DNA from: an uncultured Bacteroidota bacterium
Lineage (GTDB): Bacteria; Bacteroidota; Bacteroidia; Bacteroidales; F082
DNA: 64,000 nt
Reading direction: 5' to 3'
Assembly (NCBI GenBank): GCA_903891085.1
Contig: CAITDJ010000008.1
Coordinates: 62,001 to 126,000, forward strand
Shown one piece after another: positions 1 to 64,000 of the stretch. How positions within the stretch are numbered: position 1 is the stretch's first letter; each line of letters starts with the position of its first letter. The notes under the pieces were generated by a model. It had not been told where the DNA came from, ran no database searches, and worked only from the letters and a program-made list of their open reading frames with translations. Both the position numbers and the translations under genes were made by a program.

Positions 1-317
1 AGTTTTTCGGCAATCTGTAATTTTTTTCGCGCGTAGGCTAGTGCTGAATCCGATTTGTATGATCGGTACTCATCAAACAGCTGACCACAGATATCAAATC
101 GCTGTTGGTCAGTTGAAGTAATGTTCAGTAAGCCTTTGAGTTTGCTAAGTCTCTCTTCTTTCAAACTGGTATAAACGCGGTCATTTTCAACGTTTTTATC
201 CAAAACCACCAGAAGTGAATCCATTTCGTTGTTACCAAAGAGAATTAATGGAAAAGACAAGTTGATCAGAATGAAAAAAACACTGATTACTGTTCTAAAC
301 CTGTTTAGAATATTCAT
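1..317 (-). CDS. DUF6377-like signalling/regulatory protein, N-terminal part (cut by window edge)
   Basis: A leftward reading frame starts with ATG at 315-317 and stays open to base 1, giving about 105 residues. It begins with a hydrophobic signal peptide (about residues 10-26), followed by MDSLLVVLDKNVEN, a lysine/glutamate-rich segment and FDICGQLFDEYRSYKSDSA. This pattern, a D-S-L-L-x-x-L-D helix after the signal peptide and then an LFDEYxSYxxDSA TPR-like helix, resembles the start of Bacteroidota DUF6377 proteins, which in full carry TPRs, a membrane segment and a C-terminal regulatory domain. Only the first part is visible, so the family call rests on resemblance from memory. It is divergent from the arsenic operon, with 160 bases between the two starts. 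It could be another TPR-type periplasmic protein. Confidence 0.6.
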   Translation of the reverse strand, partial: MNILNRFRTVISVFFILINLSFPLILFGNNEMDSLLVVLDKNVENDRVYTSLKEERLSKLKGLLNITSTDQQRFDICGQLFDEYRSYKSDSALAYARKKLQIAEK

Positions 318-425
318 AACCGGATTATCAATAATATTGAAAATCATATGATTGATATACTAATTTGGTTTTTATATCAACTTTCCAGGTTTCTAAATTC
401 CTTCATACACTATTTTAACAAATCA

Positions 426-459
426 TTTGCATATTATATCTATTAATGTCGTATGTTTG
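426..459 (+). promoter_or_regulatory. Bacteroidota-type promoter of the arsenic operon
   Basis: TTTG at 426-429 and TATGTTTG at 452-459 match the Bacteroidota -33 (TTTG) and -7 (TAnnTTTG) elements with a 22-base spacer, slightly longer than the usual 19-21. Transcription would start near 466, twelve bases before the ATG at 478. This rules out the in-frame TTG at 427 as the arsR start, because it lies inside the -33 element. Confidence 0.65.
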
Positions 460-480
460 CTGCATAAAACATATAATATG
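430..480. promoter_or_regulatory. Inverted repeat around the arsR promoter (candidate ArsR operator)
   Basis: CATATTATAT at 430-439 is perfectly inverted as ATATAATATG at 471-480, bracketing the -7 box and reaching the arsR start codon. A separate word, ACAAATCAT at 418-426, recurs exactly at 834-842 in front of the second gene of the operon. Either could be the autoregulatory site. The region is AT-rich, so chance remains possible. Confidence 0.3.
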
Positions 481-810
481 ATTAAAAAAGAACTATTCAA
501 CGATGATTTACAGGAACTGGCGGCTTTCGCGAAAGCAATTTCTCATCCGGCACGACTCGCTATCCTTAAATATCTCGCTGAAACGAAGTCCTGTATTTCG
601 GGTGATATCTCCGATCATCTGCCACTGAGCAGGACAACTGTTTCGCAGCATTTGAAAGAATTAAAAGATTTAGGGTTGATACATGGTTCGATTGATGGAC
701 TGAAAGTAAACTATTGTCTTTGTTCGACTCAAATTCAGGCCAGTCTTGCGAAATTTAACCAGTTTTTTGAACCTATCCGAACCAGTGAAATACATTGTGA
801 AACGCAATAA
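478..810 (+). CDS. arsR: ArsR/SmtB-family metalloregulatory repressor
   Basis: A 110-residue winged-helix repressor expected to hold the arsenic operon off until arsenite binds. The HTH is clear: the HPARLAILKYL helix near residues 23-33, then a recognition helix in PLSRTTVSQHLKELKDLGLI (49-68) and a wing before VNYCLC. Possible As(III) ligands are C39 (at the position of the ELCVC motif of E. coli ArsR, of which only one Cys is kept), C80, C82 and C107 near the C-terminus. The C80/C82 pair suggests a sensor site built differently from the R773 type. I use the ATG at 478 because the longer frame from TTG 427 would start inside the promoter. First gene of the arsenic operon. Confidence 0.9.
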   Translation: MIKKELFNDDLQELAAFAKAISHPARLAILKYLAETKSCISGDISDHLPLSRTTVSQHLKELKDLGLIHGSIDGLKVNYCLCSTQIQASLAKFNQFFEPIRTSEIHCETQ

Positions 811-826
811 AATAGTTGATTTCAGT

Positions 827-863
827 CAAATTTACAAATCATGCAAATTCTTGTAAATATTTG
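827..863. repeat. Inverted repeat between arsR and the next gene
   Basis: TTTACAA (831-837) and TTGTAAA (851-857) form a perfect 7-base inverted repeat with a 13-base loop. The match extends to CAAA (827-830) and TTTG (860-863) if a two-base bulge is allowed. It contains ACAAATCAT, which is also present just upstream of the arsR promoter. It may be a second operator or an attenuating hairpin; no U-run follows, so it is not a normal terminator. Confidence 0.35.
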
Positions 864-891
864 TTAATTAATAATATATAACTAATTTTTT

Positions 892-1623
892 ATGAAAAGG
901 AAGATATTTTGTTTACTCGCAATCTTATTGTTTACAACAAACACATTTACACAGACGAAGGAAAAACTGGAAGCAGCCGTTTTAAATAATAACGTTGCAT
1001 TTCTTGTTGCTACCGATGGAAATTCCAAATTTTCTGAAGCCAAAGAAATCGCTTCTCAGGCACAGAAAAAATATCCAAAATCAGAAGTGATTGCGCTTGA
1101 CCGACTCGATCAGACAAATGCTGCTCTTATTTCTAAATATGGCTTATCAGGTGCCCCCACACCCATCATCCTCGTTCTGGCATCAAATGGTGTAGTAACC
1201 GGAGGCTATGTTTTAGATCAGGCATCACCTGATATACTTGTGGATGCAATTCCTACCAAAAACCAGGCAGAAGCCTTATTGGCATTTTCAGAAGGAAAAG
1301 CAGCATTTATCGTTTTGTATAAAAAATCAATGATCGATAAAACTACAGCCCTTGAAGCGTGTAAGAACGCTGAAGCCGGATTAAATGCAAAAGCTAAAGT
1401 TGTCGAAATTGATCTTGAAGATAAAAGCGAGGCTAAATTTTTGAATTTATTGAAACCTGAAATGGAAGCTACTATCACCCATGTTTTGGTATTTAACGCC
1501 AAAGGTCAATTCACAGGTGAGTTTCAATCACCTGTTGCATCAGATGACCTTATTGCCTCATCACTCAAGGTTTTAAGCAGTGGTTGTGCTCCGGGTGCCG
1601 GAAGCGGTTGTTGTCCAAAATAA
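892..1623 (+). CDS. Secreted thioredoxin-like protein with C-terminal cysteine tail, arsenic operon
   Basis: A 243-residue protein with a signal peptide (about 1-20, ending TFTQ). The mature part looks like two thioredoxin-fold halves. The first (about 30-120) has SKYGLSGAPTPIILVL, resembling the helix and cis-Pro strand of thioredoxins; the second (about 130-225) has EATITHVLVFNAKGQFTG. Neither half has a CxxC active site. The only cysteines after the signal peptide are in the tail: C232, C240 and C241 (GCAPGAGSGCCPK). A vicinal Cys pair with a third Cys is a plausible As(III) site, so an arsenical-binding or delivery role in the periplasm is my inference. It lies second in the ars operon, ten bases before the ABC permease. 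I do not recognise a named family. Confidence 0.7.
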   Translation: MKRKIFCLLAILLFTTNTFTQTKEKLEAAVLNNNVAFLVATDGNSKFSEAKEIASQAQKKYPKSEVIALDRLDQTNAALISKYGLSGAPTPIILVLASNGVVTGGYVLDQASPDILVDAIPTKNQAEALLAFSEGKAAFIVLYKKSMIDKTTALEACKNAEAGLNAKAKVVEIDLEDKSEAKFLNLLKPEMEATITHVLVFNAKGQFTGEFQSPVASDDLIASSLKVLSSGCAPGAGSGCCPK

Positions 1624-1633
1624 ATACAGAAAT

Positions 1634-2851
1634 ATGAATCTGATAAAATTAGTCTGGCTCGAACTTGGTCAACGCAAAACCCAGTTAATTTCGGGCATTT
1701 TAGCCATTACTCTCGGAATCGGGGTAATTGTTGCCATCCGTTCCATTTCAGTTGTATCTGAAAAAGCGGTTGCCATCAACCTCGATAATCTTGGGGCAAA
1801 CATCATGGTTTTGCCGCAGGGAGCAGGTGTTGATAATTATTATGCTGCCGATATTGATGCCCCCACATTTCCTGAAGAATATGTTGAACGGATTGTAACT
1901 TCCAATCTGAGCGGAGTGGACAATTTATCACCCAAACTAACCCGGCGGATTGACATCAATGGTCAGAAATTGGTGTTGACCGGCATTCTGCCAAAAAATG
2001 AACTGGCATCCAAACCCATTTGGCAAAACTCCGGATTGTTCGGAGCCGAGTTACAGGCAGCATGTGGACCAAGTCCATCAAACGCAACATTAGGGTATAA
2101 AGATGAAAAACTGCAACGAAAATCAATCGATTCTCTTGGCATCAATGATTGCCTCATCGGCTCCAATGCAGCCTTCCGTTTAAAAGTAAAAGAAGGTGAT
2201 AAAATTAAGGTTGAAGGAAGTGAATTAGTTATCGCCAAAGTACTGGGCGAAACAGGAACCATTGACGATGACAGGGTTTTTGCCCATCTGCATACAGTCC
2301 AGAATATCCTTGGAATCCCGAATCAGGTCAGCGCCATCGAAATAATGGGTTGTTGCAATGCCATTTCGGATGGTTTGCTCGGTAAACTCCGTAACATTTT
2401 GCCCGATACAAAAATTACCACCATTGGCCAGATCGTTTCAACCCAAATTAAGACCAACCAACTGATGAATCAGATTTCACTTATCATACTGATTATCATA
2501 GTATTTGTTGGTAGTATTTCGATTGGTAATTATATGTGGGCCAATGTGAACGAACGTAAAAAAGAAATTGGCATCTTGCGTATGATTGGCTATCCCAAGT
2601 CGTCAATTTATTATATTCTGATGCTCAAAGCATCCATAATGGGTTTAATTGGTGGAATCATTGGTTATCTGGCTGGCATTTTGATAGCCTGGTTTTTAGG
2701 ACCTTATATCGCCGGTATCAACATCTCGCCCATTCCAATTCTCTTACTCTGGTCGGTATTGATTTCCGTATTCATTTCTTTGATCGGTTCGGTATTGCCG
2801 GCCTGGTTTGCAGCCCGTTTCGAACCTTACACAAATATGCAGGAAGTATGA
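1634..2851 (+). CDS. MacB/FtsX-type ABC transporter permease with periplasmic cysteines
   Basis: A 405-residue permease with the MacB topology: TM1 about 16-36, a large periplasmic domain about 40-280, then three TM segments near 281-303, 330-357 and 366-390. The ERKKEIGILRMIGYPKSSI motif (about 307-325) after TM2 is the FtsX/MacB coupling signature. Such permeases usually do not move substrate through the membrane core; they drive mechanical or periplasmic transfer. The periplasmic domain holds C144, C173 and a vicinal pair C240-C241 (EIMGCCNAI), unusual and suggestive of thiophilic metal handling. Start ATG 1634 is chosen over the GTG at 1580, which lies inside the previous gene. It overlaps the ATPase gene by four bases (ATGA). 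Arsenical substrate is inferred from context only. Confidence 0.85.
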   Translation: MNLIKLVWLELGQRKTQLISGILAITLGIGVIVAIRSISVVSEKAVAINLDNLGANIMVLPQGAGVDNYYAADIDAPTFPEEYVERIVTSNLSGVDNLSPKLTRRIDINGQKLVLTGILPKNELASKPIWQNSGLFGAELQAACGPSPSNATLGYKDEKLQRKSIDSLGINDCLIGSNAAFRLKVKEGDKIKVEGSELVIAKVLGETGTIDDDRVFAHLHTVQNILGIPNQVSAIEIMGCCNAISDGLLGKLRNILPDTKITTIGQIVSTQIKTNQLMNQISLIILIIIVFVGSISIGNYMWANVNERKKEIGILRMIGYPKSSIYYILMLKASIMGLIGGIIGYLAGILIAWFLGPYIAGINISPIPILLLWSVLISVFISLIGSVLPAWFAARFEPYTNMQEV

Positions 2852-3528
2852 AACCCATTTTGACAGTCCAACATATCGCCAAAACGTACAATATGCGGGA
2901 TGGTATCGTTTATGCCCTGAATGACGTTTCATTCAACATTCAGAAAGGCGATTTTGTTTCCATTACCGGCCCTTCCGGTTCAGGTAAAACTACCCTGCTA
3001 CTTACACTGAGCGGGCTAATCCGTCCGACATCAGGAGAAATTCTGTTCGAAAATCAAAATTTGGTAAATGCTTCTGACAAGGAACTGGCAGAGTTCAGAA
3101 AAAAGCACGTTGGATTTGTGATGCAGAACTTTTCACTTATTCCCTATATGACAGCCATTCAAAATGTTATGATTCCTTTGGGACTGAATGGCAAAACTTC
3201 TTCTGAACAAAAAACTCTATCATCGGCAGTACTGGAAATGGTTGGATTAGAGAACAGGCAAAATCATTTTCCAAGAGAACTTTCTGCCGGACAGCAGCAG
3301 CGTGTTGCCATTGCCAGAGCTTTGGTAAATAAACCCACGATTATTTTTGCCGACGAACCAACAGGAAATCTCGATCCATCACTATCAACTGAAATTTTAG
3401 AGTTTCTGCAAACAATCAATAAAGATCTGAATATCACTATTATGATGGTTACACATAGCCCTCAGGCTGCGGATTATGGAAATGTAAAAATCAAACTCAT
3501 TGACGGGAAAATTAATAACAAAAACTAA
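2848..3528 (+). CDS. ABC transporter ATP-binding protein, LolD/MacB type
   Basis: A 226-residue nucleotide-binding subunit that powers the preceding permease. Walker A is GPSGSGKTT (41-49). The Q-loop lies in FVMQNFSLIPYMT, followed by the signature LSAGQQQRVAIARAL and Walker B with its catalytic Glu, IIFADEPTGNLD; the H-loop is VTHSPQ. The family normally dimerises under two MacB/FtsX-type permeases. The four-base overlap with the permease indicates translational coupling, and arsC begins 16 bases after the stop. Nothing in the ATPase itself tells the substrate. Confidence 0.9.
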   Translation: MKPILTVQHIAKTYNMRDGIVYALNDVSFNIQKGDFVSITGPSGSGKTTLLLTLSGLIRPTSGEILFENQNLVNASDKELAEFRKKHVGFVMQNFSLIPYMTAIQNVMIPLGLNGKTSSEQKTLSSAVLEMVGLENRQNHFPRELSAGQQQRVAIARALVNKPTIIFADEPTGNLDPSLSTEILEFLQTINKDLNITIMMVTHSPQAADYGNVKIKLIDGKINNKN

Positions 3529-3544
3529 AATTGATTGATAAAAA

Positions 3545-3964
3545 ATGAAAATACTCATCCTTTGTACCGGAAACAGTTGCCGCAGTCAGATGGCGCATGG
3601 TTTCCTACAATCCTTTGATCCGGATATCAAAGTAAGCTCAGCCGGAACAGAAGCTTCCGGAAAACTTAATCCAAAAGCCGTTGCCGTCATGCAGGAAATT
3701 GGCATCGATATCAGTCACCATACTTCCGATTCAGTCGATTTGTATCTTGGGGAAGAGTGGGATTATGTGATCACCGTATGCGGTGGTGCCAGCGAGAACT
3801 GTCCGGCCTTCCTCGGGAAAGTGAAACATCGCCTGCACATTGGTTTTGATGATCCTTCCCATGTAACCGGAACGGATGACTATATCTGGAGTGAGTTTCG
3901 TCGCGTCAGAGATGAAATCAAAAAAGGATTCTGGAGGTTTTATGTTGAAAATATTCAGCAATGA
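3545..3964 (+). CDS. arsC: Arsenate reductase, LMW-phosphatase type (thioredoxin-coupled)
   Basis: A 139-residue enzyme reducing arsenate to arsenite in the cytoplasm. The N-terminal P-loop CTGNSCR (C7 to R13, CX5R) binds arsenate. The two redox cysteines of the pI258-type mechanism are at C79 and C86 (CGGASENC), seven residues apart as in S. aureus ArsC (C82/C89). The C7 to C79 to C86 relay implies regeneration by thioredoxin. It supplies arsenite to the ArsM and Acr3 encoded downstream. The intact Cys triad makes an ordinary tyrosine phosphatase unlikely. Confidence 0.92.
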   Translation: MKILILCTGNSCRSQMAHGFLQSFDPDIKVSSAGTEASGKLNPKAVAVMQEIGIDISHHTSDSVDLYLGEEWDYVITVCGGASENCPAFLGKVKHRLHIGFDDPSHVTGTDDYIWSEFRRVRDEIKKGFWRFYVENIQQ

Positions 3965-3978
3965 TTGAACTTAACATA

Positions 3979-4002
3979 TTCAAATTCACACATTTTCAAA
4001 TT
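3979..4002 (+). repeat. 24-base leader repeat, copy 1 (before arsM)
   Basis: A 24-base AT-rich sequence, starting TTCAAATTCACACA and ending CAAATT, lies 14 bases before the arsM start. An identical copy sits at 4867-4890, seven bases before acr3. Each is built from reiterated TTCAAATT/CACATT words. Confidence 0.8.
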
Positions 4003-4016
4003 TTCAAATTAATAAC

Positions 4017-4853
4017 ATGAACAACGAAGAACTAAAAAAGATCGTCAAAGAAAAATATGGCGAAATTGTGATGCAAAGCAAAACCATGAATGAATCATCC
4101 TGCTGTGGATCAACATCCTGTTGCAGCGATGTGGATTATACCATTTTCAGCGAAAGCTATACAACGCTCAAAGGCTATAATCCGGACGCCGATCTTGGTC
4201 TGGGTTGCGGTTTACCCACTGAGTTTACTCAGATAAAAGAAGGAGACACTGTGATCGATCTGGGCTCAGGAGCTGGAAATGATTGCTTTGTAGCCCGCGC
4301 ACTTGCCGGAGAAAAAGGAAAAGTGATTGGCATCGATTTCACTCCTGCCATGATCGAGAAAGCCCGTGAAAATGCCGAAAAGCATGGCTTTAATAATGTT
4401 GAATTCCGCTATGGCGATATCGAGAAAATTCCGGTAACGGCCAACAAAGCCGATGTTGTCATCAGCAATTGTGTGCTTAATCTTGTTCCGGATAAACAGA
4501 AAGCATTCAGCGAAATTTTCAGGGTACTTAAACCAGGCGGCCATCTTTCAGTTTCGGATGTTGTGTTGAAAGGTGAGCTTCCCGAAAAACTGAAACAGGC
4601 GGCAGAAATGTATGCCGGATGTGTTTCAGGTGCGATCCAGATGCCCGATTATCTGAAGATGATAACTGACAACGGATTATCAAATATTCAGGTTCAGAAA
4701 GAAAAACAGATTACAATTCCGGATGAAATTCTGCTGAATTACATTGATGTTCTGGAACTTGCATTTTTCAAAGGCTCCGGAGCCGGAATATTCAGCATTA
4801 CGGTTTATGCCGAAAAAGCAGTCTCAGATTGTGGCAGCGGTTGCAATTGTTAG
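4017..4853 (+). CDS. arsM: Arsenite S-adenosylmethionine methyltransferase
   Basis: A 278-residue enzyme methylating As(III) with SAM. The SAM motif I is [12 protein letters not shown] (79-90), with the acidic residue after strand 2 in [13 protein letters not shown]. The three catalytic cysteines map to C64 ([10 protein letters not shown]), C152 ([11 protein letters not shown]) and C202 (YAGCVSGA), corresponding to C72, C174 and C224 of the Cyanidioschyzon enzyme, so trivalent arsenic can be bound and methylated. Additional cysteines form an N-terminal patch (C29, C30, C35, C36) and a C-terminal CGSGCNC tail, possibly for capturing arsenite. It follows arsC by 52 bases, a gap holding the 24-base leader repeat. 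Confidence 0.93.
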
Positions 4854-4866
4854 CATTCTTCACATT

Positions 4867-4890
4867 TTCAAATTCACACATTTTCAAATT
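4867..4890 (+). repeat. 24-base leader repeat, copy 2 (before acr3)
   Basis: Exact duplicate of 3979-4002, placed between the arsM stop and the acr3 start. It also gives an argument for the acr3 start at 4898: the longer frame would translate through the repeat. Confidence 0.8.
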
Positions 4891-4897
4891 ACCCACC

Positions 4898-5977
4898 ATG
4901 CCTTCAAAAACCCGACTTAAATTTCTGGACAGGTATTTAACCCTGTGGATCTTCCTGGCGATGTTTATTGGTGTCTTTTCAGGATACTTTTTCCCATCCA
5001 TCGCCGGTTTCTGGGAATCACTGAAATCATCTCCCGAAAGCACAACCAATATCCCGATTGCCATCGGATTGATTTTGATGATGTATCCTCCACTGGCCAA
5101 AGTGAAATATGAGGAACTCGGTGATGTTTTCCGCAACTGGAAAGTACTGATTTTGTCACTGGTTCAAAACTGGATTATTGGTCCGGTCTTAATGTTTATC
5201 CTGGCGATTCTGTTGTTCAAATTCTTTCCGGGCGAAAACAATGCGAATCTGCCCTATGTATATGGGATCATCATGATCGGACTTGCCCGATGCATTGCTA
5301 TGGTGATTGTATGGAACGACCTTGCCAAAGGTGACACTCAGTATGCAGCTGGTTTAGTGGCATTTAACAGTATTTTTCAGGTGCTGTTCTTTTCGGTGTA
5401 TGCCTATTTTTTCATTGCAGTTCTACCAGCCTGGTTCGGTATTCCAACCAATGATGCAGTCGAAAATATTACCATCGGTCAGATAGCTGAGAGTGTATTC
5501 ATTTATCTAGGAATCCCCTTCATAGCTGGATTTCTGACCCGTTTTATCCTCATCAGGGTAAAAAGCAAGGTGTGGTATCACACAAAATTCATCCCGAAAA
5601 TCAGTCCGATAACGCTCATTGCACTGCTCTTCACAATTGTTGTAATGTTCTCACTCAAAGGGGAATATATCGTCAAAATACCCTTCGATGTGATCTTGAT
5701 TGCTGTTCCTCTGCTCATATACTTCGTAATCATGTTTGTAATTTCGTTCTTTATGAGCAAAAAGGTTGGTGCAAACTACGAGCAATCTGTAACGCTCTCG
5801 TTTACAGCAGCCAGTAATAATTTTGAATTGGCTATTGCAGTTGCCATTGCCATTTTCGGAATGAACTCAGGCGAAGCTTTTGCGGCTGTGATAGGTCCGT
5901 TGGTGGAGGTTCCGGTGATGATTGGGTTGGTAAATGTTGCTTTTTATTTCAAAAGAAAGTACTTTCAGTCGAGTTAA
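4898..5977 (+). CDS. acr3: Acr3-family arsenite efflux permease
   Basis: A 359-residue membrane protein with about ten TM segments that exports arsenite using the proton gradient. The [19 protein letters not shown] segment carries the conserved Cys essential in characterised Acr3 proteins, and the last helix has the conserved Glu ([13 protein letters not shown]). Length is normal for the family. I choose ATG 4898 ([17 protein letters not shown]), because the family starts shortly before the DRYLTLWIF helix and the upstream extension from 4829 overlaps arsM. Rhodanese follows after 17 bases. Confidence 0.93.
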
Positions 5978-5994
5978 ACTTCATTGTTAAAACG

Positions 5995-6381
5995 ATGGAA
6001 AACAAAATAATACATGTTGGAGCGAAGGAGGCTTACGATCTTCTTGCAAACCAAAAGGCTGTCCTGCTGGACATTCGCATTGAATATCTGCACGATTTTA
6101 AGCAGTTTGCAGTGCCCTGTAGCATACATATCCCTTTTGAGAATCTTGCAGAAAGGATTGATGAATTGCCAAAAAACTTGTTTTTTATTTGTGCAGATTC
6201 CTCCGGAATCAACAGTCAAAAAGCTGCGAAAATACTTCTTGATCATGGTTTTGAGACAGTTGGAAATCTTTCCGGAGGCATGGTGGATTGGGAAAGAACA
6301 GGCATGCCTACGGGGATCGATCAGGCAGAATCGCTAACCGGCTCTTGTATGTGCCAACTAAAAAAGAGGAAGAAATTATAA
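5995..6381 (+). CDS. Rhodanese-domain protein with CxC tail, end of arsenic operon
   Basis: A 128-residue single rhodanese domain. It has the family LLDIRIEYLHDF strand-helix (about 24-36), a candidate persulfide Cys C66 in the active-site loop (FICADSSGINS) and the GGMVDWERTGMPT C-terminal signature (about 94-106). The loop is CADSSGI rather than the common CxxGxR, so sulfurtransferase activity is likely but not certain. The C-terminus TGSCMCQLKKRKKL adds C118 and C120. Its operon position suggests sulfur-thiol chemistry linked to arsenic, for example thioarsenical formation or thiol repair, which is inference. It has no signal peptide, so it is probably cytoplasmic. Confidence 0.8.
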   Translation: MENKIIHVGAKEAYDLLANQKAVLLDIRIEYLHDFKQFAVPCSIHIPFENLAERIDELPKNLFFICADSSGINSQKAAKILLDHGFETVGNLSGGMVDWERTGMPTGIDQAESLTGSCMCQLKKRKKL

Positions 6382-6413
6382 TTTATCTGGTATCGACGAC
6401 TTTTGTAAATTTG
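6382..6413 (+). promoter_or_regulatory. Promoter of tatC
   Basis: TAAATTTG at 6406-6413 is a perfect Bacteroidota -7 box, with TTTA (one mismatch to TTTG) at 6382-6385, 20 bases upstream. The expected start is near 6420, thirteen bases before the tatC ATG. This implies tatC is transcribed independently of the arsenic operon that ends at 6381. Confidence 0.55.
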
Positions 6414-6432
6414 CCGTTCTAATACAAATTTC

Positions 6433-7263
6433 ATGGCCGAAAAAACCCAGCTTCCCAATGATGAAAAGACGATGTCGTTTTGGGATCATCTGGAGGAATT
6501 ACGTAAGGTTCTGGTAAGAAGTGCCCTGGCGGTGACGGTCTTAAGTATCATTGCCTTCATGAACAGACAATTTATTTTCGATTCCATCGTATTGGCACCA
6601 ACGAAACCCGATTTCTTAACCAACAAGTTCTTCTGCTGGGCCGGAGAATATTTCTCAATTGAAGGTATTTGTATGGATAATTCCGGCATGGAAATCATCA
6701 ACCTGAATATGTCAGGGCAGTTCATGACGCATATGTATATTTCGTTTATTGTCGGTGTTTTTATTGCCTTTCCGTTCATCCTTTCACAAATATGGCGATT
6801 TATCCGCCCGGCATTACATTCCACTGAGGCCAAACTTTCAGGTTGGGCCATTATTGCTAGTTCATTATTGTTTTTTATGGGTGCCCTGTTCAGTTTTTAT
6901 ATGATCATCCCGATGACAATCAATTTCTTCAGCGGCTATCAGGTGAGCGAAATGGTATCCAATCAGATTTCTTTAACTTCTTATATCTCAACTTTCGTAT
7001 CCTTAAATTTCGGGATTGGGTTGGTGTTTGAACTGCCGGTTTTAGTATTTTTTCTGACAAAAATTGGAATAGTGACACCCGCATTTCTCAAAAAGAATCG
7101 CAAATATACCCTGATCATCCTGTTGATAATTGCTGCTATTATCACGCCACCAGATATGTTTACGCAGATATTAACGACCATCCCGCTTGTGGGATTGTAC
7201 GAGTTGAGCATCCTTGTTTCGAGCAGGGTGTACAAGAAACAACAACAAGCGGCGGCAGTTTAA
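6433..7263 (+). CDS. tatC: Sec-independent protein translocase TatC
   Basis: A 276-residue inner-membrane protein with six TM segments, the twin-arginine signal receptor of the Tat pathway. The N-terminal cytoplasmic motif SFWDHLEELRKVL is diagnostic, and the FPFILSQIWRFIRPAL segment matches the family FP-x-x-Y/L-Q-x-W-x-F region. The first periplasmic loop is long (about residues 45-95), as is common in Bacteroidota. No tatA gene is adjacent. Its TAA stop overlaps the TAA of the convergent hydrolase gene in a TTAA tetranucleotide (7260-7263). Confidence 0.95.
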   Translation: MAEKTQLPNDEKTMSFWDHLEELRKVLVRSALAVTVLSIIAFMNRQFIFDSIVLAPTKPDFLTNKFFCWAGEYFSIEGICMDNSGMEIINLNMSGQFMTHMYISFIVGVFIAFPFILSQIWRFIRPALHSTEAKLSGWAIIASSLLFFMGALFSFYMIIPMTINFFSGYQVSEMVSNQISLTSYISTFVSLNFGIGLVFELPVLVFFLTKIGIVTPAFLKKNRKYTLIILLIIAAIITPPDMFTQILTTIPLVGLYELSILVSSRVYKKQQQAAAV

Positions 7264-8060
7264 TCCTTATACCAATCAGGTTGACCAGTAAGGAACCCTG
7301 ATGCCAACTGATAAAACTGCTCCGGTGCTTCGGCATGCACCCAATGGGAAGCGTTTTCGATGGTGAAGATTTCAGCTCTTGGAAAATTTGCCCTTATTTT
7401 CGGATAATCCTCCGGCAAAATATAGTCGGACTGGCCTCCACGAACAAAAAGCGTTGGTTTGTTGAACAAGATGTTGGTCTCGATGGCGTCGAACATTTCA
7501 CCCAGGTTCTGTGAAATTCCATCTAAATTGATGCGCCAGGCAAGAGTGGTTTTGTCTTTCCAGTAGAGATTCTTCATCAGAAACTGTCTCACCCGGTCGG
7601 ATTCAACGCGTGGAGCTAGCATTTCTTCCACTTCTGCTCTTGAAGTAATTTTTTCAAAATCAACTGATTGCATGGAATGTATGATGTTCCGGTGATGCGG
7701 ACGATCGCCATACGCTTTCAGACTGATGTCGACAACCAGCAATTTTGAAACCAGCAACTGATTTTCGAGGGTGAAGCGCATGGCCACTTTTCCACCCATG
7801 CTGTGACCAATCAGATGAACATTTCGTAAATCAAGTTTTTCTATCAGTTCACACAGATCGTCAGTAAGAGCAAGATAATTGAAATTATCGCTGTGCGGCG
7901 AATGGCCGTGGTTGCGCTGATCAGGAATAATCACATCGAAACCTTCGTCGGCGATGCGGCGACCGAAAGTAACCCAGTTATCGGATATGCCAAATAGTCC
8001 ATGCAGAATAACAAGCGGTGTGTTACCTTCGGTTCCGTAGCGGCGAAAAAAGATGTCCAT
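7260..8060 (-). CDS. Alpha/beta-hydrolase, YbfF-like esterase
   Basis: A 266-residue cytoplasmic hydrolase. It has the oxyanion-hole HGLFG (about 20-24), the nucleophile elbow GHSMGG with the catalytic Ser near 87, PDQRNHGHSPHSD typical of the YbfF subgroup, and a late HW (ENASHWVHAEAPE) supplying the catalytic His. Substrate is unknown; YbfF homologues cleave acyl-CoA and short esters. Because the MenC/NSAR-type gene lies 125 bases upstream on the same strand, a MenH-like role (SHCHC synthase is also an alpha/beta hydrolase) is an alternative, though the motifs fit YbfF better. Confidence 0.85.
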   Translation of the reverse strand: MDIFFRRYGTEGNTPLVILHGLFGISDNWVTFGRRIADEGFDVIIPDQRNHGHSPHSDNFNYLALTDDLCELIEKLDLRNVHLIGHSMGGKVAMRFTLENQLLVSKLLVVDISLKAYGDRPHHRNIIHSMQSVDFEKITSRAEVEEMLAPRVESDRVRQFLMKNLYWKDKTTLAWRINLDGISQNLGEMFDAIETNILFNKPTLFVRGGQSDYILPEDYPKIRANFPRAEIFTIENASHWVHAEAPEQFYQLASGFLTGQPDWYKD

Positions 8061-8185
8061 AATTCATTCAGAAATCGGAGGCGAAATTACAAATTGTCGA
8101 CCAGTCATAAGTTAATAATATTTAATACATTAAATATCAACACTTTGGAAAATTTCTATTCAATAATATATATTTAATAGACGTT

Positions 8186-9304
8186 TTATACAGTCTCACC
8201 TTTGAAAACCGCCTTCTTCACTGTCACCTTTTCCAGGGATTTTTCGTTTATTTTCACACCGATTCCCGGTCCCTGCGGAACATCCATCGTACCGTCCTGA
8301 TTTACAACAAACTCAGGCTCAACAATATCTTCCTTGTAATACCGCTTACTAGCCGATATATCACCGGGCAAGGTAAAGTTAGGCAATGAAGCAAGCGCCA
8401 CATTTCCGGCACGGCCAATGCCCGATTCCAGCATGCCTCCGTGCCAAACAGGAACATTCATTGTTTGGCAATAATCGTGAATCAGTTTCGATTCGGTAAA
8501 TCCACCTACACGACCGGGTTTGATGTTGATGATTTTACAACTGTTTAATTCTATGGCTGCCCTGGTGTCGTCTAATGAATGGATGCTTTCGTCGAGACAG
8601 ATGGCAGTTTTCAGTTCACGCTGCAACTTCGAATGGTCATAAATATCCTCATAACCAAGTGGTTGCTCAATCAGTAACAGATTGTAGTCGTCCATCTTTT
8701 TGAACAAATCAATATCAGCAAGCGTGTAGGCCGAATTGGCATCAACCTGGAATAAAATATCAGGAAACTGCTTACGTACCGCTTTTACAAATGCCAGATC
8801 ATGGCCGGGAGAAATTTTAATTTTGATGCGTTGATACCCTTCCTGCAAATATCCTTCAATCTTATTAAGCAGCACGCTTTCTGATGATTGAATACCGATA
8901 CTCACACCCACATCAATCTTGTCGCGGGTTCCACCCAACATTTTTGAAAGCGAAATACCTTTTGTTTTTGCAAAAGCATCCCACAAAGCTGCTTCGATAC
9001 CTGCCTTGGCCATCATATGGCCACGAATATGTTCATAGAAGGCAATGGCTTCGGTTACATTTTTCAAATCTTTTCCAAGGATGGCCGGAATCAGAAAATC
9101 CTGCATGATATGCCAGGCGGTGGTAACTGTTTCGTATGAATAAAACGGTGTTCCTTCGGCCACGCTCTCGCCCCAGCCTGTAACACCTTCAGCGTCAATT
9201 CGTACCATGATGTGTTCCTCATCATACTCAGTCCCCATGGAAGTGGTAAACGGACTCACCAGGTCCATTTTTGTGTGTCGGATTTCAATTCTTTCGATGC
9301 GCAT
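8186..9304 (-). CDS. menC: o-Succinylbenzoate synthase / N-succinylamino-acid racemase (enolase superfamily)
   Basis: A 372-residue member of the muconate-lactonising subgroup, with an N-terminal capping domain (1-125) and a TIM barrel. The barrel carries the KxK motif K161-I-K163, metal ligands D188 (VDANSAY), E213 (IEQPL) and D238 (LDESI), the second catalytic Lys K262 (IKPGRVGG), and HGGMLESGIGRAGN. This is the NSAR/OSBS (MenC2) family, which makes o-succinylbenzoate for menaquinone and/or racemises N-succinylamino acids. No other men gene is visible. A hydrolase follows and an M14 peptidase precedes, so either role is open; a dipeptide epimerase is less likely given the GMLESGIGRAGN motif. 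Confidence 0.75.
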   Translation of the reverse strand: MRIERIEIRHTKMDLVSPFTTSMGTEYDEEHIMVRIDAEGVTGWGESVAEGTPFYSYETVTTAWHIMQDFLIPAILGKDLKNVTEAIAFYEHIRGHMMAKAGIEAALWDAFAKTKGISLSKMLGGTRDKIDVGVSIGIQSSESVLLNKIEGYLQEGYQRIKIKISPGHDLAFVKAVRKQFPDILFQVDANSAYTLADIDLFKKMDDYNLLLIEQPLGYEDIYDHSKLQRELKTAICLDESIHSLDDTRAAIELNSCKIINIKPGRVGGFTESKLIHDYCQTMNVPVWHGGMLESGIGRAGNVALASLPNFTLPGDISASKRYYKEDIVEPEFVVNQDGTMDVPQGPGIGVKINEKSLEKVTVKKAVFKGETV

Positions 9305-9353
9305 TGTTTTATTTTTATTTAAAATTTGTTGTGTTTAATCACTGTTCCCGTCT

Positions 9354-9367
9354 TGCAGCCAGGCAGG
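9354..9367. repeat. REP-like word shared with 33027-33040
   Basis: TGCAGCCAGGCAGG occurs here upstream of the MenC-type gene and again at 33027-33040, where it forms the right arm of a hairpin. Such GC-rich words in an AT-rich genome suggest a dispersed intergenic palindrome family; here only one arm is present. Confidence 0.5.
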
Positions 9368-9377
9368 CACTCTTCAC

Positions 9378-10868
9378 TCATCTCACCCTGATTACCGGGT
9401 ACATGGTTTCAGCTTTCATCAAAAAACCAAATTGTTTGTAGGTTGCCAATCCAAGCTCCGATTGCGGCTCAAGGGCGATTACAAGCATATTCCCTTTCAA
9501 CTGTGCCGTCGGGATAAAAAGATAATTGTCAGGATTCAACTGACTTTCTATCCGGCTTGTGATTATTGTTGGGAAAGCGGTGATATCGCCTTCAAAATCA
9601 ACTGAATCGATGGAAGAAATAAAAATATTTTCAAAAACAAATTGCTCCGGATTGTTCAATGGTATGGTTGTAAAACGCTGACGATGAACCCAATCGATCA
9701 ATTCAGTTTGCGTTGTTGGAATGAGATAACCCACGGGTTTTTTTAAGGTGAGTGTTGGTTTCACAACTGGTCGAAAATCATTTACTGTGATAACCGAATC
9801 ACTTTTTGAATAATAGGTATACACCGGAAGCCGGAGTTTATCTCCGTTTGCACTATGTTCCATCTGCAATGCGACTTCTTCAATATCATTTCCATCCATC
9901 AATTTCAATCTTTCTTTCTGTACTATCATCTTGATTTGCTTCTTGTTTTGATACACAAATTCCAGTAGGGCCAACATTCCGGCTGATTGCGATTGGGCGC
10001 GGTGGTTGAGGTTTTGAACAAAATCATCCTCTCCGTTCATTCCTTCCTGAATGAATGAGACGCTGTTTTGAATCCCGTAACTCTGACGCCCATCGTTGAT
10101 ATCGAAGGTGCTGAAACGGATATATGCATTGTCAGGTGGGCCGCCCGGGCTGTAGATTCCATTTGTGATTTGTTGCGAAGATAAAAATCTGGTGAAGAAA
10201 GGAAGGTATTTTTTCTTTTGGAATTTCCGGATTTTCTCTGAAACATCAGGATTTGTATTGAAACCAATCAAAATATCTGTGTTTTTGCGGTATCCCATCT
10301 GCATCCATTCCTCATCGAAAGGCGAATATTCGTGCACATCCATCGTCACTTCAAACAGGTATTTATCAAACAATTGGTGCATGGCCACCACTTCGGGTTC
10401 GGTCATAATCAGGTGGTTGCGATTCAAATCAGCATCGTTACCGTTTCTGCGGACATTCATTTCCGACCCGTCAGGGTTTACCTGGGGAACAATCACCAGA
10501 TCGATGCGTTCGAAAAGGTTGGCATAGGCTGGTTTGATCAGCTCCTTTGCGAGTAACAATGCACCTTCCTTGCCTGATTGTTCGTTGCCATGTTGCTGGG
10601 CATGAATGAACACTTTTATTTTGGATTCATCTGTCGAAATAGTTGAGGCAGAAAACTTCAATGCAAATAAGTTTTTACCATTTACCGACTTCCCGATTGT
10701 TTCAACCGACAGTAAATCAGATGATTCGTCGAGTTGATTGATAAATTCAACCAATTCATCATAGGTTGTTACCCTTAAAAAGTTGGTTTTTTCGGCCGGA
10801 GTTTGAAGGTTCTGGGCGTTAGCCGTAAAAAAAGCCAATAAACAAATGATCAGAAGTGTTTTTTGCAT
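9378..10868 (-). CDS. Secreted M14-family zinc carboxypeptidase-like protein
   Basis: A 496-residue exported protein. The start is ATG 10868, giving a clean signal peptide (MQKTLLIICLLAFFTANAQ); a longer frame to 10928 would hide it behind 20 polar residues. M14 features: HAQQHGNEQSGKEGALLL has the first zinc His and Glu (H-x-x-E in HGNE), PQVNPDGSEMNVRRN and DADLNRNH are the substrate-binding segments, and TMDVHEYSP gives the third zinc ligand His. The C-terminal 170 residues look like a separate beta-rich domain. It likely cleaves peptides or peptidoglycan stem peptides in the periplasm or outside the cell. No T9SS domain is visible, so secretion stops at Sec. Confidence 0.85.
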   Translation of the reverse strand: MQKTLLIICLLAFFTANAQNLQTPAEKTNFLRVTTYDELVEFINQLDESSDLLSVETIGKSVNGKNLFALKFSASTISTDESKIKVFIHAQQHGNEQSGKEGALLLAKELIKPAYANLFERIDLVIVPQVNPDGSEMNVRRNGNDADLNRNHLIMTEPEVVAMHQLFDKYLFEVTMDVHEYSPFDEEWMQMGYRKNTDILIGFNTNPDVSEKIRKFQKKKYLPFFTRFLSSQQITNGIYSPGGPPDNAYIRFSTFDINDGRQSYGIQNSVSFIQEGMNGEDDFVQNLNHRAQSQSAGMLALLEFVYQNKKQIKMIVQKERLKLMDGNDIEEVALQMEHSANGDKLRLPVYTYYSKSDSVITVNDFRPVVKPTLTLKKPVGYLIPTTQTELIDWVHRQRFTTIPLNNPEQFVFENIFISSIDSVDFEGDITAFPTIITSRIESQLNPDNYLFIPTAQLKGNMLVIALEPQSELGLATYKQFGFLMKAETMYPVIRVR

Positions 10869-10906
10869 GGATATAAATTCGGAGTGGTGCTTACCATTAT
10901 GTACTT

Positions 10907-10914
10907 CAAAGGTA
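10907..10914 (-). promoter_or_regulatory. -7 box of the M14 peptidase gene
   Basis: On the minus strand TACCTTTG fits TAnnTTTG exactly and lies 39 bases before the ATG at 10868. No convincing -33 element is seen at the right distance. It supports the shorter start, as the longer frame would begin upstream of the transcript. Confidence 0.45.
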
Positions 10915-10949
10915 AATAAATCAAACAAGCTGAATGTTGTTTTTTTTAG

Positions 10950-12287
10950 TTACAACAACTCATTTGCAAGGTTAGCCAGTTCTGATCGTTCTCCTTTCTC
11001 GAGCCGGACATGTGCATAAATGCCATGATGTTTTATTTTATCGATCAGATAAGAAAGTCCATTCGATTGAGAATCGAGATACGGAGTATCGATCTGAAAT
11101 ATATCGCCGGTTAAAATAATTTTTGTGTTTTCGCCTGCCCGTGTGATGATGGTTTTTACTTCATGCGGGGTCAGGTTCTGGGCTTCATCAACAATAAAAA
11201 TGACATTTGAGATGCTCCTTCCACGTATATACGCCAGCGGTGTTATCACAAGCTTCTCTTTTTCAACGGCTTCTGTTATGCGCTTGTATTCTTTGTCTTC
11301 TTCACCATATTGGTGTTGAATAAATTTCAGGTTATCCCATAAGGGTTCCATATAAGGATTCAACTTCGATTTGATGTCGCCAGGCAGAAAACCGATGTCT
11401 TTGTTGCTCAATGGGACTATCGGACGAGCCAGATACACTTGTTTGAAATTTCGGCGTTGCTCCCAAGCGGCGGCCATTGCAAGCAATGTCTTCCCTGTAC
11501 CCGCAACGCCCTGTAGTGTAACGAGTTTCACTTCCGGATTCATCAGCGCATGAAATGCAAAAACCTGTTCGGCATTGCGTGGCATGATGTGCGAAACCGG
11601 GTGTTTTTCGATTCGCTCGATGCGGTGAGTGATCGGATTAAAGTAAGCAAGCGTTGAGTTTTTCGAACTTTTTAGAATGAAATAATGATTCGGCAACGCG
11701 GTTTTCAACCCGATTTCTTCAAGACTGCAGAATCCATGCATATAAAGTTTATCGATCGTCTCGGGACTCACATCATCCAATGAAGATTTGCCGGTGTAAA
11801 GCAATTCGAGATCCTTGATTTTACCGGTTTCATAATCCTCGGCCAGCAAACTCATCGATTTGGCTTTCAACCGAAGGTTTACATCCTTGGTCACCAAAAT
11901 CACATGCTGATCGGGATTCTCTTCGGCGAGTTTGAGTGCGGCATTTAAAATACGGTGATCGGGCTTGTCACCACCAAAAATGGCTCGTGCATCCAATTTA
12001 CTGTTTTCGTCCATGATTACCTTGAACCTTCCTTTGGTTGGCCCATTGATGCGTCGCCAGCTTTTCATGGAATATTTGCCCGAAATCTTATCCATAAACC
12101 GTATGAACTCCCGGGCCTCAAAATTCTTGATGTCATTTCCTTTTTTAAAGTTATCGAGTTCTTCAAGAACGGTTATCGGAATCGCTACATCATTGTCATC
12201 GAAAGTGTTAATAGCATTGTGGTTGTAGATGATTACAGATGTGTCGAGCACAAAAATCTTCTTTGCTTTGGGTTTGGCAACAGGCAT
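10950..12287 (-). CDS. PhoH-like ATPase with N-terminal PIN domain
   Basis: A 445-residue two-domain protein. The N-terminal PIN nuclease domain (about 10-140) starts at [13 protein letters not shown] with the acidic metal-binding Asp and continues through [12 protein letters not shown] and [13 protein letters not shown]. The C-terminal PhoH ATPase has Walker [16 protein letters not shown] and Walker [18 protein letters not shown]. This PIN-PhoH architecture (PhoH2-like) is associated with RNA unwinding and cleavage. I choose the ATG start ([10 protein letters not shown]) over an upstream TTG in the same frame. It is divergent from the aminotransferase gene. Confidence 0.9.
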
Positions 12288-12586
12288 ATTTCCTTGTTTT
12301 TTGGTGGATATCAATTATGTAAAGTTATGGCTACTGTTATCATGTTTCACCCTCGCCATGTGAACGAATTATTAACATTGATTTGTTTATTCCATTTGCT
12401 TTGCAACATTCTTAGTAGAAATGGATTAGGAGATTATTTTACTGAATTCTCAAGTTTTTATCAAACAACAAGCCTCTGACAACTAGCTCGTTCCCTCGAA
12501 ATGTTTACTTAATTTTTCATAATATAATCTGCATGATTTGTCAGACACTCCAATCAATCTTATATTTGTTACCTCAAATTTTTTGT
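12288..12586. other. Divergent intergenic region, PhoH / aminotransferase
   Basis: About 300 bases without a credible gene. The right part holds the aminotransferase promoter (12537-12568). On the minus strand TAACTTTA at 12320-12327 is a near-match -7 box for the PhoH gene. An antisense-type frame running from 11955 into this region has no ribosome-binding context and is not called. Nothing else is recognised. Confidence 0.6.
12537..12568 (+). promoter_or_regulatory. Promoter of the aminotransferase/omega-amidase pair
   Basis: TTTG at 12537-12540 and TATATTTG at 12561-12568, separated by 20 bases, form one of the best Bacteroidota promoters in the window. Transcription should start near 12575, twelve bases before ATG 12587. 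An upstream in-frame ATG at 12533 falls in the -33 element and so cannot be used from this promoter. Confidence 0.75.
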
Positions 12587-13744
12587 ATGCCCGAATATAC
12601 CGGTGAACTTCAATCCAAACTTCCCTCTGCAGGAACCTCCATTTTTGCCATCATGTCGAAGATGGCTGTTGAGCATGATGCCATTAATCTATCTCAAGGT
12701 TTTCCCGATTTTCCGATTTCAGACAAACTGATTGCCCGGGTGAATCACTATATGAAAAAGGGATTTAACCAATATGCTCCTATGCCGGGTGTACTGCCGC
12801 TACGAAAAGCGATTGCCGAGAAAACCAAGGCAACCTATTCGGTTGATTATGATCCTGAAACGGAAATTACAATCACAGCAGGTGCCACGCAGGCCATTTT
12901 CACAGCTATCAGTGCTTTTGTCCGTGATGGCGATGAAGTAATTATTTTTGAACCTGCCTACGACAGTTATGCACCAGCCGTGAAAGCCTTTGGCGGTCTT
13001 GTGAAATATTCCACCCTGAAACTGCCCGATTTTCAAATAAACTGGAGTGAAGTGAAACGCATGTTGTCGAACCGTACACGCATGATTATCATCAACAGTC
13101 CGCACAACCCAAGTGGAAGCCTGATTTCGAAAGAGGATCTCACCGAACTCGAAAAACTCACTCACGATAGTGATATTATCGTGTTGAGCGATGAGGTGTA
13201 TGAACATTTAATTTTTGACGGCCATATCCATCAAAGTGTTTGCCATTTCCCTGAGTTGCTGAGCCGCAGCCTAGTGATTGGTTCTTTCGGTAAAACTTTT
13301 CATGCAACCGGCTGGAAAACAGGTTATGTGTTGGCTCCGGCGAGATTGACGGCTGAGTTTCGTAAATTGCATCAATTTACTGTTTTTGCATCAAATACAC
13401 CGATTCAATACGCCATTGCTGATTTTCTGCAAGATCCTGAAAACTATAACTATATAAGTAAATTTTATCAAAATAAACGAGATTTCTTTGTTGAGAAAAT
13501 CAAAAACTCGAGATTTAAGATTGTTCCAAGTTATGGCACCTATTTTCAATTGCTTGAATATTCAGGGATAAGTAATGAACCGGACATGAGTTTTGCAAAA
13601 TCATTGGTGCTCGAACACAAGATTGCCAGCGTTCCACTTTCGCCTTTTTACAGCATGCCCAATGATGCGCGTCTTTTGCGGTTTTGTTTCGCAAAAAAAG
13701 AAGATACTCTCACCAAAGCAGCTGAAATTCTATGCAGGATTTAA
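12587..13744 (+). CDS. Methionine-type PLP aminotransferase (YbdL/MtnE-like)
   Basis: A 385-residue class I/II aminotransferase. N174 (SPHNPSG), D202 (LSDEVYEH) and the Schiff-base lysine K236 (SFGKTFHATGWK) are all present, with the substrate carboxylate Arg in LLRFCFAKKEDTL near the end. The N-terminal AINLSQGFPDFP and YAPMPGVLPLR are typical of the KAT/YbdL subgroup, which prefers methionine, phenylalanine or glutamine. It overlaps the omega-amidase gene by 13 bases. That pairing is known from the methionine salvage pathway, where glutamine transamination of 4-methylthio-2-oxobutyrate gives methionine and 2-oxoglutaramate. Specificity is inferred. Confidence 0.88.
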   Translation: MPEYTGELQSKLPSAGTSIFAIMSKMAVEHDAINLSQGFPDFPISDKLIARVNHYMKKGFNQYAPMPGVLPLRKAIAEKTKATYSVDYDPETEITITAGATQAIFTAISAFVRDGDEVIIFEPAYDSYAPAVKAFGGLVKYSTLKLPDFQINWSEVKRMLSNRTRMIIINSPHNPSGSLISKEDLTELEKLTHDSDIIVLSDEVYEHLIFDGHIHQSVCHFPELLSRSLVIGSFGKTFHATGWKTGYVLAPARLTAEFRKLHQFTVFASNTPIQYAIADFLQDPENYNYISKFYQNKRDFFVEKIKNSRFKIVPSYGTYFQLLEYSGISNEPDMSFAKSLVLEHKIASVPLSPFYSMPNDARLLRFCFAKKEDTLTKAAEILCRI

Positions 13745-14532
13745 AAATTGCTTACATACAGGCTGATCTGATTTGGGAAGACGCGCAGGCCAATCGTTCT
13801 GCTTTCAATAGTAAAATTTCTGAGCTTACCGAAAAGGTGGATCTGATTGTGCTTCCGGAAACCTTTACCACCGGTTTTCCGGTTGATCCGAACCAATTTG
13901 CTGAAACAGAGGAAGGTGAAACGATCGCCTGGATGAAGACAATTTCAAAAAAAACTGATTCAGTCATTTGTGGTAGTTTCCTGATGAAAAAAGAAGATAA
14001 ATTCTTCAACAGTCTGGTATGGATGCGCCCCGATGGTACATTTGAAACCTACGATAAACGACATGTTTTTCGCATGGGAGGCGAACACAAACTTATCGAA
14101 CCCGGAAAAAAAATACTACATACCGAACTGAAAGGCTGGAATATACGTCCATTGATTTGCTATGATTTGCGGTTTCCGGTCTGGAGCCGAAACAGTTACC
14201 AAAACGGTAAATTTGCATTCGATTTATTGATTTATGTGGCCAATTGGCCGGCCGTGCGATCCTATCCATGGAAACAATTGCTGATAGCGCGCGCTATTGA
14301 AAATCAATGCTTTGTATTGGGAGTTAATCGTATTGGCACCGACTTAAACGGGATCGGTTATTCGGGCGATTCCTGTTTGATCGATCCGAAGGGAAATATT
14401 GTTTCGATGGCAACACCCTCCGTTGAGGAAGTGATAATAACGACCCTTTCTATCAAAGAGATACTGCAGTTCCGTGAGAATTTTCAGGTAGGACTGGATT
14501 GGGATAACTTTGTATTAAGCAATATTTTATAA
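13732..14532 (+). CDS. Omega-amidase / nitrilase-superfamily hydrolase (YafV/Nit2-like)
   Basis: A 266-residue cytoplasmic C-N hydrolase. The catalytic triad is E43 (LPETFTTGF), K109 (YDKRHVFRMGGE) and C143 (ICYDLRFPVWSR). The KRHVFRMGGEH and CYDLRFPVWSRN motifs are those of omega-amidases, which hydrolyse 2-oxoglutaramate or 2-oxosuccinamate and so pull glutamine- or asparagine-dependent transamination forward. Overlap with the aminotransferase gene strongly supports that role. A plain aliphatic nitrilase is unlikely. Confidence 0.9.
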   Translation: MQDLKIAYIQADLIWEDAQANRSAFNSKISELTEKVDLIVLPETFTTGFPVDPNQFAETEEGETIAWMKTISKKTDSVICGSFLMKKEDKFFNSLVWMRPDGTFETYDKRHVFRMGGEHKLIEPGKKILHTELKGWNIRPLICYDLRFPVWSRNSYQNGKFAFDLLIYVANWPAVRSYPWKQLLIARAIENQCFVLGVNRIGTDLNGIGYSGDSCLIDPKGNIVSMATPSVEEVIITTLSIKEILQFRENFQVGLDWDNFVLSNIL

Positions 14533-14534
14533 TT

Positions 14535-15110
14535 ATGAAGAAAGCACTGGTGTTGGTTGAACTTCTGATCGCTTTGGCAGTCTTAGGATGTAGTAAAGAT
14601 TACTCTCCATATTCCTATTCAAATGAATCGACAATTTATTCAGAGACGAACAAGATAAATTTCAGGGAACTTCTTGTAATTTTGAAACCATACCTGATGG
14701 TCGACAATCAAAAAAAGTACATATTAACTGATTCCCTCTTCAACGTTCAAATTAGAGTGAACGAGAATGATTGGGGAAAATTTAATTCGGCCAAAACAGA
14801 TACAGCACTTTACCAAAGCACAGTAATTAACACTTTCAAAGTTACAGACGATATTGTTAAATACCCCGTTATTGCACCATTTCAGACAGCTAAAGATACC
14901 ATAACAACGGCCGGGGAATATTCCGATTTATTGAACAGTTACTTCACACTTGAACCAGGTTTCTATATATGCAGCATTGAATCTTTCGAATTTAAAGATG
15001 AAAATGGGATCATGAAGAAAGTTGAAACCACAATTATTGAACCGGTCGAAATAAAAGAAAACCTGAGAAGTGCATTTATTGGTGAGTTCGAAATCTTAAT
15101 AAACGAGTAG
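14535..15110 (+). CDS. Lipoprotein of unknown function
   Basis: A 191-residue protein starting two bases after the omega-amidase stop. The signal sequence MKKALVLVELLIALAVLGC ends in a lipobox-like VLGC with Cys19, followed by SKDYSPYSYS, a serine/asparagine-rich linker. The rest has no family I recognise; ITTAGEYSDLLNSYFTLEPGFYICSIESFEF suggests a beta-sandwich, ending in a hydrophobic strand. It may be co-transcribed with the next lipoprotein, two bases downstream. Confidence 0.6.
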   Translation: MKKALVLVELLIALAVLGCSKDYSPYSYSNESTIYSETNKINFRELLVILKPYLMVDNQKKYILTDSLFNVQIRVNENDWGKFNSAKTDTALYQSTVINTFKVTDDIVKYPVIAPFQTAKDTITTAGEYSDLLNSYFTLEPGFYICSIESFEFKDENGIMKKVETTIIEPVEIKENLRSAFIGEFEILINE

Positions 15111-15112
15111 AA

Positions 15113-15463
15113 ATGAGATTAAGTAGAATATATATTTTTGGACTATCCGCAATATTATTGACCTCATGTATGGAGAAAGCCAGTGTGAAAGTTACAAACA
15201 AGGTTCATAATGCCAAACTTGAAAGTGTAAGCTGGGGCGACGTTTCCATAGCCAGCTCACTCATGCCTGGCGAAACATCTGAAGAAACTACCATAAAAGA
15301 TTACAAGGAATCTTTTCCTTTTTCAAATCAATTAGAGTTTTATATGGTGGCTGATGGAAACAGCGTTTATCTAAAAACCAAGGTTTATTATAATCTCGAT
15401 ATTGATGATAATTTAGTAATTGAGATAAATGATACAACTGAAGTCATTAATCCGGCTAAATGA
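15113..15463 (+). CDS. Small lipoprotein of unknown function
   Basis: A 116-residue protein with signal peptide MRLSRIYIFGLSAILLTSC; lipobox LTSC with Cys19. The mature domain (VKVTNKVHNAKLESVSWGDVSIASSLMPGETSEETTI) reads like a small beta-sandwich in which a surface protein's ornamentation by polar residues alternates with hydrophobic ones. It ends with DDNLVIEINDTTEVIN. Two bases separate it from the preceding lipoprotein gene. I know no function. An AT-rich hairpin (AATAAAAT/ATTTTATT, 15485-15507) follows but lacks GC pairs, so it is at best a weak terminator. Confidence 0.6.
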   Translation: MRLSRIYIFGLSAILLTSCMEKASVKVTNKVHNAKLESVSWGDVSIASSLMPGETSEETTIKDYKESFPFSNQLEFYMVADGNSVYLKTKVYYNLDIDDNLVIEINDTTEVINPAK

Positions 15464-15657
15464 GGGTAATTTTTAAGTAGAGCGAATAAAATTTATTGTA
15501 TTTTATTGAAAATTAATAAATTAAACCCAATTTATCTATTTAGGATTCTTTTAGCCGTATGATATGTTTTTTTTGGTAAGTGGATATTTGAAGCATAACA
15601 GATCAAAATGAATCAGATTCTCACGATCAATTGCGTATCGCAAATGCTCAAATTGGG

Positions 15658-15665
15658 TAATTTTG
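15658..15665 (+). promoter_or_regulatory. -7 box of the glycosyltransferase operon
   Basis: TAATTTTG matches TAnnTTTG exactly, 27 bases before the ATG at 15693. A TTG at 15631-15633 is a loose -33 candidate with a 24-base spacer. Its presence argues against a short frame that spans this site. Confidence 0.5.
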
Positions 15666-15692
15666 AATTTACGAAATTTATAATAAACCAGG

Positions 15693-16472
15693 ATGGAAAA
15701 ACTTTCGGTTGCAATTATAACATTAAACGAAGAGCGGAATATCGCAAGATGTTTGGCTTCAGTTGTCAATATTGCCGACGAAATAATTATAATAGATTCA
15801 TTTTCAACTGATAAAACCAAGGTGATTTGCGCTCAGTTTGGCGCAATTTTTGAACCACATACCTTTGAAGGATATATACAGCAAAAGCAGTATGCATTAA
15901 CCCGGTGCTCCCACAGATTTGTTCTTTCACTCGATGCCGATGAAGCCCTTTCGGATACACTGGAATCAACCATCAAGGAAGAAAAGTTAAAGGGGTTTCC
16001 TTCGGGTGCCTATACCATGAACCGCCTGACAAATTATTGCGGACAATGGATCAGCTATTGTGGTTGGTATCCTGATGTGAAATTACGGTTGTTCGATAAA
16101 AACAAGGGATATTGGGGAGGAATTAATCCGCACGACAAGGTGATTCTACCTCATGCTGAAACTTCTGTAACACACCTGAAAGGCGATATGTTGCATTTCA
16201 GTTATTACAGCATTGATGAACATTACCGCCAGGCCGATCGTTTTGCCACCATTGCAGCGCAGTCATTAGCAAATAAAGGAAAACGGTCTTCTTATCTGCA
16301 TGCTACCGTAAAAATGATTGCAAAATTTGTAAGGAATTACTTCATAAAAACCGGGTTCATGGATGGGTACAAAGGTTTAACTATCTGTAAAATAAGTGCG
16401 TTGGAAACCTGGTGGAAATACACACGCCTCATGCAAATCAACCGACAGAAACATGAGAATTCCACAAACTGA
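15693..16472 (+). CDS. Family 2 glycosyltransferase, WaaE/KdtX-like
   Basis: A 259-residue GT-A fold enzyme. It begins LSVAIITLNEERNIARCLASV, the GT2 nucleotide-binding start of the LPS core beta-1,4-glucosyltransferase type, and has the DxD-type metal site LDADEALS and a TH-x-KGDMLH motif. Members add sugar to lipopolysaccharide core or other surface glycans from UDP- or GDP-sugars on the cytoplasmic face. It overlaps the next membrane glycosyltransferase by 20 bases. Acceptor is unknown. Confidence 0.85.
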   Translation: MEKLSVAIITLNEERNIARCLASVVNIADEIIIIDSFSTDKTKVICAQFGAIFEPHTFEGYIQQKQYALTRCSHRFVLSLDADEALSDTLESTIKEEKLKGFPSGAYTMNRLTNYCGQWISYCGWYPDVKLRLFDKNKGYWGGINPHDKVILPHAETSVTHLKGDMLHFSYYSIDEHYRQADRFATIAAQSLANKGKRSSYLHATVKMIAKFVRNYFIKTGFMDGYKGLTICKISALETWWKYTRLMQINRQKHENSTN

Positions 16473-17658
16473 CCGGGTAGGGAAATGGATCTGGAGCGAG
16501 CGGAATATTTACCTGCTCTATCTTGTTGTGTTCTCACTGGCTACCCTGCAAAAGCTTTTTTTCACCGATAAGCCTTTTAACAACTTCGAAATTTTCAGGT
16601 ATTCATTTTATAACCTACTGCATAACAATGATTTATATGCAGCATATCCGCAATATTATTTTGATCTGTTCAAGTACAATCCAAGTTTCGCGTTGTTAAT
16701 GGCCCCTTTTTGGGTAATTCCAAAAACTCTCGGGGTGATGATTTGGAACCTTGGGAACGCGATGCTTCCTCAATACGCAGTAAATCAACTACATATTTCG
16801 ATTCGGGCCAAAGTGTTTTTTGCGCTATTCATTTTGATTGAAATGCTCACTTCGGTTCAGAACGCCCAAAGCAATGGCATCATGCTTGGGTTGATGTTAT
16901 TGATGTTTGTGCATCTTGAAAACAAAAATCCCATGTCGTCAGCCCTGATGATGGTACTTGGTTTTTTTGTGAAGATTTTTGCTGTTTTAACCATACTGTT
17001 GCTTATTTTCAACACTGTCAGAAAAAAATTCATTCTTTGGGCAATGCTTTTCATATTGGTTATTGGCTTTTTACCTGCATTGATTATCGGATTTATGCCA
17101 TTATTATTACAGTATCAACAATGGTTTCATCTGCTTATCAACGATGCTCCGCACCAATTAAATTATTCGATCATGTCATTTGGTGCCCGAAGCTTGAGTC
17201 TTACCCTGCCAAATGTGTATTATCTCGCAGGTGGAATCATGTTGTTGCTTATTCCTTTGCATCGGTTTAACTATTATGTCAATTACGCATGGCGACTTAA
17301 ATATCTGTCTGCCATATTGGTGTGGGTAGTCATTTTTAACCACAAGGCCGAATCGCCGACCTTCGTTATTGCCATGGCGGGCGCAGCCCTTTGGTTCATT
17401 GTTGCAAAAAAAACAACCTACCGCTGGTCATTGCTGGTTTTCGTATTTGTCTTCACAGGTTTAGCCGCAACGGATGTATTTCCACCCACTTTACGCGAAA
17501 ATTTTATCAGGCCATATGCAATTAAAGTTTTACCTTGCATCATACTATTTCTGACGATGATCTTTGATCTGTTGTTCGGAAAATTCTCATATAAATCAGA
17601 TGTTATTGAAATACAACATCTTACTAATAATGATCCGCTTCCCGCCGAAGCAAAATAA
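16453..17658 (+). CDS. Integral membrane GT-C glycosyltransferase, family 87/DUF2029-like
   Basis: A 401-residue protein with roughly nine to ten TM helices. The loop after TM1 (NLLHNNDLYAAYPQYYFDLFKYNPSFALLMAPF) has the short acidic stretch and the YNPSFALL-AP motif found in GT87 polyprenol-phosphate mannosyltransferase-like proteins. I take ATG 16453 (MRIPQTDRVGK); the extension from 16396 lies inside the GT2 gene in another frame. It probably transfers a sugar from a polyprenyl-phosphate donor in the periplasm onto an envelope glycan. The donor and acceptor are not inferable. Confidence 0.75.
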   Translation: MRIPQTDRVGKWIWSERNIYLLYLVVFSLATLQKLFFTDKPFNNFEIFRYSFYNLLHNNDLYAAYPQYYFDLFKYNPSFALLMAPFWVIPKTLGVMIWNLGNAMLPQYAVNQLHISIRAKVFFALFILIEMLTSVQNAQSNGIMLGLMLLMFVHLENKNPMSSALMMVLGFFVKIFAVLTILLLIFNTVRKKFILWAMLFILVIGFLPALIIGFMPLLLQYQQWFHLLINDAPHQLNYSIMSFGARSLSLTLPNVYYLAGGIMLLLIPLHRFNYYVNYAWRLKYLSAILVWVVIFNHKAESPTFVIAMAGAALWFIVAKKTTYRWSLLVFVFVFTGLAATDVFPPTLRENFIRPYAIKVLPCIILFLTMIFDLLFGKFSYKSDVIEIQHLTNNDPLPAEAK

Positions 17659-17704
17659 CCGAATAGACTGCTTTTTACACCATGCAACACAAAATTGAAA
17701 ATGT

Positions 17705-18691
17705 ATGAAAGAAACAGATAAATGGCTGGTGGTAGTTAATCCCCGGGCCGGTGTTGGTAAATGTGAAAAAGACTGGCCAATTATTAAAGGCCTGCTCACC
17801 AAAGCAGGATTTCCTTTCATGAGTGTACAAACAGAGAGGCAATTTCATGCGATAGAAATAACACGTGATTTGATCATTAATCAAGGTTTTACAAAAATAA
17901 TAGCAGTTGGAGGCGACGGTACATTAAATGAAGTGGTGAATGGTATTTTTCAACAAACCCGTTTTGCCACCACAGATATTACGTTGGGAATGGTCACCGT
18001 GGGCACCGGAAATGATTGGGGAAGAATGTATTCATTTCCATTGGATTACGAAAAAGCGGTTCAGATTCTTAAAAACGAACTCACTTTTCTTCAGGATGTC
18101 GGAAAGGTAAAATACCGTTATCATACCGGCGACGATTACCGGTATTTCATCAATATGGCTGGCATGGGCTACGATGCACTTGTTGCAAAAAAAACAAATC
18201 TCATGAAAGCCAAAGGAAAGGGAGGTGCGTTTGCCTACCTTTTTAATCTGGTTGTTGGTTTGTTTCAATATAAAAGCATTCATTTACATATTGTTGTCGA
18301 TGGCGAAGTGGTTGTCGACGGGCCGGTTTTCAGCATGAGTATCGGTATTTGTCAGTATAATGGCGGTGGAATGAAACAACTTCCGAATGCCATACCTGAC
18401 GACGGATTGTATGATATGACAATTATCAAGAAAACATCGAAATACAGGGTAATCCGTAATATTAAAAACCTCTACGATGGCTCATTTTTGAAAATGCCAG
18501 AGGTTGAGACGTTTACAGGAAAGGAAATAAGTATCACCTCAACGCCTCGTCATGCCATATTTTTGGAAACGGATGGCGAGTCATTGGGTTGCTCACCACT
18601 CGATTTCGAAATCGTGCCCCGCGGTGTGAAACTGATTGTGCGAAAATCAGCCTTTGAAATGTTTACAAAAAATGGAAATATTCCATCCTGA
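17705..18691 (+). CDS. Diacylglycerol/lipid kinase family protein (YegS/DgkB-like)
   Basis: A 328-residue kinase of the DAGK catalytic family. VVVNPRAGVGK (near 10-20) binds nucleotide phosphate, GGDGTLNEVVNG (near 66-77) is the catalytic GGDGT motif, and VGTGNDWGR is the next conserved loop. The C-terminal half has the SIGICQYNGGGMKQLPNA and PDDGLYDMTII segments that close the YegS fold, with metal-binding acidic residues. It phosphorylates a lipid alcohol such as diacylglycerol, recycling it for phospholipid or LPS synthesis. It lies 46 bases after the GT87 gene. Confidence 0.88.
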   Translation: MKETDKWLVVVNPRAGVGKCEKDWPIIKGLLTKAGFPFMSVQTERQFHAIEITRDLIINQGFTKIIAVGGDGTLNEVVNGIFQQTRFATTDITLGMVTVGTGNDWGRMYSFPLDYEKAVQILKNELTFLQDVGKVKYRYHTGDDYRYFINMAGMGYDALVAKKTNLMKAKGKGGAFAYLFNLVVGLFQYKSIHLHIVVDGEVVVDGPVFSMSIGICQYNGGGMKQLPNAIPDDGLYDMTIIKKTSKYRVIRNIKNLYDGSFLKMPEVETFTGKEISITSTPRHAIFLETDGESLGCSPLDFEIVPRGVKLIVRKSAFEMFTKNGNIPS

Positions 18692-18776
18692 TTACACCAA
18701 TCACGTTTATGCAACCGTTTTCTTTTGAATAATGGTCGTTCATTTGATTTAACAACATTCGTTTACTTGTAATTGC

Positions 18777-18784
18777 TAACTTTG
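18777..18784 (+). promoter_or_regulatory. -7 box of the 672-aa membrane protein gene
   Basis: TAACTTTG matches TAnnTTTG, 24 bases before ATG 18809. No clear TTTG lies at the -33 distance. Confidence 0.45.
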
Positions 18785-18808
18785 TAACGTTTCGTTTAAG
18801 ACACACGA

Positions 18809-20827
18809 ATGAACAAATCTTCTCAGAACCCGATACGATTAAAAGAAATCTCTTTAACCGCCTCCGTTCTTATTTTTTTATTTATTCTGTTTTTTTACAA
18901 TCATATTCAACAATTTCCATCCCATATACACGCCTGGACACAAAGCGACCGTTATGCGCTTTCGCTGGGTTTTGTTGACAATGGACTCGATCTTTTTCAC
19001 CCGGCCACCTACAATCTTCATCCAATTTACCAGCCTGACGAACCACTTACCGAAGAAAAGGGAATTACACGCGTTGATCTTCCATTGCCTGAATATCTGA
19101 CAGCCATCGTGATGACAATCACCGGAAACACAAACCCTGTTGTTTTCAGGTTGATAACACTCCTCATTGGTTTCGCCGGTTTGCTTTATTTTTTCGCGCT
19201 GATGCGAAGTCTGGGAGCAAATTTTCCGATTTCTTTGTTTTCGACAATTTTTGTGTTTTCAAGCCCCGTTTTCACCTATTATCTCGACGGATTCATCCCT
19301 TCCATTCCAGCCATATCAGTTTCATTTGCAGCTTTTTATTATTATTGGAAATATCTCAAATTCAATCTGTTTCGAGATTATATTTTGGCAACAGCCTTAT
19401 TGACGATCGCGGCACTTATCCGGATGCCGTTTATGTTGCCATTATTGGCCATTATTGCCGTTCAGTTTATCCACAATTTCAGAAATAAGGCTGTTTTTAC
19501 CAGGGAAATGTTGACGATTCTCTTCTTATTTTCGATATTTTCAGCCTATTACACTTATAATCAATATCTTGGAAATGTGTATGGATCCCTTTTCCTCGAT
19601 CAGTTGATGCCTGCGCATTCACTAAAAGAGCTAATCCATCTGGCCAGTCAAACACTAACCAATTGGCAATTTCAATATTTTAGTTTGCTTCATTACGCGG
19701 TAATACTTGCTGGCCTGATTATATTTTTCATAACAATAATTCGTAAGTTACAGATTGACAAAATATTAGTGTTGCTATTATGGGTTATTGTAATTACCAT
19801 ATTAGCCGGATTGGTGTATTTTGTAGCCTTAGCACAACAGTTTCCGGTACATGATTATTATATTATCGACACTTTCTATCTTCCGGTCTTTCTCTTCACA
19901 ATGGCCAGTCTGTCAGGAATCCATTTCGGACAAAAAAAAATAGTCAAATATGTCGGATATTTGATCCTTTTCATTGTAGCATCCGTCATGTTGTACAGCT
20001 CATATCTTACACAAAATGTGCGTTATACAACGCATGGTTGGGACAGAACTGAAACCACCCGGATAAACTTCGAAGGAAGCAATCAACTCTGTGAGGAGGC
20101 TGGAATTGGTAAGGATGAGCGTGCGTTGGTGATTGATGCCTACACCTTTAACAGCCCTCTTTTGCTCATGAAACGCAAGGGTTATACTGTGTTGAATACA
20201 AGTCCTGATGAAATTGGGAAAGCCTTAACATATAACTTTGATTTTATTGCCATTCAGAACCGGTTTCTGGCAAGCGATGTATTGCATAACGCTCCGCGAC
20301 TCCGTGATCGTTTGATACCCATAGCAAACAATGGAAAAATCGGACTTTATCGTTATTTGCCTGAAGCACACAGCATATCCTATGCTGAATTGCTTGGACT
20401 CAGCAAACAGAAAAGTATCTTTAACTGGAAAAAACACCATCCTGCCATGGTTACGCCTGATCCGGATAAACCTTTTTTCATATTAGTCGACACAATTATA
20501 TCACTTCCGGCATCCACTTCAATGGCATTGATTTTCGAGGGCGAAGCAACTTCAAAACTTCGGGAATCCGGTAAATTAAAACTTGTCATAGATTTATCTG
20601 ATAACATTGACAAACAGCTTTTTGCCTATTATGATTCGTTTGAATTGAATCCTTTTTTTATCGGGGAAGAACAGTCTGTAAGAAAAATTGAAGTAACTTT
20701 GAGCGTTCCGAAACCCGGTCCTAACAGCACCCGTATGAAAGTTTATATATGGAATCAGGACAAAAATTTCACCTCTTACAAGTACTTGAAGGTTGATATC
20801 ATACAATACATACATCACACATTTTAA
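18809..20827 (+). CDS. GT-C membrane glycosyltransferase, PMT/ArnT (GT39/83)-like
   Basis: A 672-residue protein with about eleven TM helices in the first 420 residues and a soluble C-terminal domain of about 250 residues. The first periplasmic loop carries HAWTQSDRYALSLGF, with an Asp in the place of the catalytic acidic residue of the PMT/ArnT superfamily, and TRVDLPLPEYL as the second loop motif. The C-terminal part contains a beta-sandwich stretch (LVDTIISLPASTSMALIFEG). It likely glycosylates lipid A, glycan or protein in the periplasm. It is followed by pgk after 12 bases, so the two may share a transcript. The precise substrate is unknown. Confidence 0.7.
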   Translation: MNKSSQNPIRLKEISLTASVLIFLFILFFYNHIQQFPSHIHAWTQSDRYALSLGFVDNGLDLFHPATYNLHPIYQPDEPLTEEKGITRVDLPLPEYLTAIVMTITGNTNPVVFRLITLLIGFAGLLYFFALMRSLGANFPISLFSTIFVFSSPVFTYYLDGFIPSIPAISVSFAAFYYYWKYLKFNLFRDYILATALLTIAALIRMPFMLPLLAIIAVQFIHNFRNKAVFTREMLTILFLFSIFSAYYTYNQYLGNVYGSLFLDQLMPAHSLKELIHLASQTLTNWQFQYFSLLHYAVILAGLIIFFITIIRKLQIDKILVLLLWVIVITILAGLVYFVALAQQFPVHDYYIIDTFYLPVFLFTMASLSGIHFGQKKIVKYVGYLILFIVASVMLYSSYLTQNVRYTTHGWDRTETTRINFEGSNQLCEEAGIGKDERALVIDAYTFNSPLLLMKRKGYTVLNTSPDEIGKALTYNFDFIAIQNRFLASDVLHNAPRLRDRLIPIANNGKIGLYRYLPEAHSISYAELLGLSKQKSIFNWKKHHPAMVTPDPDKPFFILVDTIISLPASTSMALIFEGEATSKLRESGKLKLVIDLSDNIDKQLFAYYDSFELNPFFIGEEQSVRKIEVTLSVPKPGPNSTRMKVYIWNQDKNFTSYKYLKVDIIQYIHHTF

Positions 20828-20839
20828 ATTTATATTATT

Positions 20840-22033
20840 ATGAAAAACATTGATCATTATGATCTCAGAGGAAAACGCTGTTTGATTCGCGTTGACTTCA
20901 ATGTACCGCTCGACAGTGATTTTACAATTACCGACGACACCCGAATCAGGGCGGCTTTGCCAACTATTAAAAAAGTGCTGGCGGCTGGGGGCTCTGTTAT
21001 CCTCATGTCGCACCTGGGCCGTCCGAAAGATGGTCCGGTTGACAAATATTCTTTGCGCCACATCCTGCCCGATCTGGAAAAGAAACTTGGCCTGAAAGTG
21101 AAGTTTGCCAACGATTGCATAGATGCTCAAGCCATTGAACTATCGTCCACCTTGAAACCCGGCGAGGTGTTGTTGCTCGAAAATCTTCGTTTTTACAAAG
21201 AAGAAGAAAAAGGTGACGAAAATTTTGCAAAAAAACTTGCTCTTTTGGGCGATGTTTACATCAACGATGCATTTGGGACTGCCCATCGTGCCCATGCTTC
21301 CACCTCCATCATCGTTCGCTTCTTCCCTGGTGCCAGTTTGTTTGGCTACCTGATGCAGGATGAAGTGATGAGTCTCGAAAAAGTTGTAAAACATGCCGAC
21401 AAACCTTTCACCGCAGTGTTGGGTGGAGCCAAAGTTTCAGGTAAAATCGAAATCATCAACAACCTGCTCGATAAGGTTGACAATCTGATTATCGGTGGTG
21501 GAATGGCCTATACTTTTGCGAAAGCACTTGGTGGTACAATTGGTAATTCACTCATCGAAGAGGATTTGATCGAAACAGCACGCGAAGCCATGGTAAAAGC
21601 GAAGAAAAACGGCGTGAACCTGCTGATCCCAATTGATACGGTTATTGCGAATTCATTCAGTAATGACGCACCTAAAAAAACCTGTAAGACAAATGAAATT
21701 CCTGATGGTTGGATGGGTCTGGATATCGGACCTGAAACAATTAAATCATTTGCCGAAACGATTAAAAACTCCAAAACGATTTTATGGAATGGCCCGATGG
21801 GCGTGTTTGAATTTGATAATTTCGCCCAGGGTACAATCGCCATTGCCCATGCCATTGCTGATGCCACAGCCTTAGGTGCATTTTCGCTGGTTGGCGGAGG
21901 TGACTCGGTTGCTGCTGTGAATAAATATAACCTGGCTGACAAAGTAAGTTATGTTTCCACCGGCGGTGGAGCCATGCTTGAATATATCGAAGGCAAAGAT
22001 TTACCCGGTGTAAGTGCCATACTTGCCACTTAA
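20840..22033 (+). CDS. pgk: Phosphoglycerate kinase
   Basis: A 397-residue glycolytic enzyme transferring phosphate from 1,3-bisphosphoglycerate to ADP. The N-terminal [13 protein letters not shown] (about 15-27), the [10 protein letters not shown] loop, [15 protein letters not shown] and the C-terminal nucleotide-binding [19 protein letters not shown] and GGGDSVAAV segments are all present, as is the closing [19 protein letters not shown]. Length is normal. It ends before a strong bidirectional hairpin terminator. Confidence 0.97.
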
Positions 22034-22049
22034 TAAGTCTTAAAAACAT

Positions 22050-22087
22050 AATAAAGGGATGGTTTCAAATGAAACCATCCCTTTATT
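22050..22087. terminator. Bidirectional intrinsic terminator
   Basis: A perfect 18-base inverted repeat (arms 22050-22067 and 22070-22087) with a two-base centre lies between the convergent pgk and adenylate kinase genes. The core is GGGATGGTTTCA/TGAAACCATCCC, flanked by AATAAA and TTTATT, so each strand has an A/T run beside the stem. Confidence 0.85.
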
Positions 22088-22126
22088 GAATCAGCATTTC
22101 TGACACTGATTTAAATCAATCAGCAA

Positions 22127-23299
22127 TTATCTGAGATTGCGAATTGTGCGCACCACCGGCTCTTTTAACCGATCATACACCTCAGCATCGGAACCTTTGC
22201 CATCCACATCAATAACCTGATTGTGTATTCTGTAGTATTCCAACACGGGCTCTGTGCGTTGCTCGTGTTCTTCCAAGCGTGCAACAATAGTGCTGGCACT
22301 GCCGTCGTAGGCCATTTTGGCGGCTGTTTGTCCACGGGCATCAAGCCGTTTCACCAATTCGAGAAAAGGAACCTGTAAATTGATCACACAACTAATCGAA
22401 TGCCCTTTTTTCTTCAAAATTCCGTCCAAAATATACGCTTGCACCAGCGTGCGCGGATAGCCTTTAAAAACATACCCACGGCTGGTTCCTTCGTTTTGTT
22501 GTAATTTCTTTTCTATCAACCTGATAACAATTTCATCCGGAACGAGCAGCCCTTTGCTCAGATAGGGAAGTATTTGTGATGTCATTACAGATTGACTTTT
22601 CAATTCTTCCTGCAGCAATTCTCCAGTCGAAATGCAGGTCAGATTAAAATCGTGCGCAAGTTTATCAGCCTGTGTTGCCCGACCAGCACCGGGATAGCCA
22701 AAAAGGATAATATTCACCTGTTTACGATTGATTTCTTCCGTGACCTGTTTGTTGATTCTGGCAAAAACCTCTTCTGTTGTTCCCATGCCGTCGATACGTG
22801 TCAATAATCCGGATTGGTCATAAAACTCGAGGAGTGGCAGTGTTTTTTCGTGATATTCCTGCAATCTTTTTTTGATAACAAGTTCATTATCATCGCTTCT
22901 GTTTTGTTCCTGCGCACGTTGTAACAATCGTTTCACGCATTCTTCTTCAGGAACATCGAGGATGAAAATACGGTTTAAGCCGGTTTGCATCCGTGTAAAC
23001 AAACCATCGAGGATATAAGCCTGAACATACGTTCTGGGGAAACCATCAAACAAAAATCCATCGCAACGATTTTCGGAGCGAAGGAAATTCCCAATGATTT
23101 GAACAATAATTTCGTCATCAACCAAACCACCGGCGTCAATAATGGCTTTGGCTTTCAAACCCAGTTTACTTCCGGCTTTGATTTCACTCCGTAACACTTC
23201 GCCTGTTGAAATATAATTCAGGTTGTAGCATTGCATCAATAATTCCGATTGTGTACCTTTTCCAGCTCCGGGAGGCCCGAATAAAATTAAGTTTAACAT
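22127..23299 (-). CDS. adk: Tandem adenylate kinase with degenerate second domain
   Basis: A 390-residue protein made of two consecutive adenylate-kinase domains, about twice the usual length. Domain 1 (1-190) has an intact P-loop GPPGAGKGT (8-16), the NMP-binding DGFPRT (85-90), and RADD-like RSDDNELVIKKRL without the long LID insert. Domain 2 (about 194-390) repeats the layout: GYPGAGRAT (201-209), where the P-loop Lys is Arg207, and KGYPRT (279-284), where the DGFPRT Asp is Lys279. The QAYILDG segment is kept in both. Domain 1 should phosphorylate AMP; domain 2 is probably non-catalytic. It converges on pgk. Confidence 0.88.
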   Translation of the reverse strand: MLNLILFGPPGAGKGTQSELLMQCYNLNYISTGEVLRSEIKAGSKLGLKAKAIIDAGGLVDDEIIVQIIGNFLRSENRCDGFLFDGFPRTYVQAYILDGLFTRMQTGLNRIFILDVPEEECVKRLLQRAQEQNRSDDNELVIKKRLQEYHEKTLPLLEFYDQSGLLTRIDGMGTTEEVFARINKQVTEEINRKQVNIILFGYPGAGRATQADKLAHDFNLTCISTGELLQEELKSQSVMTSQILPYLSKGLLVPDEIVIRLIEKKLQQNEGTSRGYVFKGYPRTLVQAYILDGILKKKGHSISCVINLQVPFLELVKRLDARGQTAAKMAYDGSASTIVARLEEHEQRTEPVLEYYRIHNQVIDVDGKGSDAEVYDRLKEPVVRTIRNLR

Positions 23300-23401
23300 G
23301 ATATTTGGCTTAGATTATTATTAGATTGGAAGTCCGAAAACAGAATTCCAATGACATTTTTTCCAAAAAGAGGTTTGATAAAACAACGATTTATTTTTTC
23401 T

Positions 23402-23409
23402 CAAAGTTA
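23402..23409 (-). promoter_or_regulatory. Possible -7 box of the adenylate kinase gene
   Basis: On the minus strand TAACTTTG matches the -7 consensus, but it sits about 100 bases before the ATG at 23299 and has no clear -33 partner. The rest of 23300-23572 holds no feature I recognise. Confidence 0.3.
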
Positions 23410-23572
23410 GGTATTTGCTTTCAAAATAAAATGAAAAGCAATATTTAATTAATCATTCAACCACTTCATGGCAGGATAAATATTTTCCAGTAAATCGCAA
23501 TAATTTTCCGGGTAAGCCAGGATGAATCGCGAATCAAAAAACCGTCAACTATAATCAGTGTTTCCGATAAAA

Positions 23573-24865
23573 ATGAGCAACTTTGCACAAAAAAAGTTGA
23601 ACCGTTATTTAGATATACGTTCCTATCTGCAGGGTGTCGGTTACACATTCAGGGCACTGGAAAACCGTAATTTCAGGCTTTTCTTCTTTGGTGGCATGGT
23701 CTCATTGCTTGGAACCTGGATTCAAAATCTTGCCATTGGATGGATGGTCTATCGCTTGACTGATTCAGCATTCTATTTGGGTTTGGTTGGATTTGCCGGA
23801 CAGATTCCGGCGCTTGTACTTGGTCCGCTGGCAGGAGTTTATGCCGACAGAATTAATCGGCGCCGCATCCTCATTATGACACAGATATTGTCAATGATTC
23901 TGGCAGCCATCCTATCAGTGTTATCATTCACAAACACAATAACAGTTACATATCTGATTATTATTGTGGTGTTTAACGGTATTTCACTCGCCTTCGACAC
24001 CCCTTTCAGACATGCCTTTCTACTGGAGATGATTGGTGATAAAAAATTACTGGGTAATGCAGTGGCATTGAACTCCACCCTGGTGAATACAGCCCGGTTT
24101 ATCGGTCCAACCTTAGGAGGGATACTGATTGCTGCCTTTGGCGAATCGATTTGCTTTTTGATCAACAGCATCAGTTTCATCGGTGTGATTATTGCCCTGT
24201 TGGCAATGAGAGTAGCGCCATTTATCCCAAGGACGATTAACAAATCTGTGTTGAGCGAGTTGAAAGAAGGGATAAGGTACACATTCAACTTCAAACCTGC
24301 ACTTTATATGATTCTTTTGGTAACGGTTACCAGTATTTTTGGCTTGCCTTTTCAGGCAATGTTACCGGTTTTCGCACGCGATATTCTGCATGGAGATTCA
24401 CAAACACTCGGTTTTTTGACCGGTGCTGTCGGTGCCGGCGCACTTACCGGAGCCTTTTTCCTTGCTTCGCGAAAAACATTTAGAAATTTTCCTAAAATCA
24501 TCACTTTCTCAGCCATCACTTTTGGGATAGGATTGATGCTTTTCAGTATTTCAACAATCTCAGTCATCTCAATTCTGCTTCTCTATTTCAGTGGATTTGG
24601 TATGATTGCACAATTTACAGCTACCAATACATTGTTGCAGCATCTGGTAGAGGAGGACAAACGCGGTCGTGTGTTGTCGCTATACAGCTTGTCGTTTATG
24701 GGCTTTACTCCAATCGGAAGTCTTATGTTAGGAAGCGCTTCTTCGGCTTTTGGAGTGCCTGTAACCCTTAGCATTGCGGGTGGCCTTTGCCTGATCGCCG
24801 GATTATTTTTTGCCCGCAAAATGCCATTTATCAATTCTTACCTCACAAAGCATTCCCGGACATGA
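23573..24865 (+). CDS. MFS exporter, EntS-like (MFS_3) family
   Basis: A 430-residue inner-membrane protein with twelve predicted TM helices. The N-terminal FRALENRNFRLFFFGGMVSLLGTWIQNLAIGWMVYRLTDS and the GPLAGVYADRINRRRILIMTQ loop between TM2 and TM3 are typical of the EntS/MFS_3 exporters, which pump out siderophores or drugs. ATG 23573 (MSNFAQKK) is preferred over a GTG at 23558. No siderophore genes are nearby, so substrate is unknown. A ROK-family gene follows after about 110 bases. Confidence 0.88.
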   Translation: MSNFAQKKLNRYLDIRSYLQGVGYTFRALENRNFRLFFFGGMVSLLGTWIQNLAIGWMVYRLTDSAFYLGLVGFAGQIPALVLGPLAGVYADRINRRRILIMTQILSMILAAILSVLSFTNTITVTYLIIIVVFNGISLAFDTPFRHAFLLEMIGDKKLLGNAVALNSTLVNTARFIGPTLGGILIAAFGESICFLINSISFIGVIIALLAMRVAPFIPRTINKSVLSELKEGIRYTFNFKPALYMILLVTVTSIFGLPFQAMLPVFARDILHGDSQTLGFLTGAVGAGALTGAFFLASRKTFRNFPKIITFSAITFGIGLMLFSISTISVISILLLYFSGFGMIAQFTATNTLLQHLVEEDKRGRVLSLYSLSFMGFTPIGSLMLGSASSAFGVPVTLSIAGGLCLIAGLFFARKMPFINSYLTKHSRT

Positions 24866-24977
24866 TTTGAAATCGACCCTTATTTTTTGTTCCGAACGCT
24901 GGTTTTTTTCAAATATTTAGTCTGGAATCATTTAAAAACAGATAATTCCATACCTTTACCCATCAAAATTTCATACA

Positions 24978-26087
24978 ATGAATAATTCAACTGCAAAAAC
25001 TGTTTTTGTATTAGATGCCGGTGGTACAGGGTTCAAATTTCTGGCTGTAAGGGATGGGATTGAAGTGATACAACCCTTCACTATCCCAGCTGCTGCCAAA
25101 ACGCTTGATGAGGTGTTGCAGAAACTCATTGATGGATTTGAAAGAACAAGGGAGTTGGCCGGATCGGAACCATCGGCAATCAGTTTCTGTTTTCCTGGCC
25201 CGGCTGACTATGAGGCTGGTATCATTGGCGATCTTGAGAATTTACCTGCCTTTAAAGGTGGCGTTCCATTGAAACCCATGCTTGAAGAAATATTCCGATG
25301 TCCTGTGTACATCAACAATGATGGAGATTTATTCACTTATGGAGAGGCCCTGGATGGACTCTTGCCCGAAGTAAATCACCTGTTGGAACAACAGGGAAAC
25401 CCAAAACGATACCATAATCTGATCGGTGTTACGCTTGGAACCGGTTTTGGTGGTGGTATTATGATCAACGGAACGTTGCTAAAAGGCGACAATTCGGCCG
25501 GTGGGGAAATCAACAGGATGAGCAATTTGCTTTATGACAATACAAGTGCCGAAGATTCAATCTCTATCAGAGCCATCAAAAGGGTGTTTGCCCGGGAGGC
25601 AGGCATCGACCCTTCGCTTTGTCCCGAACCATTTTCAATTTATGAAATTGCGATGGGTCGTCAGGATGGCGACCGCGATGCCGCAATAAAAGCCTGGGAT
25701 GAACTGGCAAAATCGCTCGCTGATGCGTTGGCCAATGCCATCACTTTGATTGATGGCCTTGTTGTTATTGGAGGCGGACTTGCAGGTGCCTGGCCTGTTT
25801 TTATGGAAAAACTGGTTGGTTACCTGAATCAACCCTATTATGATTTGCAGGGAAAACCGGTTGAAAGGATGGAAATTTCTGCCTTTAACCTTCAGGATAG
25901 CCGGGGCGTGGTTGCTTTTACCGAAAAAACAGGGATGATGGTGAAAGTTCCGAAAGTTTCGCGCGAAGTGTGGGTTTGGTACGATCCGACAAAGAAAATC
26001 GGTGTAGGAATCAGCCGTTTAGGCACTTCATCTGCCGTTGCTATTGGCGCTTATGCATACGCAATGGATCAGTTGAGAACAAGTTAA
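24978..26087 (+). CDS. ROK-family sugar kinase-like protein
   Basis: A 369-residue protein of the ROK superfamily. VFVLDAGGTGFKF (about 10-22) is the ATP phosphate-binding loop, FCFPGPADYEAG and INNDGDLFTYGEA hold the sugar site, and GVTLGTGFGGGIMINGTLLKGDNSAGGEINRM is the ROK signature region. The usual zinc-binding CxCGxxGC motif is absent and GExGH appears as GEINR, so this is a zinc-free variant. It could phosphorylate a hexose or aminosugar, but an extra C-terminal segment (WVWYDPTKKIGVGIS) makes it longer than typical glucokinases. TACCTTTA at 24951-24958 is a near-match -7 box. Confidence 0.8.
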   Translation: MNNSTAKTVFVLDAGGTGFKFLAVRDGIEVIQPFTIPAAAKTLDEVLQKLIDGFERTRELAGSEPSAISFCFPGPADYEAGIIGDLENLPAFKGGVPLKPMLEEIFRCPVYINNDGDLFTYGEALDGLLPEVNHLLEQQGNPKRYHNLIGVTLGTGFGGGIMINGTLLKGDNSAGGEINRMSNLLYDNTSAEDSISIRAIKRVFAREAGIDPSLCPEPFSIYEIAMGRQDGDRDAAIKAWDELAKSLADALANAITLIDGLVVIGGGLAGAWPVFMEKLVGYLNQPYYDLQGKPVERMEISAFNLQDSRGVVAFTEKTGMMVKVPKVSREVWVWYDPTKKIGVGISRLGTSSAVAIGAYAYAMDQLRTS

Positions 26088-26112
26088 AGAGGCAGTAAAC
26101 CAACGTTTACGT

Positions 26113-26553
26113 TCATTCCACCCTGATTACTTCAAAATCGAGTACTTCAAGTATTTCCCCTTCCGAATCCGTTTTCTTCACGGTTCCAACCAATTTAATC
26201 TGGTTTTCCTTTTTCCAGATGGTTGAGGTGAATGTTTGCTTATTTCCTGCAAACTGTAGATAGTATCCATCAGTATAGGTACCTGATATTGAAGAAGAAA
26301 ATAAATTAACAACACTTGTAAATGCCGTCAATCCTGATCCGCTTGCGCTCAGTTTCAAAATCACTTCCTGATTATCCTTTTGTATAAAATGAATAGAATC
26401 GGTAAAACGAAGGTGGTTGGCTAATCCTGCATAATCGCCCAGAATTGCCTCTTGCTGACAGTCGGCACACCAGACCCAGTCGGTTGTTTCCTTTTTACAG
26501 GAACCCGCACTGACAATCGTTACGAATACTAAAAAGTATAAAACATACCGCAT
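26113..26553 (-). CDS. Lipoprotein of unknown function with CxxC
   Basis: A 146-residue lipoprotein: signal peptide with lipobox SAGSC (Cys19), then KKETTDWVWCADCQQEA, which contains C-A-D-C. The remainder alternates polar and hydrophobic residues and ends EVLDFEVIRVE, consistent with a small beta-barrel or lipocalin-like fold. It converges on the ROK gene with 25 bases between stops. No function recognised. Confidence 0.65.
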   Translation of the reverse strand: MRYVLYFLVFVTIVSAGSCKKETTDWVWCADCQQEAILGDYAGLANHLRFTDSIHFIQKDNQEVILKLSASGSGLTAFTSVVNLFSSSISGTYTDGYYLQFAGNKQTFTSTIWKKENQIKLVGTVKKTDSEGEILEVLDFEVIRVE

Positions 26554-26574
26554 TTCACAAAATTAAAGAAAAAT

Positions 26575-26582
26575 CAAAGTTA
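26575..26582 (-). promoter_or_regulatory. -7 box of the CxxC lipoprotein gene
   Basis: TAACTTTG on the minus strand matches TAnnTTTG exactly and lies 21 bases before the ATG at 26553. No -33 element is clear. Confidence 0.5.
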
Positions 26583-26693
26583 ATTTGAAATAACTATTGA
26601 AAGGCATTCTTTGACTCAAATAATAACCCTTAGGTTGATAAAACACACCATTTTCATCAATGAAACATTGGTTAAAATTCATCATCAGGACAC

Positions 26694-27371
26694 TTAAAAA
26701 TGCTTCAACGCCTCTCTCCTGCTCAATCCGGAGAGTGTTGTGTTATCAACGAAATCCTTTACAGCCAATGGATTTGTTTTGGCATATTCGCGTAAGGACC
26801 ATCCAATCGCTTTCCGGATAAAAAACTCTCTTTCTGAAGCCAGCCGGCTGCACAAATCAAACAACAGAATGGCATCTGTTTTCGCTTTGTATTTGAGTTG
26901 AAACAACAAACAACTACGCTGTAACCAGAAATTTTCTGAATTCATCCATTTCTCAATGGTCACATCACGTATTTCCGGAAAATCTGCAAAGAAATTACCA
27001 ACCAGATTCGGCGCAATATAATCCACAGTATCCCACCACGATTTGTGTGTGATCATCCATTCATACAATTCGATAGTTTGAATATCAATACTCCTGCGCA
27101 TCCTGAACAATAATTCCATTGCACAATATTGTATCTCACGTTCAGGCAGGTTCCAGGCATTCATGATTACTTCATTCAGATGATTGGTTTCGGGGAACCC
27201 ATTTTCCTTCAGAAATAAACGAAACAATTCAGTCCTAACCGGCGCTGGCAAACCAAACAAATCGTACTGATCGCGTAAATAGGCCTTGCCCCATTTGGCC
27301 TTTTCAGGATTGCGCCTGACATCGAAACTTTCAAAAATCGGTTGCCAGTATGAATGTATTTTCGATTCCAT
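26694..27371 (-). CDS. DNA alkylation repair protein, AlkD-like
   Basis: A 225-residue all-helical HEAT-repeat protein. WGKAYLRDQYDLFGLPAPVRTELFR, LPEREIQYCAMELL, MITHKSWWDTVDYIAPNLVG and RKAIGWSLREYAKTNPLAVKDFV match the AlkD family, whose WWD segment includes the Trp and Asp lining the DNA groove. AlkD glycosylases excise N3- and N7-alkylpurines without base flipping. It starts immediately after the upstream M1 peptidase stop (27372), so it is probably co-transcribed. Confidence 0.88.
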   Translation of the reverse strand: MESKIHSYWQPIFESFDVRRNPEKAKWGKAYLRDQYDLFGLPAPVRTELFRLFLKENGFPETNHLNEVIMNAWNLPEREIQYCAMELLFRMRRSIDIQTIELYEWMITHKSWWDTVDYIAPNLVGNFFADFPEIRDVTIEKWMNSENFWLQRSCLLFQLKYKAKTDAILLFDLCSRLASEREFFIRKAIGWSLREYAKTNPLAVKDFVDNTTLSGLSRREALKHF

Positions 27372-29723
27372 TTATTGAAGAATTACCTTTTTCCTATCCA
27401 ATATTTTTCCGTCCTTATCAAGTAAATTTATCATATATACTCCTCTTTTCCAAGTGTTAACATCTAACTGATTTAAACGCTGAGTCAGTTCCATGGTTAA
27501 TGTTGTTCGCCCGGATGAATCACAGATTGTGATTGATGCGTTTGACAAATCTTCGGAAAAAATGTTTATCATTTCATCTGAAGGATTCGGAAAGATGAAA
27601 AGTTTTTCCTGAACAGCGGGTTTTTTATTTTCACTCAACCCAACGATAGTTTTGTCCCAAACAGCCAATGTGTATTCCCCCACAGGCAGGTTTTCGACAT
27701 AAATATAACCAATTGACCACAATCCTTCACGCGATTGTGGCACAGCCAGCCAGTCTTTACTGGCATTCTGACGAAATAATATTACTACAGAATCCTGCTC
27801 CGAAAGAATGAGGGAAGCATCGAGTGCCTGAGAGCTGCTGTAGAAGAATCTGCCACGTAAGGAAGTGTTTTCCGGTATAATTCCGGCTACCTGCCAATAC
27901 CGGTATGGTGATAGCCTCAAACCCTCAACAGGAGTTTTAAGACTGTCGGGTGCCACCCAATGGTGGGTGATCCTAAATAAAGCCGAATCCTGAACGGCAT
28001 CGACATACAATCTGAAACCGGGTTTTGGGAAAGATACCTCACCCGTTTCATGTATGACAATAGTTTGATCAGTGGTGGCATCGGATGTTTTGTCGAAATA
28101 ATCACAAAAGACCATGACGGGTTCAAAATCGATTGTCTTCGTTGAAGAACCGGTTGCTCCATCCAAATGGACGGTATCGGTAAACGATTGCCAGTCAGCG
28201 CCAAAAAATGTAATTTCAAATATGTTTCCATTGCCGATAAAATCAACGCCTTTGTGTTTTTGTTTGATATAAACTTTCGTTTGAAATTGGTCGCCAACAG
28301 GAACAACCTGCATCGAATCGATAGAATAATGAGGTGTGCCGGGTGTTGAAACCCAATTCTCAAAAAAACCTGTCATATTGACACCTGTATATTCACTTAA
28401 AAAATCGCGTATATCATCATTATCTGCATGGTTGTATGCGAATTGCTGCAAATAGGCTTTTACTCCTTCAAAAAACAAATCTTCCCCGAGGTAATTCATC
28501 AATGTATGAACTACGGTTGCGCCCTTGTCGTAAACAGTTGTTCCATAAGTGTATTCAGTAGGAACATCGGTCAGCGCGAGATAGGATCCATCGGTGATAT
28601 GCGCATTTTTTAATACATCAAAATGGTTATCATTCATTTCCTGACGGTAAATGTCGGCATTGTACAAATCATGTTTGAAAAACATATGGCAATAGGTTGC
28701 CCAACCTTCATTGAGCCACATATCGCCTGCAACAGCACAGGTGACTTTGTTTCCAAACCACATATGCGATAATTCGTGTGCCAGCAGCCATTCCGAACTC
28801 AGTGTTCCGGTGATCGATCCATGTGGAAAAGCGATATTGGCAACATGTTCCATGGCACCTATGGCGGTTCCGGCATAGCCAACCCTATCGAAAGGATATG
28901 GTCCGAAACGGTTTTCATAAATAGCAAGAATTTCTTTCAGATGAAGAAAAGTGCCGGCCACTCTCGCTGAATCAGCCGGACGGGTATAAATTGCAATTGG
29001 AATTTGTGCCTGTTGCCCCTGAAAGGTATCAGCAACCAGGGCATAATCGCCAACCACCACCGAAGCGAGATAAGTTGGGATCGGTTGTGCAATATTCCAG
29101 TGCCAGACTGAATTTCCATTTCCCTCATCTACAACACTTTGCAATAATCCACCTCCAATTGCAGTCAGATTATTTGGCAGTCTGACAGAAACATCATACG
29201 TCGCTCTGTCCTGAAAATCGTCAACACACGGAAACCACGCCTTGCCTAAATTATGTGGATCACTTTCGAACCCAACACCCAGATTAAACGCATAATTACC
29301 TGAAAAATGAAATCCGCCCCATTCTTCGTGAAAGGGGTGTCCGCCATAATACACACTGACATCGATCGTATCAAGCGGTGTGAATGTCGGCGTGGGCATA
29401 TGAATAAGTTTGTTTGCCTGCCAAAAATCAAATATACGGATTCCATCAACAAAAACACTGTCTACAGTTAGTTCCATAAGTTCCAGCGAAATACGATTCA
29501 ACTCAATCTTCGGTATCAATTGAATGGTTGTGTTGGCCCTGATTGTTAGTGCTCCTAAGTCAATTTCTGTTAAGAAGATGTTGTAATGTAATGCATTAAT
29601 TGTATCTGAAACGCCCGATCGACGAACAGTTTCGGAGGGATGGGATTGTGAAAATGCATCCGGGCTAAATGACAAAATGGCTGCTACAAAAACCATCACA
29701 GAAAATAACTTTCGATTTATCAT
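27372..29723 (-). CDS. T9SS-exported M1-family aminopeptidase
   Basis: A 783-residue secreted metallopeptidase. After a signal peptide (1-25, ending AFSQ) come the M1 N-terminal beta domain and the catalytic domain with the HEXXH motif HELSH (316-320) and third zinc ligand E339 (NEGWATY), spaced exactly as in M1 enzymes. IGAMEHVANIAFP is the substrate-binding GAMEN-like element (GAMEH here). The last 75 residues (FIFPNPSDEMINIFSE... to KKVILQ) are a T9SS type A sorting domain, so the enzyme is exported through the outer membrane. Its job is probably extracellular peptide digestion. GAMEH rather than GAMEN is a point of interest for specificity. Confidence 0.92.
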   Translation of the reverse strand: MINRKLFSVMVFVAAILSFSPDAFSQSHPSETVRRSGVSDTINALHYNIFLTEIDLGALTIRANTTIQLIPKIELNRISLELMELTVDSVFVDGIRIFDFWQANKLIHMPTPTFTPLDTIDVSVYYGGHPFHEEWGGFHFSGNYAFNLGVGFESDPHNLGKAWFPCVDDFQDRATYDVSVRLPNNLTAIGGGLLQSVVDEGNGNSVWHWNIAQPIPTYLASVVVGDYALVADTFQGQQAQIPIAIYTRPADSARVAGTFLHLKEILAIYENRFGPYPFDRVGYAGTAIGAMEHVANIAFPHGSITGTLSSEWLLAHELSHMWFGNKVTCAVAGDMWLNEGWATYCHMFFKHDLYNADIYRQEMNDNHFDVLKNAHITDGSYLALTDVPTEYTYGTTVYDKGATVVHTLMNYLGEDLFFEGVKAYLQQFAYNHADNDDIRDFLSEYTGVNMTGFFENWVSTPGTPHYSIDSMQVVPVGDQFQTKVYIKQKHKGVDFIGNGNIFEITFFGADWQSFTDTVHLDGATGSSTKTIDFEPVMVFCDYFDKTSDATTDQTIVIHETGEVSFPKPGFRLYVDAVQDSALFRITHHWVAPDSLKTPVEGLRLSPYRYWQVAGIIPENTSLRGRFFYSSSQALDASLILSEQDSVVILFRQNASKDWLAVPQSREGLWSIGYIYVENLPVGEYTLAVWDKTIVGLSENKKPAVQEKLFIFPNPSDEMINIFSEDLSNASITICDSSGRTTLTMELTQRLNQLDVNTWKRGVYMINLLDKDGKILDRKKVILQ

Positions 29724-29810
29724 TTTATAACAATTTAGACCCTAAAATTAACGTTTGTTAGCAAATGCACAAGAGTTTAAATAGATACCTTTGTTAGATA
29801 GCTGACGTTG

Positions 29811-29844
29811 GCTGTCCAATATCGGACAACAACTGTCGGGCAGC
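29811..29844. promoter_or_regulatory. Dyad-symmetric upstream site before the TolC gene
   Basis: TGTCCAATATCGGACA (29813-29828) is a palindrome with one mismatch. A second dyad CTGTCGGGCAG follows at 29833-29843, and the two outer ends GCTGTCC (29811-29817) and GGGCAGC (29838-29844) are also inverted with one mismatch. Position about 70-100 bases before a sigma-54-like promoter fits an enhancer-binding activator site. Confidence 0.4.
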
Positions 29845-29913
29845 GAACACTTTACTTCGGATTTATCAACTGATGTAAAAGTTATACTTCTTAAAATCAA
29901 AGAGTTGAATTTG

Positions 29914-29929
29914 TGGCATGTTTTTAGTG
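29914..29929 (+). promoter_or_regulatory. Candidate sigma-54 promoter of the TolC gene
   Basis: TGGCATG, four T, then TAGTG: GG at 29915-29916, ten bases, then GT where sigma-54 promoters have GC. The -24 part matches TGGCAYR well; the -12 part is weak. The expected start would be near 29940, about 17 bases before the ATG at 29957. No good TAnnTTTG box lies nearby (TGAATTTG at 29906-29913 is the closest, one mismatch). Confidence 0.35.
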
Positions 29930-29956
29930 GAAAAAACATACTTAAACAGTATCAAG

Positions 29957-31372
29957 ATGAATAGGAATACAAACGCACATGAAAGTAGTTTTATAAGAAT
30001 TGCATTACTCATTTCACTGGTTTTACTGGTTATTTCTGGAAGTATTCTTGCCCAAAAGACTTGGACACTCGAAGATTGCATCAACCATGCGTTGGAGAAC
30101 AACATCCGAATAAAGCAAAGTTATCTCGATGTTGAAACCGGTGCGATCAATCAACGCGAAAGCAAACTCGATTTTTTGCCAAACCTGAATGGAAGCGCTT
30201 CACACTCTTACGGATGGGGCCGTTCGGTTGATATGGCCACCTACAACTATGTGAACCAGCAAACACAACAGAGTTATTTCACCATTAATTCTGATTTAAC
30301 CCTTTTCAGTGGTCTTCAAAAACTGAATACCTTAAAACAACGTAGATTTGATTATTTGGTTTCCAAATACAATTCTGATAAAATCAAAAACGATATTTCA
30401 TTATCGGTTGCCGGGGCATATCTTCAGATACTTTTCAGCCGCGAGTTGGTTAACAATGCCGAACAGCAATTTGAAGTAACAAATCAACAGATTGATCGGA
30501 CTGCCAAGTTGGTGGCAGCCGGAACACTGGCAAAAGGCAGTTTGCTGGAAGTTCAGGCACAGGGTGCCAACGAAGAAGTAAGTTTGGTTCAGGCTAAAAA
30601 TCAGTTAAATCTTGCCTATCTCGATTTATTGCAATTACTTGAAATTGAATCAGGTACAGCCTTTCAAATAGACGTGCCCTCCCTTGCATTGACACAGCAA
30701 CCCGAAATATTACCTATTCAGTATATCTATAATGCGGCCCTGGGGACGATGCCTGAAATAAAAAGTGCTGAAATGACTTATGAAAGCTATGGCAGGGCTT
30801 TGTCAGTTGCAAAGGGAAGTCGCAGTCCTAGTCTCGCTTTGTCTTTAGGAATGGGAACCAATTACTCTGATCAAATTCGAATGAGTGTCAACCCTTTAGA
30901 TCCCGGTTATCAAGACACTAAACCTTTCAGCGATCAGTTTAAGGATAACCAAAATACAACACTTGCATTCAGACTAAGCATACCCATTTTTAACAATTGG
31001 CAAATTAATTCTTATGTTGCCAGGTCGAAAGTCAACTTCCTAAATGCAGATTATAACCTGCAACTCACAAAAAATACATTAAGAAAGAATGTGGAAACTG
31101 CTTATGCCGATGCACTGGCGGCCTATTCTTCTTATTCAGCCCGGGAAAAATCACTGAGTAGTCTCGAAGAATCGTTCAGTTATACTGAGCAGAAATTCAA
31201 TGTTGGTATGGTAAACGCACTCGACTACAATGTTGCCAAAAATCAGCTCAACAAGGCCAATTCCGATCTGCTTTCAGCCAAATATGATTTTATTTTCAAA
31301 TATAAAATCCTCGATTTCTATCTTGGCAAAACACTGACGTTGAAAGATTTACAGATGATCCAAAACAATTAG
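29957..31372 (+). CDS. TolC-family outer-membrane efflux protein
   Basis: A 471-residue outer-membrane channel. The signal peptide (about 1-33, hydrophobic FIRIALLISLVLLVISGSILA then Q) precedes TWTLEDCINHALENNIRIKQSYLDVE, the classic OEP-family first helix. Two repeats of the OEP fold follow; the second includes LRKNVETAYADALAAYSSYSAREKSL and YNVAKNQLNKANSDLLSAKYDF. The ATG at 29957 is used; an ATG at 29918 would lie within the promoter. It works with an HlyD-type adaptor (next gene), but no inner-membrane pump is encoded nearby. Confidence 0.9.
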   Translation: MNRNTNAHESSFIRIALLISLVLLVISGSILAQKTWTLEDCINHALENNIRIKQSYLDVETGAINQRESKLDFLPNLNGSASHSYGWGRSVDMATYNYVNQQTQQSYFTINSDLTLFSGLQKLNTLKQRRFDYLVSKYNSDKIKNDISLSVAGAYLQILFSRELVNNAEQQFEVTNQQIDRTAKLVAAGTLAKGSLLEVQAQGANEEVSLVQAKNQLNLAYLDLLQLLEIESGTAFQIDVPSLALTQQPEILPIQYIYNAALGTMPEIKSAEMTYESYGRALSVAKGSRSPSLALSLGMGTNYSDQIRMSVNPLDPGYQDTKPFSDQFKDNQNTTLAFRLSIPIFNNWQINSYVARSKVNFLNADYNLQLTKNTLRKNVETAYADALAAYSSYSAREKSLSSLEESFSYTEQKFNVGMVNALDYNVAKNQLNKANSDLLSAKYDFIFKYKILDFYLGKTLTLKDLQMIQNN

Positions 31373-31418
31373 GCAGAAGAGGAAAGTGGGGAGTAGCCCA
31401 CATAAGCGGCACGACAAG

Positions 31419-31479
31419 GGAAGATGGTAAATTTATTTGAAAGTTGAGTTTTTCTCCCTGTTTCAGACTTCCATCTTCC
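31419..31479. repeat. Nine-base inverted repeat in the TolC-HlyD gap
   Basis: GGAAGATGG (31419-31427) and CCATCTTCC (31471-31479) are perfectly inverted with 43 bases between. The gap (31373-31565) contains other reiterated purine-rich words and no gene. Confidence 0.5.
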
Positions 31480-31497
31480 GGCCATAATTATTTTCAC

Positions 31498-31518
31498 AAG
31501 CCCGATATTCGGGTTTTT
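31498..31518 (+). terminator. Hairpin terminator between TolC and HlyD genes
   Basis: AAGCCCGA (31498-31505), a TAT loop, TCGGG and a run of five T (31509-31518). The stem has five strong pairs plus weaker A-T/G-T ends. It would stop or attenuate transcription from tolC before the HlyD gene. Confidence 0.5.
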
Positions 31519-31565
31519 AACTATTTTTGACCAACAAATCACAAGATGAAAAAAGTCAACAAAAT

Positions 31566-32909
31566 ATGAGCACAATTAAAAAGAGCAACAAACTTTGGTT
31601 TATCCTTATTCCGTCAATCCTGGTAGTATTAACAGTTTTGATTGTTGTTGCAAAAAAACGTAACAAGAAAATTATCGAAGTAAGCACCGAGATGGCTGTT
31701 AAAAGAAGCATCATCGAAACAGTAGCTGCTAATGGAAAAATTCAACCGGCACTGGATGTAAAGATTAGTCCTTACATCTCAGGTGAAGTCGTTCAACTTT
31801 TTGTTCGTGAAGGAAATTATGTTTACAAGGGTGATATTCTTGCCAAAATTGATCCGACCTTCTATATTTCGAGTTATGAACAGGTGGAGGCATCACTGAA
31901 TACAGCAAAAGCAAATATGGCCAACAGCAAGGCACGTGTGGCACAAACTGAAGCCCAATTTTCGAAAGCTAAACTCGACTATGACAGAAACGAAAAACTA
32001 TGGCAACAAAAAGTGATCTCAGACGCTGATTGGGACGCCATAAAATCAACCTTCAAAGTTGCCAGTGCCGAGGTAGAAGCTGCCAACGAAAGTTTTAAAG
32101 CCACCCAGTATCAGGTACAAAACGCTGAATCAGGATTAAAAGAATCGCGCGAGAATCTCAACCGAACCAATATTTACGCTCCAAACGACGGAACAGTTTC
32201 AAAACTGAGCGTTGAGGCTGGTGAAAGAGTTACAGGCGCATCACAATTTTCAGCAGGTACCGAAATCATGACGATTGCTAACCTGAACGCCATGGAAGTG
32301 AAAGTGGAGGTGAGTGAAAACGATATCCCGCGTGTTAAACTGAATGATACCTGCCTGATTGAAGTGGATGCCTATCTGAACCGAAAGTTCAAAGGTTATG
32401 TGACCGAGATAGCCACTTCGGCTAATTCAACCACGGTGAGCGTTGACCAGGTCACGAACTTCGAAGTGAAAGTGATGATGCTAAAAGAATCGTATGCCGA
32501 TCTGGTCAATGACAGCAGTAAAATTGCCTCGCCTTTTCGCCCTGGTATGTCGGCAACAGTTGATATTCAGACAAAAATCATGAAGAGTGCACTCACTGTG
32601 CCTATTCAGGCAGTAACTACACGACAGGATACGAGTTTAACAACGGATAAGGGAGAATTAAAAGCCGCTGAGACCGACAAATCAAAAGAGATTTTGAAAG
32701 AATATGTGTTTGTGTATGAAGGCGAAAAAGCCCAGATGCTTGAAGTAAAAACCGGCATTCAGGACAACACCTATATTCAGATTCTGGAAGGATTGCAGGA
32801 CAGTGTTGAGGTAATCACCGGTCCCTATAGTGCTGTTTCAAAGTTACTTAAAAAGGGCGATAATGTGAAAAAAGTGGATAAGAGCAAACTCTTTGAAGAG
32901 AAGAAGTAA
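31566..32909 (+). CDS. HlyD/MacA-type periplasmic efflux adaptor
   Basis: A 447-residue membrane-fusion protein: one N-terminal TM anchor (about 10-28, WFILIPSILVVLTVLIVVA), a biotinyl-lipoyl-like barrel (GKIQPALDVKISPYISGEVVQLFVREGNYVYKGDILAKID), a long alpha-helical hairpin about residues 90-200, the second lipoyl half (NIYAPNDGTVSKLSVEAGERV) and a beta-barrel. A variable insert rich in K, D and E follows near 375-395. The start ATG 31566 is used instead of a TTG at 31527. It is normally paired with a MacB-like ABC or RND pump, but the next gene is tsaB, so the pump must be elsewhere. Confidence 0.9.
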   Translation: MSTIKKSNKLWFILIPSILVVLTVLIVVAKKRNKKIIEVSTEMAVKRSIIETVAANGKIQPALDVKISPYISGEVVQLFVREGNYVYKGDILAKIDPTFYISSYEQVEASLNTAKANMANSKARVAQTEAQFSKAKLDYDRNEKLWQQKVISDADWDAIKSTFKVASAEVEAANESFKATQYQVQNAESGLKESRENLNRTNIYAPNDGTVSKLSVEAGERVTGASQFSAGTEIMTIANLNAMEVKVEVSENDIPRVKLNDTCLIEVDAYLNRKFKGYVTEIATSANSTTVSVDQVTNFEVKVMMLKESYADLVNDSSKIASPFRPGMSATVDIQTKIMKSALTVPIQAVTTRQDTSLTTDKGELKAAETDKSKEILKEYVFVYEGEKAQMLEVKTGIQDNTYIQILEGLQDSVEVITGPYSAVSKLLKKGDNVKKVDKSKLFEEKK

Positions 32910-32912
32910 GAA

Positions 32913-32940
32913 AAGTGGGAAGTCGGAAGTGGGAAGACCG
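32913..32940 (+). repeat. Heptad-word repeat after the HlyD gene
   Basis: The word GGAAGnn repeats in tandem (GGAAGTC, GGAAGTG, GGAAGAC) right after the HlyD stop, with related words at 32950-32958 and in the gap before the gene. This looks like a low-complexity intergenic repeat rather than coding sequence. Confidence 0.6.
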
Positions 32941-33014
32941 ATATCCGAAGACGGAAGTAAATTACGAATTACATTAGCAATCTTATTTTTCTTAACAAGT
33001 ACTTTTTTTAACTT

Positions 33015-33040
33015 CCTGTCTGCCGGTGCAGCCAGGCAGG
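33015..33040. repeat. REP-like GC-rich hairpin
   Basis: CCTGTCTGCCGG followed by TGCAGCCAGGCAGG forms an imperfect palindrome in an AT-rich setting, 28 bases before tsaB. The right arm recurs exactly at 9354-9367. It resembles dispersed extragenic palindromes seen in Bacteroidota; only two copies, one partial, are in this window. Confidence 0.55.
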
Positions 33041-33067
33041 TATTACACTCCAAACTTTAGCTCACGA

Positions 33068-33769
33068 ATGACAAATATTCTACTCATAGAAACAGCCACA
33101 TTGGCTTGTTCGGTTGGCATCGGCCGCGATGGAGAGATTGTTGCATTGCGCGAAAGCATGGAGTTTCGTTCGCATGCAGAGATGGTTTCGGTATTTATTG
33201 CCGAAGTAATGAGTGAAACCGGATTGAATTATTCAGATTTACATGCTGTTGCTGTGAGTAAAGGCCCAGGATCTTATACTGGATTACGCATTGGCGTTTC
33301 CACCGCTAAAGGGATTTGTTATGGTGCTGATTTACCCTTGATTGCCATCGAAACACTTGCGGCAATGACAAGTGGTTTCATCAATGATTACAAAGAAAAA
33401 ATAAAATCTGATGATCTTTTCTGCCCGATGATTGATGCCCGACGGATGGAGGTGTATTGCTTGTTGAGCGACGCTTCACAATCTGTTTTATCAGAAACAG
33501 AAGCATTAATTATTGATAATCTGTCATTTAACGAACAACTTACAAACCATAGAATTTGGTTTTTTGGTGACGGCGCAGCCAAAACCGAGACTATCATTCA
33601 CCATCCAAATGCCATGGTTGTGAAAGATTTTAATCCATCAGTGATATTTATGGCCGGATTGGCTCAATATGCTTTCGATCAGCAACAATTTGAAAACGTG
33701 GCCTATTTCGAACCTTTTTACCTGAAAGATTTTGTAGCGGCGCTGCCGAAGGTAAAGGGGCTACATTGA
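33068..33769 (+). CDS. tsaB: tRNA threonylcarbamoyladenosine biosynthesis protein TsaB
   Basis: A 233-residue ASKHA-fold protein that partners TsaD and TsaE in forming t6A at position 37 of ANN-decoding tRNAs. ILLIETATLACSVGIGRDG, the central signature KGPGSYTGLRIGVSTAKGIC and LIAIETLAAM are typical. It lacks a catalytic site of its own, as the family does. ATG 33068 (MTNILLIE) is chosen; a longer frame from 33026 runs through the REP-like hairpin. Confidence 0.93.
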   Translation: MTNILLIETATLACSVGIGRDGEIVALRESMEFRSHAEMVSVFIAEVMSETGLNYSDLHAVAVSKGPGSYTGLRIGVSTAKGICYGADLPLIAIETLAAMTSGFINDYKEKIKSDDLFCPMIDARRMEVYCLLSDASQSVLSETEALIIDNLSFNEQLTNHRIWFFGDGAAKTETIIHHPNAMVVKDFNPSVIFMAGLAQYAFDQQQFENVAYFEPFYLKDFVAALPKVKGLH

Positions 33770-33936
33770 AAATTAAAAATGCAAATTGCATAATTCAAAT
33801 TGCAAAAGCTTGGTACACAAAAGCAGGGATTTTCCATTTTTAACACCAGCATATCTCCATTTTGAACCATCAGTTTTGTAATTATCCCACACTTTCCCGA
33901 CAAAATCCTATTTTTACCGGATAATCACACCGCATT

Positions 33937-35472
33937 ATGGGTCAAAAAACGCTTACTTTCAAATTGCCAACCGATTTTTCGGAGGATGACCTTCGCCTTA
34001 AAATTAAGCGGGAACTGCAGCTGACAACATTTAACTTTCATCTCAACAACAAAAGTCTCGATGCACGCAACAAGAACAATATCCATTGGTTGGTATGTGT
34101 AGTGGTCGTTTCTGACGAGTTGAAAGAAATAGATTCAGCAGAAAATGAACCACTTTCAATCATAACCAAAAAACGAAAGAATAAAATTATTGTAGTTGGC
34201 AACGGTCCGGCCGGTTTTTTTGCGGCCTATGCATTACAATTGGCCGGTTTCGATACAACGATGATCGAACGTGGCTCCGAAGTGGAGAAGCGTGATCTGG
34301 CAATTTCAAGATTTGAATCAGGACTTGGATTCGATCCGATGAACAATTATGCATTTGGTGAAGGGGGCGCCGGAACTTTTTCTGACGGGAAACTCACCTC
34401 ACGATCGAAACATATCTCAGCCGAACGGCAGTTTATTCTTGAAAGTTACATCAAAGCCGGCGCACCGGCTGAAATCGCTTACCTGGCGCATCCCCATCTA
34501 GGAACCGATAATCTTAAAAAGATTGTTAAAAATCTAAGAGACTTTTTTATTCAAGCCGGTGGAGAAATGCATTTTGAAACCATGCTCGAGGATATTGACT
34601 TGCAAAGTGGTAAAAGAATAAATCTAAAAACATCAAAAGGTGATCTTGATTGTGATGCACTTTTTATCGCGCCCGGGCATTCTGCTTTTGAAACCTATCG
34701 AATGCTTATGCGTCATGGCGTGCCATTCCGAACGAAGAACTTTGCATTGGGAAGTCGGATGGAGCATCCACAGGAACTCATCAATATGGCACAATGGGGT
34801 AAAAAGTCATTACCAGGAGTTAAGGCAGCCGAGTACAGACTCACTTCGGAAGCTGATGGCAACCATCAGGTGTATTCTTTCTGCATGTGTCCGGGTGGTA
34901 TGGTAGTGCCCGCAACCGCTTATGCCAACAACAATATTGTGAATGGTATGAGTCATTACCAACGCGATGGAAAATATGCCAATGCTGCCTGTGTGGCCGG
35001 TATAAGTCCCGATGTGCTGGCAGGCAAGCCGGTTACTCCCTATGAAGCACTTGCTGAGGTTGAAAGACTCGAATCATTGTTTTATAATATCACTATCGAT
35101 TATGAAGCCCCGGCTTGTTCCATTGCCGACTTTATCAGCGGAAAACTTCGTAATCATTCACTTTCGAGCAGTTATCCGTTGGGATTATCAATTGCACCTT
35201 TGTGGGAATTGTTACCGAATCAGGTAAGTCAGTCGATACGGACAGGACTGATCGATTTCAAAAAGAAAATGCATGGTTTCGAAAACGGAATTTTACTTGG
35301 CCTTGAGAGTAAAACCTCGTCGAGTATTCAGGTCATTCGGGAAAAAACAGGAGAAACAACCGGTTTTGAAAACCTGTATATTGTTGGCGAAGGAAGTGGT
35401 TATGCGGGGGGTATCATTTCGAGTGCAGCCGATGGATTGAAGGCCGCTTTGGCATATATCAAAAAAAATTAA
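33937..35472 (+). CDS. COG2509-family FAD-dependent oxidoreductase
   Basis: A 511-residue flavoprotein. A small N-terminal domain (1-85) is followed by a Rossmann FAD motif VVGNGPAGFFAAYALQLAG and the acidic ribose-binding end in TTMIERG. GEGGAGTFSDGKLTSR is the family-specific GDG-rich segment, and VGEGSGYAGGIISSAADGLKAA closes the FAD domain. These uncharacterised FAD-dependent dehydrogenases are widespread. Substrate unknown. No operon partner is obvious; the next gene begins 38 bases after the stop. Confidence 0.85.
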   Translation: MGQKTLTFKLPTDFSEDDLRLKIKRELQLTTFNFHLNNKSLDARNKNNIHWLVCVVVVSDELKEIDSAENEPLSIITKKRKNKIIVVGNGPAGFFAAYALQLAGFDTTMIERGSEVEKRDLAISRFESGLGFDPMNNYAFGEGGAGTFSDGKLTSRSKHISAERQFILESYIKAGAPAEIAYLAHPHLGTDNLKKIVKNLRDFFIQAGGEMHFETMLEDIDLQSGKRINLKTSKGDLDCDALFIAPGHSAFETYRMLMRHGVPFRTKNFALGSRMEHPQELINMAQWGKKSLPGVKAAEYRLTSEADGNHQVYSFCMCPGGMVVPATAYANNNIVNGMSHYQRDGKYANAACVAGISPDVLAGKPVTPYEALAEVERLESLFYNITIDYEAPACSIADFISGKLRNHSLSSSYPLGLSIAPLWELLPNQVSQSIRTGLIDFKKKMHGFENGILLGLESKTSSSIQVIREKTGETTGFENLYIVGEGSGYAGGIISSAADGLKAALAYIKKN

Positions 35473-35510
35473 GATATTGCGAAGGTAAAGCGAACATTCA
35501 ACTCCCAAAC

Positions 35511-36947
35511 ATGAAAATACTACTCACTGGAGCTACGGGTTACATTGCCCAACGATTACTGCCGGTTTTACTCGAAAATAATCATGAAATTGTATGTTGT
35601 GTGCGCGACAGCCGACGATTTAATATTCGCAATTATGATACTGCCAGGATTAAGGTAGTAGAAGTTGATTTTCTGAAAAAGGAAACGCTGCATAACATAC
35701 CAACCAACATCGATGTTGCATATTACCTCATCCATTCAATGTCGACGAACATTGGTGATTTTGAAGAAATGGAAGGTGTTTCGGCCAGAAACTTCAAATA
35801 TGCCCTTCAGAAAACCAATGTAAAGCAGGTAATCTATCTAAGTGGAATTGTAAACGACAAAGAACTTTCGAAACACCTGAGTTCCCGAAAAAACGTAGAA
35901 AGCATTTTATCTGCAGGTGCTTATGCGATGACAACCCTTCGGGCGGGTATTATTATGGGTTCGGGCAGTGCATCATTCGAAATCATCCGCGATCTGGTTG
36001 AAAAACTACCCATTATTGTTGCACCACGTTGGCTGCGCACACGCTCACAACCCATTGCAATCCGAAACGTAATACAATTTTTGGTAGGCGTCATCATGCT
36101 TCCCGAAGCTTTCAACAATAATTTTGATATTGTTGGCCCCGATATACTGAGTTATAAAGAAATGCTTCTTCGTTTTGGAAAAGTCCGTGGCTTAAACCAC
36201 CGGATATTTATTGCTCCGTTTATCCAACCAAGGGTTTCAGCTTTCTGGCTCTATTTTTTGACCTCCGTTTCGTTTTCTCTGGCAAAAAACCTGGTTGATA
36301 GCATGAAAGTTGAGATTGTTGGTAAAAAAAATAATCTGGGGGATTTACTCGGAATCGAACTTATTAACTACGAAACGGCTATAGAACTTGCTTTCGACAA
36401 AATTGAACAACACCAGGTTTTATCGAGTTGGAAAGATGCACAAACCAGCAAAATCATCTACGATGGTGTGGCGAATCATATTGAGGTTCCTTCGAACGGA
36501 TGCTTTAAAGATATCCGCACACAAAAAGCTGATGATTCAGATGCTTCGTTAAGAAAGATCTGGGAAATTGGCGGTGTAAATGGTTGGTATTATGCGGATT
36601 GGCTCTGGAGTCTCAGGGGATTTCTTGATAAAATAGTTGGTGGCGTTGGTATCAGACGTGGAAGAAAAAGTCCTGCAGACATTTATGCCGGCGATGCCCT
36701 CGATTTTTGGCGGGTGTTGCTGGCTGAAAAAGGAGAAAAACGGCTGCTACTTTACGGGGAAATGAAAATACCCGGTGAAGCATGGCTTGAGTTTATAATT
36801 GATCAGGGTGGAATCATCCACCAAACCGCCACTTTTCGGCCATTGGGAATTGTGGGAAGGCTCTACTGGTTTTTTCTGTTGCCAATACACAGAACAGTTT
36901 TTAAAGGGATGATCCGAAGAATTGCAGACAATGGGACAATTCGGTAA
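35511..36947 (+). CDS. NAD(P)-dependent SDR protein with DUF2867 C-terminal domain
   Basis: A 478-residue protein. The N-terminal Rossmann domain begins MKILLTGATGYIAQRLLPVLL (TGATGYIA) and has the YYLIHSM and VIYLSGIVNDKELSKHLSSR extended SDR motifs, near 95-130. The C-terminal region from about residue 330 (WYYADWLWSLRGFLDKIVGGVGIRRGR) is DUF2867. This fusion is common in Bacteroidota and is thought to act on a lipid or quinone. The last codons (IR then stop) fall in a reiterated ATTCGG intergenic word, so the C-terminus may have been extended by that repeat. Confidence 0.85.
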   Translation: MKILLTGATGYIAQRLLPVLLENNHEIVCCVRDSRRFNIRNYDTARIKVVEVDFLKKETLHNIPTNIDVAYYLIHSMSTNIGDFEEMEGVSARNFKYALQKTNVKQVIYLSGIVNDKELSKHLSSRKNVESILSAGAYAMTTLRAGIIMGSGSASFEIIRDLVEKLPIIVAPRWLRTRSQPIAIRNVIQFLVGVIMLPEAFNNNFDIVGPDILSYKEMLLRFGKVRGLNHRIFIAPFIQPRVSAFWLYFLTSVSFSLAKNLVDSMKVEIVGKKNNLGDLLGIELINYETAIELAFDKIEQHQVLSSWKDAQTSKIIYDGVANHIEVPSNGCFKDIRTQKADDSDASLRKIWEIGGVNGWYYADWLWSLRGFLDKIVGGVGIRRGRKSPADIYAGDALDFWRVLLAEKGEKRLLLYGEMKIPGEAWLEFIIDQGGIIHQTATFRPLGIVGRLYWFFLLPIHRTVFKGMIRRIADNGTIR

Positions 36948-36968
36948 TGAGATAATTCGGCAATTCGG
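36936..36968 (+). repeat. Reiterated ATTCGG word repeat
   Basis: ACAATTCGG (36936-36944), ATAATTCGG (36952-36960) and CAATTCGG (36961-36968) are three copies in 33 bases, spanning the end of the SDR gene and the gap after it. This is a simple AT-rich repeat. Confidence 0.55.
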
Positions 36969-37010
36969 CCATGTAAAAATGAGTTAACGAGACCATTCAG
37001 AGGATGAAAT

Positions 37011-38276
37011 ATGCTACAAAAAAAATATGACGTAATCGTAGTTGGCGCTGGTCCTGCCGGTATCATCGCAGCCGGACGGGCTGCTGAATTGGGAGCAAAT
37101 GTGCTGATAATTGAAAAAATGCGTCAGGCCGGAAGAAAATTATTGATCACCGGAAAAGGTCGGTGTAATATTACCAACAATGCGGCGGTTTCAGAATATT
37201 TTAAAAATATTTTTCCTCAGGGCCGTTTTCTAAAACATGCTTTTGATCGTTTTTTTAACACTGATATAGTTCAACTATTAAACGAACAAGGTGTTGAAAC
37301 TGTTGTAGAACGCGGCGAACGCGTGTTTCCGGCAAGTGACAGTGCTGCAGATGTGCTTTCAGGACTATTGAAATGGATGAGCCGGAATAAAGTTGAGGTG
37401 CTATATGAGGCAAAAGTTACCGAAATTCTGACGGAAGAAAATAAGGTAACAGGTATCATGGTTCAAAAATTTAATCAGGACAGTCAGATTTCTGCAAAAA
37501 ATGTAATTATCTGCACCGGTGGACGCTCCTACCCTGCTACCGGTTCGACAGGTGATGGATATATACTTGCCAAAAATCTGGGTCACAGCATCGAAGAAGC
37601 ACGCCCGTCGCTTGTTCCACTTGTGACCAAAGGAACGCTGGCTGCCGATTTGCAGGGGCTGAGCCTGAAAAACGTAAATGCTGTTGTTTGGGTAAATGGC
37701 AAAAAACATAAGGAAGCTTTCGGCGAAATGCTATTTGCCCATTTTGGCCTTACCGGCCCGATTATCCTGACATTAAGCCGGTTCGTTGTAGATGAAATAC
37801 GAAAGAAAAACAAGGTTGAAATAAGCATCGATTTAAAGCCTGCCCTCGATGAACAAAAATTAGATGCCCGTTTGGTGCGTGATTTGAACGAAAACGGTAA
37901 AAAACAAATTGAAAACGTGTTTAAACTCTGGTTACCATCAAAACTCATTCCGGTTTTCCTGCAATTACTTGGTGTAGATGGCAATAAATTATGTCACCAG
38001 ATGAATGCCAAAGAAAGACGAAGCACCATGCTGCTTATGAAAAGTTTCCGTTTCGAAGTAATTGATTTTCGCGGATTTAAGGAAGCCATCATCACCGCCG
38101 GCGGCATTCATCTTCCGGAAATTGATTCCAGAACAATGGAATCGAAGTTGGTAAAAAACCTCTTTTTCGCCGGTGAAGTAATCGATCTGGATGCAAATAC
38201 GGGTGGATTCAATTTACAGATTGCCTACTCCACCGCCTGGTTGGCTGGTGAATCAGCCGTGCAAAAACACATTTGA
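37011..38276 (+). CDS. HI0933-family (BaiN-like) NAD(P)/FAD-dependent oxidoreductase
   Basis: A 421-residue flavoprotein. The FAD Rossmann motif is VVGAGPAGIIAAGRAAELGA with the acidic IEK end; AGRKLLITGKGRCNITNN, near 40-57, is the HI0933 signature and FFAGEVIDLDANTGGFNLQIA is the C-terminal FAD-contacting segment. Members are aminoacetone oxidase or BaiN-like reductases. No pathway neighbours are present. Confidence 0.88.
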   Translation: MLQKKYDVIVVGAGPAGIIAAGRAAELGANVLIIEKMRQAGRKLLITGKGRCNITNNAAVSEYFKNIFPQGRFLKHAFDRFFNTDIVQLLNEQGVETVVERGERVFPASDSAADVLSGLLKWMSRNKVEVLYEAKVTEILTEENKVTGIMVQKFNQDSQISAKNVIICTGGRSYPATGSTGDGYILAKNLGHSIEEARPSLVPLVTKGTLAADLQGLSLKNVNAVVWVNGKKHKEAFGEMLFAHFGLTGPIILTLSRFVVDEIRKKNKVEISIDLKPALDEQKLDARLVRDLNENGKKQIENVFKLWLPSKLIPVFLQLLGVDGNKLCHQMNAKERRSTMLLMKSFRFEVIDFRGFKEAIITAGGIHLPEIDSRTMESKLVKNLFFAGEVIDLDANTGGFNLQIAYSTAWLAGESAVQKHI

Positions 38277-38372
38277 TTCGACAAATTGCACTTGTTTTAA
38301 TCCAAATAAAACGCTTGTTTCTCGCATTTATCGTACTTTTATACTAATAATCCAAACCTGAAAATCATCAAT

Positions 38373-38750
38373 ATGAAAATATTCAAAATCACCATTATCA
38401 CAATAATACTGATATTGGCCGGTGTGTTTGCGTTTATGTACTGGGGCGTTTACGAAAGTGGTGTTATGGCAGGCAAAGTATTGAGAATCACTGAAAAAGG
38501 TGTAATGTTCAAAACTTTTGAAGGCAAATTAAACCTCGAAACTTTTGGTGCACTAAAAGGAGTAAGTCCGATTGCCGAATCCTTCGATTTTTCGGTTGAG
38601 AAATCAAATACCGAAGTGATTGAAGCACTTCAGAAAGTTGCCTTAAGTGGCGAAAGGGTGAACCTGCATTTCAAGAAACGATACATTCAGGTTCCATGGC
38701 GGGGCGAAACGAAATATTTTGCAACAAGGGTTGAGCGTGCTGATTTTTAG
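38373..38750 (+). CDS. Small membrane-anchored Bacteroidota protein of unknown function
   Basis: A 125-residue protein with an N-terminal TM anchor (about 4-26) and a short globular part: WGVYESGVMAGKVLRITEKGVMFKTFEGKLNLETFGALKGV, then FDFSVEKSN and NLHFKKRYIQVPWRGETKYF. It resembles a small conserved Bacteroidota family that is often misannotated as 6-phosphogluconate dehydrogenase; it has no Rossmann motif. Function unknown. TACTTTTA at 38334-38341 is a near-match -7 box. Confidence 0.7.
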   Translation: MKIFKITIITIILILAGVFAFMYWGVYESGVMAGKVLRITEKGVMFKTFEGKLNLETFGALKGVSPIAESFDFSVEKSNTEVIEALQKVALSGERVNLHFKKRYIQVPWRGETKYFATRVERADF

Positions 38751-38786
38751 TCAGTCAGCATTTCATTCATTGTGAAATCAATTCAG

Positions 38787-39533
38787 CTAGTTACCACTTT
38801 CCATTTTTTCAATTCGCCACTCACTAAGTTGTTTTAACCTGTTGAGGACGTTTGTAGTAACCCTATTATGAACACCTTCCCAAATCCGGTTTACAAATTT
38901 CATACCCGACTTATACTCTTTACCATAAAAATTGAATCCAACGGCGAAAAGCAACTGTGATTGTTCTTTTTCGCCCGACTCAGCTATGGACGAACGTACA
39001 TACATGGTGAATATTCCTATCGGATAACCTCCGCTGCATTTATACAGCAAATAGCGTGCATTGTCGAAATCAAATGCATCGGGTGTATGTTTTACACGAA
39101 TTGAATTCAAATAAAACAAGGGTATGAAATTGAGTCCAAAAAAACTTTTTTTCAAACCAAAAGGATATTTCTTCCAGCCAAATGGCAAAATCCTGATAGT
39201 TTTTATATCATTATCGATCCGTTCCACTTTGGCAATATGGTTGGGCCAGCAGGTTGAATCTCCATTCCAGTTTAACAGTTCATTAAATATATAGGTGGCA
39301 GGTGCATCAATTCCGATTTTGTGAACGTTCAATACAGAATAGTTATTCACTTCAACACCAATACGTTGCATTATTCTTTGATTGTATTCGAGCCTTGTTT
39401 CCCCCGAATTGAATTTTACGAGTGTACGTATTTTTGGTTTGTTCCAGAGGAAAGACCTGAAATCGGAAAACAGTCCTTTGCTTCTGGCAGGTGGCGTTAA
39501 TAATGATTTTTTGTTTCCAATACTTTCAACCAT
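38787..39533 (-). CDS. Unknown protein, possibly SRPBCC/START-like
   Basis: A 248-residue protein without a signal peptide. The segment GIDAPATYIFNELLNWNGDSTCWPNHIAKVERI (about 76-108) resembles the opening of SRPBCC lipid/ligand-binding domains (xxPAxxVFxxLxxWxxxxxWxP), followed by beta-strand-rich sequence and a C-terminal helix. I do not recognise a specific family. Arginase-like gene lies 24 bases upstream on the same strand; the M at 39533 could be preceded by other starts. Confidence 0.55.
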   Translation of the reverse strand: MVESIGNKKSLLTPPARSKGLFSDFRSFLWNKPKIRTLVKFNSGETRLEYNQRIMQRIGVEVNNYSVLNVHKIGIDAPATYIFNELLNWNGDSTCWPNHIAKVERIDNDIKTIRILPFGWKKYPFGLKKSFFGLNFIPLFYLNSIRVKHTPDAFDFDNARYLLYKCSGGYPIGIFTMYVRSSIAESGEKEQSQLLFAVGFNFYGKEYKSGMKFVNRIWEGVHNRVTTNVLNRLKQLSEWRIEKMESGN

Positions 39534-39557
39534 GTTGAAAAGTCATTTTTTGCATAA

Positions 39558-40733
39558 TTACATCAGTTTCTGATAAAACTGCCACCAGCGATCCGGAATT
39601 TCTTCTTTTTTTGCCAGTTCATAGTCATCTTTTGAGCAGGGGACAAAATAATGCCGTTCGAACTGTTTATTCTTTTCGCGGCCATAGGACAAATCAATCC
39701 ACCAGCGCTCTGTCTTTTTGCTTTTTAAGAAAACAATCTCTTCGGCCTGGGATTCATTTTTGACAATATAACGGGCAAAATCGTGGCTTCCCGAAACAGG
39801 GACATCATTTTTTCGGTTTGCAAAACCTTCAATAAAATACCAGATCATTTGCGCCACCAATTGTGAAGTTACCTGTTGAATATCGAAAATCGGATTGGTT
39901 TCATAAAACCCGATTGAACTCAGTTTGTCGCTCATGCCGGCATAGCGGGCAATGCGACAGGCTTCCTCACCCGTAAATCCATTGGGTCCGGTATTACCGT
40001 TTCCCGGTGCATCTGATGCTTGAATGGATGAAATATCGAAACTCAGAATATCTGCGTTCCTGACAATGGGCTCGGCTTCCGAAATATTCGATTTGACAAC
40101 ACCCAGACGATAAACATCGAACAACAGGTTTTTCATCAGATCGACCGATTCATACTCTATAAAATGGGTTTGATAACCCATATTTGTAAAATTGAAAAGG
40201 TAATTGGGTTGGTGCATGATAATCTTACTTAGATAGGAACGCGAATTCAACGATTCCTCTTCTTTACCCAAATCGAATGAAGGATCAACGGACACAATAT
40301 TCACCAGTTGACCGATATTTTCGTACCCCATATAATTGGCATACGTCAAATCCTGAGAACCACCCATGATGATTGGTAACACTTTCTCACGAATCAATAC
40401 ACTTATCACCTGACTCAAAGCAAAATAAGTGTCTTCCACCGCGTGACCCTGTCTGATATTTCCCAAATCAACAATTTTGACACCGGGCCAATGGTGAAAT
40501 AGTTTGTATAATTGTTCGCGTATAATATCAGGGCCATGGGCCGTACCTTCATTATCAATGGCATGACGGCCTTCACACACACCGATCAATGCAATATTTT
40601 TTTGATTAAAATCTGGAAAATTAGCCTTGTCAGTATAAATATCAATCAAATCCACAATACGTTTGCCACCAGTTTCGTGGTATTTCTCAATAAGAGGCTT
40701 ATTTACAGGCTCGAAAAAAAGATTGATTTCCAT
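39558..40733 (-). CDS. Arginase-fold (formimidoylglutamase-like) protein lacking metal ligands
   Basis: A 391-residue protein with the ureohydrolase fold. HGPDIIREQLYKLF (near 60-73) and ACRIARYAGMSDKLSSIGFYETNP are family motifs. The metal-binding motifs are altered: GGDHS is GGSQDLTYAN, DAHxD is VDPSFDLG (His replaced by Ser), and SxDxDxxDP is SFDISSIQASD (second Asp replaced by Ser). With the two histidines and one Asp missing, two-Mn hydrolysis is unlikely, so a scaffold or altered enzyme is inferred. ATG 40733 is the start; the longer frame would run through an inverted repeat. It follows topA. Confidence 0.75.
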   Translation of the reverse strand: MEINLFFEPVNKPLIEKYHETGGKRIVDLIDIYTDKANFPDFNQKNIALIGVCEGRHAIDNEGTAHGPDIIREQLYKLFHHWPGVKIVDLGNIRQGHAVEDTYFALSQVISVLIREKVLPIIMGGSQDLTYANYMGYENIGQLVNIVSVDPSFDLGKEEESLNSRSYLSKIIMHQPNYLFNFTNMGYQTHFIEYESVDLMKNLLFDVYRLGVVKSNISEAEPIVRNADILSFDISSIQASDAPGNGNTGPNGFTGEEACRIARYAGMSDKLSSIGFYETNPIFDIQQVTSQLVAQMIWYFIEGFANRKNDVPVSGSHDFARYIVKNESQAEEIVFLKSKKTERWWIDLSYGREKNKQFERHYFVPCSKDDYELAKKEEIPDRWWQFYQKLM

Positions 40734-40755
40734 GTAACAAATAAAGTTAAAATTT

Positions 40756-40801
40756 CTGGTTACTTGTTTCTGGTTGCTTGTTTCTGGTAACAAGTAACCA
40801 G
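40756..40801. repeat. 13-base inverted repeat between topA and arginase-like gene
   Basis: CTGGTTACTTGTT (40756-40768) is perfectly inverted at 40789-40801 with a 20-base loop. Related CTGGTTGCTTGTTT words are reiterated inside. It resembles a simple repeat that has formed a hairpin; it has no T-run, so it is not an ordinary terminator. Confidence 0.6.
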
Positions 40802-40819
40802 CAACCAGTTTCATCTCTG

Positions 40820-43141
40820 TTATTTTCTTTTTCCTTTAAACGCTTTTTTTGGTGCGTTTTCGGGATTAGCGATAATACTTTTGCAATCATCGAGGCTCAA
40901 CTTTGAAGGATCGGTTCCTTTTGGAATTTTATAATTACTCTTTTTAAAAGTAATATAGGGCCCATAACGTCCATTCAAGACCTTTAATTCGGGTTCCTGA
41001 TGAAATTCCAAAATAGTGCCTTGCTGCTCCTTTTCCCGTTTCGCAACAATCACCTCCACAGCACGTTCAGCATCAACAGTGGCCGGATCATCTGTTTTCG
41101 ACAGACTATAAAATTTGGCATCATGTTTAACATAAGGGCCAAACCGACCAATAGCCACTGTCATTTCCTTGTCTTCAAACAAGCCCAATAAGCGTGGGAA
41201 ACTAAATAGCTCAAGGGCATCGGCCAGTGTGAGCGATTCCATTGTCTGCGTTTTGTTTAAACCGGCAAACTTGGGTTTCTCTTCCGAATCTGTATCGCCC
41301 AACTGAACCATTGGTCCAAAACGTCCAACTTTTACAAATAGGTTTTTACCTGATACCGGATCAACACCAAGCAGTTTCTCGCCACTGAATTTGGCTGAAT
41401 TTTCGTTGGTGTCTTCAATTTTTTTATGAAATGGTCCGTAAAACTCACGGATCATACTGTTCCATTGCTGTCGTCCTTCGGCAATCTCATCAAATTCTTT
41501 CTCCACATTTGCCGTAAAGTTGTAATCGATAATAGATTCGAAATATTGAAACAAAAATTTATTCACCAGAATACCTATATCCGTTGGGAATAATTTTGCT
41601 TTTTCAAACCCGAAAGTCTCTGTTTCAGTTTTGCTGCTAATTTTATCATCAACCAATTTATACACGTTGAAACTACGGTTTTGACCCTGACGGTCTTCTT
41701 TCACAACATATTCGCGCTTCAAAATGGTCGATATGGTTGGGGCATAGGTTGAAGGTCGTCCTATTCCTAGTTCTTCCAGTTTTTTAACCAAACTGGCCTC
41801 AGTATAACGGGCCGGACCACGCGTAAACCGCTGTTGTGCAATAATTTCTAAAGGATTTAACGGCTGACCATTTTTCACAGGAGGCAGTAGGTCTGCGTTC
41901 TCCTCCGATGTATCATCATCATTTCCTTCGAGATACACTTTCAAAAATCCGTCGAAGATGATCACCTCACCGGTAGCAATAAAATTATATTCCGATTTGG
42001 AAATATCGATGGTAACCGTGGTTTTTTCAAGTACTGCATCGGCCATTTGTGAGGCAAGTGTGCGTTTCCAGATCAGATCGTACAGACGTTTTTCTTCAGA
42101 AGTACCTGTAATGGATGAAGTACTCATCGAGGTAGGCCGGATGGCTTCGTGTGCTTCCTGGGCGCCTTTTGACTTTGTTGTGTAATTACGGGTTTTTACA
42201 TACTCTTTTCCGTAACTACTTGATATTTCTTCCTTTGCAAGTGAAAGCGCTAGTTGAGAAAGGTTGACTGAATCGGTTCTCATATACGTAATCTTACCTG
42301 ACTCGTATAAATGTTGCGCTACGCGCATGGTATTACCCACTGAAAATCCCAATTTACGGCTTGCTTCCTGCTGCAGTGTTGAAGTTGTAAAAGGAGCTGC
42401 CGGTGATTTTTTTGTTGGTTTTTTTTCAACTGCTGAAACGGTAAAATCAGCATTTATACATGTTTTTAAAAAAGCGTGTGCATCTTCTTCTTTGGAAAAT
42501 CGTTCCGAAAGTTCTGCCTTTAGCCATGGACCGGATGTACCGTTAACTGAAAATACTGCTGTCACGCGATAAGCAGAAGTTACCACAAATTCTTTAATTT
42601 CTTCTTCACGTTCTACAACTAAGCGCACTGTAACCGACTGCACCCTTCCGGCTGAAAGTGCCGGTTTTACTTTTCGCCAAAGTAAAGGTGATAACTCATA
42701 ACCAACCAATCGGTCTAACACCCGCCTGGCCTGTTGTGCAGATACAAGATTGATATCAATTTTTCTTGGATTTTCAATTGCCTTTGTGATTGCTGATTTG
42801 GTGATCTCATGGAAAACAATACGCTTTGTTTTATCTTCCTTCAACCCAAGGGCGGTGAATAAATGCCAGGAAATAGCTTCTCCTTCGCGGTCCTCATCAG
42901 ACGCCAACCACACCATTTCTGCTTCTTTGGCCAGTTTTTTTAACTCAGCAACCAATTTCTTCTTGTCAGCGGAAATCTCGTATTGTGGCTCAAAACCATT
43001 TTCAATATCAACACTTAACTGGTTCTTATTCAAATCCATTACATGGCCGTAACTCGATTTAACAATGAAATCTTTTCCTAAAAATCCTTCAATGGTTTTG
43101 GCCTTAGCTGGAGATTCAACGATAACTAAATTCTTCGACAT
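40820..43141 (-). CDS. topA: DNA topoisomerase I
   Basis: A 773-residue type IA topoisomerase relaxing negative supercoils. The Toprim domain starts LVIVESPAKAKTIEGFLG and includes WLASDEDREGEAISWHL (metal-binding DxDxxE). The active-site Tyr is in ITYMRTDSVNLS, and GIGRPSTYAPTI is the strand-passage motif. The C-terminus has repeated GRFGPYVK-type modules (about 610-750) and no zinc-finger cysteines. Start is ATG 43141; a TTG three bases upstream is not needed. Confidence 0.96.
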   Translation of the reverse strand: MSKNLVIVESPAKAKTIEGFLGKDFIVKSSYGHVMDLNKNQLSVDIENGFEPQYEISADKKKLVAELKKLAKEAEMVWLASDEDREGEAISWHLFTALGLKEDKTKRIVFHEITKSAITKAIENPRKIDINLVSAQQARRVLDRLVGYELSPLLWRKVKPALSAGRVQSVTVRLVVEREEEIKEFVVTSAYRVTAVFSVNGTSGPWLKAELSERFSKEEDAHAFLKTCINADFTVSAVEKKPTKKSPAAPFTTSTLQQEASRKLGFSVGNTMRVAQHLYESGKITYMRTDSVNLSQLALSLAKEEISSSYGKEYVKTRNYTTKSKGAQEAHEAIRPTSMSTSSITGTSEEKRLYDLIWKRTLASQMADAVLEKTTVTIDISKSEYNFIATGEVIIFDGFLKVYLEGNDDDTSEENADLLPPVKNGQPLNPLEIIAQQRFTRGPARYTEASLVKKLEELGIGRPSTYAPTISTILKREYVVKEDRQGQNRSFNVYKLVDDKISSKTETETFGFEKAKLFPTDIGILVNKFLFQYFESIIDYNFTANVEKEFDEIAEGRQQWNSMIREFYGPFHKKIEDTNENSAKFSGEKLLGVDPVSGKNLFVKVGRFGPMVQLGDTDSEEKPKFAGLNKTQTMESLTLADALELFSFPRLLGLFEDKEMTVAIGRFGPYVKHDAKFYSLSKTDDPATVDAERAVEVIVAKREKEQQGTILEFHQEPELKVLNGRYGPYITFKKSNYKIPKGTDPSKLSLDDCKSIIANPENAPKKAFKGKRK

Positions 43142-43535
43142 CAAAATCCCTTTCTTTATTATTGTTCATTAAATCTGAACAAAATCCGGTGTAAAAGTAA
43201 AACAATAAACCTGATAAAATGAAATCTGTACCATATCGGCTGATTTGGCAACAACAACAGCGATTTGATTTGATTGGATCAAACCATAAAATAAAGAAAA
43301 AATTGTAGAAGCGCAAAGATTGAGTAAATTTGTTGATCAAAATAATATACCTAGGCCAGGTGGGGCAGGGTTTGTTGGAAATTATCACCTTTATGACTGA
43401 TGGTCAAATAGATATCAGCATCAATTCGATGCTAAACCGTGTTTTTTTTATGGCTATTGATCCTGTAGGGTTTCATATTAGGTTAGTTTCTTTGCGTATG
43501 ACATTTAAATCTTTATTGAACTATAACATTTTACA
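43142..43535. other. Long intergenic region between topA and the sugar dehydrogenase
   Basis: 394 bases between divergent genes. It holds the dehydrogenase promoter at 43303-43332. The 200 bases after it (43333-43535) would be a long 5' leader, with no good ORF: a frame starting at 43330 begins in the -7 box. The part before 43300 probably carries the topA promoter, but I see no clear TAnnTTTG on the minus strand there. Confidence 0.6.
43303..43332 (+). promoter_or_regulatory. Promoter of the nucleotide-sugar dehydrogenase gene
   Basis: TTG at 43303-43305, 19 bases, then TAAATTTG at 43325-43332: perfect -7 and good -33 with ideal spacing. Transcription would start near 43339, about 197 bases before ATG 43536. 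Confidence 0.6.
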
Positions 43536-44807
43536 ATGATGAATCAAAAGAAAATTGCAGTGATTGGCTTGGGTTATGTTGGTTTACCGCTGGCTGTTGA
43601 ATTTGGAAAAACACGCGATACGGTTGGTTTCGATATCAACAAAAAACGCATCAGAGAGCTAAAAGAAGGCCATGACCGCACCCTTGAAATTGAAGATGGT
43701 GACCTCCTCAAAGCAAAGCACCTGATCATCACTGAAAACCTGATCGATATTCAGGAATGTCAGTTTTTTTTAATTACCGTTCCAACGCCAATCGATAAGT
43801 TTAAACGCCCTGACCTCACTCCTTTGTATAAAGCTTCTGAGACGGTTGGGAAAGTGCTCAAAAAAGGGGATATTGTTATATATGAATCAACAGTTTATCC
43901 GGGAGCTACTGAGGAAGATTGTGTGCCGGTTCTTGAGAAACATAGTGGATTAAAATATAATGTTGATTTTTTCTGCGGTTATTCACCTGAGCGGATTAAT
44001 CCGGGTGACAAAGTACATACGGTAACTAAAATCAGAAAAGTTACCTCTGGAAGCAATCCTGAAATTGCTGAAGAAGTTGATCAGTTATACAAGAGCATAA
44101 TCGTTGCCGGAACTTTCAAAGCCAGTTCGATTCGTGTGGCAGAGGCTGCAAAAGTGATCGAAAACTCGCAACGCGATATCAATATTGCCTTTGTGAACGA
44201 GCTTGCTGTAATATTTAACCGTATGGGTATCGACACAATCGAAGTGCTGGAGGCGGCCGGAACCAAATGGAATTTTTTACCCTTCCGCCCGGGCCTGGTA
44301 GGTGGGCATTGTATTGGTGTTGATCCTTATTACCTTACCCACAAAGCCCAGGAGTTGGGTTATAATCCCGAAATTATTCTGGCTGGCCGCCGTTTGAACG
44401 ATAATATGGGTATTCTGGTTGCCAATCAGGTCATTAAACTTATGATCAAAAAAGGCCACAAAATTGAAGGTGCACCGATACTTGTTTTGGGAATCACTTT
44501 TAAAGAAAACTGTCCGGATATACGTAATTCACGGGTAATTGATGTGATCAATGAACTTCATTCATTTGGTTGTGTTGTTGAAACTTACGATCCATGGGCC
44601 GATAAAGTTGATGTTAAGCATGAATATGGAACTGATATTTTTACTTCCTTAACGGAGCTTAAGGGGAAAAAATACGCCGCTATCGTAGCAGCAGTGGCTC
44701 ATAAAGAGTTTGAAACAATCGACCTGGATAGTCTCATAGTGGCAAATGCTGTTGTATATGACATCAAAGCAATCTTACCGAAAGATAAAATTGACGCCCG
44801 TTTATAA
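43536..44807 (+). CDS. UDP-HexNAc/UDP-glucose dehydrogenase (TviB/WbpA-type)
   Basis: A 423-residue NAD-dependent nucleotide-sugar dehydrogenase. KIAVIGLGYVGLPLAVEFGKTRDTVGFDI is the Rossmann NAD site, YESTVYPGATEEDCVPVLE and GYSPERINPGDK mark the family, and catalytic Cys is in GGHCIGVDPYYLTHKAQE. NSQRDINIAFVNELAVIFNRMGID fits the WbpA/TviB subgroup that oxidises UDP-GlcNAc or UDP-GalNAc to the uronic acid. It supplies charged sugars for surface polysaccharides. No glycan locus is adjacent. A second ATG at 43539 is equally possible. Confidence 0.9.
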   Translation: MMNQKKIAVIGLGYVGLPLAVEFGKTRDTVGFDINKKRIRELKEGHDRTLEIEDGDLLKAKHLIITENLIDIQECQFFLITVPTPIDKFKRPDLTPLYKASETVGKVLKKGDIVIYESTVYPGATEEDCVPVLEKHSGLKYNVDFFCGYSPERINPGDKVHTVTKIRKVTSGSNPEIAEEVDQLYKSIIVAGTFKASSIRVAEAAKVIENSQRDINIAFVNELAVIFNRMGIDTIEVLEAAGTKWNFLPFRPGLVGGHCIGVDPYYLTHKAQELGYNPEIILAGRRLNDNMGILVANQVIKLMIKKGHKIEGAPILVLGITFKENCPDIRNSRVIDVINELHSFGCVVETYDPWADKVDVKHEYGTDIFTSLTELKGKKYAAIVAAVAHKEFETIDLDSLIVANAVVYDIKAILPKDKIDARL

Positions 44808-44869
44808 AGCATCGAAGCAGGGATAAACTTGTCTTTTCAATAGAATCCGACTTAATTATACTTCAATGG

Positions 44870-44900
44870 ACCGGATGCCAATTTGATAAGCATGTCCGGT
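44870..44900. repeat. Weak hairpin after the sugar dehydrogenase gene
   Basis: ACCGGATGC (44870-44878) and GCATGTCCGGT (44890-44900) pair with a two-base bulge. No T-run follows directly, so a terminator role is uncertain. The rest of 44808-45040 has no gene I can see. Confidence 0.3.
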
Positions 44901-45040
44901 TGTTTAGCGATTATCTGTTAAAATCAGGTTAAATAATTTTCTCTTTTTTTAATCCACAATAGTTTGTGAATAACTACCTTCGTGTAAGCAAGCTGAGTTC
45001 ACTTAACAATGCTTATTTTTAACAATTCAAAAATCAGTGC

Positions 45041-47809
45041 ATGAGGATTTACGAACGCGTAGCCATTGTTTTTATTATCAATTATTTGATTTTCAATTCA
45101 TTGATATTCGCGCAAACACGGGTTGGAAGTAAAATTGAAGATTTTACAATCACGATTACTTTTGCTCAGGTTCCTGTTAATGGTCCTCAGGTTTACAAAG
45201 CCCCGCTAAAATACAACAAAGATTTTGCATTGATTCTGCAAATGGACGATGGTGATCCTGCAATCCATGATCAGGTGATGCCATTTTTTAAAGGGCAAGA
45301 TGGAAATCCTGGTTTGTTTTTCAATGAACGCCCCGGTGGAACCAGTCAGCCTTTCAAAATGGACGCTTCTTATTATTCCTTAAACAGTGCTGGTGAAGAT
45401 TTACATGCCTATGTTGATGGTTTTTTGCATTGGGACAATCTCATCAATCTTTGGGCAGGTGAATTTGGTTTGATAAGCCGCGGACTAACCAACCCGCCAA
45501 CAACGGATGTGTCGCTTGAAGTACAACGGAATGCGAGCTATACAAAACGAAAAACTTTCAGTGGAACCATTCCCGATGGCGCCGAAATGAACGTATATGT
45601 TATTCCTCCGGATGCACCCGATCAATTAAGTGAAGCCAAAGCGAGAAATTTAGCCGTATTTAATAGTAGCGCCACCACCATTGCCAATCCGGCACTGGTT
45701 GAAAACCTTCCGACAATTGCAGGAGTTGAATTAGCCCGTGAAAATATTACCAATAATCTGTTTGAGCAGGTAAATACCGTCGCCAGCCAGTGTGATGACG
45801 CCCATCACTATATAGCAACGTATTTTAATCATGGATTTGACAATGGTGAAATCTCATTTGACTCTTTTAAAAGCCAGATGAATCAAATCGCAATTGCTTA
45901 CGGGCGAGACGGGAATAATTCTATTTGGTCTGGCTCTGCAACTGAAGTTTTTGAATATCTGAGAATTAAAGAATTGGTAACCGTTAATTCCACCCTGAAT
46001 GACAACATATTAACCCTCACTTTCTCTGGAAATAATATACCCGATAATTTCAGGTTTTATGCATTGACCATTGTAGTTGTCGGCGAATCGAATATCGTGG
46101 AAATGCTGGTTGACGAACCAGATGGTTTGTCATCCTATCAGTTTTCAAGCAAAGATGCATTGATCAATATGAAGTGGAGCGGATATATTGATCAGGATAA
46201 TTTGGTTCGTGCAGAAACTCAGGTTACACTTGCCGAAACTGAAACCACAGCCGCCAATGCACTGGTCGCAATGGATTTTGTGCAAATGTTACCTGATGGT
46301 GAACCAAAACAATTATTGACAGACCGTCTTTGTTCCTTAAGTGGAATTGATTATGAACCTGGGTTTTGCCCCCAAACTACATTTCTTGGCTCTGATACCA
46401 CCTTATGTTTTAACGACACACTTGTTTTGCAGGCTCCTGAATCAGCCTCCTATTTATGGAGCACTGATGAAACAACACAAAGTATAGAATTCCCCGCTGT
46501 CGAAACAACCGAAATCTGGGTCCAGATTACCAACGGAAATAACATAGCATCAGACACAATTGTGTTGACAGTAAATCAACTGCCTGAGGTTATCATTACA
46601 CCTGATACCGCTACAATTACCAATCCTGGTGATGAACTGGTTTTGGTGGCTTCTGGTGCGGTATCCTATCTTTGGTCGAACGACAGCACGACAGCTGAAA
46701 TAACTGTAATTCCATTACTACCGACTGATTATACTGTTACCGGCACATCCGCTGACGGTTGTATAAACAATGCCACTGCACATATAAATGTACAATACAC
46801 TACTGAACTTAAATTCAGTTTCGATACTGTCTGTCAAGGTGATACCACCCATCTGATTGCTATGATAACCACCAACGATTCGATACTTATTTCGGAATGG
46901 GACAGTGATGGTAATGGCTTGTTCAATGATGGAACCGGCGATTCATTGAATATTGTTTTTGAAAACGCTGATGATCATCTGGTTGGTTTAAGGATTAAAA
47001 CATACAGTGGGAAAATTCATATCATTTATAATAAAGTAACTGTTGCTGACTTTCCTCAGGCTGCCTTTACATTTAAAAATACCTGTGAAGGAGAAACAAT
47101 ACTATTTACCGATAATTCAAGTGTTCAGATGGGCAGTATTAATAGTTGGGCATGGGATTTTGGCGATGGGAACAGTTCAACGGAGCAAAATCCAAATTAT
47201 TTTTATGAAACTGTTGACAATTATGACGTTAAGCTAATAGCAACTTCGAGTTACGGCTGCTCTGATACCCTTAAAAAAAGTCTAAGTATTAAAACCAGTC
47301 CTCCGTTGGACCTTCGTTTACTTGATGGTACAACCGTTGCATCAGAGCAGATCATGGAAATGGCGACGGGCAGCAACCTTACTTTTGAAGTGGTTAGTAT
47401 TTATGATAGTCTAGAGTGGTCAGGCGGTGTAAAAACTGAAACATTCAACGTAATCAATGCCGGATATTTTTCAGTGGTTGTCTATGATTATGGGTGTAAT
47501 AACAGCCGTTTTTTTACTGTAACCGAAACAGGCAATCCCGTCAATCCTACCGTCGGAATAATGAATTTACTGACTCCAAATGGCGATGGGTTTAATGATG
47601 TTTGGCTTATTGAAGACCTGAATTTAATTAGTCCGGCAAAAGTTGCCATCTATGCGCGCTCCGGTAAAAGTGTTTATGAATCAAATGCGTATGATAATAC
47701 ATGGAATGGTTATTACAATAGTAACCCTTTACCCGAAGGAAGTTATTTTTATGTAATTGAAGGAGCAACAGGAACAGTATTAAAAGGAACAATCAGCATT
47801 ATACGATAA
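45041..47809 (+). CDS. T9SS cargo: NodB-like (degenerate) domain, Ig-like and PKD domains, type B sorting domain
   Basis: A 922-residue secreted protein. Signal peptide 1-25 (SLIFAQ). Residues about 55-440 resemble a polysaccharide-deacetylase (NodB/CE4) fold: KYNKDFALILQMDDG (D69, D70) parallels the YxxxFxxTFDDG motif, HWDNLINLWAGEFGLISRGLT parallels the motif 2 region but lacks both metal His, and VYVIPPDAP parallels motif 3. Then come two Ig-like domains (about 448-590), a PKD domain about 670-752 (WAWDFGDGNSS) and a type B gliding-associated sorting domain from 841 (LTPNGDGFNDVW) to 922. Its stop overlaps the PorP/SprF start by one base (TAATG). It is probably an extracellular binding protein rather than an active deacetylase. 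Confidence 0.82.
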   Translation: MRIYERVAIVFIINYLIFNSLIFAQTRVGSKIEDFTITITFAQVPVNGPQVYKAPLKYNKDFALILQMDDGDPAIHDQVMPFFKGQDGNPGLFFNERPGGTSQPFKMDASYYSLNSAGEDLHAYVDGFLHWDNLINLWAGEFGLISRGLTNPPTTDVSLEVQRNASYTKRKTFSGTIPDGAEMNVYVIPPDAPDQLSEAKARNLAVFNSSATTIANPALVENLPTIAGVELARENITNNLFEQVNTVASQCDDAHHYIATYFNHGFDNGEISFDSFKSQMNQIAIAYGRDGNNSIWSGSATEVFEYLRIKELVTVNSTLNDNILTLTFSGNNIPDNFRFYALTIVVVGESNIVEMLVDEPDGLSSYQFSSKDALINMKWSGYIDQDNLVRAETQVTLAETETTAANALVAMDFVQMLPDGEPKQLLTDRLCSLSGIDYEPGFCPQTTFLGSDTTLCFNDTLVLQAPESASYLWSTDETTQSIEFPAVETTEIWVQITNGNNIASDTIVLTVNQLPEVIITPDTATITNPGDELVLVASGAVSYLWSNDSTTAEITVIPLLPTDYTVTGTSADGCINNATAHINVQYTTELKFSFDTVCQGDTTHLIAMITTNDSILISEWDSDGNGLFNDGTGDSLNIVFENADDHLVGLRIKTYSGKIHIIYNKVTVADFPQAAFTFKNTCEGETILFTDNSSVQMGSINSWAWDFGDGNSSTEQNPNYFYETVDNYDVKLIATSSYGCSDTLKKSLSIKTSPPLDLRLLDGTTVASEQIMEMATGSNLTFEVVSIYDSLEWSGGVKTETFNVINAGYFSVVVYDYGCNNSRFFTVTETGNPVNPTVGIMNLLTPNGDGFNDVWLIEDLNLISPAKVAIYARSGKSVYESNAYDNTWNGYYNSNPLPEGSYFYVIEGATGTVLKGTISIIR

Positions 47810-48807
47810 TGAGAAACCATAAAATATTACTGCTGATATTGTTACTTCTGCCCGGAAGCCAACTCCTTTTTGCCCAGCAGTTTCCATTGAGTTCGCATTA
47901 TATTTTTAACAACTATTCACTCGACCCTGGTTTTGCCGGTATTCATGCAAACGGCGAAGCTTTCTTCAATTATCGCAAAGACTGGGCATCAATCAATGGC
48001 AGCCCGACTACAATCAGAGCAAACGGATTTGGCATGATTCGTCCTCAAATGTATCTCGGAGGCGAGTTACTTAACGATAAAACTGACATATTCAATCGGT
48101 TCAGGGCAAAACTGAATTACACATACAGCTTGCAACTTGCAGACATACAATATCTTAATTTCTCTGTTTGGGGAAGCTTATTCCAGAGTTCCATTAATTT
48201 GGACGCTATTAATGCCGATCCCGATGATCCTGTTTTTAAAGATAAAAGCAAATTAAACTCCACGAACCTGAATGCTGGTTTTAGTTTGGTGTATAACCGG
48301 AATAGTTTTACGGTTGGCTTCGCCATGCCAACCCTGTTCCGAACAAAAGACGCCTACTTAAATGAGGCAAGCGGTAATTTTTCATTTGAAAAGGAAATGA
48401 TGTTTCATATTTCTGACAGGTTTGCGTTGAATTCAGACTGGCAATTGCAGCCTTTCTTCGTATGGAGCCGCACCAATAATATGCCTTCAGTGATTGATCT
48501 CTCAGCGACCGTATTCTACATTGAAAAATACTGGTTTTCCTTGTTATATAGGAACAGCGCATTATTGGCAGTTGGTGTCGGAGGTGAGTTATATAAAGGA
48601 TTATCGATGGCCTATACCTATGAAATTGGATTAGGAGGAATCAATAGTCGTTCGGGTGGGGCCCATGAAATCAGTATCGGGTTCCGTTTTGGTGAAAAGG
48701 AAGAAGGTTCGGGTAAACATATCAAAAGTAAAAAATCTAACTTTTCGGGAAGGTCTGGTCGAATTTACCCACAACCCACCGAATTTGAATACAGGAGGAC
48801 CAAATAA
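47809..48807 (+). CDS. PorP/SprF-family type IX secretion membrane protein
   Basis: A 332-residue outer-membrane beta-barrel protein. Signal peptide 1-23 (SQLLFAQ), then QFPLSSHYIFNNYSLDPGFAGIHANGEAFFNYRKDWASINGSPTTI, the PorP/SprF N-terminal signature (Y-x-x-N-x-x-x-x-x-P-A-x-A-G). It ends with GGAHEISIGFRFGEKE, the usual barrel end. In Flavobacterium SprF is needed for secretion of SprB, a type B sorting-domain adhesin, so the adjacent 922-aa protein is its likely cargo. It overlaps both flanking genes by one base (TAATG), implying translational coupling. Confidence 0.92.
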   Translation: MRNHKILLLILLLLPGSQLLFAQQFPLSSHYIFNNYSLDPGFAGIHANGEAFFNYRKDWASINGSPTTIRANGFGMIRPQMYLGGELLNDKTDIFNRFRAKLNYTYSLQLADIQYLNFSVWGSLFQSSINLDAINADPDDPVFKDKSKLNSTNLNAGFSLVYNRNSFTVGFAMPTLFRTKDAYLNEASGNFSFEKEMMFHISDRFALNSDWQLQPFFVWSRTNNMPSVIDLSATVFYIEKYWFSLLYRNSALLAVGVGGELYKGLSMAYTYEIGLGGINSRSGGAHEISIGFRFGEKEEGSGKHIKSKKSNFSGRSGRIYPQPTEFEYRRTK

Positions 48808-51800
48808 TGATGAAAGCAATATGTAAACTGGTTTTCATTGTTTCAATAATAGTCATTGGTGTTTCCGGACTTAACCAGCCATTAATTGCCCAAACACCAC
48901 CAGCTGATCCTGGAGTATCCATGGTTATGGTCACTTTCAATCAGGCTCCAAACGTATGGACTGTCGAAAAAGCACCATTAAGATATAATAAAACTTTTGC
49001 CGTTAGTTTTCATAACGATGATGGCATCAGTGATATTTATACCGAGGGGTTCCCTTTCTTTACCGGTATTCAGGTTGGAAACACCAATTACCCGGGTTTG
49101 TTTTATACCGATGGTTGTGGGCACGATGTTTCCTTCAAATTAAGTTCAAACCTGTTTTCGTTTAACGGTGAAAACGGACCGGATATGCATACACCGGGAA
49201 ACGGCTATGGTGTTGTATCGTGGCCTCAACTGGAAATTATGTATAATAATAATTGTGGAATATACAACCATGGTATATCAGGTGATGCCAGTTCAGGAAA
49301 TGCATATATGAACTATTCCATCAAAAGAAACGAGAGTTATATCCGCAGACAATTACACACCACTACACCAGGTGGTGTTCAAACAAGAATTTTTGTAAAC
49401 CCAAATGGCAATACTGCCTATTCACCAGTAGCCTTTAATTTGGGATACTTTACTGCTTTCAACCAAAGTGTACAAGGTGTTATCGGAAACAATGGCGGTG
49501 ATGTAAATACATACCCTAACTGGCTGATACCAATAGATTTATATCGACTGCTAGGTGAGAGTACCAATGTTCAGCAATTGGCTGATGATATGTTTGCCAA
49601 CAGCATCAATGGGGCCAATTATTGGGCGCCAATTTTCACCCATTCCATTGTAAGTCAGTATCCTTTGGCTGATTTTCATGCTGATTTTAACTATATTGCA
49701 AACACTTACGGCCGTGATGGTCTCGACAATGTGTGGGTTGCTTCGGAAGAAGAAATAATCAGTTACCTGCGCGTGAAAGAGGCCACAATCCTTGATTATA
49801 ATTTGATTGGAAACAATCTGGTTATTCTCCTTAGCGGCTCAATCCCTTCAGATATGCGGTTCTATCCCTTGAGTTTATTAATCAATGCAGATGCTACCAT
49901 CACAAATATCACAATCACCGGTGGAACAAACACTTTTAACGGAATCGGACAGACTTCCTCGCTCATCAATCTGGAGTGGAATGGTAAATATGTTGTTGAT
50001 AGTGTCGAACTTGCTGATACCTATGTAACCATAGCCGAACAAACGCAAACTCTGTACGATTGCTGGATCGCCATGGATTATGTCTATATGGTTGCCCCCG
50101 GTCCTGATAGAACACTCTTACGAGACAGGTTATGTGCCATTGATGGAGTGACATACGACCCCGGATTTTGTCAACCCTGCGATTTCACCATAGGCAATGA
50201 TACTGCTATTTGCCTGAATGATTGCATCGATCTTTCGGCTCCTTTTGCTGCAGGGAATACATATTTATGGAGTGAAGGAAGCACGACTCAAACAATAAAT
50301 GTATGTCCAACTGAATTAACGGATTATTGGGTTCGCCTCACAACCTCTGATGGTTGTATTGCCTATGATACTATTCAGGTAAATGTATTACCAGTTCCTG
50401 TTATTGATTTGGGAGCAAATGATACGATTTGTCTGAATGAATGTATTGATATCACGGCTCCTTTTGCCGAAGGAAATACATATTTATGGAGCAATGACAG
50501 CACCACCCAAACCATTTCAGTTTGCCCGTTAGCCTTGACAGAATATTGGGTGCAGGTGACCAGCCCAAACGGTTGTGTAGCTTCAGACACAATACAGATC
50601 AATGTGCTACCTTCTCCGATTCTTGATCTGGGAAACGATGTAACTATCTGCCTGAATGATTGTATCGACATCACAGCTCCATTTGCTGAAGGATATACTT
50701 ATTTATGGAGTAATGATAGCACCACCCAAACCATTTCAGTTTGTCCGGCAGACACCACAACGTATTGGCTTAGGTTGACAAACACAGATGGATGTAGTGC
50801 ATCAGATACCATTCAGGTAAATACTTTGCCATTGCCGGTTTTTGATTTAGGCCCTGACCAACAAATTTGTTTGGGAGATACGGCTATTCTATCTGGTCCG
50901 GATAATGACAATTACACCTACAAATGGTTTGCAAATAACAACCTCCTACAAAATGAATCGGGCGTTCAATTATCCTATATTACAAATGATACGGTGTTAA
51001 TCCGGCTTGAAGTATTGGATCAGAATGGTTGTATGTTCGCTGATTCGTCATGGGTTTTTGCATTGGAACTTCCGCTGATTCAGGTAACTCCTGCAACTGC
51101 ATCCCTGTGTTTTGGCGAATCAGTTTCTTTGCAGATTACAGCACAAAATGCTACAGGGTTCAGCTGGTGGGATGGAAGTACTGCGCAGACACGAGTTTTC
51201 CAACCAACGCAATCAAACTTTACATATCGGCTATGGGCCATGGCCATAAACGGTTTTGGATGCCACCAATATGATACAGCGGTAATTCAGGTATTTGATA
51301 ATCCAAGTTTTCAACTTTCCGTGAGTCAGGGAAACGACACCATTTGTGTCGAAGAGTCATTAACGCTGAAAGTAAGTCTTACAAGTGCGGTCCCAATTCA
51401 ATCCCTGATCTGGAACGAAACTGATACAATTGAAAATGTAACCGGAACAGATCACTTCAAAACGATTTCACCAACGCAAAGCAGTTGGTATACTGTTAAA
51501 ATCGTTAGCAATAATGATTGTATCGATCAGGATAGTATTTATATTCGTGTTGTTCCGTTACCCGTGATGACTATCACGGATGACAAAGAAATTTGTTTTG
51601 GCGAATCTGTTACAATTGAAGCAACAGGTGGTCAGAGTTGTGCCTGGTATGTTGAAGGTGCTTTAATATCAGATGTGTATTCATTCATAAAAACTCCATT
51701 AATAACAACAACCTATGTAGCCGTGATTACAGGAGAAGGTGCTATTCCCTGTATTTCAACTGATAGTGTTACAATTTTTGTTCATCCCAAACCTATTGTA

Positions 51801-52745
51801 ATCCCCAGTATCGCCGATACCAGTATTTGTGCAGGATCCGATCTTGTTATTTCAGCCTCCGGGGCAGTGAATTATTTGTGGTCCGACGCACAAACAGGCG
51901 ATACCATTCACGTTTCGCCAATCGAATCAACGCTGTATGAGGTTATTGGAGCAACCGATTATGGTTGCAGTGATACAGCGCAAACACAGGTTACCGTTTT
52001 TCCAGTGCAGGAAGTTTCATTTAGCGGATTATTGCCCGTGTATTGCCTGAACGATTCGCCATCCCAACTAACAGGTATTCCTCCAGGAGGTCTTTTCTCA
52101 GGCCCCGGCACGATTGCCGGCCGGTTTAATCCTTCAATTGCAGGGGATGGAATACATTTGATTACCTATTCACTTACGGATGAAAACAACTGTACATCGA
52201 GTTATTCATTGGAAACACGAGTTTTTGGAGGAGTGGCACAAATAGATCTGGGTCCGGACAGTACCATCTGCCCGAACGATTTCGTATTACTTGATGCTGG
52301 CATAGGATTTACCGAATATTTTTGGTCAAATGGTCAAACCACACAAACAGCCATCATTTCAGGAACAGATTATCCGGCTGGTACAAGTCGCGATATTTCG
52401 GTGGTGGGTGTTTTAAATGGGTGCACCGCTTCAGGTTCGATGACACTTACCATCAGGAATGATTGTTTTGATGACATTAACGACCATCCAGAAGCAAAGG
52501 GTATCTCTATTGTACCAAATCCAAACGATGGAGCATTTAAACTTAAATTTTCCAAATTGGCACAAGCTGAAAAACTTGTTATTTCGACAATTGGAGGCAT
52601 CAATATTTACACATACCGTTTTCCATTAAACTCACAAATACCTGAAGAAATGAATATTCAACTTCCGGGTATTTTGAACGGCGTATTTATTGTTACTTTC
52701 CAAACGCATACAGCTGTTTACACATCAAAACTTATTATCAGGTAA
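48807..52745 (+). CDS. T9SS cargo: NodB-like domain, tandem Ig-like repeats, type A sorting domain
   Basis: A 1312-residue secreted protein, paralogous in its N-terminal half to the 922-aa product. Signal peptide 1-29 (LNQPLIAQ). KAPLRYNKTFAVSFHNDDG (D71, D72) parallels NodB motif 1, IYNHGISGD (H155, second His absent) motif 2, IFVNPNGNTAYSPVAFNLGYF motif 3 and WAPIFTHSIV a late motif. WVASEEEIISYLRVKE is like the closing segment of deacetylases. Residues from about 460 are Ig-like repeats, three nearly identical with a 73-residue period. The C-terminus (VPNPNDGAFKLKFSKL... KLIIR) is a T9SS type A sorting domain. One metal-binding His is kept, so weak activity cannot be excluded. Confidence 0.82.
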   Translation: MMKAICKLVFIVSIIVIGVSGLNQPLIAQTPPADPGVSMVMVTFNQAPNVWTVEKAPLRYNKTFAVSFHNDDGISDIYTEGFPFFTGIQVGNTNYPGLFYTDGCGHDVSFKLSSNLFSFNGENGPDMHTPGNGYGVVSWPQLEIMYNNNCGIYNHGISGDASSGNAYMNYSIKRNESYIRRQLHTTTPGGVQTRIFVNPNGNTAYSPVAFNLGYFTAFNQSVQGVIGNNGGDVNTYPNWLIPIDLYRLLGESTNVQQLADDMFANSINGANYWAPIFTHSIVSQYPLADFHADFNYIANTYGRDGLDNVWVASEEEIISYLRVKEATILDYNLIGNNLVILLSGSIPSDMRFYPLSLLINADATITNITITGGTNTFNGIGQTSSLINLEWNGKYVVDSVELADTYVTIAEQTQTLYDCWIAMDYVYMVAPGPDRTLLRDRLCAIDGVTYDPGFCQPCDFTIGNDTAICLNDCIDLSAPFAAGNTYLWSEGSTTQTINVCPTELTDYWVRLTTSDGCIAYDTIQVNVLPVPVIDLGANDTICLNECIDITAPFAEGNTYLWSNDSTTQTISVCPLALTEYWVQVTSPNGCVASDTIQINVLPSPILDLGNDVTICLNDCIDITAPFAEGYTYLWSNDSTTQTISVCPADTTTYWLRLTNTDGCSASDTIQVNTLPLPVFDLGPDQQICLGDTAILSGPDNDNYTYKWFANNNLLQNESGVQLSYITNDTVLIRLEVLDQNGCMFADSSWVFALELPLIQVTPATASLCFGESVSLQITAQNATGFSWWDGSTAQTRVFQPTQSNFTYRLWAMAINGFGCHQYDTAVIQVFDNPSFQLSVSQGNDTICVEESLTLKVSLTSAVPIQSLIWNETDTIENVTGTDHFKTISPTQSSWYTVKIVSNNDCIDQDSIYIRVVPLPVMTITDDKEICFGESVTIEATGGQSCAWYVEGALISDVYSFIKTPLITTTYVAVITGEGAIPCISTDSVTIFVHPKPIVIPSIADTSICAGSDLVISASGAVNYLWSDAQTGDTIHVSPIESTLYEVIGATDYGCSDTAQTQVTVFPVQEVSFSGLLPVYCLNDSPSQLTGIPPGGLFSGPGTIAGRFNPSIAGDGIHLITYSLTDENNCTSSYSLETRVFGGVAQIDLGPDSTICPNDFVLLDAGIGFTEYFWSNGQTTQTAIISGTDYPAGTSRDISVVGVLNGCTASGSMTLTIRNDCFDDINDHPEAKGISIVPNPNDGAFKLKFSKLAQAEKLVISTIGGINIYTYRFPLNSQIPEEMNIQLPGILNGVFIVTFQTHTAVYTSKLIIR
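50190..50860 (+). repeat. 219-bp tandem repeat encoding Ig-like domains
   Basis: The codons for ICLN recur at 50208, 50427 and 50646, exactly 219 bases apart; a fourth, diverged unit begins at 50865 (ICLG). Units one to three share ITAPFAEGxTYLWSNDSTTQTI and DTIQVN at protein level. The units are nearly identical, indicating recent duplication or gene conversion. Confidence 0.9.
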
Positions 52746-52773
52746 TTTTTAAAGCACTTCCTGATATTAATTC

Positions 52774-52781
52774 TACTTTTG
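52774..52781 (+). promoter_or_regulatory. -7 box of the PfkB-family kinase gene
   Basis: TACTTTTG matches TAnnTTTG, 20 bases before ATG 52802. The -33 element is poor (a T-rich stretch 23 bases upstream). Confidence 0.5.
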
Positions 52782-52801
52782 CAATCAAAACTACAATCTT
52801 C

Positions 52802-53776
52802 ATGACAAAAATTCTTGGAATCGGCAACGCATTGGTTGATCAATTAATTCTAATTGATAATGATCATGTTTTGAGTGAGTTATCACTCCCAAAAGGAAGT
52901 ATGCAATTGGTTGATTCCGATACGTCCTTTAAAGTGGGTGAAGCCACTGCACATTTTGTTTCATCCATGGCATCAGGTGGCTCAGCAGCAAACACTATCC
53001 GTGGATTGGCAAAACTTGGCACCCATGCATCTTTTATCGGGCATGTTGGTGATGACAGTGTCGGGAATTTTTTTAATGATGACCTCATCGAGAGTGGTGT
53101 TATTCCGCTGCTATTTCGCAGTAAAACACCAAGCGGAATTGCAAAGGCATTGGTGACTCCCGATGGTGAACGAACTTTTGCCACTTTTCTGGGGGCTGCT
53201 GTTGAACTCAGTGAGGCGCACCTAGACACGGAAATATTCAGTGGTTATGATATTCTGTACATAGAGGGGTATCTGGTCTTCAATTCTCCACTATTTCTGA
53301 AAGCGCTTGAGTTGGCCAAAAAAGCCGGATTAAAAATTGCCCTCGATCTGGCCAGTTATAATGTTGTAGAAGCCAATAAAGACCTTCTCAACAAGGTAAT
53401 TACCGAATACGTCGATATCGTTTTTGCCAATGAAGAAGAAGCAAAAGCACTCACAGGACTCGATCCGCAGGAAGCCCTTTTAAAACTTGCCGAACAATGC
53501 GACTACGCAATTGTTAAAATCGGAGCAAAAGGATCCATTATTGCACATAAAGGCGAAATCACTTTGATCGAAGCTTTTCCAGCTACACCAACCGATACAA
53601 CAGGAGCAGGAGATATGTATGCTGCCGGATTTTTACATGGTCTGGTAAATAACTGGAGTATCGAGAAATCGGGGAAAACCGGTTCCTTACTGGCGGCAAA
53701 AGTGATTAGTGTTGTTGGCGCAAAAATCGACAACAAACAATGGGAAGAGATTCACCAGATTATTGGCGACCTGTAA
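52802..53776 (+). CDS. PfkB/ribokinase-family carbohydrate (adenosine kinase-like) kinase
   Basis: A 324-residue kinase. ILGIGNALVDQLI is the opening strand, GGSAANTIRGLAKLG (about 59-73) the first PfkB signature, and TDTTGAGDMYAAGFLHG the second with catalytic Asp and anion hole GAGD. The VDSDTSFKVGEAT and NTIRGLAKLGTHASFIGHVGDDSVG features resemble adenosine/sugar kinases common in Bacteroidota. Exact substrate (adenosine, fructose or 2-keto-sugar) is not decided by the sequence. It is a single-gene unit, 182 bases before the EF-G-like gene. Confidence 0.85.
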   Translation: MTKILGIGNALVDQLILIDNDHVLSELSLPKGSMQLVDSDTSFKVGEATAHFVSSMASGGSAANTIRGLAKLGTHASFIGHVGDDSVGNFFNDDLIESGVIPLLFRSKTPSGIAKALVTPDGERTFATFLGAAVELSEAHLDTEIFSGYDILYIEGYLVFNSPLFLKALELAKKAGLKIALDLASYNVVEANKDLLNKVITEYVDIVFANEEEAKALTGLDPQEALLKLAEQCDYAIVKIGAKGSIIAHKGEITLIEAFPATPTDTTGAGDMYAAGFLHGLVNNWSIEKSGKTGSLLAAKVISVVGAKIDNKQWEEIHQIIGDL

Positions 53777-53908
53777 CCCCAAAAATAGAATTCCGTTTTA
53801 TTGTTACGCATGAATTTCTTTCAATGCGCTGGTTGTAAGTCGTATAAACCGGCTTATTCAACTTCATTATAAATAAGATTGACCTTATTTTCATTACGTC
53901 TAAATTTC

Positions 53909-53916
53909 TATTTTTG
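53909..53916 (+). promoter_or_regulatory. -7 box of the EF-G paralog gene
   Basis: TATTTTTG matches TAnnTTTG, 42 bases before ATG 53959. A TTATTTT stretch near 53885-53891 is a possible -33. Confidence 0.45.
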
Positions 53917-53958
53917 CATGGTAAAATTCTGTTATTCGTGTAATTAATGTAATTTTTT

Positions 53959-56094
53959 ATGAAGATATTCCAAACAGATGAGATTAGAAATGTCGCCCTG
54001 ATCGGAGCGGCAAAATCGGGGAAGACAACCCTTTCGGAGGGCATGTTATTCGAGGGAAAAATGATAACGCGTAAAGGATCAGTCGACGACAAGAACACTG
54101 TTTCAGATTATCGCCAAATTGAAATTGACCGTCATATTTCGGTAAATTCAACCTTGATGTATACCATATTCAACGACAAAAAAATAAATATATTAGATGC
54201 GCCAGGGTTCAGCGATTTCACTGGCGATATCGTATCAAGTGCAAGTGTAGCCGACACCGCTGTTTTTATGGTGAATGGCCAGGCAGGTGTGGAAGCAACT
54301 ACCGAAAACGCCTGGAGACAGGCCGAAATCTGCGGAACACCCGTTGTGTTTTTTATCAATCATCTCGACCATCACAATGCAAATTTTGATGACTCAATCA
54401 GACAGTTGAAAGAATATTTCGGCGATAAGGTAACAATCATTCAATACCCGGTAAATGCCGGCGAAGGATTCGACAGCGTTATCAACCTGATTGATATGAA
54501 GATGCTGAAATATAAACAAGGTGGAGGAGCTCCCGAAGTTCTCGATATTCCTGCAAGTGAGTTGGATAAAGCAAAAAATCTTCACAAAATGCTTGTCGAA
54601 AACGCTGCTGAAGGCGATGAATCGCTGATGGAAAAATATTTCGAAAATGATGATTTAAGCATCGACGATACCCGGTTGGGCATCCGCCTCAGCATGACAC
54701 AGCGAGGCATGTTTCCGGTGTTTTGCGGCGCCGCCAAACATGGTATCGGTATTACCCGACTCATGGATTTCATTGTGAACTCATGCCCTTGTCCCATTCA
54801 TTCGAGGGGACGCAAAACAACATCCGGTAAGGAATTTAACTATAAGGCAACCGATCCGGCATCCATGTTTATTTTTAAAATTAGCAACGAGCAGCATTTG
54901 GGTGAAGTTTCCCATTTTAAAGTATACAGCGGCACCATTTCTGAAGGCCAAGACTTTATTAATCCAAGAACCGGAAACAAGGAACGTATTTCACAGTTAT
55001 TCCTGGTGAACGGAAAAAATCGTGAAAAAGTTGAAAAGGTGATCGCCGGTGACATCGCCACCACCATCAAACTGAAAGAGGTCCGTACAAACGATTCACT
55101 CTTTGACGCTAAAGTTGCAGATGCACCATTTGAAGGAATTGTTTATCCAGAACCAGTATTCTCAACGGCCGTTAAAGCAGCCAGTTCAACTGATGACGAA
55201 AAATTAGGTAGTATCCTTCAGGAAATGCACCGCAACGATCCCACCATCATTGCAGGAATGTCACGCGAACTGCGTCAGCTGATTCTTCAATGCCAGGGAG
55301 AATATCATTTGAACACTATAAAATGGTATTTCGATCATCAATATAAATTAGATATAGAATTTTTCTCCCCTAAAATTCCTTATCGCGAAACAATCACAAA
55401 ATCGGCAAAAGCAGACTATCGGCACAAAAAACAATCCGGTGGTTCGGGTCAGTTTGGTGAGGTGCATCTGATGGTTCAGCCGTATGTTGAAGGCTATAAA
55501 GACCCTACTGATTTCCCGATTCGCGGAAAAGAAGAACACAAACTTCCCTGGGGTGGTGTGTTGATTTTCAGCAACTGTATCGTTGGCGGATCGATTGATG
55601 CCAGATTCCTGCCCGCCATCCTGAAAGGGGTGATGGAACGCCTCGAAGAAGGCCCGCTCACAGGATCCTATGCGCGCGATATCATCGTATATGTGTATGA
55701 TGGTAAAATGCACCCGGTTGATTCAAATGAATTATCCTTCAAATTGGCCGGTCGTCAGGCTTTCATTACTGCCTTTAAAAACGCCGGTCCGAAAATCATG
55801 GAACCCATTTATGACCTTTCGGTTCGCATGCCTGAAGATATGATGGGAGGTGTTATGACCGATTTACAAGGCCGTCGTGCTGTAATCATGGGAATGGATT
55901 CTGATGGTAAATATCAGATTATCAACGCTAAAGTTCCACTGGCCGAAATGGATAAATATTCTACCTCACTCAGCTCGATCACATCCGGCCGCGGTACTTT
56001 CAAAATGAAATATGCCGAGTATATGCAGGTACCAACTGATGTACAGGTGAAACTGCTTAAGGATTACGAAGAAAAACTCAAAGAAGAAGAATAG
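53959..56094 (+). CDS. EF-G paralog (EF-G2-like) lacking the catalytic histidine
   Basis: A 711-residue translational-GTPase-like protein with the five EF-G domains. The P-loop is GAAKSGKTT (16-24) rather than the usual AHxDxGKTT. The G3 motif DTPGH is DAPGF (80-84), so the histidine needed for GTP hydrolysis is Phe84. NHLD and GAAK occupy the G4 and G5 positions. Domain IV keeps KKQSGGSGQFGEVHLMVQP. This fits the EF-G2 clade of Bacteroidota, where Bacteroides EF-G2 has been reported to support translation in starvation or gut conditions without GTP hydrolysis. Housekeeping fusA is presumably elsewhere. The gene ends before a strong terminator. Confidence 0.88.
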   Translation: MKIFQTDEIRNVALIGAAKSGKTTLSEGMLFEGKMITRKGSVDDKNTVSDYRQIEIDRHISVNSTLMYTIFNDKKINILDAPGFSDFTGDIVSSASVADTAVFMVNGQAGVEATTENAWRQAEICGTPVVFFINHLDHHNANFDDSIRQLKEYFGDKVTIIQYPVNAGEGFDSVINLIDMKMLKYKQGGGAPEVLDIPASELDKAKNLHKMLVENAAEGDESLMEKYFENDDLSIDDTRLGIRLSMTQRGMFPVFCGAAKHGIGITRLMDFIVNSCPCPIHSRGRKTTSGKEFNYKATDPASMFIFKISNEQHLGEVSHFKVYSGTISEGQDFINPRTGNKERISQLFLVNGKNREKVEKVIAGDIATTIKLKEVRTNDSLFDAKVADAPFEGIVYPEPVFSTAVKAASSTDDEKLGSILQEMHRNDPTIIAGMSRELRQLILQCQGEYHLNTIKWYFDHQYKLDIEFFSPKIPYRETITKSAKADYRHKKQSGGSGQFGEVHLMVQPYVEGYKDPTDFPIRGKEEHKLPWGGVLIFSNCIVGGSIDARFLPAILKGVMERLEEGPLTGSYARDIIVYVYDGKMHPVDSNELSFKLAGRQAFITAFKNAGPKIMEPIYDLSVRMPEDMMGGVMTDLQGRRAVIMGMDSDGKYQIINAKVPLAEMDKYSTSLSSITSGRGTFKMKYAEYMQVPTDVQVKLLKDYEEKLKEEE

Positions 56095-56115
56095 TCTGCT
56101 TTTTTGTATTCTCAC

Positions 56116-56148
56116 AAACGGCCTTGAATCTCAGGGCCGTTTTTTTTG
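56116..56148 (+). terminator. Intrinsic terminator after the EF-G paralog
   Basis: AAACGGCC (56116-56123) pairs with GGCCGTTT (56135-56142), with an eleven-base loop, followed by a run of eight or more T from 56140. A good rho-independent terminator, 21 bases after the stop. Confidence 0.8.
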
Positions 56149-56373
56149 TTTTTAACTTTCAGAAATTAACAAGATCGGATCAATGAAAGTTTGATCGTAG
56201 GAGATTTTGCTTTTGAACATTGGTAAATTTCTCAGTCCTGATCACTTTTCAGGGTTCAATGCTGATGTCCGTTTTTAACAGATAACAATTCTGCAGGCTA
56301 CTTTTGAACTCCAGGAACGGAAATGTATCCGAAATGATAGTTTCGTCCTAACAACACAAAATGATATCATAAA

Positions 56374-56403
56374 AAAAGCTGTACAAAAATTTGCACAGCT
56401 TTT
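56374..56403 (-). terminator. Intrinsic terminator after the PPIase gene (leftward)
   Basis: AAAAGCTGTACAAA pairs with TTTGCACAGCTTTT (one mismatch, two-base loop). On the minus strand it is followed by seven T (fwd A-run 56371-56377), 22 bases past the PPIase stop at 56426. On the plus strand the T-run is shorter, so it works mainly leftward. Confidence 0.7.
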
Positions 56404-56425
56404 TATTGTTTAGTTCGTTTTTCTG

Positions 56426-58531
56426 TTAATAAAACAAGATGCGATTATCAACAACTTCAGTGGCTTTTTCAATTGCTTTTACTACAGCATTGTTTGTTAC
56501 CGCCTGCGAAATTGCGGTAGCTTTTTCTCCGGCTATCTGGTCATACGTGTCACGGTCAGCGGCTAAGACAATATCTTTCAACTGAATGTGATAGGCTGCA
56601 CCTGTCCCTGCAATCGGGCCAGCTTCCTGCCCATTACTCAAAGCAAATATTTCACCAATTACCTTACTCTCTTGTCCGAAACCCTGCAATACACGACTGT
56701 CAAATGAAACATTGATATCCTGGGCAGTGGTTTTAAATTGTGAGGCCATTGCATTCATGTCTGTTGCGTATGCTTTCATTTGGTCAACCAACATTTCACC
56801 CTTTTTTACATTCATTACCTGGGTGCGAATCACATCTTTCACATCTTGCCATGGTGCAATGCCTTTGTCTGAACTTTTTGTCAGAACAGCAAGTACATAC
56901 ATATTATCCAAATCAAAGATTGTTGATACATCACCTACTTCTGTCTCTTTTGAAAAAGCCCAGCGAATGATCTGACGTGGATTTTCGATACCGGCAATTT
57001 TATTGGTGGAGGATTTTAAATTTGGAGCAACCTTTTTTGTTACACCTTCCTTTTCGATTGATTTATCAAACTCTGCACGACTTGAGCTACTTGTTGCAAA
57101 CCTGCTGGCCTGGGCAAAAATATCCTGTGCCGTTTGTGTACTTGGTGTTACAAGACGGGTTATCGTTGCCAAACGAACTTTTTTTACAGGCTCTTTTTTA
57201 CCGGTAACTTCTATCACATGGTAACCAAAAGATGTTTCAACAACACCAATGGTTCCAACAGCATTTGACAGAACGAACTGATTAAACTGAGGAACCATTT
57301 GTCCATCTTTGAACCAACCAAGATCACCCTTATTTTGTTTTGCACTTGGATCGTCAGAAAAAGCCTGTGCTAATTCAGTGAATTTTGATGCACTGCGTTT
57401 CACCTGACCTAATAAACTGTCAGCCAAACGCTGAGCAGCTTCTTTTGTTCTTGTTTGCTGGCTTCGGGCAGTTCCTTTGTATGAAATCAAAATATGGGTT
57501 GCTTTCAGTGAATCGGGACGCATGGCCACATCGGCCAAACGAACAAGTTTGTAGGAACCATTATCGAAATAAGGGCCATAGACAAATCCCTTTTCATTGT
57601 TGAACATAAGGCTCTCAATAGCCACGGGAACATCTTTCTGTCCTAACCAGGTACTGTCATAACGATTGTCAGAATTAGCATTAACGAAAGCGGCGACATT
57701 TGGGGTAACAGTGAATTCGTTCACCATATCCTTTACATAATCTTCTGCTTCTTTGCTATCTGCAGCTGAAGGTTTAATTTCAAAAACAACATAATCGATA
57801 TCACGCAAGGCTTCGCGATCGTATGATTTCTTGTTTTTTTCGTAGTATTCTTTGTAATCATCATCAGTAAGTTTTACCAATGAATCAGCAATGGTACTAT
57901 ACTTCACGCCAACAAGCTTAACGTTTGCTTTATCATTTTTATCATGATAAGCCATTTTTGCCAATGCCTGAGGCAAATGATAGCTTTTAGAAACCAAAGA
58001 TTGATATTTGGTTCTGAGCCTGTCATCTTTCACATATCGCTCAAAAGTAAGCCATTGATCGCGTTGTGCCTGAGGCAACTGATCTAATTGCTGGAGATAA
58101 TTAAGAACTAAATTGCGGTCATAAACACCGGTTTCGGGGTTGGTGAAGTTCTGAATCACTGCCTGGTGAGGATTTGCTCCCTGAATTTGATCAAAAAGTT
58201 CTTCACTTGTAACAATTAAGCCAAGTTCTTCATATTCTTTTCCCATTAAATATTTCTCCAGAATCTGATTCCAGGTATTGTCACGAACTCGAAAAAGGTC
58301 ATCCTGTGTAAGTGCATCCGACTGCTTCTGTCGTTTTGTTCCTTCAACATTTTCATCAAATAATTTGTTGAAGTCCTGAATACTCACTTCTTCGCCATCG
58401 ACAACACCAATATGAACTGGATTTTGCCTGTTACGCTTGGTAAAGTCTCCCAGGATGAAGGCAGCTAGCGCCACACCGATTATTATTACCAACAATCCGG
58501 ATTGTTTTCTGATTTTTCCAATAACGGCCAT
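56426..58531 (-). CDS. Periplasmic peptidyl-prolyl isomerase, PpiD/SurA-like
   Basis: A 701-residue membrane-anchored chaperone-isomerase. The N-terminal TM anchor is QSGLLVIIIGVALAAFILGDF (about 9-29). SurA-N-like helical segments follow (EEVSIQDFNKLFDENVEGTKRQ, LEKYLMGKEYEELGLIVTSEELFDQIQ). The parvulin PPIC domain begins LKATHILISYKGT, near 343, and has the GDLGWFKDGQMVPQFNQFV and VGVVETSFGYHVIEV motifs. A second partial rotamase-like region is near 500-620. It helps fold outer-membrane proteins, consistent with the outer-membrane and LPS-export genes upstream. It is the last gene of the leftward cluster. Confidence 0.9.
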   Translation of the reverse strand: MAVIGKIRKQSGLLVIIIGVALAAFILGDFTKRNRQNPVHIGVVDGEEVSIQDFNKLFDENVEGTKRQKQSDALTQDDLFRVRDNTWNQILEKYLMGKEYEELGLIVTSEELFDQIQGANPHQAVIQNFTNPETGVYDRNLVLNYLQQLDQLPQAQRDQWLTFERYVKDDRLRTKYQSLVSKSYHLPQALAKMAYHDKNDKANVKLVGVKYSTIADSLVKLTDDDYKEYYEKNKKSYDREALRDIDYVVFEIKPSAADSKEAEDYVKDMVNEFTVTPNVAAFVNANSDNRYDSTWLGQKDVPVAIESLMFNNEKGFVYGPYFDNGSYKLVRLADVAMRPDSLKATHILISYKGTARSQQTRTKEAAQRLADSLLGQVKRSASKFTELAQAFSDDPSAKQNKGDLGWFKDGQMVPQFNQFVLSNAVGTIGVVETSFGYHVIEVTGKKEPVKKVRLATITRLVTPSTQTAQDIFAQASRFATSSSSRAEFDKSIEKEGVTKKVAPNLKSSTNKIAGIENPRQIIRWAFSKETEVGDVSTIFDLDNMYVLAVLTKSSDKGIAPWQDVKDVIRTQVMNVKKGEMLVDQMKAYATDMNAMASQFKTTAQDINVSFDSRVLQGFGQESKVIGEIFALSNGQEAGPIAGTGAAYHIQLKDIVLAADRDTYDQIAGEKATAISQAVTNNAVVKAIEKATEVVDNRILFY

Positions 58532-58559
58532 AATTTATCTTTCTTTTTAAAATAGGGTG

Positions 58560-58567
58560 CAAATGTA
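58560..58567 (-). promoter_or_regulatory. -7 box of the PPIase gene
   Basis: On the minus strand TACATTTG matches TAnnTTTG, 28 bases before the ATG at 58531. No well-spaced -33 element is seen. It suggests PPIase has its own promoter despite the leftward cluster. Confidence 0.5.
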
Positions 58568-58729
58568 CAAAGGATATTTTAAGTATTAAAATAATTTAAG
58601 CATTAAAACAGATGTGACAACTCATGAATTAATTGTTAGAATATCAATAATTTACGAGTTGATAACTTCTGAATAAAATGACTGATGGTTTATTTTACAC
58701 GAATGAATGGGGTTTTTGTTACTAAAAGA

Positions 58730-59998
58730 TCATGTATCGAGTAGTTTGATTCTTACTTCCTCAATTCTATTCTCCTTTGCTTTAGTAACTCTAATTTTAT
58801 ATTTATCATAAAGAATTTCCTCTCCCAGATCGGGAATACTTTCATGAATATGCAGGATGAAGCCCGCCAGTGTCTCATAATCATCCGATTCAGGGAAATC
58901 AAATTTGTAGGTTTCGTTCAGATAATCGAGTTCCAACCGCGTTGAAAAGCGAAACTCAGTCTCTGAAATCTGTTCTTCAATGGTCTCCTCCTCGTCAAAT
59001 TCATCGTCAATTTCACCAAATATTTCCTCAATGATATCTTCGATGGTGACAATCCCCGAAGTGCCCCCGAATTCGTCCACCACAACAGCGATACCCTGCC
59101 TTGACTGGATTAACCTGCTCAGTAAGGTGTTGGCAGGAAAGGTTTCGGGGTAGACTTCTATTGTTCTTAAAACATCGCTGATTGTTTTCGGCTTGCGAAA
59201 CATATCATACGAGTGAACGTATCCAATAATATTATCAATATTCTGTTGATAAACCAGAATTTTCGAATGCATCGTCTCATCAAAACGTTTTAATAATTCA
59301 CCAACTTCTGTATCTATAGTGATTGCCTCAAGTTCGGTGCGGGGAACCATGCATTCACGTAATTTCACAAAGCGAAAATCGATGGCATTCTGAAACAACT
59401 GAATATCATGATGAATTTGCTCCTTTGTTTCTTCCTGAGGTGAATACTCTTTCACGTATTCATTTAAATCGAGCGAGCTGAATTCATATTCGTCATGGCT
59501 CAATTCGATCCGGAATAAATACTTCAAAATAAATTCAATGATACCAATATAAATAAATACGAGCGGAAACAAGAGGTAATAAATGATCCAGATTGGAACG
59601 GCCAGTGTACTCAAAATTCCATTCGGATTAAACCTGAATAGTATTTTCGGGATAAACTCACCAGCAATTAATATAAGTATTGTGGATAGTATGGTTTGGG
59701 TGAACAGCACCGAAAACTCAGAATTTAATCCATGAGGTAACCAGCCTGAAATCCAGGGTTCGAGTATTGTTGCCATCGCAATACCATATACAACAAGTGC
59801 TATGTTATTTCCGAGGAGCAGGGCACCGATAAACTTTCCCGGTTTCTTGTAAAATTTATTTAAAAGATGCGCTGAAAATCTGTTTCTTTTGAGTTCCAGT
59901 TCTATACGCAATCGATTCGATGTGGCAAAAGCGATCTCTACTCCGGAGAAAAATCCGGAAAAAACAAGGGTAATTGGTATTAATATCCAGTTATTCAA
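58730..59998 (-). CDS. CorC/HlyC (CNNM-type) transporter, GldE-like
   Basis: A 422-residue protein. N-terminal DUF21 domain with three or four TM segments (WILIPITLVFSGFFSGVEIAFATSNRLRIE, the SGxExAF motif). Two CBS domains follow near 205-325 (MVPRTELEAITID... VVDEFGGTSGIVTIEDIIEEIFGEI), then a CorC/HlyC ligand domain at the C-terminus (EFRFSTRLELDYLNETY). Members move Mg or affect divalent metal efflux; GldE is the gliding-motility version in Flavobacteriia. The only in-frame start is TTG at 59998, as an upstream stop follows closely; the N-terminus fits family starts. It belongs to the coaX-to-PPIase cluster. Confidence 0.88.
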   Translation of the reverse strand: MNNWILIPITLVFSGFFSGVEIAFATSNRLRIELELKRNRFSAHLLNKFYKKPGKFIGALLLGNNIALVVYGIAMATILEPWISGWLPHGLNSEFSVLFTQTILSTILILIAGEFIPKILFRFNPNGILSTLAVPIWIIYYLLFPLVFIYIGIIEFILKYLFRIELSHDEYEFSSLDLNEYVKEYSPQEETKEQIHHDIQLFQNAIDFRFVKLRECMVPRTELEAITIDTEVGELLKRFDETMHSKILVYQQNIDNIIGYVHSYDMFRKPKTISDVLRTIEVYPETFPANTLLSRLIQSRQGIAVVVDEFGGTSGIVTIEDIIEEIFGEIDDEFDEEETIEEQISETEFRFSTRLELDYLNETYKFDFPESDDYETLAGFILHIHESIPDLGEEILYDKYKIRVTKAKENRIEEVRIKLLDT

Positions 59999-60044
59999 TG
60001 ATTTATGCTAAATATTTATTGTAATATTTTTTTGTAAATATAAT

Positions 60045-60052
60045 CAAATGTA
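60045..60052 (-). promoter_or_regulatory. -7 box of the CorC-like gene
   Basis: On the minus strand TACATTTG, a perfect TAnnTTTG, lies 46 bases before the TTG start at 59998 and downstream of lptC. Spacing to any -33 element is unclear. It could allow separate expression from the lptC part of the cluster. Confidence 0.5.
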
Positions 60053-60092
60053 ATTATTGTAGGTCAATTCGGAACCAGGGTTGCCTTTGCCA

Positions 60093-60662
60093 CTAGTTGT
60101 CCTCTTCGTCAAATTCGATTGTAGCACGCACATTATGTATCGTTCTTTTATCGAATCCTTCGTTGGCGGTAAGACTGTCGCCAAAAATCACTTTATCGGG
60201 GGAAGTAATCTTTACAAACGCATGTGTAAAGATTATTTTTCTTTTTTGGTCCCAAAACAATGATTCCGTATTCAATTTTTCAAGCGTAGAAAAGTTCTCT
60301 ACTTCAACATCATTACGTGCAATCATTAGCTTTGTTTTTTCATAACTGATACCGTAATTGGCTCTAATTCTTGAACTTGGCTTGTTCAAGGTATCATAAA
60401 AAAAAGCCTCAAATCCTTCAGGAAACTCTGTATATACATCCTTTCCCTCGAACCTTTTCATTATGGGTGCTGTTAATCTGATTTTCACATTTCCCGAATC
60501 AGACCGTATGAAAACAATGTTTTTCGCGCTGACGCTTTCAAGCGTGTCTGCCTGCGTTACCTCCTTAACAACCGTGATTGAGTTCTCGCATGAAAAAAGC
60601 ATCACAAACAGAAAACCTGTTGAGATGATTGTAATTATTCTATGAAATTCTTTTGTTCCCAA
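60093..60662 (-). CDS. lptC: LPS export periplasmic protein LptC
   Basis: A 189-residue lipoprotein-like periplasmic protein. The N-terminus IIT...FLFVMLFSCENS has a lipobox FSC (Cys25) where Gammaproteobacterial LptC has a TM anchor. The body is a beta-jellyroll with KNIVFIRSDSGNVKIRLTAPIMKRF, PEGFEAFFYDTLNKPSSRIRANYGISYEKT, and LNTESLFWDQKRKIIFTHAFVKI, matching the LptC family. It receives LPS from the LptB2FG ABC transporter. It is followed by CorC-like and preceded, eight bases away, by the TPR gene. Confidence 0.88.
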   Translation of the reverse strand: MGTKEFHRIITIISTGFLFVMLFSCENSITVVKEVTQADTLESVSAKNIVFIRSDSGNVKIRLTAPIMKRFEGKDVYTEFPEGFEAFFYDTLNKPSSRIRANYGISYEKTKLMIARNDVEVENFSTLEKLNTESLFWDQKRKIIFTHAFVKITSPDKVIFGDSLTANEGFDKRTIHNVRATIEFDEEDN

Positions 60663-60670
60663 GTTGAAAA

Positions 60671-62071
60671 TTATTTAGCTGCTCTGATAATCGTTTGTTC
60701 GGTAAACCAGCACTCAACAGTATATGATCCGCCAACTTTGTAATTGTTGAATAATATAGTTTCTTTTGTTGGAAAACTGGCTGAATAGGATGCAATTAGT
60801 TCATTAACCACATTGGCAACTGAAGGATCCACTTTGCCTGCTTTGACAAATTTATCTACCGCCGCCCAATAAGTTGCCTTACTACTAAAGTCGTCAGTGC
60901 CACAGTCAGTTGCACTTGCAGCATACAGATTTCCAATTGTAATAAATGGTTCACCATCATTCGGGTTAAGCGCTATCGCCTTCAGGGCCATCTGCTTTGA
61001 ACTAGGATAGTTTTTGAGTGTGCGATAAATCTCCGACATTTTTTTATATGATGTCTGGGATATGTTCAAAACAGTGGAATTGGAAGCCATTTCAAAAAAA
61101 GGCAGGGATTCACTAAGCCTTTCATCTTTAAGCATCAATTGACCAATATTATACGCTGATTCAGGACTTGGCTCCAGTGTATGCAGGTTCATGCATGTTG
61201 CAACGTACAATGAATCAGACTGGCAATTACAGCGACTGAGTATTGCTGTTATTTTTCTGAGCAATGCTATATCATCCGGTGTTTTTAGCAATCGGTTCTT
61301 ATACATACGCGTCAAAACCCCGCAGGAAGCAAAGGGTTCAAATGTTGCATCGATATTCTCTTTGAAATTTTTATAAATTTCAACCGATTGTGTGTTTCCG
61401 TTTTTAAGGGATTGGGTATTGATATTATGGTCGAGTAGTTGCATCACCTTTTCATAAACATCAACAATAAAAGTACTGTCAACCTTACCATTACGGGCCA
61501 TTTTAATGACGGATCGCAAGTAATAAACCATCACGGTTCCATCCGTATTACCACCTTCCAACTCAACCGATTTGTGAAGAAATTCAAAAGCCTCTTCATA
61601 ACGGTCTTCGTTATATGTCAACAGGTCAATTCCTTTTCTCCCCAAAATTGCACCTTCCTGCGGTTTTTCGAAATGATTTGGGAAATATTTTATTTGCTGG
61701 TCATATACATACATCAGTGTATCGAGATACTGTTCTCTTACAACAGGATTCGCTTCATTTTCAATACTGTACTGTATTAGTTTTACACCGTCAATATATG
61801 TATTTTCATTTGCAGCCGGACAGTTGTTAAACACCCATTTCCATGGCTCAACTATTTGGTTGATGGATGTAGTTGAGTAATCAGTGTCTTTCCATTGTTT
61901 AAAAAGCGCACGGTACAAAGAGATATTTGTCAAACAGGCAACACTGTCATTACCATATTCCGATTGTGTAGGAAGGGGTTTTCCATCAGGCAATCCGTCA
62001 TTTGCGAAAGTTGATGCTTCAACGGCAGTTGTGATGAGCATAGCTGCGATGAGAAAAAATCTAACTTTCAT
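60671..62071 (-). CDS. Secreted TPR-repeat protein
   Basis: A 466-residue periplasmic protein. Signal peptide 1-20 (MKVRFFLIAAMLITTAVEAS). The rest is alpha-helical with TPR-like units, e.g. SAYNIGQLMLKDERLSESLPFFEMAS, TSYKKMSEIYRTLKNYPSSKQMALKAIALNPNDGEPFITIGNLYAAS and ATYWAAVDKFVKAGKVDP. It ends VGGSYTVECWFTEQTIIRAAK. TPR proteins in this position may scaffold assembly of outer-membrane machinery. ATG 62071 is used; a TTG at 62098 overlaps the preceding gene. Confidence 0.8.
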   Translation of the reverse strand: MKVRFFLIAAMLITTAVEASTFANDGLPDGKPLPTQSEYGNDSVACLTNISLYRALFKQWKDTDYSTTSINQIVEPWKWVFNNCPAANENTYIDGVKLIQYSIENEANPVVREQYLDTLMYVYDQQIKYFPNHFEKPQEGAILGRKGIDLLTYNEDRYEEAFEFLHKSVELEGGNTDGTVMVYYLRSVIKMARNGKVDSTFIVDVYEKVMQLLDHNINTQSLKNGNTQSVEIYKNFKENIDATFEPFASCGVLTRMYKNRLLKTPDDIALLRKITAILSRCNCQSDSLYVATCMNLHTLEPSPESAYNIGQLMLKDERLSESLPFFEMASNSTVLNISQTSYKKMSEIYRTLKNYPSSKQMALKAIALNPNDGEPFITIGNLYAASATDCGTDDFSSKATYWAAVDKFVKAGKVDPSVANVVNELIASYSASFPTKETILFNNYKVGGSYTVECWFTEQTIIRAAK

Positions 62072-62094
62072 TTTCAATTTATTGCTTTCCTGGA

Positions 62095-63384
62095 TCAATC
62101 ATATTTTCGTTTCACAAACCAACGTTCATAAAGGGAAACCCCCATTGTGAAATTGATGAAATTTTCCTGAATCAGGTTATAAGCAGTCGTGCCTTTTTTT
62201 CCAACCTCAACACTTAAATCAATCGTAGTTAACGTGCGTGGTAATGGCAATCCCATTCCAAAACTCACCCCAAATTCATTGATGGGTTGTCCGTTTATCT
62301 GTAAATAGGTTTGATTATAGCGAAATCCAGCCCGATAAGTTACTCGTTTCCAATAACCTGAAATGGAAGTGAAATTGGGTGTATACTGCCCTCCCACTGC
62401 AACATTCCACGCATCAATCAGTGAATCATTTACACCAAAAGCAGTAAAGTTCTTCCAGTTTTGCCAATTTGCATCTATCCCAACCAACCAACTGTCTTTC
62501 TTTTCGAAAACTGCGCCGATACCAGCACTTGGGGGCAGAACGATTTTTCCTTTTACACTGGGCGAATAAATGATTGTATCCAGCACGTATTCAATATTTC
62601 CATCGACACCTCCGAACATCGATTTAAGCAAATAATCTTGTTTTACATCAAGCTTGATCTTCTGACTAAAAACCGCACCCAAACTCAACTGGTAATTGTT
62701 GCCAAGGTCTTTTTTGTAAAGCAACCCATAATCAAAAATAAAATCGTTGGCCTGTGTGCGCACTGCGGCCATGGTGTTGGCATATAAACTTGAGTCAGGA
62801 AAATAAATCAGTGCGCTTGACGAGTAACGTCCGAAAACATAGGTGATGTTTGCTCCGATGCTAAAGTTCTTATTTAAAGCAAATGAATTCCCAATAAAAA
62901 CCTGATTTAAACCGCCTTCTCCGGCAAAGGCTTTATTATAGCTGCCGATTTCATTATTTTCATAAGGGATTACTACATTATACCCAACCTCGCTGTAAGG
63001 AAGCAAGCCAATAGCACTATGCCATCTTTTGGTAACCGGAAAACCTAGTGAGAAATAATTCAAGGTTGCATTTGTTCCTATTTCTGTTTGGGTTGATGTT
63101 TTAAAAACAACCCTGCTGGCATTAAGACCTGCATCGAAAAGGAATGACAAGGAATCGAATCCGGAATATGAGGCGGGATTTGAGGGGTTTACAAATCGGT
63201 TTGAACTGATGGCATTAGCAATACCTCCCATGGCCTTCAACCGTGAATTAACGCTCTTACTTTCGAGCTGGCCTATACCAAATCTGGAATAAGGCGAACT
63301 AATTCCCGTTTGTGCTGATGCGAACTGAACCACAAAAAGCAACAAGATGACACTTAAAATTCTTTTCAAGTTATTGTATATCAT
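62095..63384 (-). CDS. Outer-membrane beta-barrel protein, FadL/OmpP1-like
   Basis: A 429-residue outer-membrane protein: signal peptide 1-24 (VVQFASAQ), then TGISSPYSRFGIGQLESKSVNSRLKAMGGIANAISSNRFVNPSNPASYSGFDSL. NPASY plus the early SPYSRFG are FadL-like features common in Bacteroidota outer-membrane proteins. Strong amphipathic strand pattern, ending FINFTMGVSLYERWFVKRKYD. It could transport hydrophobic compounds. It overlaps coaX by 14 bases and precedes the TPR gene. Confidence 0.82.
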   Translation of the reverse strand: MIYNNLKRILSVILLLFVVQFASAQTGISSPYSRFGIGQLESKSVNSRLKAMGGIANAISSNRFVNPSNPASYSGFDSLSFLFDAGLNASRVVFKTSTQTEIGTNATLNYFSLGFPVTKRWHSAIGLLPYSEVGYNVVIPYENNEIGSYNKAFAGEGGLNQVFIGNSFALNKNFSIGANITYVFGRYSSSALIYFPDSSLYANTMAAVRTQANDFIFDYGLLYKKDLGNNYQLSLGAVFSQKIKLDVKQDYLLKSMFGGVDGNIEYVLDTIIYSPSVKGKIVLPPSAGIGAVFEKKDSWLVGIDANWQNWKNFTAFGVNDSLIDAWNVAVGGQYTPNFTSISGYWKRVTYRAGFRYNQTYLQINGQPINEFGVSFGMGLPLPRTLTTIDLSVEVGKKGTTAYNLIQENFINFTMGVSLYERWFVKRKYD

Positions 63385-64000
63385 TAAAGTCTAAGATAAC
63401 TTTCAAGCCTTCCAACACAAGATTTGAGGCTGCAAAGATGCTACAATTAAACTTTTTATCAAAATATTTATTGTCGCCCCCGCCGATGAATACTGTTAAA
63501 TCTTTATAATTTCCCGAAAACGCTTCAATTATTCCATCTATTTCAGCCTGAATTCCATGTCTTACTCCCGATTGAAGTGAGGTGGTTGTACTTTTGCCAA
63601 TGAGCGGAACTGATGGCCCGTGTTCCACCAAAGGTAACTTGCCGGTAAAGGTGTGCATGGCGCGGTAACGCATATTCACGCCGGGACTTATCATTCCACC
63701 AACATATTTACCATCGGCCTGCAACAAATCATAGGTGATGCAGGTTCCCATATCTATTACCAGCACATTCTGTTGTGGAAAACGGTCGAAAGCGGCTGCA
63801 ACAGCTGCAATGCGGTCGCGACCCAATGTTTCAGGGGTTTCGTAATCAATCGTAAATGGCAGCGGGGTATTATGATCAAGCATTATCAGTGTTGGAACCT
63901 GCCCAAGCAGGTCAAACAATTCAGCCGGTACTTCACGTACCGAACTAATAATCGCACTTTTAACAGGTGAATACTTTTTGATGAAATCACCAAATAGAGG
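63371..64000 (-). CDS. coaX: Type III pantothenate kinase, N-terminus cut by window edge
   Basis: A 210-residue fragment of CoaX, first enzyme of CoA synthesis. The frame stays open through base 64000, so the start and the first 30-45 residues (ATP-binding DxGNT) lie outside. Visible motifs: YETPETLGRDRIAAVAAAF, VLVIDMGTCITYDLL, GGMISPGVNMRYRAMHTFTGKLP and VFIGGGDNKYFDKKFN. These give the pantothenate and K-dependent ATP sites of the ASKHA fold. First gene visible of the leftward envelope cluster. Confidence 0.92.
   Translation of the reverse strand, partial: PLFGDFIKKYSPVKSAIISSVREVPAELFDLLGQVPTLIMLDHNTPLPFTIDYETPETLGRDRIAAVAAAFDRFPQQNVLVIDMGTCITYDLLQADGKYVGGMISPGVNMRYRAMHTFTGKLPLVEHGPSVPLIGKSTTTSLQSGVRHGIQAEIDGIIEAFSGNYKDLTVFIGGGDNKYFDKKFNCSIFAASNLVLEGLKVILDFNDIQ

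Follow-up and report, generated by a model that had tools for sequence, protein, structure and literature searches.

The usual account of arsenic resistance in bacteria combines reduction and methylation in the cytosol with single-protein exporters in the inner membrane. The chaperone ArsD, which has a thioredoxin-like fold, is cytosolic, and ArsP and ArsEFG handle organoarsenicals. Among ABC transporters, MacB moves peptides and LolCDE lipoproteins. The Sao (selenocysteine-assisted organometal) operons of Haft and Gwadz 2023 reportedly combine an ABC transporter with thioredoxin-like and Cys-Cys-ended proteins. A survey of ~2,500 strains (PMC4435449) counted 5 ABC transporters among >700 ars-operon transporters and suggested that these matter less. 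Cys12, Cys13 and Cys18 of ArsD transfer As(III) to ArsA, according to PMC12607644, and the ABC part of a Campylobacter iron locus is stated, in PMC6083913, to have unknown substrates.

The window, i.e., the whole stretch of 64,000 nt that was analyzed, comes from an uncultured Bacteroidota bacterium and contains an ars operon on the + strand (478-6381). Hereafter, SEC denotes the predicted secreted protein, PERM the MacB/FtsX-type permease and ATP the ATPase, and the three are referred to together as the SEC-PERM-ATP module or trio. The reading frames and the elements that precede them are as follows:

426..459, + strand: exact match, right before arsR, to TTTG-N22-TAtgTTTG, a Bacteroidota-type promoter pattern
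447..464, + strand: putative ArsR operator, an inverted repeat that spans the -7 box; repeats of this kind lie at 37/67 trio starts, window included
478..810, + strand: arsR, ArsR/SmtB repressor (HTH_5 match; Cys39, 80, 82 and 107)
892..1623, + strand: SEC, tandem-thioredoxin protein with a three-Cys tail (232, 240, 241) and Cys157, predicted to be secreted
1634..2851, + strand: PERM, FtsX/MacB-type (predicted type VII) ABC permease with Cys144, Cys173 and Cys240-Cys241 (FtsX and MacB_PCD)
2848..3528, + strand: ATP, ABC ATPase of the LolD/FtsE/MacB type (ABC_tran 2e-35)
3545..3964, + strand: arsC, thioredoxin-type arsenate reductase (LMWPc / arsC_pI258 family, 139.7 bits, cut-off of 174.3 not reached)
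4017..4853, + strand: arsM, arsenite methyltransferase (PRK11873, 356.9 bits, cut-off of 263 passed)
4898..5977, + strand: acr3, arsenite efflux permease (TIGR00832, 438.4 bits, cut-off of 282.8 passed)
5995..6381, + strand: rhodanese-domain protein (Pfam Rhodanese), at the end of the gene run

From arsR to acr3, the intergenic distances are, in order, 81, 10, -4 (the PERM/ATP overlap), 16, 52 and 44 nt, and the rhodanese gene starts 17 nt past acr3. Pfam and NCBIfam assignments are consistent with the gene names, and the run unites arsR, an arsenate reductase and an arsenite efflux gene, by which we recognize an ars operon; it has no ArsP or ArsEFG genes. An earlier note on this DNA had given the same gene order with small gaps, which the reading frames bear out; the extent that it gave, to 6381, takes in the rhodanese gene, which it left unnamed.

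The arrangement seen in the window is beyond chance, as the trio stays together in dozens of divergent loci. A single genome scan yielded 74 loci, including 58 long ones, and 19 loci of related permeases served as controls. SEC is found directly upstream of PERM in 67/68 loci with enough sequence and ATP directly downstream in 72/72, and the distance matrices of PERM correlate at 0.79 with those of SEC and 0.82 with those of ATP, vs. 0.42 with those of acr3. Core ars genes (acr3, arsC, arsM, arsP, arsA or arsD) are present in 48/58 long loci, whereas none of the 19 control loci has any (Fisher p 4e-11, the loci not being fully independent); sub-threshold matches in the controls L124 (arsR 45 bits, rhodanese 44 bits) and L127 (arsA 124 bits, limit 500) were not counted. 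SEC-PERM-ATP is a single co-inherited unit tied to ars loci. The co-occurrence of the three genes, mostly in arsenic loci, agrees with what the earlier note had expected, and the outcome that it had named as refuting its reading, genes mostly away from ars loci, was not found. The module is carried by only 2/395 sampled genomes of the phylum, including the window's own, which would suit unrelated multidrug-type ABC genes inserted by chance into an ars operon; such an origin is nevertheless very improbable, and is already disfavored by the ars linkage and by the operator candidate that the module shares.

Linkage is not uniform. Since acr3 occurs in 44/58 long loci, the trio usually accompanies Acr3, and the proposal of a route separate from Acr3 stands only in part; ArsP is matched in 20/58 long loci, in 19 of them above the score limit used. 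In ten of the 58, the sequence within reach holds no core ars gene, and in six of them (L021, L024, L027, L061, L075 and L076) the module also lacks an arsR match in front. The presence of acr3 elsewhere in the genome, found above the cut-off for 8/10 core-free copies (not for L061 and L076), was considered as support for these copies and set aside as uninformative because 93/148 genomes of the phylum have acr3. Spread by plasmids was likewise rejected, the single plasmid match being a distant Pelobacter relative with 28.1% identity. The phyla named for the module are Bacteroidota, Ignavibacteria/Kapaibacteria, Deltaproteobacteria, Planctomycetota and Neomarinimicrobiota.

The promoter pattern alone is matched 7 times in the window vs. 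4.99 expected, which is not significant, and a strict promoter pattern precedes only 6/40 arsR genes. The operator candidate is found at 27/35 arsR-first and 10/32 SEC-first modules and is missing, by the same definition, from 8/35 and 22/32, respectively, and this definition matches nowhere in the 467,812 nt that the control loci span; because the pattern was drawn up after the sites had been seen, these counts are no independent test. The pattern has 82 matches against Markov-1 expectations of 8, 7 and 8; in observed and expected numbers alike, palindromic sites count once per strand when both match, and distinct sites are therefore fewer than 82. With two mismatches, a related form of 14 bases matches 41 times in trio loci and once in the controls. 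Similar sites precede the ordinary arsR-arsC-arsM-acr3 runs of L036 (4054), L053 (13232) and L056 (10382). More than half of the module copies examined have this shared ArsR-type operator candidate in front of them.

SEC is predicted to comprise two thioredoxin domains devoid of CxxC and a flexible three-Cys tail. This tail, CAPGAGSGCCPK, contains Cys232, Cys240 and Cys241; the AlphaFold2 model (pLDDT 90.3) falls below 50 at residues 234-243, and its Foldseek matches are QSOX, PDI and calsequestrin. The window protein has no Pfam or NCBIfam match at E 0.01. Exactly three tail cysteines are found in 62/63 family members and four in 1/63, and they are also present in the Planctomycetota members L075 and L076. 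The earlier note had described SEC as having cysteines only in its tail, thereby overlooking the signal-peptide residue Cys7 and also Cys157, which lies in the second thioredoxin domain and is kept in 58/63 members; there are no more outside the tail. Signal peptides were assessed by eye for the window protein and the members listed, and a lipobox pattern matches 9/63 SECs, at least one of which (L061) is spurious. Because of these signal-peptide-like N-termini and lipobox matches, SECs appear to exit the cytosol by Sec, and some appear to be membrane-tethered.

The thioredoxin fold of the SEC model also fits a redox module, in which SEC and PERM would keep periplasmic thiols reduced, or PERM-ATP would export a low-molecular thiol to complex arsenic outside the cytosol, the cysteines carrying out thiol-disulfide exchange instead of arsenic binding. 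Room for such a role is left by a second Cys four residues past Cys157 (CxxxC) in 31/63 SECs, and it is further favored by arsE-, arsF- and arsG-like thioredoxin and CcdA genes, matched in 23, 17 and 21 of the 58 long loci, and by thioredoxins of the Campylobacter FtrD-type locus, proposed as iron reducers in PMC6083913. We judge it unlikely, given that CxxC is absent from the body of the SECs listed, that the best-conserved cysteines are the three, an odd number, of a flexible tail rather than a disulfide pair, and that Cys157 is the sole cysteine of the window protein beyond its tail and signal peptide.

For PERM, the prediction is an ABC permease of type VII (MacB/LolC/HrtB-like), whose extracytoplasmic domain bears the four nearly invariant cysteines. 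PERM scores 36.9 bits for MacB_PCD (cut-off 27) and 73 bits for FtsX (cut-off 25.5), and its model, of modest confidence (pLDDT 74.7), has long helices predicted on either side of a large domain and fold matches to MacB, LolC/E and HrtB; given this modest pLDDT and values <50 at residues 127-164, including Cys144, no spatial cluster of cysteines is claimed. The cysteines lie exactly at 144, 173, 240 and 241, as the earlier note had it, and are kept in 69, 68, 70 and 70 of 70 members, so that the residues that it singled out are nearly invariant in both families (62/63 SEC tails, 68-70/70 PERMs). Some bias enters the invariance of Cys240-Cys241, because IEIMGCCN, one of six peptide patterns used in the scan, spans the pair; Cys144 and Cys173 are outside all six. 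The PERM of G160, a genome already counted as L051, was found by a whole-genome protein search and carries all four. Neither the Cys144 insertion nor the CC pair occurs in 34 other permeases (8 nearer relatives and 26 further FtsX permeases), and a Cys at position 173 is found too in 8 of the 26.

With MacAB-TolC, HrtBA and LolCDE, the transporter shares FtsX and MacB_PCD domains, a LolD-like ATPase and predicted long helices flanking a large domain, but it misses the LolCDE equivalog scores (lolCE 38.5 bits, cut-off 362.45; LolD 221.3 bits, cut-off 307.75). Unlike in MacB, ATPase and permease are separate genes in the window, with one permease gene. No MacA adaptor or TolC was found by Pfam in the window operon, nor was either recognized among recurrent neighbors (by eye, and by Pfam on ten cluster representatives), and a MacAB-TolC-type route can therefore not be assumed. 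The four nearly invariant cysteines and the secreted thioredoxin-fold partner further set PERM apart from MacB, HrtBA and LolCDE. Its fold relatives MacB and LolCDE would nonetheless be in keeping with a transporter of SEC itself, or of another protein or peptide, with cysteines for folding or targeting. This is improbable, as SECs appear to exit by Sec and the PERM family cysteines would be left unexplained.

The best PERM relatives found, in a 198-genome sample, are permeases of FtrD/P19-type loci, which keep a single Cys at the 241 position (8/8) and where an FtsX-like permease and an ATPase likewise stand beside a Cys-rich protein. The C. jejuni 1651-1656 locus, likened by its locus description, also has thioredoxins. 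The FtrD-linked permeases differ by an FtrD-like partner (PF10080; three partners scanned), which Pfam does not find in the window operon, by CxxC where PERM has CC, by the lack of a Cys144 insert and by the absence of core ars genes in 7/7 regions. These FtrD-linked, iron/copper-type surroundings of the nearest relatives count against an arsenic role. Together with the ten core-free loci, they would suit another thiophilic metal(loid) substrate (such as antimonite, copper or mercury), coinciding stresses being what keeps the module in the company of ars genes. That too is rather unlikely, since operator candidates are common to the trio and ordinary ars operons and most long loci sit inside ars islands.

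We lean, if only slightly, toward SEC-PERM-ATP being an ArsR-linked periplasmic arsenic-handling module, whose SEC tail would bind a trivalent arsenical and whose PERM-ATP would exchange arsenic with SEC. Arsenic binding, substrate and direction are inferred. The tail would hold As(III) or methylarsenite via three sulfurs, making SEC a possible periplasmic counterpart of ArsD; SEC would dock on a PERM dimer, and ATP-driven motion of the PERM periplasmic domain would hand over the arsenical by thiol exchange between PERM cysteines and SEC tail. The direction judged likelier, modeled on LolCDE-LolA and HrtBA, is that PERM would load SEC with a trivalent arsenical, either stripped off the inner membrane at its outer face or caught after Acr3/ArsP export, and loaded SEC would then shield periplasmic thiols; in the less likely reverse, PERM would unload SEC for expulsion. 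The periplasmic arsenical route of the earlier note is partly supported, by trio unity, ars linkage, cysteines and operator (37/67), its separation from Acr3 holding only in part.

A CC + C three-thiol motif in ars operons is common to SEC and ArsD (motif as given in PMC12607644), but ArsD serves ArsA, whereas SEC looks exported and carries its tail at the C-terminus, after two thioredoxin domains; the ArsD family is not among the matches listed for SEC (25 of 54 families). The locus resembles the reported make-up of Sao operons, where ABC transporter genes stand with genes for proteins that are thioredoxin-like or end in Cys-Cys; no Sao family is among the NCBIfam matches listed for SEC (25 of 50 families), and for ATP, SaoA is only one among 190 matching models of ABC ATPases (140.7 bits, cut-off 360). 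ArsP and ArsEFG, organoarsenical-handling genes of the same islands, belong to families different from SEC, PERM and ATP.

Two candidate trans-envelope partners were rejected, OMbb (an outer-membrane barrel with mature start QCC) and LP14 (a lipoprotein with three cysteines), matched in 14/58 and 13/58 long loci. OMbb relatives occur in 18/198 phylum genomes, and both were left out of the system because no ars-type match was present in OMbb regions from 12 of the 18, which include the genome of the window (0/12). A second OMbb copy in G160 (C24:34489), outside those 12, lies ~9 kb from the G160 trio.

The SEC-PERM-ATP module has apparently not yet been described: no description was found among the listed titles and opening abstract lines of an open-licence library, which lacks most subscription papers, and term searches returned neither “ABC” nor “MacB” in PMC6205960 and neither “ABC transporter” nor “MacB” in PMC9144182. 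All 74 scan loci come from records titled MAG or “uncultured,” which may explain the lack of an earlier description. The module is found repeatedly in the arsenic gene clusters of several phyla, and its likely role is to move arsenic within the periplasm. It is conceivable, and we suggest it tentatively, that it represents the first dedicated periplasmic arsenic-trafficking system, a secreted two-domain thioredoxin-fold carrier, three-thiol-tailed, that a Cys-bearing type VII transporter would charge or discharge, ArsR-controlled and acting downstream of Acr3/ArsP in multiple phyla. If true, a carrier and ABC module would add an energy-driven periplasmic step to arsenic resistance, would hint at what one branch of MacB/LolC-like transporters does, and SEC would offer a small candidate three-thiol arsenic binder.

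The arsenic operon in the window runs along one strand from arsR to a rhodanese-domain gene, and includes the genes of a secreted protein with two predicted thioredoxin domains and a three-cysteine tail (SEC), a MacB/FtsX-type ABC permease (PERM) and its ATPase.

Genes of the arsenic operon in the window
478-810, + strand, arsR (family scan)
892-1623, + strand, SEC, secreted protein
1634-2851, + strand, PERM, ABC permease (FtsX/MacB_PCD domains in family scan)
2848-3528, + strand, ABC ATPase (ABC domain in family scan)
3545-3964, + strand, arsC (family scan)
4017-4853, + strand, arsM (family scan)
4898-5977, + strand, acr3 (family scan)
5995-6381, + strand, rhodanese-domain gene

The intergenic gaps from arsR to the rhodanese gene measure, in order, 81, 10, -4, 16, 52, 44 and 17 nt. 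On the same strand, tatC (6433-7263) begins 51 nt past the rhodanese gene, as it likewise does in trio locus L012. The genome of the window (G000) also encodes two ArsP-family permeases above the Pfam cut-off (G000:C8:36453-37319 and G000:C114:38713-39537), one of which lies about 25 kb upstream of arsR on the same contig.

A single scan of genome contigs with PERM as query yielded 74 trio loci (L011-L084), which were re-annotated in six frames with HMMs made from those same loci. Where a locus has 900 nt or more ahead of PERM, SEC immediately precedes it in 67 of 68 cases, the sole miss being L029 (932 nt upstream), and the ATPase is found downstream of PERM in 72/72 loci with at least 700 nt. 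Spacing is tight: of 69 loci having both, 64 show a SEC-PERM gap below 200 nt and a PERM-ATPase gap below 100 nt. Pairwise distances correlate strongly within the trio (PERM-SEC 0.79, n = 70; PERM-ATPase 0.82, n = 73; SEC-ATPase 0.75, n = 69) and more weakly outside it (acr3 0.42, n = 50; arsC 0.41, n = 42); L054, a near-duplicate of L052, is excluded from these correlations, and the gene-order counts include both. Given this conserved order and correlated divergence, SEC, PERM and the ATPase are therefore a co-inherited unit. Two loci depart from the simple arrangement: L018 carries two different SEC genes (7229 and 9965) on either side of the permease and ATPase in one gene run, and in L067 (10073-12028) the trio is directly followed by a second, divergent ATPase-permease pair with no cysteine at the four positions of the PERM family.

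A core ars gene (acr3, arsC, arsM, arsP, arsA or arsD) was found above the set score limits in 48 of the 58 long trio loci (at least 8 kb of total flank), acr3 itself in 44, and in 43 a core gene stands no more than 2 kb away; the shorter loci have one in 11/16. In contrast, no core ars gene occurs in any of 19 control regions, which surround the FtsX permeases that scored next best in other genomes (7 FtrD-linked, 12 others; Fisher p 4e-11 versus the long loci). The comparison is an imperfect one, as control regions of 11-16 kb are set against trio loci of varying length, and related loci are not independent. The earlier note took a setting of the three genes mostly away from ars loci as refuting its reading; the counts of 48/58 against 0/19 do not bear out such a setting. 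The ten long loci without a core ars gene are L021, L024, L027, L033, L060, L061, L071, L075, L076 and L078, and in four of them (L033, L060, L071 and L078) an arsR-family match lies directly ahead of the module.

Ahead of arsR in the window, an inverted repeat (447-464) overlaps a promoter match (TTTG-N22-TAtgTTTG, 426-459). Searched with up to three mismatches, the repeat TGwCGTAyrTTTrCGwCA occurs at the start of 27/35 modules led by arsR (window included) and of 10/32 led by SEC. The trio loci (956 kb) contain 82 matches to it, some palindromic sites being counted on both strands; Markov-1 random sequence gives 8, 7 and 8, and the control loci (467,812 nt) give none. Similar sites precede arsR-arsC-arsM-acr3 runs in L036 (4054), L053 (13232) and L056 (10382), and in SEC-first loci such as L039 the site is just ahead of SEC, with arsR after the ATPase gene. 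Judged by its sequence, this candidate operator links more than half of the examined module starts to an ArsR-type regulon. A further inverted repeat, a variant near TTTCGTATTTTTGCGAAA (L011 3961, L012 3747, L016 2179, L036 11064, L048 1906), is found beside the arsR or arsE gene of modules of the arsP/arsEFG type and suggests a second ArsR specificity within the same islands.

At E 0.01 the SEC of the window reaches no Pfam or NCBIfam family; 24/49 scanned members reach Thioredoxin_6 with E no higher than 0.1 (1.6e-6 for the best). Its structural model (pLDDT 90.3) has two thioredoxin-like domains and a disordered tail (residues 234-243 under 50), and Foldseek matches it to QSOX1, an archaeal disulfide oxidoreductase, calsequestrin and PDI, the best at E 7.6e-7. 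TM-scores over the whole chain are low, at about 0.3, and the rmsd is large, which points to a predicted domain arrangement different from theirs. The PERM model (pLDDT 74.7) resembles MacB, LolC/E and HrtB.

The last 40 residues of SEC hold exactly three cysteines in 62 of 63 full-length members (window included) and four in the other; across this alignment Cys232 is present in 63/63 and Cys157 in 58/63, with an additional cysteine four residues past Cys157 in 31/63. Three terminal cysteines also mark the deep-branching, split or partial SECs of L031, L044, L064, L068, L071, L075 and L076, and the truncated copy in L077 shows no tail cysteine. Among 70 aligned PERM members (window included), Cys144 is conserved in 69, Cys173 in 68, and Cys240 and Cys241 in 70 each. 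The Cys144-bearing insertion and the CC pair are missing from all 34 compared permeases (8 nearer relatives and 26 other FtsX proteins); the 8 nearer relatives all have a cysteine at position 241 and another three residues further along. Position 173 counts for less, since 8/26 other FtsX permeases also have a cysteine there.

The closest PERM relatives outside the family (E 7e-34 to 1e-39) come from seven genomes of a 198-genome phylum sample. FtrD-like (PF10080) neighbour proteins accompany two of these and a Pelobacter relative, that is, all three scanned, and the neighbours of the remaining relatives resemble them by eye. In its passages on the C. jejuni cluster 1649-1656, one paper describes an iron-uptake system with an FTR1 permease, P19, a DUF2318 protein, two ABC permeases, an ATPase and two thioredoxins, and states the substrates of the ABC part as unknown (PMC6083913). 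The likeness of this cluster to the PERM relatives rests on the FtrD/DUF2318 partner, not on a permease comparison.

Other cysteine-bearing proteins were observed in the islands. A lipoprotein and an outer-membrane barrel adjoin each other in several (L079 5791-7136, L035 3197-4545, L063 5499-6803 and others); the lipoprotein has three conserved cysteines besides the lipobox (12/12 rows), and the mature barrel starts with QCC in 13/16 among the rows listed. Relatives of these neighbours have no ars linkage in 12 regions drawn from other genomes and from that of the window; the latter has such a pair on another contig (G000:C148:6256-7558, L151), with no ars-type match in the surrounding 16 kb. 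The ars islands also contain small proteins that bear a cysteine cluster at each end and finish in CCPK, CCPKK or CCSK; that of L039 has no Pfam match.

Small cysteine-cluster proteins
L032, 11305-11598
L035, 9220-9525
L039, 11772-12065
L041, 4629-4928

The scan titles are mostly from Bacteroidota, and also from Ignavibacteria, Kapaibacterium, Deltaproteobacteria/Syntrophaceae, Planctomycetota and Neomarinimicrobiota; the single Arenicella and single Peptostreptococcaceae titles are probably mis-binned. The module is rare in an even phylum sample (2/395 genomes, window's own included), and searching with a profile of 49 SECs brought in just two further matches, both weak and partial (E 8.7e-5 and 8.6e-4). 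No named family covers the SEC members among the matches listed, and the openly licensed papers searched yielded none that describes the trio; in its account of five ABC transporters in ars operons, a 2015 survey does not describe it (PMC4435449).

These loci establish a co-inherited, ars-linked unit, often behind a candidate ArsR-type operator, in which an exported protein with a three-cysteine tail accompanies a type VII-like ABC permease whose cysteines are specific to its family. The SEC tail would bind a trivalent arsenical, the PERM cysteines would exchange it with that tail, and the ATPase would drive the exchange. We take the Lol/Hrt systems to be analogues of the permease-ATPase pair, and this analogy favours a direction in which PERM would extract the arsenical and hand it to the SEC carrier. 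Cys12, Cys13 and Cys18 of ArsD participate in passing As(III) on to ArsA, as stated in the passages of PMC12607644 on these residues; the likeness of SEC is one of functional analogy, with no homology claimed. We file the system as an ars operon to which a type VII-like ABC transporter and a new candidate carrier family have been added.
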